Position numbers and translations under genes: made by a program. Source: a virus. From it: a DNA stretch of 43,757 nucleotides. The stretch spans positions 1 through 43,757 of IMG/VR virus record IMGVR_UViG_3300044703_000146; one strand, given 5' to 3'. How positions within the stretch are numbered: position 1 is the first letter of the stretch; each line of letters opens with the position of its first letter. The notes beneath the pieces are model-generated. The model saw only the letters and a program-made list of their open reading frames with translations. It was not told the DNA's origin and made no database searches. This document shows, piece after piece, positions 1 to 43,757 of this stretch.

Positions 1-1016
<1,016 letters not shown>

Positions 1017-1020
<4 letters not shown>

Positions 1021-1151
1021 GCCAAACGGCCTTCATGAAAGCGGAGCGAACCCGTCGCTCCCGCCCTAAGGCGAGCAAAGAGCAGCGCGACTACATCGCC
1101 TTGCTCTCTCGCCAGCCCCAGCTAGAGGGGTTTAGGGGGGCAGTTCGGTGA
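1017..1151 (+). CDS. Small basic protein, 44 residues
   Basis: A short frame starting at GTG 1017 inside the stop of the alanine-repeat gene and ending in a TGA that overlaps the GTG of the next gene, so both junctions are GTGA overlaps, the rule in this genome. The product is basic in its first half (KAERTRRSRPK) and has a SKEQRDYIALLSRQ segment resembling short helical phage proteins. No function is recognised. The double overlap is the main argument that it is real; otherwise 127 bases here would be empty. Confidence 0.6.
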
Positions 1152-1714
1152 GTCGTATCGAGCGTGCCCAAGAGGCGCGTCGACTTCGGGATAGCGGTCT
1201 GAAGCTGCGGGAGATCGCAGCGACGATGGGGGTTGCGAAGTCGACGGTCGGGGCTTGGTTGAACGACCCCGATGGGTCGAAGCTTGCTGCCCGGAAGGAC
1301 GGCTACAGGGGGACCTGCGAAGGATGCGGGAAGCGCACCGATGGCAGCGCCGGACCGGGGAACGCGCCGAGCCTCTGCAGGGTGTGCGGACCGAAGGCGC
1401 GCGCCAAATGGTCACCCGAAACGCTCATCGCCAAGGTACGGGAGTGGGTCGGCCTCTACGGCGAGACCCCCACCGCATATGACTGGTGCCCATCGCTTGC
1501 CGACGGGAATAACTGCAAGAACGCTGCCGCCGTAAGAGAGCGCTTTGAGGCCGGCGACTGGCCGAACTCCGCAACGGCGAAGGAATACTTCGACGGCTCC
1601 TGGTCAGACCTCATTGAGGCAGCCGGATTCACTCGGCCACAGAAGGGGCAGGCCCGGACCCCGGGTCCCCGTGGCCGCACCCTGCCCAGCCCAAGGTCCG
1701 GGGCGGTGGCATAG
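1148..1714 (+). CDS. HTH / zinc-finger protein with homing-endonuclease-associated repeat
   Basis: 188 residues from GTG 1148. Residues 1-40 form a helix-turn-helix (LKLREIAATMGVAKSTVGAWL). Residues 55-80 carry a zinc-finger pattern (CEGC, then CRVC). Residues about 88-158 fit the homing endonuclease-associated repeat (HNR) family: a WSPETLIAKVREW start, a PTAYDW core and a SWSDLIEAAGF end. No nuclease catalytic core is visible, so this is probably a DNA-binding regulator or the DNA-recognition remnant of a homing endonuclease. The stop TAG abuts an ATG at 1715. Confidence 0.7.
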   Translation: MSRIERAQEARRLRDSGLKLREIAATMGVAKSTVGAWLNDPDGSKLAARKDGYRGTCEGCGKRTDGSAGPGNAPSLCRVCGPKARAKWSPETLIAKVREWVGLYGETPTAYDWCPSLADGNNCKNAAAVRERFEAGDWPNSATAKEYFDGSWSDLIEAAGFTRPQKGQARTPGPRGRTLPSPRSGAVA

Positions 1715-2288
1715 ATGGGGGGAGAGCACCATCCTGAAGGTCTTCCGCGCCTACCTCCAGTGCACCTGTGAGAAGCCGGCGGACCTCCGAAGGCTGGCCA
1801 AGGAGTTCGACCTGGGATCAGAGGGCGGCATGAGGCCGACGATGAACTTTCAGGTTGGCGAGGCATTCGACTTCGGCGAGCAGTTGGCGAACGGCCCAAT
1901 GGTCTTTTTCTGGGGCCAAGGTGAAGTGACCGAGCCTCGCCCTGGCCGCGAGATCCAATGGCCCAACGAGCCGACTAGCAAGCTCTCATGGCTGGAGCGC
2001 CGACGTGGTTTCCGGCACTGGAAGATCCTGCTTCGCCTCCAGCCTCCAGCCGGGGAAAGCCTCGACGAGTGGGGGAGTCGGGCAGCCGCCGCCGCGGGCG
2101 TCTCATTTACGGCACGCGCTGAACGGAAGCCCGAGGAGGGCGACACGGCCGTGTGGTTCCCGGCCATCGGCAAGGGAAGAAACGCAGCCGAGGCGATGGC
2201 CGGGGCCGGCGCGCTGCTTTCGCGGCTTCAGTGCTTTGAGGTCGCCGCGCTCCAGGTTCAAGTCGAACTGTTCGGAGAGGCGGCGTAG
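1715..2288 (+). CDS. Hypothetical protein with probable one-base frameshift near its start
   Basis: The frame ending at 2288 encodes a coherent protein but has no good start near its beginning. ATG 1715, directly after the previous stop, is out of frame. It is followed by GGGGG; removing one G would give M-G-E-S-T-I-L-K-V-F and run into the good frame. The internal start ATG 1830 gives a 152-residue product (MRPTMNFQVGEAFDF...). The body contains GPMVFFWGQGEV, a basic WLERRRGFRHWKILLRL strand and a helical C-terminal third. No family is recognised. Its place between a DNA-binding gene and the replication genes suggests a DNA metabolism role, which is inference only. A homopolymer error, a real mutation and +1 frameshifting all remain possible. 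Confidence 0.55.
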
Positions 2289-2324
2289 GTGCCGTGGCGT
2301 ACAAGCAACAGGGCGGGCAGGTAG

Positions 2325-2774
2325 ATGGCGTTCACCTACCACAAGGTCTACCGGCTGTTCTGGAAGGACCCGAAGGTCCGGGCTTGGATCTCGGCCGGCG
2401 AGGACCGCACGGTCCTGCTCGCGCTGTACATGATCACCTGCGATCACAAGAACTCGGAGGGGCTCTACTACCTGCCGAAAGCCTACGTCTCGGCCGACCT
2501 CGGCTGGGAGGCGGACGTGGTCGGGGAGCGGATGGCGCACCTGTTGGCGGATCGCTTCATCGAGTACGACGAGGGCGCCGAAGTGGTGTTCGTCTGCAAC
2601 GGCCTCAAGTACCACGAACCGAATTCCAAGCTCCAGATAAAAGGCGCGATTTCGGCTCTGGAAGAGGTCCCGGCGACTCCCTTGCTCGCCTCATTCCTAA
2701 CGGCTGCGGAAACACATGCCAAAGGGTTGGCCAAAGAGATACGCAAAGTCTTCAAGAAACGGTTGGCCAAGTGA
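2325..2774 (+). CDS. Winged-helix replication initiator-like protein
   Basis: 149 residues. The N-terminal 100 residues follow the pattern of phage replisome-organiser N-terminal domains: a YHKVYRLFWKDPKVRAW start, a helix with LLALYMITCDHKNSEGLYYLP, then a second helix and FIEYDEGAEVVFVCNGLKYH, which resembles a winged-helix wing. In such proteins this domain binds the phage origin. The C-terminal 40 residues are helical and basic (KEIRKVFKKRLAK). The usual C-terminal helicase-loader part is absent here; the next gene, overlapping as GTGA, supplies a DnaA-like module instead. ATG 2325 has an AGGT 5 bases upstream. The family call comes from the sequence pattern and context. Confidence 0.65.
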   Translation: MAFTYHKVYRLFWKDPKVRAWISAGEDRTVLLALYMITCDHKNSEGLYYLPKAYVSADLGWEADVVGERMAHLLADRFIEYDEGAEVVFVCNGLKYHEPNSKLQIKGAISALEEVPATPLLASFLTAAETHAKGLAKEIRKVFKKRLAK

Positions 2775-3262
2775 ACGCCAACAACCAGCTCCAAAACCAG
2801 CTCCAAGAGAACCCCCCTGAGTCCCCCCACCTTCGGCTGGCGGACCCGATAGATCCAGTTCCGATTGAGGTCCGACTGCACCGGGTCCACGTCCAAGGCT
2901 CTCGCCGCAAACGCGATCTCGCGGCCGTCGAGCGCCACGAAGCGCAGCAGGCCCGGAACCGGGCAGCCGCTGCGCTCGCCCAATCCGACTCTGCCACGGC
3001 ACTCGCCCCGGAGGTCTGGGCCGACGCGCTCAAGGTGCTGGCCGCCTGTATTCCCGATGCCACCTTCCGAATCTGGGTCGAGCCGCTGAACCTCATTGGC
3101 ACTGACGGATCCACCGTCTTCCTCAGTGCCCCGCTGGGCATCGCCGCCTGGTGCGAGCGCCGCTACTCCACCCTGATCCGCGAAGCCCTCGAAGCGCAGC
3201 TCGGCCGAGAGATCGCCGTCGAGTTCATCCCGACCGGGGATGCCGGGGAGATGGCGGCATGA
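2771..3262 (+). CDS. DnaA domain-I-like protein (no AAA+ domain)
   Basis: 163 residues from GTG 2771, overlapping the preceding stop. Residues 1-75 are Gln/Pro/Arg-rich and look disordered. Residues 80-155 match DnaA domain I: the initial W (83), then FRIWVEPL (99-106) aligned with the FxxWIRPL signature, then a beta hairpin with DGSTVFLSAPLGIAAW (112-127) aligned with the APNRFVLDW region, then RRYSTLI and a last strand. In bacteria domain I binds the DnaB helicase and DiaA-like partners and self-associates. The AAA+ ATPase and the DNA-binding domain IV are missing. It sits between a winged-helix protein and an IHF-like protein, so a role in recruiting host helicase to the phage origin is a reasonable inference. 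Confidence 0.75.
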   Translation: MNANNQLQNQLQENPPESPHLRLADPIDPVPIEVRLHRVHVQGSRRKRDLAAVERHEAQQARNRAAAALAQSDSATALAPEVWADALKVLAACIPDATFRIWVEPLNLIGTDGSTVFLSAPLGIAAWCERRYSTLIREALEAQLGREIAVEFIPTGDAGEMAA

Positions 3263-3627
3263 CCCCGATCCTCGACCCCGTGGCAAAGCAGCTCCAGTGC
3301 GTCACCGCGCTGGAGTCGGCCAACCGCAGCCGACGCGCCCAGGCCGATCTGAAGCTGGCGATCAAGGCCGGCGAGGTGTTGGTCGCCGAAGTGCTGATGG
3401 CCGACACGCCGGACTGGCTGCAGAACATGTCGCTCGAAAAGCTGGCACTGGCGATCCCCCGGCTCGGCCTCACCCGCTACCGGCGCATCATTCATCGAGC
3501 CGGCGACGCTCGGCAAAGCGTTAAGATCGGCGCTCTCACCGATCGCCAGCGGGACATCCTCGCCGGCGTCTTCGCGGACTGGGAGTGCGCGCAGCGGGAC
3601 CGAACCCTTGCGAGGGCGGCCGCATGA
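3259..3627 (+). CDS. Actinobacterial-type integration host factor-like protein
   Basis: 122 residues from ATG 3259 (ATGA overlap). It follows the plan of actinobacterial IHF (mIHF): a long N-terminal helix (ALESANRSRRAQADLKLAIKAG, residues 17-38), a middle part with DWLQNMSLEKLALAIPRLGLTRYRRII (52-78) that fits the helix-two-turn-helix region containing the lPgvG-like turn, and a C-terminal LTDRQRDILAGVF (93-105) matching the usual GLGxxQRxxLLxxF end. The family binds DNA without strong sequence preference and bends or compacts it, and it supports phage integration and origin architecture. The P-R-L-G in place of P-G-V-G is a small divergence. The neighbours are replication genes, so origin remodelling is the likely job. 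Confidence 0.75.
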   Translation: MTPILDPVAKQLQCVTALESANRSRRAQADLKLAIKAGEVLVAEVLMADTPDWLQNMSLEKLALAIPRLGLTRYRRIIHRAGDARQSVKIGALTDRQRDILAGVFADWECAQRDRTLARAAA

Positions 3628-3947
3628 CCACCCGCGAGATGGAAGACGCGATCGTGAGTCAGGGCAAGCTGATCGAGGGGCTGGAAAGGACGCTGGCCGA
3701 CCTCCTGAACGGCGGCCGGATCATCGCCGTCTCCGAGGGTCCCGCCACCGAGGCAGCCCGAGAGCTTCACGGCAGCCCGGCATGGCCGACCAGGGGCCGC
3801 GACGGGGAGGACTCCTCGCCGCCGGAGGGCGCGATCCTTGCGACTCGCAACGGGCGCTGCCCCACCTGCAACGCCGCGATCGTCGCCGATCAGGACCTGA
3901 TCGTCAAGGCGTTCGGTCACTGGCAGCACGAGGAGTGTGCGCCGTGA
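3624..3947 (+). CDS. Small protein with coiled coil and C-terminal zinc-binding motif
   Basis: 107 residues from ATG 3624, overlapping the IHF-like gene's stop. The first 35 residues are a helix with heptad character (REMEDAIVSQGKLIEGLERTLADLL). The C-terminal third has CPTCNAAIV followed by WQHEEC, a likely four-ligand zinc site with two Cys, one His and one Cys. The middle is low complexity. Nothing identifies the function; it overlaps the HNH gene downstream and is probably co-translated with it. Confidence 0.7.
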   Translation: MTTREMEDAIVSQGKLIEGLERTLADLLNGGRIIAVSEGPATEAARELHGSPAWPTRGRDGEDSSPPEGAILATRNGRCPTCNAAIVADQDLIVKAFGHWQHEECAP

Positions 3948-4489
3948 GGTACGTCTGCCCCCAGGGCTGCGTGGTCGACGTCGGCATGTCGAAGCCGCGC
4001 CCGGGCGAGTGCCCCGGCCACGGGTCCTTCCGCTACGAGAAGGTGCTGGAGCGCGGAGGCCCGATGCGCCCCGTCTCCCAAAAGCGCCAGGCCGAAGAAG
4101 AGGCCGGCACCCGGAAGAAGTCACGCGGCTCGACGCTGAAGCCCAGCAACGGTTTCGCAGCCTCGCCGGCACAGCGGGCGAAGGTGAAGGGCTTGCCCTG
4201 CCTCGCCTGCCGGCAGGAAGCCAAGTGCGACCCCGCGCACGTCTGGCGCCAGGCGATGGGCGGCTGCGACCACGTCGACTGTGTGGTTCCACTCTGTCGT
4301 TCTTGCCACCGAGCCTTCGACCAAGGCGAACTGGATCTCCTGCCGATCCTCGCCGGCTCAGAGTCCTGGGCGAAGGAGCAGGCCCACCCGATAGCTGAGC
4401 ACGGTGTGGGTCTAGTCGAACTAGTGAAACGGCTGGGTGGGAATCAGACCGAAGTGGTTGAGGCCAAGCCCGAGGCGGTGAGCGCCTGA
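3944..4489 (+). CDS. HNH endonuclease, DUF968-like, with N-terminal zinc module
   Basis: 181 residues from GTG 3944 (GTGA overlap). Residues 1-30 hold a CPQGC...CPGHG zinc-binding pattern. Residues 86-130 are the nuclease core: CLAC (86-89), CDPAHV with His99, then HVDCVVPLCRSCHRAFD (110-126) with a CxxCH. This is the layout of the phage HNH proteins often annotated as DUF968 or recombination HNH proteins. Such proteins cleave DNA or act in phage recombination. It is the last gene of the replication block and converges with a minus-strand regulator 8 bases away. The nuclease class is fairly safe; the biological role is not. Confidence 0.75.
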   Translation: MRYVCPQGCVVDVGMSKPRPGECPGHGSFRYEKVLERGGPMRPVSQKRQAEEEAGTRKKSRGSTLKPSNGFAASPAQRAKVKGLPCLACRQEAKCDPAHVWRQAMGGCDHVDCVVPLCRSCHRAFDQGELDLLPILAGSESWAKEQAHPIAEHGVGLVELVKRLGGNQTEVVEAKPEAVSA

Positions 4490-4497
4490 TGGTGGAG

Positions 4498-4704
4498 CTA
4501 CTTCGGGAGCAGGCGGTTCAGCGTCGGGCGGCTGATCCCGGCACGCTTGGCGATCTCAGCCTTGGTCACGCCGGCCTCCAGGGCCTCGCTGGCGACGGCC
4601 GCGAGTTCCTTCATGGCCTTGGCCTCCTCCCGTCGGGTGCGGGTGAGAGCGGCACCCAGCTTGTCGAGCTTGCGGCGGGCTTGGATGTCGGGTGCGTCGG
4701 GCAT
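4498..4704 (-). CDS. Small helix-turn-helix regulator
   Basis: 68 residues on the minus strand. The N-terminal part is helical and charged (RRKLDKLGAALTRTRREEAKAMKELAAVA). The C-terminal 22 residues form a clear helix-turn-helix (TKAEIAKRAGISRPTLNRLL), as in Hin-type or XRE-type DNA-binding domains. The start is fixed by a strong promoter whose -10 box ends 6 bases before the ATG, so the message is probably leaderless. Its promoter overlaps the rightward promoter of the accessory operon, which suggests that it represses that operon, itself, or both. Confidence 0.75.
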   Translation of the reverse strand: MPDAPDIQARRKLDKLGAALTRTRREEAKAMKELAAVASEALEAGVTKAEIAKRAGISRPTLNRLLPK

Positions 4705-4710
4705 GGCCAG

Positions 4711-4739
4711 AGCGTAAAGGACTTGCAGCTTCGCGTCAA
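4711..4739 (-). promoter_or_regulatory. Leaderless promoter of the small HTH regulator
   Basis: On the minus strand, TTGACG (4739-4734) and TACGCT (4716-4711) are separated by exactly 17 bases, and the ATG of the regulator follows the -10 box after 6 bases. Transcription should start at or next to the A of the ATG. This is the best sigma70-type promoter I see in the window. Confidence 0.75.
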
Positions 4740-4751
4740 CCCTGTTACGCT
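4723..4751 (+). promoter_or_regulatory. Rightward promoter of the accessory operon
   Basis: TTGCAG (4723-4728) and TACGCT (4746-4751) are 17 bases apart. The site overlaps the minus-strand promoter, and both use the same -10 hexamer TACGCT. The transcript would start near 4758 and carry the hairpin leader at 4771-4797 before the ATG at 4824. Confidence 0.6.
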
Positions 4752-4760
4752 CTGCGGGTC

Positions 4761-4823
4761 AATCAAAACGCCCCGGCGAGTTAGAGGCTCCCGGGGCACG
4801 GCACCAGCGACTGGAGGTCACTG
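4761..4823 (+). promoter_or_regulatory. Leader hairpin element, copy 1
   Basis: AATCAAAACG leads into a stem of GCCCCGG (4770-4776) with CCGGGGC (4791-4797), then CACCAG, a GGAGG Shine-Dalgarno site and CTGATG. The same order of parts recurs before the HNH gene at 17693. The hairpin lies in the 5' leader, not after a gene, so RNA protection or translation control is more likely than termination. That role is inference. Confidence 0.6.
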
Positions 4824-5045
4824 ATGCAGGCAGAGCGTACCGAGCGCGCGCAGTACGGCTACTACAACGTCGAGCCGACGACCGCCGCCGCATACAAGCT
4901 GATGATCCGGTGGGATGACGGAGAGCGCGGTCGAACCGTCGCCTTCGTTGACGACATGGACCAGTGGGGTCGCTTCGTCGCTGCGCTGAAGGCCGGCGCC
5001 GATGAGGTAGCAGCGGTCCACGCGATCGACGGCGGGGAGTCCTGA
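4824..5045 (+). CDS. Hypothetical protein, first gene of the accessory operon
   Basis: 73 residues. ATG 4824 has a GGAGG 7 bases upstream and is preceded by a promoter and a leader hairpin, so this is the operon head. The product looks like a compact alpha/beta fold (YKLMIRWDDGERGRTVAFVDDMDQWGRFVAALKAG). I recognise no family. Being first after a controlled promoter suggests high early expression. It joins the next gene by a one-base TGATG overlap. Confidence 0.75.
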   Translation: MQAERTERAQYGYYNVEPTTAAAYKLMIRWDDGERGRTVAFVDDMDQWGRFVAALKAGADEVAAVHAIDGGES

Positions 5046-5251
5046 TGCAGGGCTACACCCACCGGCCCACCGATCTCGCTGAGTTGGGCCACAAGCGCAA
5101 GGTGTGTCGCTCCTGCGGAGTTGACTGGCCATGCCCCGATGGCGTGAAAGAGCGATGTGGGGAGCGCATGGCTCAGGGCCAGGAGTGGTGTGACTGCGGC
5201 TGGCACGAGGGCAACCAGGCAGCGGATGAGATCGAGGGGGCTTCGCCGTGA
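5045..5251 (+). CDS. Small cysteine-rich protein
   Basis: 68 residues with six cysteines: CRSC, C at the PCPDG segment, ERCGER, and CDCGWH. The spacing suggests one or two small zinc-binding sites. The function is unknown. Start ATG 5045 overlaps the upstream stop by one base, and the stop overlaps the next GTG. Confidence 0.7.
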   Translation: MQGYTHRPTDLAELGHKRKVCRSCGVDWPCPDGVKERCGERMAQGQEWCDCGWHEGNQAADEIEGASP

Positions 5252-5373
5252 AGGCGGTTATTGACTGGGTGCTCGTGGCGACCGTAGGCGTCGGTGCAGT
5301 CTGGGCGCTCCGTGCCGACATTCGCGACATGCGGGCGGCAGGCCAAGCAGCGAAAAAGAGGCGGTCGAAGTGA
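5248..5373 (+). CDS. Single-pass membrane microprotein, 41 residues
   Basis: GTG 5248 overlaps the previous stop and TGA 5373 overlaps the next GTG. Residues 3-21 (AVIDWVLVATVGVGAVWAL) form one hydrophobic helix, followed by a basic tail rich in Lys/Arg (AAKKRRSK). By the positive-inside rule the tail should be cytoplasmic. Membrane microproteins like this are found among phage exclusion and host-takeover genes, but nothing here proves such a role. Confidence 0.65.
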   Translation: MKAVIDWVLVATVGVGAVWALRADIRDMRAAGQAAKKRRSK

Positions 5374-5630
5374 AGGTGCTCGACAAGAACGGCGTCGAGT
5401 TGAAGGTCGGCTCGCGGGTGCAGTCGGCACCGGCCGAAGAAACGGTCGTCAGGCCCGGGCTTCACGGCACTGTCCAAGGCGCGGACTCGACCATCGATCT
5501 CCGAAACCTTTGCGTCCCTGTTCTCTGGGACGGCCACCCCCGACCTTGCTGGCACCGCGTCGACCTCATGTGGCGCTGCACCGACCTCCTAGCCCAGCCC
5601 AACCAACCCGAAGGAGAGCCAGATGCCTAG
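5370..5630 (+). CDS. Small SH3/KOW-like beta protein
   Basis: 86 residues from GTG 5370 (GTGA overlap). The pattern DKNGVELKVGSRVQS, then GLHGTVQGADS, then NLCVPVLWDGHPRPCWHRVDLMW resembles the small beta-barrel folds of KOW/SH3-like domains, where G-x-V strands alternate with turns. These usually bind nucleic acid or protein. No specific family is recognised. Confidence 0.65.
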   Translation: MKVLDKNGVELKVGSRVQSAPAEETVVRPGLHGTVQGADSTIDLRNLCVPVLWDGHPRPCWHRVDLMWRCTDLLAQPNQPEGEPDA

Positions 5631-5808
5631 CCCCGAGACAGGTCCCATCGAGACCAATCGCCAGCGGGAAGCGACGGTGAACTGCCAGGTCGCTGAGATC
5701 CGGCGAGCGCTTCACGACGGAGAGTGGGATTTGGCGCTTCAGGAGGCCACCCACCCCTGCGACGAACTGACCGCGATCACCGCTGCCGATGCCGAGGTGA
5801 CCCGATGA
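5623..5808 (+). CDS. Hypothetical small acidic protein
   Basis: 61 residues. Start ATG 5623 lies 8 bases inside the previous gene, with GAAGGAGAG upstream as ribosome site. The sequence is mostly helical and acidic (VAEIRRALHDGEWDLALQEA). No family or motif is recognised. The stop overlaps the next ATG. Confidence 0.6.
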   Translation: MPSPETGPIETNRQREATVNCQVAEIRRALHDGEWDLALQEATHPCDELTAITAADAEVTR

Positions 5809-6191
5809 GCCAAGAGACGAAGGCCGAGCACATGGTGCTGGTCGATTCGCCGGAGGACGCCTACGCTGAAGAGCGAGGCTGGGTACCGGTGGCGATGGCC
5901 GAGGGCGCCGAGGAGGCCGAGAAGGTGATGGCCAAAGAGGTTCCGGGCATCGACCCTGCGTTCACCTACAAGGCCACGGGCAAGCGCAGCTTCCACAAGC
6001 CAGTCGAGCACGTCGATCTCGCCGGCGAATGGTTCCTCTTCGAGGACGACGGCGAGGAGACCCACGACGGTCGCCCCGGTCGCAGGAGCGAATACCTGCC
6101 GTGGACGAAGAGCACCCACGCCGACGCCGCTGCCACCGAGTTCTGGGACATCGAAGTCGTAGAAGGGGAGGTGACCCCCGATGCCACCTAG
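5805..6191 (+). CDS. Hypothetical acidic protein
   Basis: 128 residues from ATG 5805 (ATGA overlap). Strongly acidic, with many Glu/Asp and a predicted alpha/beta content (AEEAEKVMAKEVPGID, then AGEWFLFEDDGEE). Acidic early phage proteins sometimes act as DNA mimics, but the charge is spread over an ordinary-looking sequence, so I do not claim that here. The function is unknown. Confidence 0.7.
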   Translation: MSQETKAEHMVLVDSPEDAYAEERGWVPVAMAEGAEEAEKVMAKEVPGIDPAFTYKATGKRSFHKPVEHVDLAGEWFLFEDDGEETHDGRPGRRSEYLPWTKSTHADAAATEFWDIEVVEGEVTPDAT

Positions 6192-6571
6192 CCCTAAAGA
6201 GGCAGAGACGGTGAAGTCATCGCTCTCGCGTGAAGTGCTGGAGTGGATGGCCGACCGGCCGGACCGGGCGAACACCATCGGCTTCATCGCAGACTGGCTC
6301 GAAGCCGGCGTCCCGAACGTGCAGGGTGCCCTCGCTCCGCGATCAAGGCGCCGTCCAGTACTTCCCCGGCGATCCCGGTACCTGGGCGATCACCCGTCGC
6401 GGCTACTCGCTGGTCAAGTTCGACTCAGCCGCCGAGGGAGGCCGCTACCGGATGGCGCTCGAAGCGATTTTGGAGACCAGCACCGCCTGGGATGGCGGCA
6501 AGGCCATGCACCGAATTGCGAGCCGTGCCCTGGCGGCCAACCAAGAGACGAAAGGGGAGCGCAATGGCTGA
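6181..6571 (+). pseudogene. Winged-helix protein split by a one-base frameshift
   Basis: ATG 6181 opens a frame that reads like a DNA-binding domain (SSLSREVLEWMADRPDRAN, IGFIADWLEAGVPNVQGAL) up to about 6336. From there the sensible sequence continues in the next frame (LRDQGAVQYFPGDPGTWAITRRGYSLVKF) to the stop at 6571. Skipping a single base near 6336 restores one protein of about 129 residues with a helix-turn-helix plus wing, and gives proper 8-11 base overlaps with both neighbours. Unshifted, the first frame runs to 6618 in arginine/serine-rich nonsense. It may be a sequencing error, a recent mutation or a programmed shift; no slippery site is evident. Confidence 0.6.
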
Positions 6572-6860
6572 GGCAACTCAGACGTTCGATCTGCACGGTA
6601 TGCCGATCGCGACCGTGACCGAGGGCTTCGATGACATGGTCGGCTACCTGGAGCGGGCGACGGTCACCGGTCACGTCGAGGCGGTGCGGATCTTCTGCGA
6701 GGCGTGGTCAGTCACCGCCGACGAACTCGACGTGGTGCCGATCTACATGCGCTGGGTGGATACCGACCTGGAGCCGGTCGTTGTTCCCGAACTGCCCTGC
6801 TGGCTGGAGTGCGGAGCCAGCGATGACAGCGCAGTGCCCTTCTGGAAGGTGCAGCCGTGA
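6564..6860 (+). CDS. Hypothetical protein
   Basis: 98 residues from ATG 6564, with GGGGAG upstream. Acidic, mixed alpha/beta sequence (GYLERATVTGHVEAVRIFCEAWSV; DVVPIYMRWVD). It holds three cysteines but no metal motif. No family is recognised. Its start lies inside the end of the frameshifted winged-helix gene and its stop overlaps the next GTG. Confidence 0.7.
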   Translation: MAEATQTFDLHGMPIATVTEGFDDMVGYLERATVTGHVEAVRIFCEAWSVTADELDVVPIYMRWVDTDLEPVVVPELPCWLECGASDDSAVPFWKVQP

Positions 6861-7066
6861 TCGACCCAACGAACAGCGAGCAGGTAGAGGCTGTGGACCA
6901 CCGGGCGCTCTCTCGCGAATGGCTCAAGCAGGCTGAACTGAGCAGCGACCGCGGCGAGGTGCAACGGCCAGACCGCGAGCTTCAATTCGCCAGCGCACAC
7001 TCAGCCCTCGCCCTAGTAGACGAGGTAGCGAAGCTGCGGGAGCTGTACGGAGGGACGGTCGGATGA
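6857..7066 (+). CDS. Hypothetical helical protein
   Basis: 69 residues from GTG 6857 (GTGA overlap). Almost entirely helix-forming and charged (REWLKQAELSSDRGEVQRPDRELQFASAHSALALVDEVAKLREL). It resembles short actinophage helical proteins of unknown function. The stop overlaps ATG 7063. Confidence 0.65.
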   Translation: MIDPTNSEQVEAVDHRALSREWLKQAELSSDRGEVQRPDRELQFASAHSALALVDEVAKLRELYGGTVG

Positions 7067-7221
7067 GCTTCCTTCGTCGCTACGGGGCCAACGCCAAGAA
7101 CCTCGCCCAATGGTCCGCCCACGTCGTCGCCTTCGCGCCCGAGCCTGAGCTAACCGCGACCTGGCGGTGCCCCGTGTGCAAGCGCCGGCGTCCGACCACC
7201 GTCAAGAGGTGCTGCCGATGA
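7063..7221 (+). CDS. Small zinc-ribbon-like protein, 52 residues
   Basis: ATG 7063 and TGA 7221 both lie in ATGA overlaps. The N-terminal half is a basic amphipathic helix (FLRRYGANAKNLAQWSAHVVAF). The C-terminal half has WRCPVCKRRRP and KRCC, a CxxC plus CC pattern that could hold zinc. No function is recognised. Confidence 0.6.
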   Translation: MSFLRRYGANAKNLAQWSAHVVAFAPEPELTATWRCPVCKRRRPTTVKRCCR

Positions 7222-7517
7222 CCACCCAGCACTCCCTCCCTGAAGTACCGGATGCAGCGGTTGAGGCAGTCCTGAAGCGCCGAGAAGTCGCGCCTCGCCA
7301 CCGAGGATTTGCCAGCCGGGCTATCAATGCCGACCTCCGCGACGCCCTACCCAGCCTTCATGCAGCCTGGGAGAAGGAACGGGAGGCGAAGCTCCGCAAA
7401 GCTGCCGAGGACGTACTGGAGTTCGAGGCGCAGATCGAACGTCGCGGGGATGCGAGCGCGATGGAGGACTACGAGGGCGCGATCAACGACCTCCGTGCCG
7501 CGCTGGAGATCCGATGA
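7218..7517 (+). CDS. Hypothetical helical protein
   Basis: 99 residues from ATG 7218. The second half is a long charged helix with coiled-coil character ([42 protein letters not shown]). The first half includes a basic stretch ([12 protein letters not shown]). No family is recognised. It overlaps the HNH gene downstream by ATGA. Confidence 0.65.
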
Positions 7518-8170
7518 GCGCCCCAACTCAGTTGTCGCCCGAGTTTCTGGAGCGCTTTTGGGGCAAGGTCGCCAAAGGCGCTGACGACGAGTGCTGGGTG
7601 TGGACCGGCAGTCTCAGCGAGAAGGGCTATGGCACCACGACGATGGGTCGGAAGAAACTCCGGGTCCACCGCGTCTCCTACGAACTGGCGAAGGGGCAGA
7701 TCCCGGACGGCCTGGTCCTCGACCACCTCTGCCGCAACCGTGCCTGCGTCAACCCGGCGCATTTGGAGGCGGTGACGCCGGCAGAGAACTCGCGCCGGGC
7801 GGACACGCCGTGGACTCACAACTCCAGGAAGACCCACTGCAAACACGGCCACGAGTTCACCGAGGAGAACACGATTGAGAAGCCGGGTGGCCGGCGGGCC
7901 TGCCGTACCTGCCAACGCGACCTGCAACGCGAGTGGCGAGAGGGGCAAAAGGCTTCCGCCTCTGAGGCCGAAACGCTCAGGCAGCGCGTCGCTGAGCTGG
8001 AGGCGGAGATAGCAGACCTGAAGGCCGGGAAATGCGTCCTCTCCAAGGAGGAGGCGCGGGACATTGGCGAGCTGATCGCCGGCACTCCGACGCCGGAGCA
8101 GGAACAACTCGCTCTCCGCGCGCTGGGCCGCCTCTCCGACTGGGCAGAAGGAGGAGAGGATGCACGCTAA
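7514..8170 (+). CDS. HNH homing-type endonuclease with C-terminal coiled coil
   Basis: 218 residues from ATG 7514. Residues 15-60 hold the usual lead-in ([16 protein letters not shown]) and VHRVSYEL. Residues 70-85 are the HNH core [16 protein letters not shown] with His71, Asn80 and His83. A second zinc motif follows (CKHGH and CRTC, about 113-137). Residues 155-180 are a coiled coil, and the C-terminus is acidic. These nucleases nick or cut DNA at specific sites and often move themselves between phages. The core shares a 48-base identical stretch with the HNH gene at 24835. Confidence 0.85.
7721..7768 (+). repeat. 48-base HNH-core repeat, copy 1
   Basis: This stretch, coding [16 protein letters not shown], is identical base for base to 25153-25200 and differs at 4 of 48 positions from 41460-41507. 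Identity at silent positions between copies 17 kb apart points to recent copying or gene conversion. Confidence 0.9.
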
Positions 8171-8351
8171 ATTCGGCCCCCTCGACCTCGAAGCGGGGAC
8201 CATGAAGGTGCGCCGGCTCGGCCTCTGGCTTCCCGACGGCCTGCACCTTTGGCTCGGTTGCCGAGGGGTTCACCTCTTCTGGCACGGCAGCCCCCACCTG
8301 GGCCGCGTCACTTTCGAGCGGGCAGAAGAGAGGACCGGCGATGGCGACTGA
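8160..8351 (+). CDS. Hypothetical small protein
   Basis: 63 residues from ATG 8160, with GGAGGAGAGG directly upstream. The sequence suggests a small beta sheet ([27 protein letters not shown]). Rich in Leu, Trp and His. No family is recognised. It overlaps both neighbours by about 11 bases. Confidence 0.6.
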
Positions 8352-8508
8352 GGCTGTCATCTACAAGCTCGGCGCCCCTGACGGCAAGGCCTGGATCATG
8401 GCGCCCGACGAGACGGACTGGCGCAAGTACCCAGTCACCCTCGACGAGGCCCAAGCGGTCGCCGACGCCTACGGTGTAAATCTCGTTCAGGAAGGGACCG
8501 GCGAATGA
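8341..8508 (+). CDS. Hypothetical protein, 55 residues
   Basis: ATG 8341 to TGA 8508, overlapping both neighbours. The product reads as a compact domain (VIYKLGAPDGKAWIMAPDETDWRKYPVTLDEAQAVADAYGV) with strands followed by a helix. An AGAGAGGA site precedes the ATG. The function is unknown. Confidence 0.6.
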   Translation: MATEAVIYKLGAPDGKAWIMAPDETDWRKYPVTLDEAQAVADAYGVNLVQEGTGE

Positions 8509-9032
8509 GTGACGAGAAGCGCCTGAACCAGATTGCTGAAACCGGAGAGGTCGTGCCAATCGCGAAGCTGGAGGCCGCAGAGTCAAAGCTGGCCGAGGTC
8601 GAAGGAGAACGGGAGAAGTTGCGCGAGCTGGCGATCGTCAATGGTGGCGAGTCGGCCAGGCACGCTGAACGCGCCGACAAAGCCGAGGCCGACCTAGCAC
8701 GGGTGGAGGAGCGGCTGGAGAAGCTGCGCACCGACCTGATCGACGGCGGCGATCCCGACTACCGATATGGCTACGAGTCCGCCATCGAGGATGCCCTTGC
8801 CGTCGTTCCCGTCCTCGTCTCCCCAGCACAGGAGCAGCCCCGCTACACGGCGACAGACGTACTGATGCTGATGACGACCGAACCGGCGCTTCAGGCCGGC
8901 GCGGACGCGATCTGCGTTGAGAAGCCTGCCGGTCCCGCTGACCGCAATGAGGTCTGCATCGAGATCGAGGCCGCCCACAAGGTCGCCTTCCCCCAGCCCA
9001 ACACCCCTACCGAGGAAGGACCCGAGCGATGA
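8505..9032 (+). CDS. Coiled-coil protein of unknown function
   Basis: 175 residues from ATG 8505 (ATGA overlap). Residues 15-85 are a continuous heptad-type helix (AKLEAAESKLAEVEGEREKLRELA; RVEERLEKLRTDLIDGG). The C-terminal half is acidic and includes a short HPxx-like DNA-independent region without known motif. It may be a scaffold or inhibitor that binds a host protein, which is inference. Confidence 0.7.
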   Translation: MSDEKRLNQIAETGEVVPIAKLEAAESKLAEVEGEREKLRELAIVNGGESARHAERADKAEADLARVEERLEKLRTDLIDGGDPDYRYGYESAIEDALAVVPVLVSPAQEQPRYTATDVLMLMTTEPALQAGADAICVEKPAGPADRNEVCIEIEAAHKVAFPQPNTPTEEGPER

Positions 9033-9298
9033 AGCTACTCAGTCCCCGCGCCGAAGTAATGCTCAACCCCGAACACTCCGAAAGCCTCTACGAGCCGTGT
9101 CTGAGGGGCGGGTTCAAGCCGCACGAGGTAGGTAACAGGGTCGAGTGCAAGGGGTGCGCAAAGTCTGTCATCTCAACGACGCCCTTCTTGCGTAAACACG
9201 CTTACGAGAAGCAAACGCTCAGCGACGGCTCGGCAGGGACTTGCGCCGAGTTCTGGGATCGGACGCATCCGCCTACTAAGGAAGGAGACGGTCGATGA
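9029..9298 (+). CDS. Small zinc-binding-like protein
   Basis: 89 residues from ATG 9029. Four cysteines (PCLRGG, VECKGCAKS, GTCAEF) and FLRKHAY suggest a single zinc finger of CxxC...H...C type. No family is recognised. The stop overlaps ATG 9295. Confidence 0.65.
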   Translation: MKLLSPRAEVMLNPEHSESLYEPCLRGGFKPHEVGNRVECKGCAKSVISTTPFLRKHAYEKQTLSDGSAGTCAEFWDRTHPPTKEGDGR

Positions 9299-9474
9299 GC
9301 CTCTGCATCCCTGGCTGCATTGCATGTAGGGACCGGCTCCCCGAAGGCCATGAACTTCACGGCCAGCGCGACATCGTCCAAGTCCAGAAGGAAGTCTGGG
9401 CGCGGATCGCCCGCGAAGAGCGCGAAGGAAAACGACGGCGCCCAGTCGTCCGATGGAGCGGAGGCGGCCGATGA
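9295..9474 (+). CDS. Small basic protein with CxxxCxxC motif, 59 residues
   Basis: ATG 9295 to TGA 9474, both in ATGA overlaps. The first 11 residues are SLCIPGCIACR. The C-terminal half is a basic helix (IAREEREGKRRRPVVRW). It could be a small metal-binding DNA- or RNA-binding protein. The function is unknown. Confidence 0.6.
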   Translation: MSLCIPGCIACRDRLPEGHELHGQRDIVQVQKEVWARIAREEREGKRRRPVVRWSGGGR

Positions 9475-10451
9475 GTAAGGACCCACAGGAGCGGTGCGGG
9501 GGGAGCGGACTCCGAGAGATCAACGAGTTCGCGAAGGAACCCTGCTCCGGATGCCCCGACTGCTCAGCCCCTACGAGGACGGAGGAGAAGTGCGACGGCA
9601 GCGGAATTCTCGGCCCGGAGTGCTGCGGGAAGATGGTCGCGGGCGACTGCTGCGGCGATCCTGTCCCCGAGCAGTGCCCTGGATGCTCGCGCTGTCGCCC
9701 GGACTGGACCGACGGAACCTGCGACTCCTGCCTCAAGGCGGACGTGCGGGTCCGGACCTTCAGCGGAGGCGAGACCTTCTGCGCCGACTGCATCACTGCT
9801 GCGGAGACCGAGGAAGCCAAGGCTAAACCGGCCCCTACAGAGGGAGAGGAGCCGTCCTGCGACCGGTGCGACGACTCCTTCGGCGAGGTCGGTTGCGAGC
9901 ACTGCAACCCCGGTGGCCATTCCGCCACCCCGGAGCCAGAGGGGGACGACTGGATGCCGGTCACTCTTGGGCGCACCGCTCCGGGCGCCTGCCCATTCGT
10001 CATCGACAACCCGAAGGACGCGACCGAATACGAAAACGCCGAGTACGTATGGGCCGCCCCCTCTATACCGCTGGGGGACCGGAGGGACTGTCACGACTTC
10101 GTTGACATCAGCAACGGCACGACGCTGGTCAACGTCTCCAAGTGCCGGCGCTGCGGGACCATCTCCCCGTACGCCAAGGGACGCACCACGCGAGCGGACT
10201 TCAAAGCGGCACGCGAGGCCGAGCTGCCCTCCATACCAATGGAGCAGGGGAGCGGGGAGGGGCTGGTCGAGGCGGCGCAGTTTGCGCTCCGGGAGATCGA
10301 CGCGATGTTCGACTACTTCCTCAAGTCCGGCCTCGTTGAAAACGGCGGCGGCCTCCCGCTCTACGAGCAGGGCAAGTCGCTCGCGGACGCCCGAGTCAAG
10401 CTCGCTGAAGCCCTGGCATCCCCTCCAATAGAGCAGGGGGAGGACCGATGA
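9471..10451 (+). CDS. Cysteine-rich multi-zinc-ribbon protein
   Basis: 326 residues from ATG 9471. The first 235 residues hold 24 cysteines in repeated CxxC, CC and CGGSG/CDGSG patterns, partly like the DnaJ zinc domain, ending with KCRRCG. Residues 250-326 carry no cysteine and look helical (EGLVEAAQFALREIDAMFDYFLKSG). The two halves look like a fusion of a metal-binding array and an unrelated helical domain found in phage proteins. It is the largest gene of the accessory operon. No enzyme motif is seen; protein or nucleic-acid binding is the likely role. Confidence 0.75.
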   Translation: MSKDPQERCGGSGLREINEFAKEPCSGCPDCSAPTRTEEKCDGSGILGPECCGKMVAGDCCGDPVPEQCPGCSRCRPDWTDGTCDSCLKADVRVRTFSGGETFCADCITAAETEEAKAKPAPTEGEEPSCDRCDDSFGEVGCEHCNPGGHSATPEPEGDDWMPVTLGRTAPGACPFVIDNPKDATEYENAEYVWAAPSIPLGDRRDCHDFVDISNGTTLVNVSKCRRCGTISPYAKGRTTRADFKAAREAELPSIPMEQGSGEGLVEAAQFALREIDAMFDYFLKSGLVENGGGLPLYEQGKSLADARVKLAEALASPPIEQGEDR

Positions 10452-10786
10452 CCGCCAAGCGAATCGAGGTCCGAGGCCACGAGTGGGACTACTTCCCCGG
10501 CGAAGACGGAGAGCCGTTCACGGACAAGGACGGCAACGAAGTTCTCGGCTGGGAAGACCAGCGAGAGGGCGAGGACGTAGCGGCCCTGTGCGCCGCCTTT
10601 GAAGCCTACGAGGGCCGCTCGCTTCTACTGCGGCCGATTCTCGTACGCACCGCCTCCGACGTCGAGTGTCGGATTAACGGCTGGGAAGAAGGCAGCTTTA
10701 CTCGCTGCACGACCCGCGCAAAACACTCGTGGCCGATGTGGCAGATCGAGGCGGCCAAATCCGAGCAGGGGGAGGACGGGGCATGA
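10448..10786 (+). CDS. Hypothetical acidic protein
   Basis: 112 residues from ATG 10448 (ATGA overlap). The order of strands and helices (IEVRGHEWDYFPGEDGEPF, DVAALCAAFEAYEGRSLLLRPILV) suggests a single globular domain. The C-terminal EQGEDGA resembles the EQGEDR end of the preceding protein; the DNA there (gagcagggggaggac) is nearly the same in both and overlaps the next gene's ribosome site. The function is unknown. Confidence 0.7.
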   Translation: MTAKRIEVRGHEWDYFPGEDGEPFTDKDGNEVLGWEDQREGEDVAALCAAFEAYEGRSLLLRPILVRTASDVECRINGWEEGSFTRCTTRAKHSWPMWQIEAAKSEQGEDGA

Positions 10787-11055
10787 GCGCGGCGGCTCCG
10801 AAACCGATCGCCAAGGCTCGCTACGGCCTCGAACGGGTCAAGGCCGGTGTGTACTTCCACCCAGCCAGCGGTCGCTACATCCTCCAGACGGACGGATGGG
10901 AAGGACCGCAGGGCGGTCAATACAGCCGGTGGGACCTCGCCACTTGGCTTGGCGGCTGGACCGTTGATCCGGCGCCGTACCCGACGCTCCGCGAAGCTGC
11001 CGCTGCTCTCGACAAGGAATCTGCGGCCCCACCACACCATGGGGAGAGGCGATGA
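10783..11055 (+). CDS. Hypothetical protein
   Basis: 90 residues from ATG 10783, with GGGGGAGG upstream. The middle has a WD/WxGG-rich beta pattern (GVYFHPASGRYILQTDGWEGPQGGQYSRWDLATWLGGW) followed by a helix (TLREAAAALDKE). It resembles small phage proteins that carry one WGR-like or similar beta domain, but the match is loose. The stop overlaps ATG 11052. Confidence 0.65.
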   Translation: MSAAAPKPIAKARYGLERVKAGVYFHPASGRYILQTDGWEGPQGGQYSRWDLATWLGGWTVDPAPYPTLREAAAALDKESAAPPHHGERR

Positions 11056-11135
11056 GCGACACGCTGATCATCGTCGCGACGGTCGCTGCCGTTTGGCTGT
11101 TCTGGGACTGGGGCGAAGGAGGGCGGTGGCTGTGA
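11052..11135 (+). CDS. 27-residue membrane microprotein
   Basis: ATG 11052 to TGA 11135, overlapping both neighbours by 4 bases. Residues 4-18 (TLIIVATVAAVWLFW) form one short hydrophobic helix, followed by an acidic-basic tail. The two overlaps and GGGGAGAGG upstream support translation. One of three similar membrane microproteins in the genome (others at 5248 and 40758). Confidence 0.55.
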   Translation: MSDTLIIVATVAAVWLFWDWGEGGRWL

Positions 11136-11395
11136 GCCTTCGTGCTTCGCAATTCGACACGCTGGAGGCGGTTCGGGATCTCGCCGCTGCCACCCCCAGA
11201 AAGCCGGCCTATGGTGCCGACCTCTGGTCAATCGCCGACCGTCTCGGCCGGGACGCGGATTCCGCCGAGAGAAGCCTGATCCGCCTCGCCGAACTCGGCT
11301 ACCTGCAGCGTTCATCCGCGCCGACCTCGAAGTACTCGCTGACCGACAAGGGGCGAGCGGCTATTAGGCCTACCTCACTAGGGGATGAGCGGTGA
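11132..11395 (+). CDS. Winged-helix DNA-binding protein
   Basis: 87 residues from GTG 11132 (GTG 11126 is also possible; 11132 gives the usual GTGA overlap). The fold reads as a complete winged helix: TLEAVRDLAAATP, then ADLWSIADRLGRDADSAERSLIRLAELGYL (recognition helix) and a SKYSLTDKGRAAI wing. This is the shape of MarR/PadR-type regulators or small phage DNA-binding proteins. It may control the operon or late genes. Confidence 0.7.
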   Translation: MSLRASQFDTLEAVRDLAAATPRKPAYGADLWSIADRLGRDADSAERSLIRLAELGYLQRSSAPTSKYSLTDKGRAAIRPTSLGDER

Positions 11396-11423
11396 GCGGA
11401 TTTACTCGAGACAAGGAGAAGAA

Positions 11424-11939
11424 ATGGAACTAAGCCCAGACGAGCGCGGCGCGATCCTTGCAGGCGAGCACCCGACGCTGATCCGCGTCGGCAAAGAGTG
11501 CCCATTCGAGTTTGCTGAACAGATCACCCTGCGGACCATCCCGTCACTGGCCGGTCCCGTAGCCCAAGTCTCGATCACGATCATCGGCTGGAAGCGAGGG
11601 AAGAAGGGCGAGTGGATCCCTGAGTACAGCGTCAGGGACGACAGGCCGCTCTACCTTCGCCACAACAGTGGCTCTACTCGCTCATCGGCCGAATCCGTCG
11701 ACCCCGAGGCGCCTATTACCGATCCGGTCACGCTGAAGCGCTACGCGGCCCAAGGGCGACTCTCCAAGGCCCAGCGCGAGGCCAACGCCGAAGAGGCCCA
11801 GCGCAAGCGCGAGAGAGCCGTCAGGGAACGCTTACGAGAGACGATGAAGGGCTTGACACCGGAGGCCCAGGTCTCGCTTTTGGCCGGAATAGAGCGAGAG
11901 ATCGTCCGCGCCTCGAATACGTCCGAACGTGCGGCGTAG
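11424..11939 (+). CDS. Hypothetical protein, last gene of the accessory operon
   Basis: 171 residues. I chose ATG 11424 because AAGGAG lies 6 bases upstream; ATG 11385 in the same frame has no such site. The N-terminal half is beta-rich (PFEFAEQITLRTIP; AQVSITIIGWKRGKKGEW) and could be a PUA/ASCH-like barrel, which is weak. The C-terminal half is a charged helix (KAQREANAEEAQRKRERAVRERLRETMKG). The function is unknown. A 114-base gap follows. Confidence 0.65.
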   Translation: MELSPDERGAILAGEHPTLIRVGKECPFEFAEQITLRTIPSLAGPVAQVSITIIGWKRGKKGEWIPEYSVRDDRPLYLRHNSGSTRSSAESVDPEAPITDPVTLKRYAAQGRLSKAQREANAEEAQRKRERAVRERLRETMKGLTPEAQVSLLAGIEREIVRASNTSERAA

Positions 11940-11955
11940 AATGCGCACTGTCGTT

Positions 11956-12010
11956 CCAGCTCCCCGGGTAGGCGCTCCACATAGGCGCTGCGAACCCTCG
12001 TTTGAGCTGG
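11956..12010. repeat. Small repeats in the gap before the packaging genes
   Basis: The gap 11940-12053 contains TAGGCGCT twice (11969-11976 and 11982-11989, 13 bases apart) inside a 7-base inverted pair CCAGCTC (11956-11962) and GAGCTGG (12004-12010). This could be an operator or a termination structure between the accessory and packaging operons. I see no clear promoter here. Confidence 0.35.
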
Positions 12011-12053
12011 CCCTTCCCTGTCCGCGTGTCAAGCTGATCCGATGGAGGCAGAC

Positions 12054-12254
12054 GTGAGAGGTAGCGTCACGATCACGGTCGGGACCTGGTCCGTCGCTTG
12101 GAAGCGCCCTGAGACCCGCGAGGAACGCTTAGAGCGCTTCATGCGGGCGGCGATCAGCGAAGCTCATCTCGGCACCTTCCCCGGTGACCCTGGCCGGCAG
12201 CGGTGTATCGGCATTGTCGAAACTTTGGAGTCAGGTCTCAATCACGATGACTGA
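12054..12254 (+). CDS. Hypothetical small protein
   Basis: 66 residues if started at GTG 12054, which has GGAGG 5 bases upstream; ATG 12042 in the same frame would add four residues but lacks a ribosome site. The sequence starts with strands (SVTITVGTWSVAWK) and continues as a charged helix (REERLERFMRAAISEA). No family is recognised. It overlaps the small terminase gene by 8 bases. Confidence 0.6.
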   Translation: MRGSVTITVGTWSVAWKRPETREERLERFMRAAISEAHLGTFPGDPGRQRCIGIVETLESGLNHDD

Positions 12255-12828
12255 CCTAGCCACTAAGCCCAAACGATCCACTTACGACGAGGCGACCAAA
12301 CAACGCGGCCTCATCGCATACGTAGCCGCATCAGGCAATCGCAAGAAGGCAGCGGAAGCCCTCGCCGCAGACGGCATACAGGTAGACCCCTCGACGATCT
12401 ACTACTGGGTTCACAAGACCCACAGGGACGACTACGAGCGAATCAGAGCTCAGATGCTTCCCGAGATCAGGGAACGCCAGGCAGACGCGCACCGAGACTT
12501 GGAACATCGCCAGCTGGAGGTTTCCCACGAAGCCGCTGAACTCCTCAAGGGTCGCCTCCCCAAGATGGAAGACAAGGACCTGATCAACGCCATGGGCAAG
12601 GCAGACATCGGCTCAGGCATCCACGCCGAGAAGGCCGAGCTGCTGAACGATCGGCCCACCCAGCGCGTTACCGTCGACCTTCCCGCAGTCCTCAAAGAGC
12701 TGAAGAGCCTAGGTGTAGACCCGACGACCATCTTGGATGCAGAGGTCGTGTCAGAGGAAGACGTGAAGGCGGTTCAGGCACGAAACACCAAAGGGGATCA
12801 CACCAAGGACCCCGGAGCAGAGGCTTAG
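12247..12828 (+). CDS. Terminase small subunit-like protein
   Basis: 193 residues from ATG 12247. Residues 15-60 form a helix-turn-helix (QRGLIAYVAASGNRKKAAEALAADGIQVDPSTIYYWV), the DNA-recognition part of phage small terminases. Residues 70-145 are a helical oligomerisation-type region, and residues 145-193 include a strand-helix tail. The small subunit binds the packaging site and brings the large subunit to DNA. The large subunit lies 3.3 kb downstream in the same direction. A transcription factor is the alternative, but length and position favour TerS. Confidence 0.65.
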   Translation: MTDLATKPKRSTYDEATKQRGLIAYVAASGNRKKAAEALAADGIQVDPSTIYYWVHKTHRDDYERIRAQMLPEIRERQADAHRDLEHRQLEVSHEAAELLKGRLPKMEDKDLINAMGKADIGSGIHAEKAELLNDRPTQRVTVDLPAVLKELKSLGVDPTTILDAEVVSEEDVKAVQARNTKGDHTKDPGAEA

Positions 12829-12829
12829 G

Positions 12830-13051
12830 ATGGCTTTCATGGACGACTTCAAGCTGGTCATCTCTCCCGACTGTCTGCCAGACACCATTTATGTGGTTGA
12901 TCCCAAGGCAGCCAGCACGATCTCTCACCACCCAGCGGTAGCCCAAGCGATAGCCGATGGCCGCGACCCTGTTGTTGTGGCGCCGAACAAGCAGATAGCG
13001 CAAGAGGCTGAGGAAGCAGTGAGGCGAGTAGGACGGATCGACTTGTCTTAG
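12830..13051 (+). CDS. Hypothetical small protein after TerS
   Basis: 73 residues from ATG 12830, one base after the previous stop. Mixed alpha/beta: FKLVISPDCLPDTIYVVDP, then a helix AVAQAIADG and PVVVAPNKQIAQEAEEAVRRV. The function is unknown. It ends just before the largest non-coding gap. Confidence 0.65.
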   Translation: MAFMDDFKLVISPDCLPDTIYVVDPKAASTISHHPAVAQAIADGRDPVVVAPNKQIAQEAEEAVRRVGRIDLS

Positions 13052-13376
13052 GGGTTAGGTCTCAAGGTTGTTGCTGTCTCACGATTCACAGTCGCTAGCG
13101 CCAACAAACGCATGCGCGTCTCTCTTCCTCTTACGTGCTCACAGCCTGAGTGACTAAGACCACTCCGCTCTAGCAAGCCACATGCTCGCCTCTCGTGTCT
13201 ATGAGCGTGTCTACACCGGCTGCGAAAGCCGCTTAGCCAGGCACGTAGGGTCGATCAGGCATAGGGGGAGGGGGGAGGGGTCGATCCCAGCGCTGCGCCT
13301 ATTTATTAATTAGTCCCCCCACTGACAATTTCCCCAGCAAAGACTTTCTGTCCTGTCATGTCAGTACACTTAGGTC
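13052..13376. other. 325-base non-coding region: candidate packaging site, origin or control region
   Basis: No convincing gene in either strand. Contents: GGGTCGATC twice (13248-13256 and 13278-13286) flanking a purine run AGGGGGAGGGGGGAGGGG; an AT-rich stretch TATTTATTAATTAGT (13300-13314), unusual in this GC-rich genome; a small hairpin CGGCT/AGCCG (13217-13231); and the promoter at 13365. It lies just after TerS, where pac or cos sites often sit. An AT-rich segment next to direct repeats also fits an origin. I cannot decide between these. Confidence 0.5.
13365..13370 (+). promoter_or_regulatory. -10 box of a leaderless promoter
   Basis: TACACT ends 6 bases before ATG 13377, and no Shine-Dalgarno site is present between them. 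No good -35 hexamer is found at 16-18 bases, so the promoter may be weak or depend on an activator. The geometry matches the stronger promoter at 4711-4739. Confidence 0.5.
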
Positions 13377-13757
13377 ATGAAGAGAAACGAGGTCATTCAG
13401 GTTCGCGTCTCCCCGTTGGAGAAGGAGGAGATCGAGCGCAGAGCGGAGACGGACGTTGCGACCTACCTCCGCTCTCTGGCCCTTGGACCGATCTGGGCTG
13501 TCTCTCAATTGCTCCTGGCTGAGAAGGAACGGACGGAGCCTGAGCACTGGGAGGACGAGGGGTTGAGCACGGGGGCCGCTACCCGCAAGAAGTCCCAGCC
13601 GAAAGGTGAGGGACTTGCCGGAGCAACCGGCACTAGCGCTCCCCGTGCTGAGCCTCAGTCACCGGAGTTCGTCAAGCTGGTCAAACAGCTCGAAGCCCAG
13701 CCCGGCATCTCACCCGAGCAAGCGCGAGAGCGCGCCCGCAAGCGCCTCGGCCTGTAG
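13377..13757 (+). CDS. Ribbon-helix-helix-like DNA-binding protein
   Basis: 126 residues, ATG 13377. Residues 5-37 (EVIQVRVSPLEKEEIERRAETDVATYLRSLALG) fit a ribbon-helix-helix domain: one beta strand, a first helix, a turn and a second helix, as in MobC-type and Arc-type proteins. Residues 60-95 are a disordered Ser/Pro/Gly linker. The C-terminal 30 residues form another helix (GISPEQARERARKRLGL). It probably binds the adjacent non-coding region and may autoregulate from the promoter that abuts its start. Confidence 0.65.
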   Translation: MKRNEVIQVRVSPLEKEEIERRAETDVATYLRSLALGPIWAVSQLLLAEKERTEPEHWEDEGLSTGAATRKKSQPKGEGLAGATGTSAPRAEPQSPEFVKLVKQLEAQPGISPEQARERARKRLGL

Positions 13758-13860
13758 TTCCCTAACTGGTCCACATACCAGGCCGCTGCCCTCTTCCGCC
13801 CCACTCGGGGCCAATACGACGTGAAAGCAACGGGCCGTTTGTCGCCCATGAAAGGAACGC

Positions 13861-14028
13861 ATGTCCCGCCTCTCCGAGATTCGCTTAAAGCAGTACGAGG
13901 TTGTGGAGAAGTTGCAGGAGCGGCTGTTGCTGGAAGCCGAAGTCGGCAAGGGCGATGAACTCCGCAATGTCTCCGTTGCTCTGGGAATTGCCACCGACAA
14001 GCTCCAGCTACACCCGACTGAAACCTGA
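13861..14028 (+). CDS. Small helical protein, 55 residues
   Basis: ATG 13861 has AAAGGA 5 bases upstream. The product is almost fully helical (SEIRLKQYEVVEKLQERLLLEAEVGKGDELRNVSVALGIATDKLQL), with the last helix resembling a small helix-turn-helix. No family is recognised. It is followed by another AAAGGA site for the next gene. Confidence 0.6.
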   Translation: MSRLSEIRLKQYEVVEKLQERLLLEAEVGKGDELRNVSVALGIATDKLQLHPTET

Positions 14029-14038
14029 AAGGACTCAC

Positions 14039-14341
14039 ATGAAGCGCCGACAGCTCACCAAAGCGGCAATCGCCGCCTCACCCATGCGGGCAACGAAAGT
14101 CGGGACGAAGAACGGCAGGACCCCGAAAGGGTTCAAAGCCAACCCTAGCCAACTCGCGTCCATCGGGGCTGAGTTTCAGCTTGCCCGCCTGGGGCCTCGT
14201 TTCGGTGGGCCTCAAGGGGGGCGGCCCAACATCAAACAGGCTTCGATGGGGCCAGCTCCGAAACGAAGGGGCAAGCCGCAAAGGAAGCTCAAGGCCACGA
14301 AGGACCAGTCCTGGGCGCCCTACAGGTACCTCAACTCCTGA
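14039..14341 (+). CDS. Small basic protein
   Basis: 100 residues from ATG 14039 with GAAAGGA upstream. Very basic and low in complexity, rich in Lys, Arg, Gly and Pro (KRRGKPQRKLKATK). It probably binds nucleic acid or is packaged with DNA. It stands directly before the virion hydrolase, whose N-terminus is equally basic. No family is recognised. Confidence 0.6.
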   Translation: MKRRQLTKAAIAASPMRATKVGTKNGRTPKGFKANPSQLASIGAEFQLARLGPRFGGPQGGRPNIKQASMGPAPKRRGKPQRKLKATKDQSWAPYRYLNS

Positions 14342-14344
14342 CCC

Positions 14345-16093
14345 ATGCGCCGCACCTTTGGGCCAAGCGGAGGGAACCGAAAGCCGGCAGTAGCCGCGCC
14401 AGGCTCCAGCGGGTCAAGTAGGCCCACCAAGCAGCTCGGCGGTGGAGGGTCGAAGGGCACCCAGGGGACCCCCGAAGCGAACTACCTCACCACCCCGACC
14501 GTCACCGTTTCCTCAACCGGCTCGGTAACGACCTCCGGCTACCAGCCAAAGGCCGCCAGACGCGCCAAGCGGGCCGCTCGGGCTTCTCGAAAGAGGGAGC
14601 GGCGGATCACCAAAGCGGTGAGCATCAGTCGCCAGAACGCCTCTCAGCGGAGGCGGAAACAGGCGACCGACACGAAGCGTTTGGCTCGGACCGAAACGGC
14701 GATCAAGGCCACGCGCCCGAAACTGGCTTCGACCCCGAAGTCCTTCAAAGGGAAACCGACTGCCGGCACTCCGACGCTGAAAAGCCTCCAGACCGCAGCG
14801 AAGTCCGGGGCACTGAAGACGAATCGAAAAGGCTTCGTTACCACCCCGCCGGTCCGTAAGGCAGCACGCGAGCTGAAGCAGGCGAAGAAGGCCGTTCGCA
14901 AGACCACCGGGCTCACCGGACCCCTGACTCCCGGCCAGAAGAAGTTCTCCCGCATCGTCGCCAGGAAGACCGGCCTCTCGCCTCGCGTCATCGCCGCTCA
15001 GGCCCTCGCTGAGGAGTCCGGCTCCTACGCTCAGCAGCGCGAGGCCGAAGGGAACCACAACTGGCTCAACATCGGCTACTTCGACTCGGGACCCGGGGAG
15101 ATCACCCGCGACCCGACTTGGAGCAACCCGAAGTCCGCAGCGAAGGCCACCGCCCGCTTCTACAACAACCAGGAGTTCGGCCCTAGCGAGAAGATCGCCG
15201 CCATCGTCCCCACGAGCGCGGGGAAATCGGACGCGGCCCAGATCGCGGCCATCGGGAACTCCGACTGGGCCACCTCCGGCGCCTATCGGGAATCCATCGA
15301 AGGCACTCACGACCTGATCGGACAGAAGCGCAACCCGAAGGCAGTCAAACGACTTCAAAGGGCCGAAGCTGATGCCAAGTCGCTTGGCCTCAAACCTAGC
15401 TCAACTCCCAAGGCATCAAAGAAACTGGTTACCCGCTTCAAGGCAGCCAAACAGGCGATGAAGGAAGTCGAGGGGCTTCCCTACGTGTGGGGCGGGGGAC
15501 ATGGCTCGCCGACTTCCAGCCCGACCGGTGGGGGCTTGGACTGCTCCGGCGCCGTCGGCTACGTGCTGAACAAAATCGGTGCGCTGAAAGGGTCGCTGAC
15601 CTCCGGCGACATGGGGTCGGTCTTGAAGCCCGGCCCTGGGGCGCTGACGGTCTTCTACAACGGCGAGCACACCTTCTTGCGACTCGGGAATGAGTATTGG
15701 GGAACGTCCGTGGGAGATAGCGGCTCCGGCGGCCTCGGCCCGCATCCAACTCCTTCGGCTTCCTACCTTGCTCAGTACAACGTGGGCCATGTCTCCGGGA
15801 TGGGCTTGAAGCAAGCGCGCGAGCTTGGGTTCAAGAACCTTGGCGCAACGCAGTCCTTTCCCGGCATGACCCTCTCGTCCTCCGGAACGACGGCGACGAT
15901 CAATGAAGGTGCCGGCGCTACGAAGGAAGGCAAGCCGGGCTTCTCCCAGAAACCGATCAAGCTCACTCAGGCCCAAAAAGCCCACCGCAAGTTCCGGCGC
16001 CTGGATGAACTCGGAGTAGGCGAGAGCGAAGCTGCCAGATCTGAGTCGCCCACGCTCAAGGCGCTGGAGCAGAAATATGGCGTCGCGGCGTGA
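14345..16093 (+). CDS. Two-domain peptidoglycan hydrolase: glucosaminidase-like plus NlpC/P60-like
   Basis: 582 residues. Residues 1-190 are Lys/Arg/Ser-rich and poorly structured. Residues 198-320 fit a lysozyme/glucosaminidase fold, with SRIVARKTGLSPRVIAAQALAEESG carrying candidate catalytic Glu223/224, then NWLNIGYF and FYNNQ. Residues 360-490 fit NlpC/P60: GLPYVWGGG, LDCSGAVGYV with Cys400, and GEHTFLRLG with His442. One domain cuts the glycan strand and the other the stem peptide. The location just before TerL, far from the lysis cassette, suggests a virion-borne enzyme that opens the wall during DNA entry; a released lysin is the alternative. It overlaps TerL by GTGA. Confidence 0.8.
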   Translation: MRRTFGPSGGNRKPAVAAPGSSGSSRPTKQLGGGGSKGTQGTPEANYLTTPTVTVSSTGSVTTSGYQPKAARRAKRAARASRKRERRITKAVSISRQNASQRRRKQATDTKRLARTETAIKATRPKLASTPKSFKGKPTAGTPTLKSLQTAAKSGALKTNRKGFVTTPPVRKAARELKQAKKAVRKTTGLTGPLTPGQKKFSRIVARKTGLSPRVIAAQALAEESGSYAQQREAEGNHNWLNIGYFDSGPGEITRDPTWSNPKSAAKATARFYNNQEFGPSEKIAAIVPTSAGKSDAAQIAAIGNSDWATSGAYRESIEGTHDLIGQKRNPKAVKRLQRAEADAKSLGLKPSSTPKASKKLVTRFKAAKQAMKEVEGLPYVWGGGHGSPTSSPTGGGLDCSGAVGYVLNKIGALKGSLTSGDMGSVLKPGPGALTVFYNGEHTFLRLGNEYWGTSVGDSGSGGLGPHPTPSASYLAQYNVGHVSGMGLKQARELGFKNLGATQSFPGMTLSSSGTTATINEGAGATKEGKPGFSQKPIKLTQAQKAHRKFRRLDELGVGESEAARSESPTLKALEQKYGVAA

Positions 16094-17616
16094 GTCAGAA
16101 GGCCGTTGCTGAGGAAAAACTACGCCAGGTAGTCGAGGCCATCCGGCTCAATCCCCTCTACGCCTACAACAACCCGGAGCTGTCGAAGAAGGTCAATCAC
16201 AAACAGCTCGCCTTCAACCGCGTCAAAGCTCCGTCCCTCGGCACCAAGGCGATGATCGCCGGCAATCGCTCCGGCAAGACCTACTGCTGCAAGGCGGACG
16301 ATGTAGTTCAGCTCGTGCCCCGCGAGGACGTTCCTCCCCACTTGCTCGACTGTAAGAAGTTTGAGGCACCCTGCCATATCTGGATGGGCGCACCGAAGTA
16401 CTCCAAGCACGAGGACACGACCCTCCCGATCCTGCGCAAGTTGATCCCGAAGAACCAGTTGCGAGACGGGAACTTCGACAAGTCCTACTCCTCGCAGTCT
16501 CGGCTTCTCAGGCTCGAATGCGGCTCGACGATCGGCCTGAAGACCTACGACCAGGACATCGACGCTTGGGCCTCGGCGGAGGTGAACCGGATTGACTGGG
16601 ACGAGGAGCCGAACCACCCCAACGGGCGCAAGATGCGCTCAGAGGCCAGGGCGCGTCTGGTCTCCACGGGAGGCGACGAGATCATCGGCATGACCCCGAT
16701 GCTGGGGATCTCCACGTTCGTCTACGAGGAAGTCTACGAACGCCGCCACGAGCCGGGGATCACGGTTATGAGCATGTCGATGGCCGACAACCCGTGGAAC
16801 ACGAAGCAGGCGATTGAAGCCTATTTCCAGGGGATGCCCGACGAGGAACGCCGGGCCAGGGAAACCGGCGAATTCGTCCACTTCGGAGGTCTCTTCTTTG
16901 AAGAGTTCCGCGAGGCGCTTCACGTCGTTGACCTTCCTGCGCTAGAGGCAATCCGCCAGCAGGACATCGTTGTCTCGATCGATCCCGGCCTCCGCCACAC
17001 GGGCGTCACCTGGAGCGCCTGGGACTCAGACAACGCCGGTCTCTTCTTCGCCGAGCACTTTCCGCCCACCACGAATGTCCCTGACATCGCGGCCGAAATC
17101 CATCGCCGCAACGAGCAGTGGGGATTGCCGGAGCCGACGTTCGTGATCGACCCCTCTTACCGCAACCTGACGACCGCGATCCATGCGGACGCGGTGCAGG
17201 CCAACTACGCCCGCGAGGAGATCTACGCGCAGACGGGCAACAACGATCGGCGCGCCGGGATCCTCGAGATCAAGAAGCGGCTCCAGGCCAAGAACGGAGA
17301 CAAGCCTCATCCGACCTTGCTCTATGCGCGACCGAATCCAGACCGCCCCGAGCTCGGCGTCCCACAGCTGATCAAGCAGACCGAACGCTACCGCCGCAAC
17401 CCAGACGCGGCCGACGAATGGGCCGCTGTTCCTCAAGACGAACACACTCGGTTTGATTTGGTCGATTCGGCACGGTACGCGACTATGACTCGAACTTGGG
17501 ATGTGCCAGATGGGCCAGCCGAACGCCCACCGGCAGGCTACGAATATGGACATGAGCCGCCCTTGGATTTGAGTGAGTTTCAGACCGACGCGCCCCCCAT
17601 GGGCGACATGTCTTAA
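16090..17616 (+). CDS. terL: Terminase large subunit
   Basis: 508 residues from GTG 16090. Walker A is AGNRSGKT (57-64) and Walker B NRIDWDEEP (166-174), where the Asp-Glu pair powers DNA translocation into the prohead. The C-terminal nuclease has an RNase H-like layout: SIDPGLRHTGVTW with Asp298, FVIDPSY with Asp354, and RFDLVDSARYA with Asp456/459. It cuts concatemers and fills the capsid through the portal. The usual length for the family is 450-600 residues, so the gene is complete. The stop is followed by a promoter-like box and a leader hairpin that start a new expression unit. Confidence 0.93.
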   Translation: MSQKAVAEEKLRQVVEAIRLNPLYAYNNPELSKKVNHKQLAFNRVKAPSLGTKAMIAGNRSGKTYCCKADDVVQLVPREDVPPHLLDCKKFEAPCHIWMGAPKYSKHEDTTLPILRKLIPKNQLRDGNFDKSYSSQSRLLRLECGSTIGLKTYDQDIDAWASAEVNRIDWDEEPNHPNGRKMRSEARARLVSTGGDEIIGMTPMLGISTFVYEEVYERRHEPGITVMSMSMADNPWNTKQAIEAYFQGMPDEERRARETGEFVHFGGLFFEEFREALHVVDLPALEAIRQQDIVVSIDPGLRHTGVTWSAWDSDNAGLFFAEHFPPTTNVPDIAAEIHRRNEQWGLPEPTFVIDPSYRNLTTAIHADAVQANYAREEIYAQTGNNDRRAGILEIKKRLQAKNGDKPHPTLLYARPNPDRPELGVPQLIKQTERYRRNPDAADEWAAVPQDEHTRFDLVDSARYATMTRTWDVPDGPAERPPAGYEYGHEPPLDLSEFQTDAPPMGDMS

Positions 17617-17619
17617 GGG

Positions 17620-17692
17620 TAGAATGGGGCCAACCAAAAACGCCCCCGCAGCGCAGCAACGCTCGGGGGCCGGACACCAGGAGAAGCCCCTG
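17620..17692 (+). promoter_or_regulatory. -10-like box plus leader hairpin element, copy 2
   Basis: TAGAAT (17620-17625) is followed 10 bases later by AAAAACGCCCCCG. GCCCCCG (17642-17648) pairs with CGGGGGC (17664-17670), with an inner AGCG/CGCT helix, then come ACACCAGGAG and CTGATG. The parts and their order match copy 1 at 4761-4823. No good -35 box is seen. The element separates TerL from the HNH and structural genes. Confidence 0.6.
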
Positions 17693-18142
17693 ATGCCATC
17701 GCCAGCCTACAAGCGCTGCTCCCGCTGCGGGGAGGAAAAGCCGCTAGACGAGTTCTACCCCCGCAAGGATGTAAAGGACGGCAGGGAAGGCCGTTGCAAG
17801 GCCTGTGCACGCGCTAAGACTCGCGCTTGGCGCGAAGGCGATCCAGAGCTAGTTTCAGCGGCCTATAGACGCTGGCGCCTCTCCAACCCAAAGGCTCGGG
17901 AGGAAGGGCGCAAGCGACACCGGAAGCGTCATCCGGAAAAAGCGAGAGCGAGAAGGATTCTCAATCTCGCGGTGCATCGGGGCACCATCCTCAAGCCCAC
18001 CCACTGCGAAGCCTGCGGTCAGGAGTTCGAGAAGTCCGACCTCCACGGCCACCACCACGACTACAGCAAGCCTCTTGAGGTCGAGTGGTTTTGCGGTGAG
18101 TGCCACCGCGCTCAGCACTCGCCCGACCAAGCTACGAACTAA
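17693..18142 (+). CDS. HNH endonuclease with N-terminal zinc ribbon, next to TerL
   Basis: 149 residues from ATG 17693. Residues 9-38 hold CSRC and CKAC, the zinc module common in front of phage HNH proteins. Residues 65-90 are a basic helix (RKRHRKRHPEKARARR). Residues 105-140 carry CEAC, LHGHHHDY and CGECH, the HNH/beta-beta-alpha-metal core. HNH proteins beside TerL assist cos cleavage in some phages, while others are free-standing homing enzymes. Having its own leader element favours independent expression. The core is unlike the three [13 protein letters not shown] copies elsewhere. Confidence 0.8.
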   Translation: MPSPAYKRCSRCGEEKPLDEFYPRKDVKDGREGRCKACARAKTRAWREGDPELVSAAYRRWRLSNPKAREEGRKRHRKRHPEKARARRILNLAVHRGTILKPTHCEACGQEFEKSDLHGHHHDYSKPLEVEWFCGECHRAQHSPDQATN

Positions 18143-18151
18143 GGAGAAGAC

Positions 18152-18913
18152 ATGAGTCCCGTTGAAACCACCGACAGCTTCCTCGTCGGCAAATCCAAGG
18201 CGACGCTGATCAATGCCTCGCCCACCTCGCCGGCCAAGATCTCCAACGGTCACGGCGGCAAGCTGTTCTACAAAACGACCGCCGCCGTCAGCGTGAGCGA
18301 TACCGAAGTCGCGGTCGGTTCCTCGGTCACGGTCGAACAGATCGTTTGGGTCATCTCCGAAAGCCAGTCCAAGATCACGGTCGAACACCAGGCCGTCTCC
18401 AATCCGGCCGGAGGCAATGCATCCCCGACGGCCATCCCGGGCTTCTACACCTGGCAGCCGACCGCAGCGACGAGTGGCACGGACACGACCCCTGCCGAAA
18501 AAAAGCTGTTCGTCTCCAGCCTCTTTCTGCCGGTCAACAAGACGGTCAAAGGCATCGGCTACCTCGTCGGATCGGTTGGCGGCACCAACAAGGTCGTCGC
18601 TGGCCTCTTCAACAGCGCTGGCGAACTCCTAGCCCACTCTTCGGAAACCACCGAAGGCGCTACGGTCGGCACCGCCGCTGAAATCCAAGAGCTGGATCTG
18701 ACCGCCACCTACAAAGCCACCGGCCCGGGCCTCTATTTCGTCGGAATCACGATGAACGGCAACACGGCGCGTCTGCGCTCGATTCCGAAAAATACGGCCG
18801 GCGCGAACGTCTTCACGAGCGAAGCCACGCTGACGACGAAAAACGTGCTGGCGAAAATCACGGCCCCGACTTCCTTCACGGCGGACAAGGGCCCTGTCGC
18901 CTGGGTGTACTGA
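18152..18913 (+). CDS. Virion beta-sandwich protein (decoration or receptor-binding type)
   Basis: 253 residues; ATG 18152 has AAGGAG 5 bases upstream. Ser/Thr/Ala/Val-rich and almost all beta. Residues 10-85 form one small domain. Residues 90-253 have a jelly-roll-like pattern (FVSSLFLPVNKTVKGIGYLVG, VVAGLFNSAGELLAHS, GLYFVGITMNGNTARLRSIP) seen in phage fibre and decoration proteins. Placed before the portal, it is probably a capsid decoration or fibre component. No enzyme motif. Confidence 0.65.
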   Translation: MSPVETTDSFLVGKSKATLINASPTSPAKISNGHGGKLFYKTTAAVSVSDTEVAVGSSVTVEQIVWVISESQSKITVEHQAVSNPAGGNASPTAIPGFYTWQPTAATSGTDTTPAEKKLFVSSLFLPVNKTVKGIGYLVGSVGGTNKVVAGLFNSAGELLAHSSETTEGATVGTAAEIQELDLTATYKATGPGLYFVGITMNGNTARLRSIPKNTAGANVFTSEATLTTKNVLAKITAPTSFTADKGPVAWVY

Positions 18914-19224
18914 TGGAGGCCAAACTGGTCGACAACGCAGACCGCAGGCCTGGAAGGTGCCTGGCCTCGCGCGATCTCGAGGGGCCGTTCATCGACACCG
19001 GCTGCTGGTCGCGCGAGCACGACCCCTATGTCTACCTCTCGGTCCGCTGGGTCGAAGAGGTCGCCACGAACTTACTCGGGATGGTCTCCGAGAAAGAGGT
19101 CAACGAGCGCTTCGCCGGCCTGGAGGCCCAGCTTAAGGAGCAGGGCGAGAAGCTGGCGGCACTTGCGGAGTTCGAGGCGGCCGCAGTCGAGTATGAGGCG
19201 GCCAAGGAAAGGGTGATCGCGTGA
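18913..19224 (+). CDS. Hypothetical structural-region protein with C-terminal coiled coil
   Basis: 103 residues from ATG 18913 (TGATG overlap). The N-terminal 50 residues contain LEGPFIDTGCWSREHDPYVYLSVRWVEEVA. Residues 60-103 are a coiled coil (KEVNERFAGLEAQLKEQGEKLAALAEFEAAAVEYEAAKERV). Similar arrangements occur in actinophage head genes upstream of the portal. The role is unknown. Confidence 0.65.
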   Translation: MEAKLVDNADRRPGRCLASRDLEGPFIDTGCWSREHDPYVYLSVRWVEEVATNLLGMVSEKEVNERFAGLEAQLKEQGEKLAALAEFEAAAVEYEAAKERVIA

Positions 19225-19517
19225 GTCCGTCAAGGAACGCCGCCACCTCGTCCACGACCGGCAAGACGGCCGCTGGCTTCGTCAAAGCCAAAACCGAATC
19301 GCAGACCCTCATCGCCGCCAACGAAGCCCGCATCGCGGCTTACATCACCAACGACGGCGAAAAAACGGTCTACCTCGCGCTCGGGGCCACGGCGGTCAAA
19401 AACGAAGGTATCCGCCTGCTCAAAGGCGACCCGCCGCTGTGCATCGCCTCCTACGGCGGAGCGATCAGTGTGGTTACGGCGGAAGGCGAATCCATCGTCG
19501 CCTTCTCGGAGATTTGA
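19221..19517 (+). CDS. Small beta-rich virion protein
   Basis: 98 residues from GTG 19221 (GTGA overlap). The sequence alternates short strands (ARIAAYITNDGEKTVYLALGATAVKNEGIRL, GAISVVTAEGESIVAFSEI), a pattern typical of small head or neck proteins in podoviruses. It probably forms a single beta-sandwich on the virion. No family name is certain. Confidence 0.65.
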   Translation: MSPSRNAATSSTTGKTAAGFVKAKTESQTLIAANEARIAAYITNDGEKTVYLALGATAVKNEGIRLLKGDPPLCIASYGGAISVVTAEGESIVAFSEI

Positions 19518-19846
19518 TGCTCCCCCTCTACCTCAGCCTCGGCTTTGCCTGGGCGATCCTAATCGGCCTTCTCGTCGCCCAGCAGGGGGAGCGCCGGCAG
19601 TTCAACGACGAACGCTCAGCCTTGCTCAGCACCTTCACCCTGGAGCGCGAGGTCTGGATGCGTGAGCGCCGCGACCTCAACAACCGTATCCAGGTCCCAG
19701 AGGCGGCACCGTACATGACGAACGATGACGGCCCCTCCGGCGACGACCTCCCCACCTTGCCGGAGTTCGAGCTGGACGAGGCGGATCTGGAAAAGGCCCG
19801 CGTTGCCTTGGAGGAGGCGGGCTACTCGGAAGGCCCGGTCGGCTAA
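19517..19846 (+). CDS. Membrane-anchored coiled-coil protein
   Basis: 109 residues from ATG 19517 (TGATG overlap). Residues 2-22 (LPLYLSLGFAWAILIGLLVAQ) are one transmembrane helix or uncleaved signal. Residues 24-58 are a charged coiled coil, and the rest is acidic (LPEFELDEADLEKARVALEEAG). A spanin-like or host-membrane role is possible, but it lies in the head region, right before the portal gene. Confidence 0.65.
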   Translation: MLPLYLSLGFAWAILIGLLVAQQGERRQFNDERSALLSTFTLEREVWMRERRDLNNRIQVPEAAPYMTNDDGPSGDDLPTLPEFELDEADLEKARVALEEAGYSEGPVG

Positions 19847-21889
19847 GTGCCCGTCATTCCGGCAAAAGTCAAGCAGGCGGTTGCCCAAGTCCTCAACGAG
19901 GAGTTGAAGCCCTCTCCCGGTATCGAGGCGCGTCTGAAGCGTGGCAAAGAGGCGATGGGCGAAGGCGCCCCAAAGCGCAACGAGTGCCTTCGCTTCTCCC
20001 GTGGCCGCCAGTACTCCTGGGTCGATTCCCAGAACGTCATCCGCGAGCAGGACACGACCTCCAGCTACGAGAAGCGGGGGGGTAAGGCCCGCCACCGGGT
20101 CCGCTCGGTCCGCAACTACATCTTCGACCACGTAGAGACGGAGGTAGCCGGGGCAACGCAGAGGGTTCCGGGCTACGACATAGCACCGACCTCCAACGCC
20201 CCGAAGCGCATCTCCGCCGCCCGCCTCGCCAAGAAAGTCGCCTACTACGGCTACGAACAGTGGGGCATAGATCAGGCAGTCGAGCGGACGATCCGCTACG
20301 CCGTCACTGTCGACGAAGGCTTCGCTTGGCCCTACTTCGACAACACGGTTGGCCCCTACAAAGAGGTCGACGTTCTTGACGAGAACGATGAGCCGACCGG
20401 GGAGAAAAAGATGGTCGGCGAGGGAGAAATCAAAGTCCGCGTCTACGGTCCCAACGAAGTCTTCTGGGAGCCAGGAGTCCGCTTCCATGAGTCCCGCTGG
20501 CACGCAATCGAGCAGGCCCGCGATCTAGACGAAGTGATGGAACAGGACGGCTACGTGGGCGGGAAGCTCGACCCCGACGCGCAGAAGGCCGAAACGTCGG
20601 ACCCCGACTCAGCCCAAGAGCGGCTTGTGCTCGTCACTGAGTATCTGGAGCGCCCGACCAAGGCCAACCCGAAGGGCAAGTGGCTGACTATGGCTAACGG
20701 CCGAGTGATCATCCCTCAGCGCGCCTACCCCTGTCGCGATGGGGAAAACAAGGTCTTGGACGAGCCGGTCCTTCTCGAGCTGCACTACGCCGAAGACCCG
20801 GACTCGGATCGCAATCTCGGCCCCGTGCGCTTCGCCATTGACGCCCAGCGCCAGTTGAACCATGCGGTCTCCAAGATCGCCGAGTGGGTGAACCTGATGC
20901 TGAACCCCCAGTTGATCATCCAGAACGGGAAGATCCTCTCGGGCAAGCTGAACGACGCCCCAGGGGCGTTGATCCGTATTGCCGGCTCGGGAGAAATCAA
21001 AGTCCGCGACGTGCCCCAGATCCCCCCCGAGCTTTTCAAGCAGAAGGAAGAGGCGATCTCCGACATGGCGCGGATCTTCGCCCAGAACGACATTCCCGCC
21101 CAGGTCGAATCGGGCAAAGGGATTCAGTTCCTCCTCGAAAAAGACTCTTCGCGCCGCGCCACCTTCTACAAGAACCTCGCCAAGTTCCACGCTCGCCTGA
21201 TGCGCCACTGCCTTTACTTGGTCCAGCGCCACTACACCGAGCAACGGCTACTGAAGGTCAGAGGCGAACAGGGCATTGAACCAGTCGCGGACTTCCTCGG
21301 CGCCGAACTCCTGGGGGAGGTAGACGTTCGGGTCTCGGTTGGCTCGATAGAACCCCGCACCCGCGAGTCCATCGAAGCCAAGATCCTCGCCTTCGCCGAC
21401 AGAGGCTGGGTCAGTCCCCACGAAGCGATGGCGGCGATCAACAACGGCACCGCCGAAGGGCTTGTCCAGTCCTACGAAAAGGACGTTGCCCGCGCCAACC
21501 TGATCATCCAGAAGTGCAAGGAAGGGCCGGAGGTCTTGTTCGCCACCCCACCCCGCCGGCCATTCTTCGGCGAGGATCCCGGCATAGACGAGGCAACCAG
21601 CGTGGCCAGGGAATTCATTCCCGGATGGATGCCGCGTCCCTTCGACAACGTCGCGGTGCAAAAAGACGTAGTCGCGGACTTCATGAAAGGCACCGAATAC
21701 GACGACTTCGAGGCTCCCCAGCAAGAGGCCTTGAACGCCGTCTACGACTCTTTCCTGCAACTGGAAGCGGCTCAGCAAGCCCAAGCTGCCGCAGCGCAGG
21801 AAATCCAAGCGGAATCACTGGGGATGAGCAACGCATCGAAACCCCAGACGACGACTCCGCTGCCGGATCAAGCACCGATCCCGGCCTAA
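19847..21889 (+). CDS. Portal protein (podovirus type)
   Basis: 680 residues from GTG 19847. The portal is the dodecameric ring at the capsid vertex through which TerL pumps DNA and to which the tail attaches. The length and the central region fit the large P22-like portals: ARHRVRSVRNYIFDHVETEVAG, GPNEVFWEPG (around 203), FAIDAQRQLNHAVSKIAEWVNLMLNPQLII (325-354), and SGKGIQFLLEKDSSRRATFYKNLAKFHARLMRHCLY, which forms the core helices. The C-terminal 45 residues are Gln/Ala-rich, like the barrel helix. Position between TerL and scaffold/capsid genes agrees. Confidence 0.88.
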   Translation: MPVIPAKVKQAVAQVLNEELKPSPGIEARLKRGKEAMGEGAPKRNECLRFSRGRQYSWVDSQNVIREQDTTSSYEKRGGKARHRVRSVRNYIFDHVETEVAGATQRVPGYDIAPTSNAPKRISAARLAKKVAYYGYEQWGIDQAVERTIRYAVTVDEGFAWPYFDNTVGPYKEVDVLDENDEPTGEKKMVGEGEIKVRVYGPNEVFWEPGVRFHESRWHAIEQARDLDEVMEQDGYVGGKLDPDAQKAETSDPDSAQERLVLVTEYLERPTKANPKGKWLTMANGRVIIPQRAYPCRDGENKVLDEPVLLELHYAEDPDSDRNLGPVRFAIDAQRQLNHAVSKIAEWVNLMLNPQLIIQNGKILSGKLNDAPGALIRIAGSGEIKVRDVPQIPPELFKQKEEAISDMARIFAQNDIPAQVESGKGIQFLLEKDSSRRATFYKNLAKFHARLMRHCLYLVQRHYTEQRLLKVRGEQGIEPVADFLGAELLGEVDVRVSVGSIEPRTRESIEAKILAFADRGWVSPHEAMAAINNGTAEGLVQSYEKDVARANLIIQKCKEGPEVLFATPPRRPFFGEDPGIDEATSVAREFIPGWMPRPFDNVAVQKDVVADFMKGTEYDDFEAPQQEALNAVYDSFLQLEAAQQAQAAAAQEIQAESLGMSNASKPQTTTPLPDQAPIPA

Positions 21890-21990
21890 GGACTTCGCCC
21901 CCTTCAGGGCAAGGGCAGGCACCCGCTCACGCGGCCCCGCAACCCCCATCGCGAGAACGCCTACGTGGCCCTCGCAGCTAGGAGCACCAC

Positions 21991-22710
21991 ATGCCCGATG
22001 AGGCAGCAGTAACCCCTGAGGCCCCGATCAACGGAACGCCTCCCGAGACCAAAGCGACCCCCGAGCCCGGGGCACCCGTAGAGGCTCCACAGACCGAATC
22101 ACCCGAAGTCGACTGGAAGCAGCGCTATGAGGATCTTCGCCCCGAGGCAGACCGACGGGCAAGCGTCCTGGCTGACATCGAGGGTCGCAACGGCCCCGAG
22201 AGACAGGCCCAGGCACTAGAGCAGTACGCCCGCATAGAGCTGGAGGACGACAACGAGCCCGTCGAGGAAGGCGAGTTCGAGCTGCCGCCCGATCCGCTGG
22301 ACGAGATCGAGGCGATCAAGCAGGAGCTAGCCCAGAGAGACGAAGCGGCACAAGCCGCCGAGTTCGATGGGCTAGAGGCGGAGTACATCGAAGAGACGGT
22401 GAAGGGTCTCGAAGGCGAGAAGAACCTGAAGCTGTCTGACGAGGAGTACGACGCCGTCGTCAACCACGCCCTCTCCAATCGCGACCCCCACGACGGCAAG
22501 CCAGATCTAGAAGGTGGCTTCGCCAAGTTGGAAGCGATCCAGAAGGCAATCGTGAAGCGCAACGCCGAATACGCCCAGTCCAAGGACCAGGCGGCTTTGG
22601 CACCGGTCGGCGCAACGGGTGAACACAAAATCGACCTCAAGGACAAAGACGCCCGGCAGAAGCTGGGGACCGAAGTCTTTGAAGCTGCCGAGAGGTCCAA
22701 GCAGACGTAA
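21991..22710 (+). CDS. Scaffolding protein
   Basis: 239 residues. Highly acidic, helical and free of cysteine, with coiled-coil stretches (DPLDEIEAIKQELAQRDEAAQAAEFDGLEAEYIEETVKGL). The C-terminus turns basic-charged (KDKDARQKLGTEVFEAAERSK), as in scaffolds whose basic end binds the coat protein. It lies directly before the major capsid gene. Scaffolds direct prohead assembly and then leave or are degraded. The 101 bases before it (21890-21990) hold no recognisable gene. Confidence 0.8.
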   Translation: MPDEAAVTPEAPINGTPPETKATPEPGAPVEAPQTESPEVDWKQRYEDLRPEADRRASVLADIEGRNGPERQAQALEQYARIELEDDNEPVEEGEFELPPDPLDEIEAIKQELAQRDEAAQAAEFDGLEAEYIEETVKGLEGEKNLKLSDEEYDAVVNHALSNRDPHDGKPDLEGGFAKLEAIQKAIVKRNAEYAQSKDQAALAPVGATGEHKIDLKDKDARQKLGTEVFEAAERSKQT

Positions 22711-22722
22711 AGGAGAGGCCGA

Positions 22723-23934
22723 ATGGCCGCTACGGAATCCTCACTCGAAGCCGCCCTAGACGTAATCTGGACGCGGCGCCGCTTTGTCGAACAGCTGTTT
22801 GAAGAAAACCGCTTCCTCGACAAACTCAAAAAGACCGACAAGTACACCCAGGGCAAGGAAGCGAAGGTTCCGCTTCACGTATCCCGCAACGGCGGCTTCA
22901 CGTCACTGCCTTCGGGCGGCGGCAATCTGAACGAAGCCGGCAACCAGGGCTACAACGAAGCGAACTTCAAACTCACCCATCACCACCAGCAGGCCGCCCT
23001 CCAGGGCGACATCCTCGACATCTCCGAGGACAAAGCCGGGTCAATCGTCTCGGCAGCCGACGAGGAGATCACGCGGGCGCTCAACGACATGGAGCGGCAG
23101 TTCACCCGCATGTCCTATGGGGACGGCTCGGCTCTGATCGCCCAGTGCCGGACCTCGAACACCAACAACGTCGACCTCAATACGACCTCCGGGCGTATCG
23201 CGATCGAGCGCGGTTGGATCTACGAGGGCCAGCAGGTCGACGTTGGGACCAAAGCCGAAGAGGCGGTGATCGTCAACGGCGCCACCGTGACCGACGTGGA
23301 CGACGTGAACTACGCGTTCACCTCTTCCTCGGGCAACGTCACGACCGAGGGAACGACGCACTACGTCTCCAACAAAAACGCTCGCTCGGGGGAAACGTCC
23401 TTCGAGATGAACGGGATGCGGAACGTGTTCAGCGAAACCGCCACTCTCGGCGGCCTCTCGCCCTCGACGGAGCGCCAGTGGAAGGCGACGGTCAACGGCA
23501 CGACCACGACCCTCACCATCGCCGCTCTGTTGACGGCACAGCGCAAGATCAGGCAGCGCCGGGGCAAATCCCCGACGTTCTTCCTGACGGGCCTCCTGCA
23601 GCAGCAGAAGTTCTACGAACTGCTGGAGCAGCAGGTCCACTTCGGCTCGGACAAAGGCCTCACGGCCGGCGCGGACGATTCCACCACCTGGAACGGGATG
23701 GAAATCTTCGCCGACCCGGATTGCCCGGACGAAGACCTGTACATGGGGCACTGGGAGCACCTGTTCATGGTGCGGCTCAAGGATCCCTACTGGCAGAACG
23801 CCCACACGGGCGGCGAGAAACTGGCTTGGATCCAGGGGACCGACTCCTACGGGGGCAAGATCACCTGGCGCGCCAACCTCGCCTGCGATCGCCGCAACGA
23901 CGGCTACCGCTTCAGCGCTCTGGCCACCTCGTAA
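22723..23934 (+). CDS. Major capsid protein
   Basis: 403 residues; ATG 22723 has AAAGGAG 7 bases upstream, the strongest ribosome site in the structural region. The product fits HK97-fold coat proteins: an N-terminal arm helix (SSLEAALDVIWTRRRFVEQLFEENRFLDKL), an E-loop (VPLHVSRNGGFTSLPSGGG), a spine helix with DEEITRALNDMERQFTRMSYGDG, and P/A-domain segments. Its size, placement after the scaffold and the hairpin behind its stop, suited to a stable, abundant message, support the call. Confidence 0.88.
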   Translation: MAATESSLEAALDVIWTRRRFVEQLFEENRFLDKLKKTDKYTQGKEAKVPLHVSRNGGFTSLPSGGGNLNEAGNQGYNEANFKLTHHHQQAALQGDILDISEDKAGSIVSAADEEITRALNDMERQFTRMSYGDGSALIAQCRTSNTNNVDLNTTSGRIAIERGWIYEGQQVDVGTKAEEAVIVNGATVTDVDDVNYAFTSSSGNVTTEGTTHYVSNKNARSGETSFEMNGMRNVFSETATLGGLSPSTERQWKATVNGTTTTLTIAALLTAQRKIRQRRGKSPTFFLTGLLQQQKFYELLEQQVHFGSDKGLTAGADDSTTWNGMEIFADPDCPDEDLYMGHWEHLFMVRLKDPYWQNAHTGGEKLAWIQGTDSYGGKITWRANLACDRRNDGYRFSALATS

Positions 23935-23938
23935 CGCA

Positions 23939-23968
23939 GCGCCCCAGGGGGTCATTCCCCTGGGGCGC
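23939..23968 (+). terminator. Perfect 12-bp hairpin after the capsid gene
   Basis: GCGCCCCAGGGG (23939-23950) pairs fully with CCCCTGGGGCGC (23957-23968) across a 6-base loop GTCATT. Only a weak T-rich run follows (CATTCATTTAG). It could attenuate transcription or shield the 3' end of a processed capsid message. A full stop is unlikely because structural genes continue downstream. Confidence 0.7.
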
Positions 23969-24002
23969 CATTCATTTAGCAATCAACCCGAAGGGATCAC
24001 CC

Positions 24003-24314
24003 ATGGCTCTATCGGCCGAAAACGTCCTCGCCGTTCCCTATCGCATCGTCGGCAATCAGAAGGAGACCGTCTACGACGTGACCTTCGACAACAAATACCT
24101 CGAAGGCGGCGAGTCCTGCCCTGCCTCCCTGCTGGGCCTCAACAACGTCGAGCGCTCGACCTGCACGGTCCAGAAAGTCGGCGGCACGGTCAACGTCGCC
24201 AACGTCTCGCGCTACGAAGAAAAGCTCCACCTCTTCGACGAGACGCCGACGGAGGTCGCCTCCGAAGCCGACGTGTCCAACATCGTCGTCCGCGTGGTGG
24301 CGCGAGGCAACTAG
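24003..24314 (+). CDS. Small beta-rich head protein (capsid cement or decoration type)
   Basis: 103 residues, ATG 24003 with AAGGG upstream. Made mainly of strands (PYRIVGNQKETVYDVTFDNKYLEGGE; STCTVQKVGGTVNVANVSRYEEKLHLF). Directly after the coat gene, as decoration proteins often are. No named family is certain. Confidence 0.65.
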   Translation: MALSAENVLAVPYRIVGNQKETVYDVTFDNKYLEGGESCPASLLGLNNVERSTCTVQKVGGTVNVANVSRYEEKLHLFDETPTEVASEADVSNIVVRVVARGN

Positions 24315-24316
24315 CC

Positions 24317-24838
24317 ATGAAGGATCCCTTCGGCCTGGTTCCAGCGGACATAAAGGCTCGCTACGAGCGGGCCGAATGGGTCGACGGCGCCGCCAAGTCC
24401 GGGCAGGCGCTAGAACGCGAGCTGAAGTCGCTCTACGGCTCAGAGATGGAAGTGGTCCTGGTCAAGCCGACCATCGACCCCGCCACCTGTCCCGCCTCGG
24501 CGATCCCCGGCCGCTGGCATGTTCGCCGCAACAACCCACCGCCGGCGGTCCCGACCTACATCCCAATCACCACGCCCGACGGCGGGTATCGAGACCCCGA
24601 CTCGGGAGTCATCGCGGAACTGGCTGAGATCGACCTACGGCGGCCAGAGGTCAGGCAGAAGTTCCTAGACCGCTCCCGAATCGACGCTCCCCACAAGCAG
24701 CGCGACCGCGACTTGAAGAAGGAACAGCGCCACGACGAACTGGAGCACAATTTCAAGGCAGCCAAGCGCGTCAGGGGCGAGGGTGGCTTGACGAAGTCCT
24801 TTGAGGCGAAGAGGCAGGGCAGGGGGCTGAAGACGTGA
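24317..24838 (+). CDS. Hypothetical head protein
   Basis: 173 residues from ATG 24317, two bases after the previous stop. Residues 1-70 are mixed alpha/beta, ending in AIPGRWHVRRNNPP. The last 70 residues are a long, charged helix rich in Arg, Lys and Glu (FLDRSRIDAPHKQRDRDLKKEQRHDELEHNFKAAKRVRG). It is probably a minor head or connector component, by position only. It overlaps the HNH gene by GTGA. Confidence 0.65.
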   Translation: MKDPFGLVPADIKARYERAEWVDGAAKSGQALERELKSLYGSEMEVVLVKPTIDPATCPASAIPGRWHVRRNNPPPAVPTYIPITTPDGGYRDPDSGVIAELAEIDLRRPEVRQKFLDRSRIDAPHKQRDRDLKKEQRHDELEHNFKAAKRVRGEGGLTKSFEAKRQGRGLKT

Positions 24839-25383
24839 CGGCGAGCTACGGCTACTGCCAGTGCGGCTGCTACCAGAAGACTTGGGTTGCTACTCAGACG
24901 AACCGAAAGCTCGGCTATGTCAAAGGGGAGCCGGTTCGTTATGTGCGAGGCCATAATCGCAGCCGGGTGCCAAATGCCGAGCGCCAGAACTTCTCGGAGC
25001 GCTACGAGGTAGACGCGGGGACTGGCTGCTGGACTTGGACTTGGTTCAAAGACCACTCCGGCTACGGCAGGCTCATATGCGAAGGCGAGCAGCAGGCTCA
25101 CCGGGTTTTCTACAAGCGCCACGTTGGGCCGATTCCCTCTGGCGCGCAACTTGACCACCTCTGCCGCAACCGTGCCTGCGTCAACCCGGCGCATTTGGAG
25201 CCAGTAACGGCCGCTGAGAACGTGCGCCGAGGCAAGAACGCAAAGTTCAGCGCCGCGAAGATCCGAGAGATACGAGATCTCTGCGCTCAGGGTTGGGTGC
25301 AGGCCGACATTGCAAGGGCGTACGGAACCACCGATGCCAACATCTCGGCAATCAAGAGAGAACGGAACTGGGTGGGCGTATGA
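24835..25383 (+). CDS. HNH endonuclease with C-terminal helix-turn-helix
   Basis: 182 residues from GTG 24835. Residues 1-40 contain CQCGCYQKT and NRKLGYVKGEPVRYVRGHNR, a zinc-like lead-in. Residues 50-106 are the usual ELxxxCWTW, SGYGRL, HRVFY part. The core [16 protein letters not shown] is at 107-122, with His108, Asn117 and His120. Residues 135-180 are a resolvase-type helix-turn-helix (SAAKIREIRDLCAQGWVQADIARAYGTTDANISAIKRERNW) that would read the target site. It is inserted between head genes and translationally coupled to both, so it behaves as a homing element that does not disturb expression. Confidence 0.85.
   Translation: MTASYGYCQCGCYQKTWVATQTNRKLGYVKGEPVRYVRGHNRSRVPNAERQNFSERYEVDAGTGCWTWTWFKDHSGYGRLICEGEQQAHRVFYKRHVGPIPSGAQLDHLCRNRACVNPAHLEPVTAAENVRRGKNAKFSAAKIREIRDLCAQGWVQADIARAYGTTDANISAIKRERNWVGV
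25153..25200 (+). repeat. 48-base HNH-core repeat, copy 2
   Basis: Identical to 7721-7768 over all 48 bases, including third codon positions. The flanking bases differ, so the match is limited to the codons of the active-site motif. Confidence 0.9.
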
Positions 25384-25988
25384 CCTGCGAAGAACTCATC
25401 GCGACCCTCAAGGCGCAGGGGTTTCACTACTTGACCGACGCCGAATGCGCCCAGCTTTTGAATTCGGCGTACCTCCTCGACATTTGCGAGGACGAGGACT
25501 TCTTCTTTCTCGAAGAGAGCGCCGAAGGCACCGCGCCTCTGGAAGTCAAAGACCTTCGGACTATCGAATACGTCACCAACGTCACCCAGAACAACAAGCT
25601 GGACCCTCTGCGCCGCGCGCGCATTACCGACGACTTCACCCCCGACATAGACCAGCCCGGCTCGCCCTCGGTCTACTACGTGACGGAAGGTAAGAACGTC
25701 AATGTCTTCCCGACTTCGACTACGGACAAAATTCTTGTCCGCTACTGGAAGGTGCCAGAAGAACTCAGCGGCACCGCTGAACCGCTATTGCCGAAACGCT
25801 GGCACTCCCTCGTCGTAGATGGAGCAAGGGCCAGAGGTTACGAGAACTCCGACGATTGGGAACTGGCGACCGCCGCCGAGGCCAAGTTCAACGTCCGGCT
25901 CGAACGGATGCGGGACTCGCTTGGCACCCAGCAACACGACGCGCCCGACGACTACGTGGTGGTCGAAGACCCGGCGGCGCTGCACTGA
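25380..25988 (+). CDS. Head-tail adaptor protein
   Basis: 202 residues from ATG 25380 (ATGA overlap). Starts with helices (CEELIATLKAQGFHYLTDAECAQLLNSAYLLDI), has a central beta part (SVYYVTEGKNVNVFPTSTTDKILVRYWKVPEELSG) and ends with helices. This order fits the adaptor proteins under the portal in podoviruses (P22 gp4-like, T7 gp11-like tail tubular A). The ring connects the portal to the tail hub, whose gene follows with a one-base overlap. Confidence 0.7.
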   Translation: MTCEELIATLKAQGFHYLTDAECAQLLNSAYLLDICEDEDFFFLEESAEGTAPLEVKDLRTIEYVTNVTQNNKLDPLRRARITDDFTPDIDQPGSPSVYYVTEGKNVNVFPTSTTDKILVRYWKVPEELSGTAEPLLPKRWHSLVVDGARARGYENSDDWELATAAEAKFNVRLERMRDSLGTQQHDAPDDYVVVEDPAALH

Positions 25989-27589
25989 TGTCCGTACGCG
26001 GCCTAACTGGATATCCATTTCAAGGATTCGGTCGGGGCCTCAACCTCCGTGACAAGCCCGACGCGGTGGACCCCGCCGAGTGCATCGACGCGATGGACGT
26101 CCTCTTCTCGGATCGGGGGGCGATCCAGCAGCGGCCGGGCTACGACAACCTGACCGAAGCTCTCACCAACCGCGTGGGGAGCCTCGAACCCTTCTACACC
26201 TCTTCGGGCACGAGACAGCTTCTCGCGGGCTGCGGGACGCGCCTGGAGGCCCTGAGCACCGCCGGGGCCGTGGTCGACTCCGAGACCGGCCTGACCAACG
26301 CCGTCTGGGACTTCGCTCGGTTCGGGAAACCCAACGCCGAGGTCGCCTACGCCGGCAACGGGACGGACACCCTGCGGAAATGGAACGGCTCTGAATGGAC
26401 CGCGCCTACCGCGGCCGTGAACGCCGAAGGGGCCAAAGCGATGCCGAAGGCCGGCTCGCTGTGCGTCTGGCCCTCGGGCGGGAACCGGCTAGTCGCCACC
26501 CGCTTCTCCACGACGACCGGAGGGCCGGGCGGGGCGATCTCCTCACCCGACCACGTCTGGTTCTCAGACCCCGGCGACCCGGAGTCCTGGCACACGACCG
26601 AACCCGAAGAAAACCAGGTGCAGCTAATGCCGGGCAACGGCGAGCCGATCCAAGCCTGCGTCGCCTGGAAGGAATTCGTCTTCGTCTTCAAGGAAACGAG
26701 CTTCTTCGTCTTCTACGCGGTGGGGTCCCCGAACGACTCGCCCGAATTCCTCTTTCGCCCCGTAGACGCCGGCGTCGGCCTCGTCTCCCCCCGCGCCTAC
26801 TGCATCCACCCCACGGGGGTCTACTTCATGGCTCGCAACGGCGTCTACCGGACCACCGGCCAAGAGCCGGAATTGATCTCCTCGGCGGTGGAGCCGATCT
26901 GGTCTGGCGAAGCCTCGCCCTTCTACACCGGAGGGACCTTGGCCACCGGCTCGATCGCCAACTGCGCGATGGGCGCCTGGGAAGACCGGATCTACCTCGC
27001 CTTCCCCACCGCCGAAGCGAACAGCCGCGTCCTCGTCTACGACCCCCGCTTCGAGTGGTGGTCCCTCTACTCGATCCCCGCGAGCTGCCTCACGAGCTTT
27101 CGGGTCGGCAGCCGAGAGGAGCTGGCCTTCGGCTACGCCTCCGGTGCCAACAAGGTCGGACGCCACTCCACCGCCTACACGAACGACGAGGGGACGGCGA
27201 TCTCCTCCCGCTGGCGCTCCGGCTGGTTCGACCTCGGCAACCCGGATCGGAAGACGATCAGGGAATCGAAGGTTTGGGGGACGGGAGTTGTCGAAATCGG
27301 CCTCGATTCGGATTTCACGGTTGTCACCGGCAACAGGGAGACGCTGGACATGTCTGGCTCCTCCGGCTCGCTGTTCGAAGGAGACCTCGGCGTCTTCGAA
27401 GGCGACAACGGCTTCTTCGAAGACTTCGCGAGCGCCCTCGTCGGGACCCAGTCCCGCGAAGCCTGCAACGAACAGGGGACCGTCTTCTCGCTCTACCTCG
27501 CCAGCTCGACCCTCGACCAAGACTGGTCCTTTCATCGGGTCGACCATCTTCTCCGCGAGATCCGCAAGCCCTCAGTCGTCAACGTCTAG
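25988..27589 (+). CDS. Tail hub / nozzle protein, beta-propeller type
   Basis: 533 residues from ATG 25988 (TGATG overlap). The opening GFGRGLNLRDKPDAVDPAECIDAMDVLFSDRGAIQQRPGY is typical of podovirus tail hub proteins (P22 gp10-like, tail tubular B-like). The body has repeated blades (GDRLVATRF-type strands, VWFSDPGDPESWH, GVYFMARNGVYRTTG, LVYDPRFEWWSLYSI). The C-terminus has a FEGDLGVFEGDNGFFEDF acidic repeat. It would close the tail tip below the adaptor and anchor the fibres encoded next. Confidence 0.75.
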   Translation: MSVRGLTGYPFQGFGRGLNLRDKPDAVDPAECIDAMDVLFSDRGAIQQRPGYDNLTEALTNRVGSLEPFYTSSGTRQLLAGCGTRLEALSTAGAVVDSETGLTNAVWDFARFGKPNAEVAYAGNGTDTLRKWNGSEWTAPTAAVNAEGAKAMPKAGSLCVWPSGGNRLVATRFSTTTGGPGGAISSPDHVWFSDPGDPESWHTTEPEENQVQLMPGNGEPIQACVAWKEFVFVFKETSFFVFYAVGSPNDSPEFLFRPVDAGVGLVSPRAYCIHPTGVYFMARNGVYRTTGQEPELISSAVEPIWSGEASPFYTGGTLATGSIANCAMGAWEDRIYLAFPTAEANSRVLVYDPRFEWWSLYSIPASCLTSFRVGSREELAFGYASGANKVGRHSTAYTNDEGTAISSRWRSGWFDLGNPDRKTIRESKVWGTGVVEIGLDSDFTVVTGNRETLDMSGSSGSLFEGDLGVFEGDNGFFEDFASALVGTQSREACNEQGTVFSLYLASSTLDQDWSFHRVDHLLREIRKPSVVNV

Positions 27590-27601
27590 GAAGGATCAGG
27601 A

Positions 27602-28300
27602 ATGGCCGGCACCTATGAAGCGCCCGTTGGGGGACAGCCCCGGAAAACCGAGGAGAAAAAGACCCGCCTCTTCATCGAAGGGGTCAACGGGCTGCTGAAC
27701 TCCGAAAATAAGATTCCCGGCACGAGCCTTGCCCCGGCGGCGGGGATTACGGGTACCCAGTTGTCTGCGTCCGCTGCAATCGCGGACACGCAACTCGCGA
27801 GTCCGAATAACTCTGCCTATAAGCAGTTGTTTTTCGGGGGGACCGCCATCACGCTGGATGCGCCAGCGGGGACTTATATTTTCGCGAACGCTCCGGTGGG
27901 AGCAATTCAGAGCGGCGCCAATATCGTGTCCAATGCAGTGCCGCCCTACTTCTATTTTGATGATGCGGATTACACGGTTTCAGGGAAAACCCAGAAACTG
28001 AGGTTGCGGTTCCAGGTCGCTTGCAACGCAACGAAAGCGACGATTAAATTCACGACCGGGCTGTACCCAGTTACCGTGGCCGGAGCTGCTGATCAGCTCT
28101 CCTTTGCCCTAGGGACGGTGGTTTCAGGCTCGACGGTGGAAGTTAACGAACCCGCCGCCAGCACGGTTTCAACTGCGGTGGGGTCGGACTTCACGATCCC
28201 CGCTGATGGCGCCTACGCGCTAGGCGTCGTAACGAGCGGGACGTTGACGAACAACTCAGCCGTCCTGCTCAGCGCTCAGCTTCAGACGCGAAGCGTCTAG
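27602..28300 (+). CDS. Tail fibre or receptor-binding protein with distinct base usage
   Basis: 232 residues; ATG 27602 has AGGA upstream. Residues 20-65 contain a tail-fibre connector motif (GTSLAPAAGITGTQLSASAAIADTQLA). The rest is beta sandwich (PPYFYFDDADYTVSGKTQKLRLRFQVACNATKATIKFTTGLYPVTVAG). From about 27740 the codons turn clearly AT-richer than in neighbouring genes (sample 60-base lines at 27901 and 27961 are 50 and 53 percent GC by count), which suggests exchange of the receptor-binding tip. Its 3' end overlaps the minus-strand zincin gene by 32 bases. Confidence 0.7.
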   Translation: MAGTYEAPVGGQPRKTEEKKTRLFIEGVNGLLNSENKIPGTSLAPAAGITGTQLSASAAIADTQLASPNNSAYKQLFFGGTAITLDAPAGTYIFANAPVGAIQSGANIVSNAVPPYFYFDDADYTVSGKTQKLRLRFQVACNATKATIKFTTGLYPVTVAGAADQLSFALGTVVSGSTVEVNEPAASTVSTAVGSDFTIPADGAYALGVVTSGTLTNNSAVLLSAQLQTRSV

Positions 28301-28781
28301 CACGTTCCATCGAAGTCCGGATTAGGTGGCAGGCTCGCCTGTACCGTTCGGGGTAGATTCGGGGGGCCGCGCAGCGCATGTAGTTATCGGCAAAGTCCTC
28401 TTCTAGCGATTCCCACGGTCGCTGGGCCACTTCAAGGAGGACACGGAATCGCTCCCGATCCCAGTCGGTGAGGACTAGGCCGTCGAAGCTATGCCCCACC
28501 TCGTGCAAGAAAACCCCCCTTGGACTCCAGGCTTCCGCTCTCACCAGGGAGACGTAGAACCAAGTAGACGCGCCTGCTTCCGTGCAGGCAAAGATTTCAG
28601 CGTCTCCGGGGCAGGGTTCCTCAATCACCGTCAACGTCACGTCCGGCGTCGGAACCTTCGCTTCATCCACCCACTGCTGGTAGGGATAGGAGCAGGGTTC
28701 ACAGAGGATCGTCGTGTGGGCGCTGGCCTCAGAAGCTCCAAGAGCTAGGACAACTGCTGCCAGCAGAAGGCCTCGCTTCAT
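28269..28781 (-). CDS. Secreted zincin metalloprotease-like protein
   Basis: 170 residues on the minus strand. Residues 1-21 are a signal peptide (MKRGLLLAAVVLALGASEASA). Residues 93-97 are HEVGH, a HExxH zinc site with catalytic Glu94, and EEDFADNY at 127-134 supplies a likely third ligand (Glu128), as in families with a following ExFA motif. Five cysteines in the N-terminal half suggest disulfides outside the cell. The product should act in the cell wall or outside. It is coupled by ATGA to a second secreted protein and runs against the tail operon. It looks like an accessory (moron) gene. Similar short secreted zincins occur in Solirubrobacterales from my memory; a search would be needed to confirm. 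Confidence 0.75.
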   Translation of the reverse strand: MKRGLLLAAVVLALGASEASAHTTILCEPCSYPYQQWVDEAKVPTPDVTLTVIEEPCPGDAEIFACTEAGASTWFYVSLVRAEAWSPRGVFLHEVGHSFDGLVLTDWDRERFRVLLEVAQRPWESLEEDFADNYMRCAAPRIYPERYRRACHLIRTSMERARRFASEAER

Positions 28782-29182
28782 TCCTGCCCAACGTTTTCAT
28801 CAAACCATTCATCGCAGTTCAGGCCCAAGCGGGTTGCTACTACCTGGCGACCTCGCCAGTGCGCAGCAGAGGTCCACTGGCAGTAGTAGTGGAAGTAGAT
28901 GAACTGAATGGGTTGATAAACACCATTTTCGTCGTAGTGACCCCGGATCACTTCGTAGAGATCATTTTCATAGATGCGCGCTGGGCAATGAAGCCGGCCA
29001 TAGCTGATGCGAGTACAGGCGTTGATTTCGGTGCCCTGGCGTCCAGGGACTTCGGACTGCCCTTGCTGGACATCCCAGTAGACGGCGCGGTATGCAGCCG
29101 AGTAGGAGAGATAGCGCGCGCTTGCTGGAGGGACCGTGACCAGCATCCCGAGAAAAACCCCGATCACTGCAATCTTCTTCAT
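28778..29182 (-). CDS. Secreted four-cysteine protein, partner of the zincin
   Basis: 134 residues on the minus strand, first gene of the pair. Residues 1-22 are a signal peptide (MKKIAVIGVFLGMLVTVPPASA). The mature part has four cysteines (ACTR, HCPA, YYCQW, NCDEW), probably two disulfides, and is rich in Tyr and Trp (FIYFHYYCQW). No catalytic motif is seen. It may be a substrate, inhibitor or binding partner of the metalloprotease, or an independent surface protein. The -10-like TAGCCT lies 6 bases before its ATG. Confidence 0.7.
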   Translation of the reverse strand: MKKIAVIGVFLGMLVTVPPASARYLSYSAAYRAVYWDVQQGQSEVPGRQGTEINACTRISYGRLHCPARIYENDLYEVIRGHYDENGVYQPIQFIYFHYYCQWTSAAHWRGRQVVATRLGLNCDEWFDENVGQE

Positions 29183-29188
29183 CCCGAA

Positions 29189-29194
29189 AGGCTA
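29189..29194 (-). promoter_or_regulatory. -10-like box before the secreted pair
   Basis: Minus-strand TAGCCT ends 6 bases before the ATG at 29182, the same geometry as the promoters at 4711 and 13365. No clear -35 box is found, so the evidence is position and TAnnnT only. It lies next to the start of the plus-strand fibre gene at 29199. Confidence 0.35.
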
Positions 29195-29198
29195 ACCC

Positions 29199-30923
29199 AT
29201 GGCATGGAAGCTGCGCGGCGGAGCCGTCCGCGACTCGGCTTCAGATCAGAACTTCAGAAGCCTTGACGAGGGCGGCAAAGAGCTGGACGATCGCCTTTCG
29301 AAAGTCGAAACCGAAGGGCTGCCGGCCTCGGGTAAAGCGGGCGGAGTCCTTGCAGGCACCTACCCGAACCCCAGCTTCGCCGTACCCCAGGCGACCAAAG
29401 CCGAACTGGAAACCGAGGCCGCGACCAGGGCCTCCGCAGACACGACCGAGAAAGGGCTGCGGGAAGCTGCGGACGCGGCAGAGAAAGCCGCTCGCGAAGG
29501 CGCCGACTCCACCCTGACGAGCAACCTAGCCACGGAGAAATCCAACCGCGAATCCGCCGATACGACGATCAAAGGCGAAGTCGCGACTGAGAAAAGCGCT
29601 AGGGAAACCGGAGACAACGAACGCACCAAAGGCCCCGCCTCTTCGACTGGCGGCGACATAGCGACCTTCTCCGGCACCACGGGCAAGGTGCTTCAGGACT
29701 CCGGCTGGACCCGCTCTACTGATGGGACCTTCGCCGCCAACAGCGACCTTCTCCTACCCAGCCAGAAAGCGGTCAGGACGCGGATTACGCAGGAGCAGAG
29801 CGAACGCGAAGCCGAAGACGTTGGCCTCTACGAAACGATTGAAGGAGAGGAAGCCGTCAGGGCAGCCGCTGACGGCGAACGGGTCAAAGGGCCGGCCAGT
29901 GCCACCAACCTCGACATAGCGGTCTTCGACGGGGCCACCGGGAAGCTGGTCAAAGACGGTGGCAAAACCATCGCCAAACTGCTCGAAGAAGGCGAAGAAT
30001 ACGCCCGAATCGTCGCAGCGGCGGCAGCAGCGGGCCTCTCTCTCAAGCAGCCAGTCGCCTACGCGACCACCGCAGCCCTGACGGTCACCGCCGAAACGGC
30101 CCTGACGCTCGAAGGCACCGTCCCGCTGACGATCGACGCCGTCTCCACTTGGACCGCTGGCACGCGGGTCTTCATCAAGGATCAGGCGGCCAAAAAACAG
30201 AACGGCCTCTACGAAGTCACGAAAGCCGAATCTTTTGAAGGCACCGGGACGTTTGAAGGGGAAGAAGGCACCTTTGAATCGGGTGAAAAATGGCTGCTGA
30301 CCCGCACGGCCGATGCCAACTCCACCGAAGAGGTGAAGCAGGGCATGTTCGTCTTCGTCACCGGGGGCACGGCCAACCCGTCGACCACCTGGACCCTGAC
30401 GAGCGAAAACCCGATCACCATCGGGACCACGGCCCAGGAATTCTCGCCTTTCACCGCGACTCCAGCTGGGGCTGCTGGGGGGGACCTGACCGGGACCTTC
30501 CCGAATCCCCAAATCGCCCCCGACACGATCGTCAATGCCGACGTGAACGCCTCCGCAGCAATTGCCTACTCGAAGCTGAATCTCGCGTTCAGTGTCGCGG
30601 TGGCAGACTTGGCTGCGGCCACGAAGGAACTGTTCCCGCAACTGGCCTCAGCGGCGAATCGCAAGATCAACTTCGGTACGGCGACGGTCACCTTCCCCGG
30701 CGCTAGTAATGCCTCAAACAACAAAGAAATCGAACATGGGCTAGGGACGACGCCAGCTTCGATTGTGCTCACCACCGAAGGCACGACCTCCGGTGGTAGT
30801 GGCGGCAACTTCGCCGAGGTCACCAGCAAGAGTGGGACCAAACTCGTCCTACGCGCCCTCAATCCTTTCGTCAAACCCGCACTCAACGAAACGCTAACCG
30901 TCAACTGGCTGGCGATTGGTTGA
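29199..30923 (+). CDS. Tail fibre protein
   Basis: 574 residues from ATG 29199. Residues 1-25 may attach to the tail. Residues 60-150 are repeats of about 16-20 residues with ES/RE-AD-T patterns (ASADTTEKGLREAADAAEKA, EKSNRESADTTIKGEVATEKS), a trimeric coiled-coil shaft. The motif GGVLAGTYPNPSFAV near 47 and GGDLTGTFPNPQIAPDTIVNADV near 428 are classic fibre knobs. The region 285-420 is beta-rich (LTLEGTVPLTIDAVSTWTAGTRVFIKD, NGLYEVTKA). The C-terminal 100 residues likely form the tip. It binds the host surface. The preceding fibre gene lies across the secreted pair, so the pair sits inside the fibre locus. Confidence 0.8.
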   Translation: MAWKLRGGAVRDSASDQNFRSLDEGGKELDDRLSKVETEGLPASGKAGGVLAGTYPNPSFAVPQATKAELETEAATRASADTTEKGLREAADAAEKAAREGADSTLTSNLATEKSNRESADTTIKGEVATEKSARETGDNERTKGPASSTGGDIATFSGTTGKVLQDSGWTRSTDGTFAANSDLLLPSQKAVRTRITQEQSEREAEDVGLYETIEGEEAVRAAADGERVKGPASATNLDIAVFDGATGKLVKDGGKTIAKLLEEGEEYARIVAAAAAAGLSLKQPVAYATTAALTVTAETALTLEGTVPLTIDAVSTWTAGTRVFIKDQAAKKQNGLYEVTKAESFEGTGTFEGEEGTFESGEKWLLTRTADANSTEEVKQGMFVFVTGGTANPSTTWTLTSENPITIGTTAQEFSPFTATPAGAAGGDLTGTFPNPQIAPDTIVNADVNASAAIAYSKLNLAFSVAVADLAAATKELFPQLASAANRKINFGTATVTFPGASNASNNKEIEHGLGTTPASIVLTTEGTTSGGSGGNFAEVTSKSGTKLVLRALNPFVKPALNETLTVNWLAIG

Positions 30924-30945
30924 GGCTTCCTAAAAGGAAACCCCA

Positions 30946-31686
30946 TTGGCTAACCGCCTCAGCTCCCGTCGCGAAATCACGAATAGAGCCGTGCAGGCCC
31001 GTAATCCGTCAGGGGGCACCACGGCGCAAGGAATCGGCGTGGGCCGAGCGAAGCCAGTGCCGAGGCCCGGGCTGGGCCAGTCGCGCCCTGCGGCAATGCC
31101 TACTGCGAAAGCTCCGGCAGCTGGAGCGCCTGGAACCCCCGTGGCGCCTGCCGTCACCCCTTGGGACTCCCGTTACGAGCAGACGGTCGCGGGCGCACGC
31201 AAGAGCTACTTGAACGCGGGAGCCAACTTCGACCTCTCCGAACAGGCCGCGAAACAGGACTTCGGACTCGATTCCGGCTTCAACGACTACAAGTCCAACC
31301 CGAACTCACGGGCCGCGTTGCTCGAGCAGAGCTACCAGAGCGCCAACCGGGGGACGATGAACTCCGCTGGCCTGCAGCTCTACTCAGGGGCGACCTCCAA
31401 TCGCCTCGGCGCCAATCGCTCCGCCTACGCCGGCGACCGGGACCAGCTCGCAAAGGCGTATCAGGAAGCCCTAGGCGAAATCAGCAGCGGCCGCACCGAA
31501 GCGGCGCAGCGCAAAGGCGAAGAAGAACAGAGCGCCTACTGGGATCGGATCGGCAAAGCCGAAGAATCCGAACCGGAAGCCGCTGCCGCACCTGGAAAAC
31601 CGAAGAAAAAACAGACGCGCAAACAGGCAACTCAAACCGCTGTCGCCAACAACCGGGCCGTTCAGGCGCCCAGGAGGAAACGCTAG
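30946..31686 (+). CDS. Probable ejection (internal virion) protein 1
   Basis: 246 residues from TTG 30946, with AAAAGGAAA upstream; no ATG fits better. Low-complexity N-terminus rich in Ala, Pro and Gly, a helical middle (YEQTVAGARKSYLNAGANFDLSEQAAKQDFG), Gln/Asn-rich stretches and a very basic C-terminus (KPKKKQTRKQATQ). Three such genes follow in series. In podoviruses, proteins of this type are packaged with DNA and injected to form a conduit through the envelope. The call rests on position and composition. Confidence 0.6.
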   Translation: MANRLSSRREITNRAVQARNPSGGTTAQGIGVGRAKPVPRPGLGQSRPAAMPTAKAPAAGAPGTPVAPAVTPWDSRYEQTVAGARKSYLNAGANFDLSEQAAKQDFGLDSGFNDYKSNPNSRAALLEQSYQSANRGTMNSAGLQLYSGATSNRLGANRSAYAGDRDQLAKAYQEALGEISSGRTEAAQRKGEEEQSAYWDRIGKAEESEPEAAAAPGKPKKKQTRKQATQTAVANNRAVQAPRRKR

Positions 31687-32846
31687 TGGCACGCCCCCAG
31701 ACCGCAGTAGGCCGCTCCTACCTGGCTCCCAAAACCGAAGGCCGCAACAAGCAGGGCCGTGGGCAACAGCGGAAGCAGCGCCAAGGAAAAGGCCAGGGCA
31801 AAACGCGCTCAACCGCCGAAGAACAGAGCAGGGTCACCGAACCGCTAACCCCCAAAGGGGTGCGCCAAGAGACGCGCGCGTCGACCAACCTTCGCTTCCG
31901 TCCCCTGGAACGAGCGATCAGCGGCGACATTCGCGCTTCCAAACAGCGCGTCAGCGAACAGGGCGATTGGTGGCAGAGCTACCTGAATCAGGTCAACGCC
32001 GGCCAGGCGGATACCTCCGCCGCCTACGCGCAGGCTGCCGCCACGGGCCAGGCCCAGATCGGGCAGGCCAGCGCGATCGACACGGCGAACACCGAGCGCC
32101 TTCAGGGCGAAGCGGCCAAATCCGCCGACCTTCGAGGGGTCGCCCCGACCACCGCGCCGGCCGAGCGCGAGGCGGCCTCGCAGGCCCAGCGCAACTACCT
32201 CTCCGCAGCCCAGGGCAATGCCACCGCCCAGATGGGAGCCAATCAGCGCGGCTACCTGAACGAGCAGAAGCGGATCGGGGTCGGCCAGTCCATCGCCTCC
32301 CGCCAAGCGGAGCAGCGCCGCGAACGGACCTACCGCTCAGACCTCCGAGACACCCGCAAGGAACGGGGCGACTACGCCACCACCAAACGGGGCGAACTGC
32401 GCCAAGGCGAGCGCGATTATCTGATCCAGCGCGGGGCCTTCGGGCTCGACAAGAAAAAGGCGACCCAGGAAGCTCGGGAAGGCGCGAGAGACGCACAGGA
32501 AAACGCGACCGAACGGGCCGAAAAACGCCGCCAGCAGAAAATTGAAAACCGCCAGAAGCAGCGGGATCTGAGGATCAAAGAAGAAGGCGGCGGCAAGTCG
32601 CCTGCGGAAAAACGGGAGATTGAAGAAGGCCGACAGAACGCGGCAGCCAAGGCTCAGCAGCTCGTCAAGGCCCACGGCTGGCCGAAGACCGCCAAAGAAT
32701 GGGCTGACCTCGAAGAAGCGGTTGCCAAAGAATCCGAAGTCAGTCCCGCTGATGCCGCGAGGATCATCAAGAGGCTGAAAACGAAGCACGCCAGCTCCGC
32801 CGCTTCGGTTGGCAAGGCGGTCCAGGAAGCAGCGCCTGGCTTCTAA
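31686..32846 (+). CDS. Probable ejection (internal virion) protein 2
   Basis: 386 residues from GTG 31686, overlapping the previous TAG by one base. Almost entirely helical and extremely charged, with Gln/Arg/Lys/Ala repeats (QNATERAEKRRQQKIENRQKQRDLRIKEEGGG). Residues 110-180 are Ala/Gln-rich (SAAYAQAAATGQAQIGQASAIDTANTERL). The last 80 residues form a small domain (AHGWPKTAKEWADLEEAVAKESEVSPADAARIIKRL) that looks globular. It probably lies inside the capsid and is ejected with DNA, like the other proteins of this block. Confidence 0.6.
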   Translation: MARPQTAVGRSYLAPKTEGRNKQGRGQQRKQRQGKGQGKTRSTAEEQSRVTEPLTPKGVRQETRASTNLRFRPLERAISGDIRASKQRVSEQGDWWQSYLNQVNAGQADTSAAYAQAAATGQAQIGQASAIDTANTERLQGEAAKSADLRGVAPTTAPAEREAASQAQRNYLSAAQGNATAQMGANQRGYLNEQKRIGVGQSIASRQAEQRRERTYRSDLRDTRKERGDYATTKRGELRQGERDYLIQRGAFGLDKKKATQEAREGARDAQENATERAEKRRQQKIENRQKQRDLRIKEEGGGKSPAEKREIEEGRQNAAAKAQQLVKAHGWPKTAKEWADLEEAVAKESEVSPADAARIIKRLKTKHASSAASVGKAVQEAAPGF

Positions 32847-35800
32847 TGGGTCTCTTCGACCTTCCGGAGATCTCGGAGAAGCCGAAGCGCAAGGGCAAGC
32901 GCATCAAGGTCTCCGTTCCCTACGCGCCCACCCCGAAGGGCAAGGCAGCCGAACGGCGTGCCAGGGGCAAGACCACCGTTCCTTACGCACCGACGCCCAC
33001 CGGCAAGGCCGCTGAAAAGAAGGCAGAGCGGAAAGCGAAGCGCAAGAGAGCCCGGAAGGTAGCCCGAAGAATCCGGGACTTCAAGCCGATTGACATCGGA
33101 GAGGTTGGGACGAAGGAGAAGGACTCAGTCCTCGACGCTCTCAAGGAGAGCTACGACCGTCAGCCCCTTGCTCCGGTCATTGACGACGCCCTGAAGACGG
33201 CGAAGGACGAAGGCAAGAACCTCTATGAGGTCGCGAAGGAGAACTACGCGCACCCCGAGCGCCTAGGCGACCTCCCCACCGGGAAGGAGCTGAAGGCGGC
33301 AGCGGCCATCGCCGCCCTCACCCCCACCGGCAGAGCGGCTTCAACCGCCGAGAGAGCGTTGGCTGAGGCCGCAAGCAACGCATCCACTGTCCGCAGCGCC
33401 GCGAAGCTCGTAGAGAAAGGGGCCTCCAAGGTTAAGGACGCTCCTGTTCGCACCGCCTCGAAGGTGGGTGTCAAGGCCCGAGGTGGAAGCAAACGCTTGG
33501 AGGAGACGACGATCAAGCCGCGTTCGGTGCCACGGCTCAAGGGGACCCCAAAGCGGGCGAAGCGCGCCGCCACCACGAAGCAGGGCCGCCGGGCCGCTGC
33601 CAAAGGCGCGGGCCGTAAGGCGCGACGCCATCCGGTCCGCACCGGCTATGGCGCCGCCGCCGTCTCTCCCGTGCCGCTGCCAGGAGACGCTGATCAGCGC
33701 GCTAGAGCGTTCGCCGAGGGCACGGCCGCTGCCGTCCTCAACCACCCCGGCAAGGTCGCCGAGACCACGGCTCACGGAGTGCTGGGATTCCTCACGGCTC
33801 CGCTCGCGGTCGGCGGTGCCGCAGTTGAGTCGGCCAAGCAGGGCAGCGCTGCGCCTTTGGAGCAGGAGGTTGGAGGGTTGATCTATTCGCCCGCCTCCGA
33901 GGACAAAGAACATCATCTAGAGGGTGGCGCGATCGGCATGCTGAAGAATCTCGCATCTGGGGATGCGAACACGGTGGAGCAGACCACGCTTCACCAGACC
34001 GGCTTCACCCCGTTCATCCCAGCCCCCCACATTCTCCGCCGCCTGAAGAGAACGAAAGCCTACGAGGACGGCGTCCGCGGCAAGCTGAGAAGCAAAGTCG
34101 AGACCAAGCGAGCGAAGACCCGCGCGAAGCGGATCAAGTCTGAGACGACCGCCAAGCAGGCCGGCGAGTTCGTCCCTCGCAAGAAGGCCAAGAAGATCCG
34201 CCAGTCCGTTGCGGATTCAGCGCGTCCCGGAGAGAACTACGCTCTGCGTCGCACCGGCCGATTCATCGAGAAACAGCGCTCCCGCCACCATGTCTCCCGC
34301 GAGGTTGCGAGGATTCAGGAAGAGGGTTCTTTCGCCGCCAAAAAGAACAGCGAGGCCGTGGCGAAGCCCCTACGAAAGTCCAAGGGGACGAACCAGAAGG
34401 AGCAGAACTACGGCGAGGCCCTGCGGATCGTGGTCAAGCACGGGCTGCCAGCAGACGAGGCTGCGGGCATGGCCTTCGTCAAACGGCTCAACGACAACTG
34501 GCCGAAAGTCAAGCCGGACGAGATCCCGGCCGGCGTCCATCTCGACCGCCACTCGACTCAGTTCATCCTCGAGCACCCCGAGATCTTCAAGGACAAGCAC
34601 TTCTGGGAGAGCGTCAAGCAGTTCGACAGGCAGGCCGCCGAGGTCGGGACCTCTTCCCGCAACCAGTACCTCGCTCAGGTCGACAACATCATCAACCCGA
34701 TCCTCAAGGAGCAGGGCAAGCCGCGAATCCTCAAGCCGGAGGAGATGGTCACGCCGGAGGCAGCTTCGCTCCTGCGCGGTGCCGTGCCGAGGCGCACCGA
34801 CCAGTGGACTCGCGGAGAAGCCTTGAGCTACGCGCGCGACCTCGCCGAGGTAAAAGGCAAGAGCCGCGCCAAAGCCCTTGCGATCCGCAAGGAGCTGCTG
34901 GCTTCGATGGAGGACTTGATGAGGCCGCCGGAGCACGGGGGCGCCGAGGGCGGAGTCTCGACCACCCGAGCGGTCGCATGGACCCCGGCCCAGGAGGCAG
35001 CCTTCGTCAGGCGCGCCCAGGAGGAGGGACAGGCCCTCGGCTTGCGGGACCCCGCCGCCTACGTCGCCGACCGTCTTCCCAGCGCCCTGAAAGGCTCGGA
35101 GGTTGCCCCGGACTTCGCCGTCGGCCTTCCCCTTCGCAAGGTCTGGCCCTCGCAGGGCAAAGCCGCCAGGAGTGGTAACGCTGAGTCGAGCTTCGAGTCT
35201 CTGATCGGCCCATCCATTGAGGCGCCCAGGACCCGTGGGGCGCTCGTCAAGGGACTCAACCGGATCTTCGACAAAGCCAGCCGCCAGGTCGCCGGTAAGC
35301 GCTACCTGAACTCCCGCGAAGTCGAGCGAGCGATCAACTCCCACCAAGTCCCCGACGGGACGATCTTCGTCCGCACCCAGGCGCTGAAATCAATCCTCGA
35401 AGGCGAGATCCACGTCTCCCCCGAGGAGTTCACCCGCCGGCTGGAAGGCGAGATCGAACACGGTCAGAAACTCGCTTCCTCCTCGGCGTCCGAGCTGCGA
35501 GCTGAGATCGAGACCGCCAAAGCCAGCGGAGCCAAAGGCGAAAAGTACGCGCCGATGGACGCCGCCGCCATCCACGAGCTGATGGGGCACATGGAGCCGC
35601 TTGGCAGGCTCACCCGCTACGCGGCCCACTCGACCAACTTCGTCACCCGGACGATCCTCAACTCGCCCGCCTTCGCGGCGATCCAGATCCCCCAGGAGGG
35701 CTTGCCTCTCGCCGCCGCCCTAGGCCGCAACGTCGTCCACGTCCCGAAAGCGATTGCCAACCTGAAAGAGATCGCCAAGCTTCCGATCGCCGATCAGGCT

Positions 35801-37198
35801 TCGATCAAGGCGGTGGTCGGATCGTCGGTCGGCGTCCTCGGAGCGCCGTCGACCAAGGCCCTGCGCTCGGAGGGATTCATGAACCCCGTTCGCGCCGCCG
35901 GCTCGACGCCCGCATGGCGCAAGGTCTGGAACGTCGTCAACGGGAACTTGATCGGCCGTTTCGACCGCAGCCGTGCCGGCCGGTTCCGCGAAGTCGCTGG
36001 CATGGCCAAGATCGAGGGCGACTTGAAGCGCGCGAGCAAGGGCTTCAACGCTTGGCGCCACTCGGCCAACAACCTCTTCAAGCACGAGCAAGCAGCGGTC
36101 AAGGCCATGCAGGGGATGACCCCGGCAGAGCGGATGGCCTATGTCGCCGAGCACCCTCGGCTGGGCGACGAGTTCATGAAAGACCTGAACGGGATGGCCG
36201 GCAACTGGAACAGCTTTACGGTCTTCGAGAAACAGTTCGCGCCGCTGACCCTCTTTTATCCCTTCCAGCGCTACTCGGTCCTGTGGATGCTCTACCACTT
36301 CCCGCTGGATCATCCGGTGGTCGCCACGGCGCTGACGACCCTGGGTCAAATCAACGCCCAGGAGCTACAGAAAATCGCCGCGACCAAGGGCGCCACCCCC
36401 GGCATTCTTGATTACACGTTGCCGGTGATCCCACACGGAGAGGGACAGGAACCTTCGGTGCTGCCGGCGGGAATCCGCACCTTCCCCGGCCTCGCCACCT
36501 TGCAGCAGTCGCTGGTTACGGGGAAGCCCTCTCAACTTGTAGGCGAGCTGCCACCGATCCTCTCGATTCCCGTTGAAGCCGCCACGGGCAAGTCCTCCTA
36601 CACGGGCCAGGACATCGGGGAAAATGGCTGGTCCTACATCGCTCGCCAGGTCGGCAATCTCTCTCCGTTCCTGCGCTTCATCGGAGCGCCTGACGTAGGA
36701 GCCGATCCTTCGACGGCGGCTCAGACCTTCGGCGCTCAGGACCCGCTGAAGAAATACCGCACCATCGACCCCTTCATCGGCCAGAGCGCTTCCCAGTTCG
36801 CTGAGACCAAGAAGCTGGAAAAGGGCTTCGACACGAAGTACGGCGAGGGGGACATCCCCGGTCCCTTCGACTCGAAACTCGTCCAAGACTTGCTCTACGG
36901 GAACAACGGCAAACCGAAACCGAAGATGCTTCCCGAGGTGCTGAAGGCGATCCATGAATCCGAACGCGCCAGCAAATACATCAAGGGCCAGGAGAACCGC
37001 TTTCTGCCGCCCAGCGGGGACTTTACGGAGACCCAGAAGAAACTGCTCCAGGCCGTAGAAGACGCTTGGCAGACCGGCCCCAACGCTGATCCGGAAGAAG
37101 GCGGCTCCAAGTACGCGGGGTCGAACAAATACAGCAGCGGCAACAAATACCTGGAAGGGAACAAATACCTCCAGGCCAACAAGTACGCGGGTGGCTGA
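32846..37198 (+). CDS. 1450-residue ejection protein / large internal virion protein
   Basis: ATG 32846 overlaps the previous stop by one base. Residues 1-70 are basic with PYAPTPKGKAAERR and PYAPTPTGKAAEKK repeated. Residues 280-335 contain Ala/Gly-rich hydrophobic stretches (GVLGFLTAPLAVGGAAVES) that could insert in membrane. Residues 550-900 are helical. Residues 915-1180 (SFTVFEKQFAPLTLFYPFQRYSVLWMLYHF near 1125) resemble domains of large phage internal proteins. The C-terminus repeats NKY four times in spacing of about 6 residues (SKYAGS, NKYSSG, NKYLEG, NKYLQA, NKYAGG). No tape-measure gene is present, so this is the main candidate for the DNA-entry conduit. A polymorphic polyprotein is an alternative. 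Confidence 0.65.
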   Translation: MGLFDLPEISEKPKRKGKRIKVSVPYAPTPKGKAAERRARGKTTVPYAPTPTGKAAEKKAERKAKRKRARKVARRIRDFKPIDIGEVGTKEKDSVLDALKESYDRQPLAPVIDDALKTAKDEGKNLYEVAKENYAHPERLGDLPTGKELKAAAAIAALTPTGRAASTAERALAEAASNASTVRSAAKLVEKGASKVKDAPVRTASKVGVKARGGSKRLEETTIKPRSVPRLKGTPKRAKRAATTKQGRRAAAKGAGRKARRHPVRTGYGAAAVSPVPLPGDADQRARAFAEGTAAAVLNHPGKVAETTAHGVLGFLTAPLAVGGAAVESAKQGSAAPLEQEVGGLIYSPASEDKEHHLEGGAIGMLKNLASGDANTVEQTTLHQTGFTPFIPAPHILRRLKRTKAYEDGVRGKLRSKVETKRAKTRAKRIKSETTAKQAGEFVPRKKAKKIRQSVADSARPGENYALRRTGRFIEKQRSRHHVSREVARIQEEGSFAAKKNSEAVAKPLRKSKGTNQKEQNYGEALRIVVKHGLPADEAAGMAFVKRLNDNWPKVKPDEIPAGVHLDRHSTQFILEHPEIFKDKHFWESVKQFDRQAAEVGTSSRNQYLAQVDNIINPILKEQGKPRILKPEEMVTPEAASLLRGAVPRRTDQWTRGEALSYARDLAEVKGKSRAKALAIRKELLASMEDLMRPPEHGGAEGGVSTTRAVAWTPAQEAAFVRRAQEEGQALGLRDPAAYVADRLPSALKGSEVAPDFAVGLPLRKVWPSQGKAARSGNAESSFESLIGPSIEAPRTRGALVKGLNRIFDKASRQVAGKRYLNSREVERAINSHQVPDGTIFVRTQALKSILEGEIHVSPEEFTRRLEGEIEHGQKLASSSASELRAEIETAKASGAKGEKYAPMDAAAIHELMGHMEPLGRLTRYAAHSTNFVTRTILNSPAFAAIQIPQEGLPLAAALGRNVVHVPKAIANLKEIAKLPIADQASIKAVVGSSVGVLGAPSTKALRSEGFMNPVRAAGSTPAWRKVWNVVNGNLIGRFDRSRAGRFREVAGMAKIEGDLKRASKGFNAWRHSANNLFKHEQAAVKAMQGMTPAERMAYVAEHPRLGDEFMKDLNGMAGNWNSFTVFEKQFAPLTLFYPFQRYSVLWMLYHFPLDHPVVATALTTLGQINAQELQKIAATKGATPGILDYTLPVIPHGEGQEPSVLPAGIRTFPGLATLQQSLVTGKPSQLVGELPPILSIPVEAATGKSSYTGQDIGENGWSYIARQVGNLSPFLRFIGAPDVGADPSTAAQTFGAQDPLKKYRTIDPFIGQSASQFAETKKLEKGFDTKYGEGDIPGPFDSKLVQDLLYGNNGKPKPKMLPEVLKAIHESERASKYIKGQENRFLPPSGDFTETQKKLLQAVEDAWQTGPNADPEEGGSKYAGSNKYSSGNKYLEGNKYLQANKYAGG

Positions 37199-37470
37199 TG
37201 GAGGCCAGCGCCGTAGAGGTCCGCCTTCGCAACCACGATGCCCGCTTGGAGTCTCACCACACCGCGATCGGCGATCTGCGGGCAATCACGGCCCGGCACG
37301 ACACGAAGATCGAAGTCATCTCCACCGAGCTTCGCGAAACCCGCGATGACATGAAAGAAATCCGCGACGAAATCAAGTGGATCCGACGGGGCATGTGGAC
37401 GGCTGCGGCAGCCCTCGTCGGCTTCATGCTCACCTTTGGCGGCCTGATCGTGGCGATAGCCAATGGCTAG
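37198..37470 (+). CDS. XhlA-like membrane protein of the lysis cassette
   Basis: 90 residues from ATG 37198 (TGATG overlap). Residues 5-65 are a coiled coil (RLRNHDARLESHHTAIGDLRAITARHDTKIEVISTELRETRDDMKEIRDEIKWIRRG), followed by one transmembrane helix (MWTAAAALVGFMLTFGGLIVAIA). This is the plan of hemolysin XhlA family proteins, which work with holins in phage lysis. It overlaps the next gene by 8 bases. Confidence 0.75.
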   Translation: MEASAVEVRLRNHDARLESHHTAIGDLRAITARHDTKIEVISTELRETRDDMKEIRDEIKWIRRGMWTAAAALVGFMLTFGGLIVAIANG

Positions 37471-37756
37471 CCGCAGCACGAAACTCGCGGTCATCTGCCT
37501 CATCGCCGCAGTCCTGATCGGGGGAGGGGCGGTCGGCGGCTTCGTCGTTTCGAGAAGCATCACCCTCGCCGACGCGAACACCCAGACCTGTCAGGCAGTG
37601 CGGAGCAACAACGACATTCTCCGCGACCTGATTGCCCACGTCGAGCACCGCTCCCTGATCTCGATCCGAGAAGGCATCACCCAGGACATCACCGCAGCCC
37701 AGGTCCGCCGCTTCTACGACCCGACGCTGCGCCGCATCGACGCCGTCTCTTGCTGA
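37463..37756 (+). CDS. Single-pass membrane protein of the lysis cassette
   Basis: 97 residues from ATG 37463. Residues 7-30 (KLAVICLIAAVLIGGGAVGGFVVS) form one transmembrane helix or signal anchor, and the rest is a periplasmic-type domain with two cysteines. A spanin or antiholin-like role is possible. In a Gram-positive host, spanins are not needed, so the role is open. A GCCGC/GCGGC hairpin (37764-37776) follows its stop. Confidence 0.7.
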   Translation: MASRSTKLAVICLIAAVLIGGGAVGGFVVSRSITLADANTQTCQAVRSNNDILRDLIAHVEHRSLISIREGITQDITAAQVRRFYDPTLRRIDAVSC

Positions 37757-37803
37757 ACCCCTAGGCCGCTCAGCGGCTTCCATAGAACGAAAGGAGCCAC
37801 CCT

Positions 37804-38289
37804 GTGGCCCGTACCGCCGCGCACGCGCGCATCCGACGCATCGAGAAGGCGATATCCCGCGCCTCTGCCCTGAACACGCTCTACTCCTACGGAGGGGGCC
37901 GGGGAGGCACCTACATGTCCGACCCGCCCGGAGCAGGACGTTCGTGGACCGACTGCTCCGGCTTCGCCCAGTGGCTCTGCCAAGTGGGGGACGTGCGCCT
38001 GAAGAACTACGTCGGCTCGACCTGGAGCCTCGCCGAGGAAGGCGAGTCGGGGACCAGCCCCTACTTCACGTTCTTCATCAAGAACAACCCCGCCGGCCAT
38101 GACGAACACATCATCGTCCGCTTGCGGCGGCGATCCCGTGCTGGCCGAAAGCTGTTCGGCGAGTTCCGCTGGGCGCAATGCGGGGGCCGGGACAACCCCA
38201 AGTCCGGAGGCGGTCCTTCCTGGTTCCGGCCAACCGCGTCCCGCATTGCCGAGTTCCCCATCCACCGCAAATTCAAGGAGTTCGCATGA
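37804..38289 (+). CDS. Endolysin, NlpC/P60-like
   Basis: 161 residues from GTG 37804, with AAAGGAG 9 bases upstream. The core is LYSYGGG, then WTDCSGFAQWLC with catalytic Cys51, then HDEHIIVRL with His102, then WFRPT near 138, the order of the NlpC/P60 peptidase or CHAP-like Cys-His fold. It should cut a peptide bond in peptidoglycan after the holin opens the membrane. It lacks a signal peptide and has no separate wall-binding domain, so it is a short one-domain lysin. It neighbours three membrane-protein genes. Confidence 0.8.
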   Translation: MARTAAHARIRRIEKAISRASALNTLYSYGGGRGGTYMSDPPGAGRSWTDCSGFAQWLCQVGDVRLKNYVGSTWSLAEEGESGTSPYFTFFIKNNPAGHDEHIIVRLRRRSRAGRKLFGEFRWAQCGGRDNPKSGGGPSWFRPTASRIAEFPIHRKFKEFA

Positions 38290-38438
38290 AGGGCCAGCGC
38301 CTTCTCGTCAGTCGGGTCAAAGCCGACCCGCAGGCGAAGAGCGGGGGGCACGTCTACGAGCTGACCCCCGTGAGCTATCTGGGTCCCTGGAAGCTAAAGG
38401 CCGGGACCGAAATCGAGATCCTCAAGGAGCCGAAATGA
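38286..38438 (+). CDS. Small basic protein, 50 residues
   Basis: ATG 38286 overlaps the endolysin stop. The product reads as a small beta barrel (GQRLLVSRVKADPQAKSGGHVYELTPVSYLGPWKLKAGTEIEIL). No family is recognised. It lies between the lysin and the holin-like gene with short overlaps. Confidence 0.65.
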   Translation: MKGQRLLVSRVKADPQAKSGGHVYELTPVSYLGPWKLKAGTEIEILKEPK

Positions 38439-38605
38439 ACCTCGCCCCCTACCGTAAGTTTGTCATCGCCTTCTGTGCCGCAGCCGTGACGATCGCCCAC
38501 GCTTTCGGCGTCGTCAACGCCGACGAGATCAGCAAACAGGTCATCGCTGTCTTCGACGGGCTCGCCGCGATCGGCGTCTATCTCGTTCCCAATGAACCGG
38601 CTTGA
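38435..38605 (+). CDS. Holin-like small membrane protein
   Basis: 56 residues from ATG 38435, with AAGGAG 7 bases upstream. Residues 8-24 (KFVIAFCAAAVTIAHAFGV) form the first hydrophobic helix and residues 38-52 (VIAVFDGLAAIGVYLVP) a second. The ending GVYLVPNEP is a pattern I know from small actinophage membrane proteins annotated as holins. It is the best holin candidate because it follows the lysin gene. It overlaps the nuclease gene by TTGA. Confidence 0.7.
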   Translation: MNLAPYRKFVIAFCAAAVTIAHAFGVVNADEISKQVIAVFDGLAAIGVYLVPNEPA

Positions 38606-38919
38606 ACACTGCCCGTAAAGGCAACGCCGCCGAGTGCTTCGTCGGCGACGACCTCCGGGGCCGAGGCTTCACCACCGGCTCTCGCCGGCACATAGGAGGG
38701 GCGGGGGACTGGATCGCCATCCACCCCGGCGGGGATGTTTGGCTAGTCGAGGTCAAGGCGACCAAGACGCGCTTCGGTGGGTTCGGGCCGGCCGACCGCC
38801 AGGCGATGAAGGAAGCCCTGCTTCCCCTCGGCGGATCCCGCTACCTGGCCCACGTCACCGGCTCCTGTGGCCGCTTCAAGGTCACCTATGTCCACGAGCG
38901 CGACTGGCCTGGGGGCTAG
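38602..38919 (+). CDS. Holliday-junction-resolvase-like nuclease
   Basis: 105 residues from TTG 38602 (overlap TTGA), the only start that avoids a truncated core. The motif order fits archaeal Hjc and VRR-type nucleases: Glu11 (NAAECFV), Asp36 (GAGDWIAI) and E50xK52 (VWLVEVKATK). These proteins bind branched DNA and cut it symmetrically, resolving packaging or recombination intermediates. Its place at the end of the late operon agrees with DNA processing before packaging. It is followed by a strong terminator. Confidence 0.75.
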   Translation: MNTARKGNAAECFVGDDLRGRGFTTGSRRHIGGAGDWIAIHPGGDVWLVEVKATKTRFGGFGPADRQAMKEALLPLGGSRYLAHVTGSCGRFKVTYVHERDWPGG

Positions 38920-38955
38920 AGAATGTGCCTTAGCTAGAACGGCGATGCCGTTTGC

Positions 38956-38988
38956 AGCCCTCGTCTCTTTGGAGGCGGGGGCTTTTTT
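38956..38988 (+). terminator. Intrinsic terminator of the late operon
   Basis: AGCCCTCGTCTC (38956-38967) pairs with GAGGCGGGGGCT (38972-38983) in a 12-bp stem with two G-T wobbles, a TTTG loop and a following run of six T. This is the clearest rho-independent terminator in the window and ends the 26 kb of rightward structural and lysis genes. The rest of the gap to 39135 holds no clear gene. Confidence 0.9.
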
Positions 38989-39135
38989 GTTGGCCGGGTG
39001 CAATCGACAAACTGGAGTGGCCTAAGCCCAAGGCCTGGACATAGCGGCAGTGGACCGGCCTCGCGCAAATCGGCCGTGCTACCAAGGATGGGCAATGGCA
39101 ACAAGGAGGGCGCACCGAGGTATTGAGGAGAGGGA

Positions 39136-39327
39136 GTGGCAAGCGCAAGCCCGCTGCCAGCCCTTCGCGAAATAAGAGACGAAACACGCGCCGCAGAAGC
39201 CCGGAAGCCCGAGAGGGACCGGCTGATCCGTCAGGCTGCCGCTGAAGGCAAGACTGAGGCTCAGATAGCTGAGGCGAGTGGCTTGTCTCCGGGGCGCATC
39301 AGCCAGATCAAGAAACTTAGTCACTAG
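39136..39327 (+). CDS. Small helix-turn-helix protein
   Basis: 63 residues from GTG 39136 with GAGGAGAGG upstream. The C-terminal 28 residues are a helix-turn-helix (AAAEGKTEAQIAEASGLSPGRISQIKKL), similar to resolvase-type or sigma-type recognition helices. The N-terminal half is helical and charged. First gene after the terminator, so likely part of the control region. Its target is not known. The next 185 bases hold no gene. Confidence 0.65.
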   Translation: MASASPLPALREIRDETRAAEARKPERDRLIRQAAAEGKTEAQIAEASGLSPGRISQIKKLSH

Positions 39328-39468
39328 GCACTTTCCCTTTGCCTTCTCCTGCCGCCCGTGATTGTCTCACTCCATCGCACGAAGGAGCTTGAATAGAGAA
39401 CGGGCGTTAGTTTCGGGAAGCTGTCCGGGCCAGCTCATACCTTCCGCTCAGGTGCCTCGGCATCGGGT

Positions 39469-39500
39469 GGGCGGGCGAATGCTATTGTCTACGCCTGCCC
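39469..39500 (+). promoter_or_regulatory. Extended -10 promoter within an inverted repeat
   Basis: TGCTATTGT (39480-39488) is an extended -10 motif. It lies in the loop between GGGCGGGCG (39469-39477) and CGCCTGCCC (39492-39500), which pair at 8 of 9 positions. The arrangement would fit an operator covering a promoter. It faces the ORF at 39513. Confidence 0.4.
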
Positions 39501-39512
39501 AAGGGGGATCGG

Positions 39513-39764
39513 ATGCAAAATGAGGTTGAGCCAGCGGTTGAGGTGGACGAGGGAGCGGTGCTGGCCGAGGCGCTGGTCGCGGTGAGACGGGCGGCTAAGT
39601 GCCGGTCCCTTCCCCGCCACGCTCAAGACGTTCTATCCGCGAACGCGACTCTGCTTGAGCTTTTTGCACCTTCACCAGTTCTTCGGATAGTCGCGTCTGG
39701 GCCTTCGCCTGTTCGGCAACGATCCGGCGCAACTGATCGACCTCTTTTGGCTCCGGTTCGCTGA
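39513..39764 (+). CDS. Possible small protein antisense to the repressor 3' end
   Basis: 83 residues from ATG 39513, which has AAGGGGGAT upstream and a promoter-like extended -10 before it. The first 30 residues read as an acidic helical protein (EVEPAVEVDEGAVLAEALVAVRRAAK). From about residue 31 on the frame runs antisense to the repressor gene and looks like a shadow. The true gene may have ended near 39598 in another frame, or the transcript may act as antisense RNA. Confidence is low. Confidence 0.35.
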   Translation: MQNEVEPAVEVDEGAVLAEALVAVRRAAKCRSLPRHAQDVLSANATLLELFAPSPVLRIVASGPSPVRQRSGATDRPLLAPVR

Positions 39765-40002
39765 GACCGAATACATCGGGCGGGCAGCCCGTGATCCGCT
39801 CCACCTCTTCGATCAGAGTGCGGCGCCTGTCACGCGGGCTGTACTGGCCGAGGTTCCCCTGGGTATAGCTCCGAAGCGTCGTGTCAGAAACACCTAGCTC
39901 TTCGGCGATCTCACCTAGCTTCTTGTCAACGGCGTAACCGCATGCAGCTCCGATGCGGCGGCCGATCTCCTTGGGCCTGTCGAGAAGTTCTGGGGAGTCC
40001 AT
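39595..40002 (-). CDS. Repressor-like helix-turn-helix protein
   Basis: 135 residues from ATG 40002 on the minus strand (TTG 40005 is also in frame). Residues 20-65 hold a helix-turn-helix (KKLGEIAEELGVSDTTLRSYTQG) typical of XRE-type repressors. Residues 85-130 are a coiled coil (PKEVDQLRRIVAEQAKAQTRLSEELVKVQKAQAESRSRIERL) that would dimerise it. It is the only long minus-strand regulator, and it faces two Cro-like genes across an 80-base region with operator-like repeats. That is the layout of a lysis-lysogeny switch. It lacks a RecA-sensitive peptidase domain, so induction would not be LexA-like. Confidence 0.75.
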   Translation of the reverse strand: MDSPELLDRPKEIGRRIGAACGYAVDKKLGEIAEELGVSDTTLRSYTQGNLGQYSPRDRRRTLIEEVERITGCPPDVFGLSEPEPKEVDQLRRIVAEQAKAQTRLSEELVKVQKAQAESRSRIERLERGGEGTGT

Positions 40003-40009
40003 CAAGGGG

Positions 40010-40015
40010 ACCGTA
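40010..40015 (-). promoter_or_regulatory. -10 box of the repressor gene
   Basis: Minus-strand TACGGT ends 7 bases before ATG 40002. No strong -35 box is found. The message would be nearly leaderless. Confidence 0.45.
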
Positions 40016-40019
40016 AGGG

Positions 40020-40099
40020 CGATTTCCTCCCGATTTCAGAAAAAGCCTGCGGATTCCCGAAGACTTTGCTAGGGTTTCCGAAGTGAGCCGAGGAAATCG
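40020..40099. promoter_or_regulatory. Operator-like repeats in the divergent switch region
   Basis: CGATTTCCTC (40020-40029) and GAGGAAATCG (40090-40099) are perfect inverted copies on either side of the intergenic space. A second CGATTTC starts at 40031, 11 bases (about one helix turn) after the first. TTCCCGAAG (40054-40062) and TTTCCGAAG (40075-40083) are near-identical direct repeats between them. These are candidate binding sites for the repressor and the Cro-like proteins. Confidence 0.55.
40070..40075 (+). promoter_or_regulatory. -10 box of the Cro-like gene
   Basis: TAGGGT ends 7 bases before GTG 40083, with no Shine-Dalgarno site in between. The mirror of the repressor promoter at 40010-40015 and part of the same control region. 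Confidence 0.4.
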
Positions 40100-40316
40100 A
40101 AAGCCAAACACCCGTCTGATTGAACTCCGCGTCAACCGAGGCATGTCCCCGGAGCAGCTCGCGTACTTCACGGGCCTGAGCGCTCCGACGATCCGGCTAG
40201 CCGAGAAAGGGCACGTTCCGCAGCCCCGAACGCAGTTCGCCATCGCGGAGTTCTTCGAACTTCAACCCACGGACATCTGGCCGCTGCCGGGAGCGAAAGC
40301 GCTGGCCCTCGCATGA
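40083..40316 (+). CDS. Cro-like XRE regulator 1
   Basis: 77 residues from GTG 40083. A complete XRE helix-turn-helix: LIELRVNRGMSPEQLAYFTGLSAPTIRLAEKGHVPQPRTQFAIAEFFELQPTDIWPL. The TDIWP ending is usual in this family. It is divergent from the repressor gene and is the first rightward gene of the control region, the position of Cro. It overlaps the next, related gene by 4 bases (ATGA). Confidence 0.8.
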   Translation: MSRGNRKPNTRLIELRVNRGMSPEQLAYFTGLSAPTIRLAEKGHVPQPRTQFAIAEFFELQPTDIWPLPGAKALALA

Positions 40317-40522
40317 TCGACCTCACCGCCGAGCGCTTGAACCGGGGCCTCTCCCTAACCGCCGCCGCCGACGCAATGGGGGTGCCGATGAATGTCCTCT
40401 CCCGCGCCGAGCGGAGGGAGGGCTTGCCTCACCCGGTGAACGCCAAGCAGATCGCCGACTTCTACGGCTACAAGGTCACGGACATCTGGCCGGTCACGGC
40501 CGAGGCAGGGGTCCAGTCCTGA
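40313..40522 (+). CDS. Cro-like XRE regulator 2
   Basis: 69 residues from ATG 40313. It shares the XRE plan and the TDIWP ending with the preceding gene (LNRGLSLTAAADAMGVPMNVLSRAERREGLPHPVNAKQIADFYGYKVTDIWPV). The two are probably paralogues from a tandem duplication. It may have another operator preference, or act as an anti-repressor. It overlaps the next gene by TGATG. Confidence 0.75.
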   Translation: MIDLTAERLNRGLSLTAAADAMGVPMNVLSRAERREGLPHPVNAKQIADFYGYKVTDIWPVTAEAGVQS

Positions 40523-40761
40523 TGTCTCGCCCCAGCGTCATCTCGGTCCCCGAGACCCCGCGAGCGGTACGCCGTCTCTCCCGCCACGCCAAGGCCTGCC
40601 CGGCCGGAGGAAAGAAGGGCTTCACCACCAAGCGCAAGGCCCGCGTCGTCGCGGAGCGGCTTGAACTTCTCGACAAGATCCCGATGCGCGTCTACCCCTG
40701 CCAGAACTGCGACTTCTGGCACATGACCCGCCAGGCGCCGCACTCACAGGTGGCAGCGTGA
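40522..40761 (+). CDS. Small zinc-finger protein
   Basis: 79 residues from ATG 40522. The C-terminal YPCQNCDFWHMT motif (CxxC followed by H) recurs in small actinophage proteins. The rest is basic (RRLSRHAKACPAGGKKGFTTKRKARVVAERL). Likely nucleic-acid binding. The function is unknown. The stop overlaps GTG 40758. Confidence 0.7.
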   Translation: MSRPSVISVPETPRAVRRLSRHAKACPAGGKKGFTTKRKARVVAERLELLDKIPMRVYPCQNCDFWHMTRQAPHSQVAA

Positions 40762-40853
40762 CGACCGTCGCCTTCACCGCCCTCGGCTTCTCCCTGATCG
40801 CCTTCTCGGTCGTCGCCTACCTACTCGCCAAGGAACTACGGGCATGGCGCTGA
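40758..40853 (+). CDS. Membrane microprotein, 31 residues
   Basis: GTG 40758 to TGA 40853, overlapping both neighbours. Residues 4-24 (VAFTALGFSLIAFSVVAYLLA) form one transmembrane helix with a short basic tail (KELRAWR). Another of the genome's membrane microproteins. It directly precedes a second membrane gene. Confidence 0.6.
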   Translation: MTTVAFTALGFSLIAFSVVAYLLAKELRAWR

Positions 40854-41032
40854 TCCTTGGTCTCCTCGCCATCGCTGCGCTGTGCGTCTATCTGGAGGCG
40901 CGCAAGGAGCGCTACGGCAAATCGGAGACCACCTACGTCACGGTCGAAGAGTACGGCGACTGGAACTGGCCTCCGCGCTATCAGGACACCGCACACGTCT
41001 CCCACGCGGGAAAGGACCGGGTGGGGCTGTGA
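40844..41032 (+). CDS. Small membrane protein
   Basis: 62 residues from ATG 40844. Residues 2-17 (ALILGLLAIAALCVYL) are one membrane helix, and the rest is a polar, acidic tail with Trp/Tyr (VEEYGDWNWPPRYQD). It overlaps the 31-residue membrane gene by 10 bases, so the pair may work together. Function unknown. Confidence 0.65.
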   Translation: MALILGLLAIAALCVYLEARKERYGKSETTYVTVEEYGDWNWPPRYQDTAHVSHAGKDRVGL

Positions 41033-41265
41033 AGTACGCCGAGTTCCAAGAGGCGCAGACGGAGCACGTCGTCAAGACGCTGGAGCGAGCTGGGATGGCC
41101 GACGCCGCCACTCGCTCAATTGACCGCGCTCTCGGCAATCAGATCCGCCTTCTCGACCTACGCGGCAAGGAGCTGCTTCTACTCGGCAAGACCGAAGCGG
41201 CTAGGTGCTTGGCGACGGCCAAGTGCGCAATCGAAGACGCCCGCGAAGAGATGGGCGAATCGTGA
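41029..41265 (+). CDS. Hypothetical helical protein
   Basis: 78 residues from GTG 41029 (GTGA overlap). Entirely helical and charged (FQEAQTEHVVKTLERAGMADAATRSIDRALGNQIRLLDLRGKELLLLGKTEAARCLATAKCAIEDAREEMG). No family is recognised. The following HNH gene overlaps its stop. Confidence 0.65.
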   Translation: MKYAEFQEAQTEHVVKTLERAGMADAATRSIDRALGNQIRLLDLRGKELLLLGKTEAARCLATAKCAIEDAREEMGES

Positions 41266-41672
41266 GCGAGGCGATGACTCTCGACCGCCTTATGCGAAAG
41301 GTCGTCTGGAACGGTGACGACACGGAGTGCTGGACCTGGGAGGCATCCAAGACGAGGCACGGGTACGGCAAGTTCGCGGTTTCCGGTGGACGGTGGCGCG
41401 AGGCGTACCGAGTGGCTTACGAATTGTTCGTTGGCCCGGTCCCGGACGGTTTGGAGCTAGACCACCTCTGCCGCAACCGCGCCTGCGTCAACCCGGCTCA
41501 CCTGGAGCCGGTGACGCATGCACAGAACCAGAAGCGGAACGCACATTCGATTAAGACGCACTGCAAACACGGTCACCCCTTCGACGCCGCTAATACCTAT
41601 TACGAAAAGTCGGGCAAGCGGAGGTGTCGAGCGTGCGACGCAAGGCGTGCCCGAGCCAGGAGCCGCAGATGA
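41262..41672 (+). CDS. HNH homing-type endonuclease
   Basis: 136 residues from GTG 41262 (GTGA overlap). It has the ECWTWEASKTRHGYGKF lead-in, YRVAYELFVG and the core [16 protein letters not shown] at 67-82 (His68, Asn77, His80). A CKHGHPF and CRACDARRARARSRR zinc/basic tail follows. It is the shortest of three HNH copies in the genome and the most diverged in DNA sequence (4 of 48 core bases differ). It sits directly before the SSB-like gene and overlaps it by ATGA. Confidence 0.85.
   Translation: MSEAMTLDRLMRKVVWNGDDTECWTWEASKTRHGYGKFAVSGGRWREAYRVAYELFVGPVPDGLELDHLCRNRACVNPAHLEPVTHAQNQKRNAHSIKTHCKHGHPFDAANTYYEKSGKRRCRACDARRARARSRR
41460..41507 (+). repeat. HNH-core repeat, copy 3 (diverged)
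   Basis: Matches 7721-7768 and 25153-25200 at 44 of 48 bases with the same amino acid motif. All four differences are silent. It is the older or less recently converted copy. Confidence 0.85.
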
Positions 41673-42496
41673 CCGTCCTCACCACCGGCTACTTCACCGT
41701 CAAGGCCGCCCGCAATCGAGGGACCAAGGACAACCCCCACGGCGGCACTCTTGTGAAGTGGTACGTCGACCTTCTGGACGAGCAGGGCCAGCCGGTCAAG
41801 GACGCCACGGGCAAGCCAGCGGACGCCTACTGGCAGCGCAAGGAGGGCAGCGAGGTCAACCCCGGCGACAAGGTCTACGGGGAGATCAGCCAGGGCGACC
41901 ACGGGCTTCGGTTCAAGCTCAAACCCGCGCCCGACTCTGGGGGTGGAGCTTCGACCGGCACGGCTGGCAGCAAGCAATGGCAGCCGGAGAGCAAGCGCGA
42001 TCCCGAGCGCAGCGCCCGGATCACTCGCCAGCACTCGCAGGAGATGGCGGTTCGTGTGCTCGCTGCGATGGGTTCCTTCGAGGGCAAGGACGCGACCCGA
42101 ATCCACGAGCTGCTGAACCAGTGGACCAACTTCTTCGACGCCGACGTAGACAAGGCCGGCAAGGCCGCGAGTCAGGGCGCAGGGGCTAATGCCTCGTCTT
42201 CTTCCCGCGAGGCTCCTGGGAGGGACCCTGCCCCTGACTCGCGGCCAGTCGAGCACAAAGACGAAGTCCAGTACTTCGCCCACCTGATCGAACAGGCTGG
42301 CCTCAAGGACGAGCGCGCTAACAGGCTCGCAACTTGGGTGGCAACTCGGCTCGACAAAGAGCAGCGGGAATGCGCCGAGGCCGGCCTAGAGAAGACGAAC
42401 TCGGCCGCTTCCACGCTGGCCGACCTGGTCAAGGCCTACGAAGGCTCAGAAGGCCCACTTCCCGTCCCGGTCCCCGACGACGACATTCCCTTCTAG
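41669..42496 (+). CDS. SSB-like single-stranded DNA-binding protein
   Basis: 275 residues from ATG 41669 (ATGA overlap). The last six residues, DDDIPF, are the standard SSB C-terminal tip that docks partner proteins such as primase, PriA and RecO. Residues 1-87 are beta-rich (TTGYFTVKAARNRG, GGTLVKWYVDLLDEQ, DAYWQRKEGSEVNPGDKVYGEI) and fit an OB-fold. Residues 88-115 and 160-190 are Gly/Ser/Ala-rich linkers, and two helical segments lie between (HSQEMAVRVLAAMGSFEG; AHLIEQAGLKDERANRLATWVATRLDKEQ). It is longer than usual bacterial SSB (about 170) and not recognisable as a classical OB family member by motif. The tail and the location support DNA replication. Confidence 0.7.
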   Translation: MTVLTTGYFTVKAARNRGTKDNPHGGTLVKWYVDLLDEQGQPVKDATGKPADAYWQRKEGSEVNPGDKVYGEISQGDHGLRFKLKPAPDSGGGASTGTAGSKQWQPESKRDPERSARITRQHSQEMAVRVLAAMGSFEGKDATRIHELLNQWTNFFDADVDKAGKAASQGAGANASSSSREAPGRDPAPDSRPVEHKDEVQYFAHLIEQAGLKDERANRLATWVATRLDKEQRECAEAGLEKTNSAASTLADLVKAYEGSEGPLPVPVPDDDIPF

Positions 42497-42717
42497 TGCT
42501 GGCGCCTGCTTCAGTCCTACGCGGTGACGATCCTCAGGTCGAGGCTGAGCTATTCGCCTGGGCTCACCAGCACAAGGCCGAGGAAGAAGCCGCCTACGCA
42601 TGGGAGGACTCCTTCGAGTTCGGCCCAATCTGGAAGCCGGTCGCCGATGAGCGAGTAGAGCGCGAGTGGACTCGGATGGAAGAAGACCCCGACCCGAACG
42701 AGCGCTTCCATGGCTGA
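42496..42717 (+). CDS. Small acidic protein
   Basis: 73 residues from GTG 42496, overlapping the SSB-like stop by one base. Acidic and helical (QVEAELFAWAHQHKAEEEAAYAWEDSFEFGPIWKPVADERVEREWTRMEEDPDP). It may be a regulator or DNA-mimic-like protein, which is only a guess from charge. It ends 8 bases inside the next HNH gene. Confidence 0.6.
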   Translation: MLAPASVLRGDDPQVEAELFAWAHQHKAEEEAAYAWEDSFEFGPIWKPVADERVEREWTRMEEDPDPNERFHG

Positions 42718-43192
42718 CGTTCGATTGGACTCCATGCCCTGTCCGGCCTGCGGCTATCCGATGAAACGGTCTTGCAGGAAGTGCGTCGCGCGGCGCAGAG
42801 GCGCCGAACGTCGCAATCCCGAAGGGACGCTTTCCGGGGGCCGGTATGTGGTCACGAACGCCGAGGGCAAGCAGGTTCGTCGGTACCGGCTAGCGATGGA
42901 AGAACACCTAGGTCGGAAGCTGGAGCCACATGAAGTCGTCCACCACATCAACGGCGATCCCACCGACGACCGCATCGAGAACTTGGAAGTCATGGACAGG
43001 GGCGAGCACACGTCTCTTCATTTGAAGGGCAACACGATCACGCGCGGCCGCAAACTCTCAGCTGAGACCAAGCGGAAAATGACGGAAGCGCGGAAGGGCA
43101 ATAACTACCGTCTCGGCACCAGGCAGAGCGACGAGGCGCGGTCGAAGATCAGCGCCGGTCTAAAGCGCGCCTACGCGGAGGGTCGGCGATGA
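42710..43192 (+). CDS. HNH homing endonuclease with NUMOD3-like repeats
   Basis: 160 residues from ATG 42710. Residues 11-25 hold CPAC and CRKC, a zinc site. Residues 74-100 are the HNH core of the HNH_3 type (HEVVHHINGDPTDDRIENLEVMDRGEH) with His78/79, Asn91 and His100. Residues 114-129 (KLSAETKRKMTEARKG) and 139-160 (QSDEARSKISAGLKRAYAEGRR) are two NUMOD3-like DNA-reading repeats. The first nine residues MADVRLDSM nearly equal those of the next gene (MTDVRLDSM), suggesting insertion in front of, or copying of, that gene's start. It is unrelated in detail to the three [13 protein letters not shown] copies. Confidence 0.85.
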   Translation: MADVRLDSMPCPACGYPMKRSCRKCVARRRGAERRNPEGTLSGGRYVVTNAEGKQVRRYRLAMEEHLGRKLEPHEVVHHINGDPTDDRIENLEVMDRGEHTSLHLKGNTITRGRKLSAETKRKMTEARKGNNYRLGTRQSDEARSKISAGLKRAYAEGRR

Positions 43193-43563
43193 CGGATGTG
43201 AGATTGGACAGCATGGTCGGATGCCAACGTGAGCTAGCCGCCTGCAACCAGGAACTCGCCGAATTCGCTCCCGACTGGGCACAGAAGACCGGCGAACTGA
43301 AGGAACTTGAGAAGCGCTACCAGCGCCTCTACCAGGCCGGGATGAGGAACACGACCGGCAAGAACGCCGAGGAACGCCAAGCGACCGCACACGCGGCTGT
43401 CGAGCGCGTCGAACCCGGCCTTGCGGAGCGCATCGAGAAGCTGGTCGGCGAGGTCGAGAGCTTCAAGACCCGCCACAAGGCAATCGACCGCCGCTCGGAC
43501 AACGTCCGCTCCATCCTCTCTGCCCATAAAGAGGCCCACAAGCTCGAAGGGACCGGACAATGA
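43189..43563 (+). CDS. Coiled-coil phage protein of unknown function
   Basis: 124 residues from ATG 43189 (ATGA overlap). It is almost wholly a coiled coil (CQRELAACNQELAEFAPDW; GELKELEKRYQRLYQAGMRN; GLAERIEKLVGEVESFKTRHKAIDRRSDNVRSILSAHKEAH). The form, with a short non-helical NTTGKNAEERQATAHAAV break, is common in actinophage genes near replication functions. It may aid recombination or replication as a structural protein; I do not know the family name. Its start repeats the start of the HNH gene before it. Confidence 0.7.
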   Translation: MTDVRLDSMVGCQRELAACNQELAEFAPDWAQKTGELKELEKRYQRLYQAGMRNTTGKNAEERQATAHAAVERVEPGLAERIEKLVGEVESFKTRHKAIDRRSDNVRSILSAHKEAHKLEGTGQ

Positions 43564-43757
43564 CCGTCGCCCAGCTGGAGCCATTGGTCACCCTCGATGA
43601 CCTCAGCCAATACATCGGCATGTCGACCCGCTGGCTCGAATACCGCCGCGCCGAAGGAATGCCCTCCGCCGAAGTTGGAACGTCTCGCCGTTACCGGATC
43701 TCCCGTTGCGAAGATTGGCTCCGTAAAGAGGGCCATCTCAAGGAGGACGGGGAATGA
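43560..43757 (+). CDS. Excisionase/MerR-type helix-turn-helix protein
   Basis: 65 residues from ATG 43560 (ATGA overlap), ending with the last base of the window. It is a complete HTH_17-type domain: VTLDDLSQYIGMSTRWLEYRRAEGMPSAEVGTSRRYRISRCEDWLRKEG, with the SRRYRIS strand and recognition helix. Such proteins act as excisionases or regulators. No integrase is present, so a regulatory role is more likely. The stop overlaps an ATG (43754), which would be gene 1's start if the ends join. Confidence 0.8.
   Translation: MTVAQLEPLVTLDDLSQYIGMSTRWLEYRRAEGMPSAEVGTSRRYRISRCEDWLRKEGHLKEDGE

What the first reader, a model, noticed from the sequence alone, without database searches (positions are those of the whole stretch)
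2325..3627. Three-gene replication module: winged helix, DnaA domain I alone, IHF-like protein
Three genes overlapping by 4 bases encode a winged-helix protein, a protein whose only recognisable fold is DnaA domain I (Trp83, FRIWVEPL, APLGIAAW) and an actinobacterial IHF-like protein. No helicase, primase or DNA polymerase gene is visible in the window. The set looks like a minimal origin kit: origin reader, helicase recruiter and DNA bender. A phage that separates domain I from the AAA+ core would recruit host DnaB without ATP-dependent melting by DnaA. The family matches are by eye; the joint function is inference.
Basis: partly seen in the sequence, partly recalled or inferred. Interest (0 to 1): 0.78.

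Follow-up and report, generated by a model that had tools for sequence, protein, structure and literature searches.

The report
Phage origin kit using host DnaA domain
A phage carries a small replication-start module in which the helicase-contacting end domain of the bacterial initiator DnaA exists as a separate protein beside a DNA-reading protein and a probable origin, and related phages and plasmids seem to have taken that domain from their hosts more than once.

Summary
The three overlapping genes are real. Gene 1 is the N-terminal winged-helix part of phage replication initiators (PHROG 1701, E 6e-21). Gene 2 carries a true DnaA domain I (Pfam over cut-off; model on PDB 4tps at 1.1 Å) and no AAA+ or DnaA DNA-binding domain. 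Gene 3 is a divergent actinobacterial IHF.

The gene 1/gene 2 junction looks like an origin: repeats, a GC dip and a double C-tract (CCCCCC-N5-CCCCCC). Two further phages keep a DnaA-domain-I gene with a GSxRKRDLA motif directly behind a gene-1-like partner; only one keeps the IHF. Plasmid-type Rep genes in related bacterial genomes fuse winged helices, repeats, C-tract and DnaA domain I in one chain.

Phage domain I is closest to Thermoleophilia-type DnaA (50-71%), and one clade of phage plus plasmid copies is rejected (p-AU 0.0008), which suggests repeated, host-matched capture.

Best reading: an O/DnaD-like iteron initiator in two parts, whose helicase-recruiting arm is a captured host DnaA domain I. 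Function is untested at the bench. It is a new variant of a known kind. The double C-tract also sits inside initiator genes of many unrelated phages.

The parts
2325..2774 (+). Gene 1: winged-helix front of a phage replication initiator (149 aa), no loader domain
   Evidence: PHROG 1701 E 6.4e-21, PHROG 6251 E 4.2e-6; phage tblastn hits named protein O, primosomal protein, DnaD-like loader
2640..2840 (.). Candidate origin at the gene 1/gene 2 junction (repeat-rich, local GC dip)
   Evidence: Repeat coverage 44 nt against codon-shuffle mean 2.9, 1 of 5000 shuffles as high; 16 of 2129 other 200-bp windows as high; GC about 0.54-0.57 against 0.64
2721..2734 (+). Iteron-like repeat copy 1 (AAAGGGTTGGCCAA)
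   Evidence: TTGGCCAA occurs only twice in the window
2757..2770 (+). Iteron-like repeat copy 2 (AAACGGTTGGCCAA)
2783..2806 (+). Tandem 12-bp repeat AACCAGCTCCAA x2
2812..2828 (+). Double C-tract CCCCCC-TGAGT-CCCCCC
   Evidence: Only match in the window (0.28 expected); recurs at the same junction in the other two phages and eight plasmid-type loci
2771..3262 (+). Gene 2: free-standing DnaA domain I protein (163 aa)
2897..2929 (+). Conserved basic motif GSRRKRDLAAV at the start of a predicted helix (residues 43-53)
   Evidence: Identical in L002, GSNRKRDLA in L066, related basic motif in plasmid-type Reps; helix 45-71 in the model
3008..3232 (+). DnaA domain I fold (residues 80-154)
   Evidence: Pfam DnaA_N; 4tps rmsd 1.1, target TM 0.86
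3259..3627 (+). Gene 3: divergent actinobacterial IHF-like protein (122 aa), optional part
   Evidence: NF041260 41.5 bits, under cut-off 60; 6tob residues 12-105, E 1.6e-5

Best explanation
The genes form a two-part phage replication initiator with its origin at the seam. The winged-helix protein (gene 1) binds the repeats that straddle the end of its own gene and the start of gene 2, much as lambda O binds iterons inside its own gene (lambda from general knowledge). Gene 2 supplies the helicase-recruiting arm: a DnaA domain I taken from a host (Thermoleophilia-like) DnaA, joined to a basic helix that may bind DNA or gene 1. Placed at the repeats, domain I brings in the host helicase DnaB, directly or with the host loader, and the host supplies primase and polymerase. 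ATP-driven DnaA filament melting is bypassed. Gene 3, the IHF-like protein, would assist by bending DNA and is optional. Shown by sequence or model: genes, domain I fold, IHF homology, repeats, adjacency, host affinity of domain I. Inferred: DNA binding by gene 1, origin activity, helicase recruitment, roles of the basic helix and of IHF.
For: Gene 1 matches phage initiator families. Domain I shown by Pfam and fold. Junction repeats and GC dip in the window and in L002. Same order in two further phages, with a gene 1 of a different initiator family in L002. Plasmid-type Reps join O-like winged helices, repeats, basic motif and DnaA_N in one chain, one of them followed by ParA. Phage domain I groups with host DnaA. 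No phage helicase, loader or polymerase match found. In E. coli, domain I binds DnaB (PMC5448010); TrfA-44 shows an initiator can load a host helicase itself (PMC4980987).
Against: No binding or replication data. The E. coli DnaB-contact residues are not kept (Thr98, Ile124), and the domain I partner in these hosts is not known. L066 shows C-tracts but no clear repeats, and its upstream gene has no PHROG match. The viral records may be fragments, so absence of helicase genes is not proof. The gene 1 fold was not modelled.
Confidence: 0.66

Rival explanations
1. Gene 2 is a host take-over factor. The free domain I pairs with host DnaA through the conserved dimerisation tryptophan (Trp83, equivalent to E. 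coli Trp6), or displaces regulators of domain I, and so blocks host initiation. It is not part of the phage origin machinery.
For: All three domain I tryptophans are kept and the domain is closest to Thermoleophilia-type DnaA. In E. coli domain I is a regulatory contact surface (PMC5448010).
Against: Gene 2 sits directly behind a replication initiator gene in the window and in L002 and the same domain is fused to initiator winged helices in plasmid-type Reps; the conserved basic motif is unexplained.
Confidence: 0.12
2. Gene 2 is a tether for host DnaA: domain I-domain I pairing brings full-length host DnaA to the phage origin, and DnaA then melts DNA and loads the helicase in the usual way.
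For: Trp83 is conserved, and domain I pairing through Trp6 is known in E. coli (PMC5448010).
Against: No DnaA box (TTRTCCACA, up to one mismatch) near the junction; three matches in the window against 6 expected, all outside the region.
Confidence: 0.14
3. The neighbourhood is chance gene shuffling in a phage early region, and the three genes have no joint function.
For: Phage early regions are mosaic (general knowledge); the IHF-like gene is missing from L066's record.
Against: The domain I gene keeps an intact fold and a conserved GSxRKRDLA motif in three phages; its place behind the gene 1 position and the C-tract recurs in phages and plasmid-type Reps.
Confidence: 0.05

Closest known systems
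Lambda O-like / DnaD-like phage replication initiators
   Same: N-terminal winged helix of those families (PHROG 1701 and relatives) and repeats at the end of that domain's coding region
   Different: The C-terminal loader domain is replaced by a separate protein carrying DnaA domain I; no lambda P or DnaC-like partner found
DnaA (chromosomal initiator)
   Same: Domain I fold and sequence, up to 57% identical to Thermoleophilia-type DnaA
   Different: No AAA+ domain III, no DNA-binding domain IV, no DnaA boxes nearby
Iteron plasmid Reps (RepA, TrfA type)
   Same: AAA+-free initiator beside its own repeats that, in RK2 TrfA-44, contacts the host helicase itself (PMC4980987)
   Different: Here the recruiting part is a DnaA domain I; plasmid-type relatives with the same domain were found in actinobacterial genomes, none in the plasmid collection
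Actinobacterial IHF (mIHF/sIHF)
   Same: Sequence match along most of the protein (6tob E 1.6e-5)
   Different: Divergent, below the curated cut-off; not kept in every related phage

Membership tests
DnaA | Domain I (DnaA_N) | tested here: met
   Pfam over cut-off, fold match to 4tps
DnaA | AAA+ domain III and DNA-binding domain IV | tested here: not met
   163-aa protein ends after domain I; TIGR00362 matches only positions 1-73 of 437; Pfam finds DnaA_N alone
Lambda O-like / DnaD-like phage initiator | N-terminal winged-helix domain of these families | tested here: met
   PHROG 1701 E 6.4e-21; homology only, fold not modelled
Lambda O-like / DnaD-like phage initiator | Repeats (iterons) in or beside the initiator gene | tested here: met
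   binding not tested
Lambda O-like / DnaD-like phage initiator | C-terminal helicase-loader or loader-binding domain in the same chain | tested here: not met
   Gene 1 ends at 149 aa, about the end of the N-terminal match in a 323-position model
Lambda O-like / DnaD-like phage initiator | Starts replication at its own repeats | not testable with these tools
   Needs a replication assay
Actinobacterial IHF (NF041260) | Score over the curated cut-off of 60 bits | tested here: not met
   41.5 bits, E 1.4e-10
Actinobacterial IHF (NF041260) | Homology to solved mIHF along the protein | tested here: met
   6tob, residues 12-105, E 1.6e-5
Actinobacterial IHF (NF041260) | Binds and bends DNA | not testable with these tools
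   Needs a binding assay

The most novel reading that the evidence does not exclude
Mobile elements of Thermoleophilia-type Actinomycetota have, more than once, cut domain I out of the DnaA of their own host lineage and attached it, as a fused or separate chain, to an unrelated iteron-reading winged helix, making AAA+-free initiators whose helicase-recruiting part is host-matched. A double C-tract is a widespread, so far unnamed DNA element of phage origins that lie inside initiator genes.
Probability: 0.5. Interest if true: 0.78.

Novelty: new variant of a known kind. Interest (0 to 1): 0.62.

Why it matters
It would be a natural experiment that isolates what DnaA domain I does alone: if domain I on a foreign DNA-reader is enough to start a replication fork, helicase recruitment and ATP-driven melting are separable functions. 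DnaA-helicase contacts vary among species (PMC5448010), so these phages offer a small test system for host DnaA-helicase recognition. The double C-tract gives a simple DNA signpost for phage origins.

Tried and rejected
tblastn of P0002, P0003, the L066 domain-I protein and the L058 Rep against 50,697 phage records: no match. P0002 against plasmids: two hits, one an annotated dnaA and one unannotated place; L058 Rep against plasmids: none. P0001 and P0003 as queries in IMG/VR: no relative. Further IMG/VR scans with A1, A3 and P0004 returned only L002's contig. DnaA boxes near the origin: none. Programmed -1 frameshift joining genes 1 and 2: no canonical slippery heptamer seen by eye near the overlap; termination-reinitiation at GTGA preferred. 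L007 (Tropicimonas) is a false hit in an unrelated 113-aa frame. The L041 candidate did not resolve into a free-standing domain-I gene, and L040 was not resolved. The long + frame 2294-3262 is an out-of-frame opening in GC-rich DNA, not a fusion gene. Gene 1 single-sequence structure: unusable. Literature searches for phage DnaA domain I, DnaA_N Reps and C-tract origins found no report; the library lacks most subscription journals.

Full report
What is there. Three plus-strand genes at 2325-2774, 2771-3262 and 3259-3627 overlap by four bases each. The window is a whole IMG/VR virus record of 43,757 bases, possibly a fragment. It carries terminase, portal and major head protein genes. No DnaB_C, DNA_pol_A, DNA_pol3_alpha, Prim-Pol or IstB/DnaC-type match was found in it.

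Gene 1. Pfam is silent and the PDB gives nothing useful, but PHROG 1701 (DnaD-like helicase loader) matches residues 4-132 at 6.4e-21 and PHROG 6251 (replisome organizer) at 4.2e-6. Phage relatives are annotated as DNA replication protein O, primosomal protein, replication protein or DnaD-like loader, besides many 'hypothetical'. It is therefore read as the winged-helix front of a phage initiator, ending at 149 aa with no loader domain. A fold from the single sequence failed (pLDDT 46) and is not used.

Gene 2. DnaA_N is over Pfam's cut-off. The AlphaFold model, from an alignment of two phage and three host sequences, is confident over residues 80-150 and falls on DnaA domain I of 4tps at 1.1 Å (target TM up to 0.86), with E. 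coli 2e0g third; only the two 4tps chains pass E 0.001. Residues 16-43 are disordered and residues 45-71 form a basic helix. Alignment by eye to E. coli DnaA (E. coli sequence from memory) puts Trp6, Trp25 and Trp50 at Trp83, Trp102 and Trp127; Glu21 and Phe46 fall on Thr98 and Ile124. The three Thermoleophilia-type DnaAs aligned also have Thr at the first position; two have Ile and one Lys at the second. The E. coli assignments (Glu21/Phe46 to DnaB, Trp6 to dimerisation) are from PMC5448010.

Gene 3. It matches actinobacterial IHF at 41.5 bits, under the 60-bit cut-off, and mIHF 6tob at 1.6e-5. The four candidate-host genomes searched carry two IHF-like genes each, the second scoring 44-50 bits, so the phage protein is somewhat further from the model than those second copies.

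Origin. The junction holds two copies of GGTTGGCCAA (TTGGCCAA occurs nowhere else in 43.7 kb), two tandem AACCAGCTCCAA, and CCCCCC-TGAGT-CCCCCC. Repeat coverage of 2641-2840 is 44 nt against a codon-shuffle mean of 2.9 (1 of 5000 shuffles as high), though 16 of 2129 other 200-bp windows reach it. In L002 the same junction is the most repeat-rich stretch of 16.4 kb, with a 13-bp perfect inverted repeat. Both have a local GC dip to about 0.54. L066 shows only the C-tracts.

Relatives. L002 (65-kb viral contig) has a DUF1376-like gene 1 (PHROG 3992, primosomal protein; a different family from the window's gene 1), a GTGA overlap, a domain-I gene 44% identical, and an IHF-like gene 36% identical. 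The stretches GSRRKRDLAAV and DPVPIEVR are identical between the two phages. L066 (49.5-kb viral contig) has a 141-aa gene without a PHROG match, C-tracts, then a domain-I gene with GSNRKRDLA; the next gene is not IHF, and no IHF lies anywhere in that record. So the order of an upstream gene plus a domain-I gene holds in 3 of 3 phages (initiator-type upstream gene shown in two), and IHF in 2 of 3.

Plasmid-type versions. A search of 399 genomes of one class (handles without names; the class is inferred to be Thermoleophilia from the title of L006 and the taxonomy) mostly returned ordinary DnaA. Among the rest were chains of about 450-550 aa with O-like/HTH_36 winged helices, a repeat-bearing linker, a basic RGRKRRR..VDLA-type motif and C-terminal DnaA_N, without AAA+. 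One at a contig end is followed by ParA; plasmid status is otherwise not shown, and two lie on a large chromosome-sized contig of G164. Most have top-ranking repeats in the linker, and eight loci of this type carry the double C-tract. This is the window's arrangement in a single chain.

Ancestry of domain I. The window's domain is 57% identical to a Thermoleophilia-type DnaA and 45% to L002's; L002's is 50% to its best-scoring host and 53% to L066's; L066's is 71% to its best host. In a 75-column tree the three phage domains fall in one host DnaA clade (96/92), with L066 inside a subclade that includes a Solirubrobacterales genome (98/94). The plasmid-type domains form their own group within a different DnaA clade, alongside the DnaAs of G164, G221, G241 and G373, genomes that themselves carry such Reps. 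One clade of phage plus plasmid-type copies is rejected (p-AU 0.0008); phages alone are borderline (0.061). The groups were named after the tree had been seen and columns are few, so this supports rather than proves separate captures. The shared basic motif would instead fit a common ancestor with later domain replacement.

The double C-tract elsewhere. CCCCCC-N2-9-CCCCCC was found in the three phages and eight plasmid-type loci, all of this kind, and in none of 51 other loci (some loci are overlapping copies of one record). In 49 of these 80, after setting five doubtful ones aside, the tract lies 200-1100 nt into a reading frame of at least 140 aa. Of 53 such proteins scanned, the commonest PHROG families are replication initiation, O-like or primosomal proteins (up to 16 members each), and DUF1376 and HTH_36 lead in Pfam. 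The tract occurs in all three codon phases (31/13/5), and in 32 of 49 GGGG follows closely. That argues for a DNA element, perhaps a hairpin or G-rich-strand structure, rather than a peptide motif. The number of the 53 with at least one initiator match was not counted.

Mechanism. Gene 1 reads the repeats; domain I, held there through gene 1 or its basic helix, brings the host helicase; the host replisome does the rest. This parallels TrfA-44 of RK2, which loads the Pseudomonas helicase itself (PMC4980987). No step has been tested at the bench. Rivals are a DnaA inhibitor or a tether for host DnaA; the fused versions and the lack of DnaA boxes count against them but do not exclude them.

Verdict. 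It is a new variant of phage iteron initiators, of more than routine interest because the recruiting arm looks like a captured host DnaA domain I.

Noticed in passing
L067-L146 (viral contigs); window 2812-2828: AGAACCCCCC-N2-9-CCCCCC, often followed by a G-run, lies inside the linker of replication initiator genes of many unrelated phages, in all three codon phases. It looks like a widespread origin element.
   Followed up: partly
L067, L068, L072, L084, L085, L099, L120, L136, L145: A separate group of viral contigs carries TTTTAACAAGAGAACCCCCCTTACCCCCCTTTTATG or a near copy, with no long reading frame across it; its nature is unknown.
   Followed up: no
L059 3387-4610; L061 1051-3108 (-); L051 158-1636; L052 3463-5181 (-): DnaA_N turns up in other AAA+-initiator-free settings: before a RecA-like AAA_25 domain, behind a response regulator with HD domain, and in two Rep-like proteins (below Pfam's cut-off in L051).
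   Followed up: no
L039 4953-5318 (-): A 121-aa protein that is little more than DnaA_N (Pfam E 1.2e-10), in a bacterial genome without a visible phage partner gene next to it.
   Followed up: no
window 541-870: Long run of GCCGTTGCC/GATGCCGCT-type units inside the first reading frame (1-1020), coding for an Ala/Val/Asp stretch.
   Followed up: no
window 3944-4489; L002 9305-9865: An HNH-like gene follows the module in both the window and L002, with similar N-termini.
   Followed up: no
L123 909, 2116, 3838, 5454: Four copies of the C-tract pattern in one 5.9-kb viral contig, the first apparently between genes.
   Followed up: no
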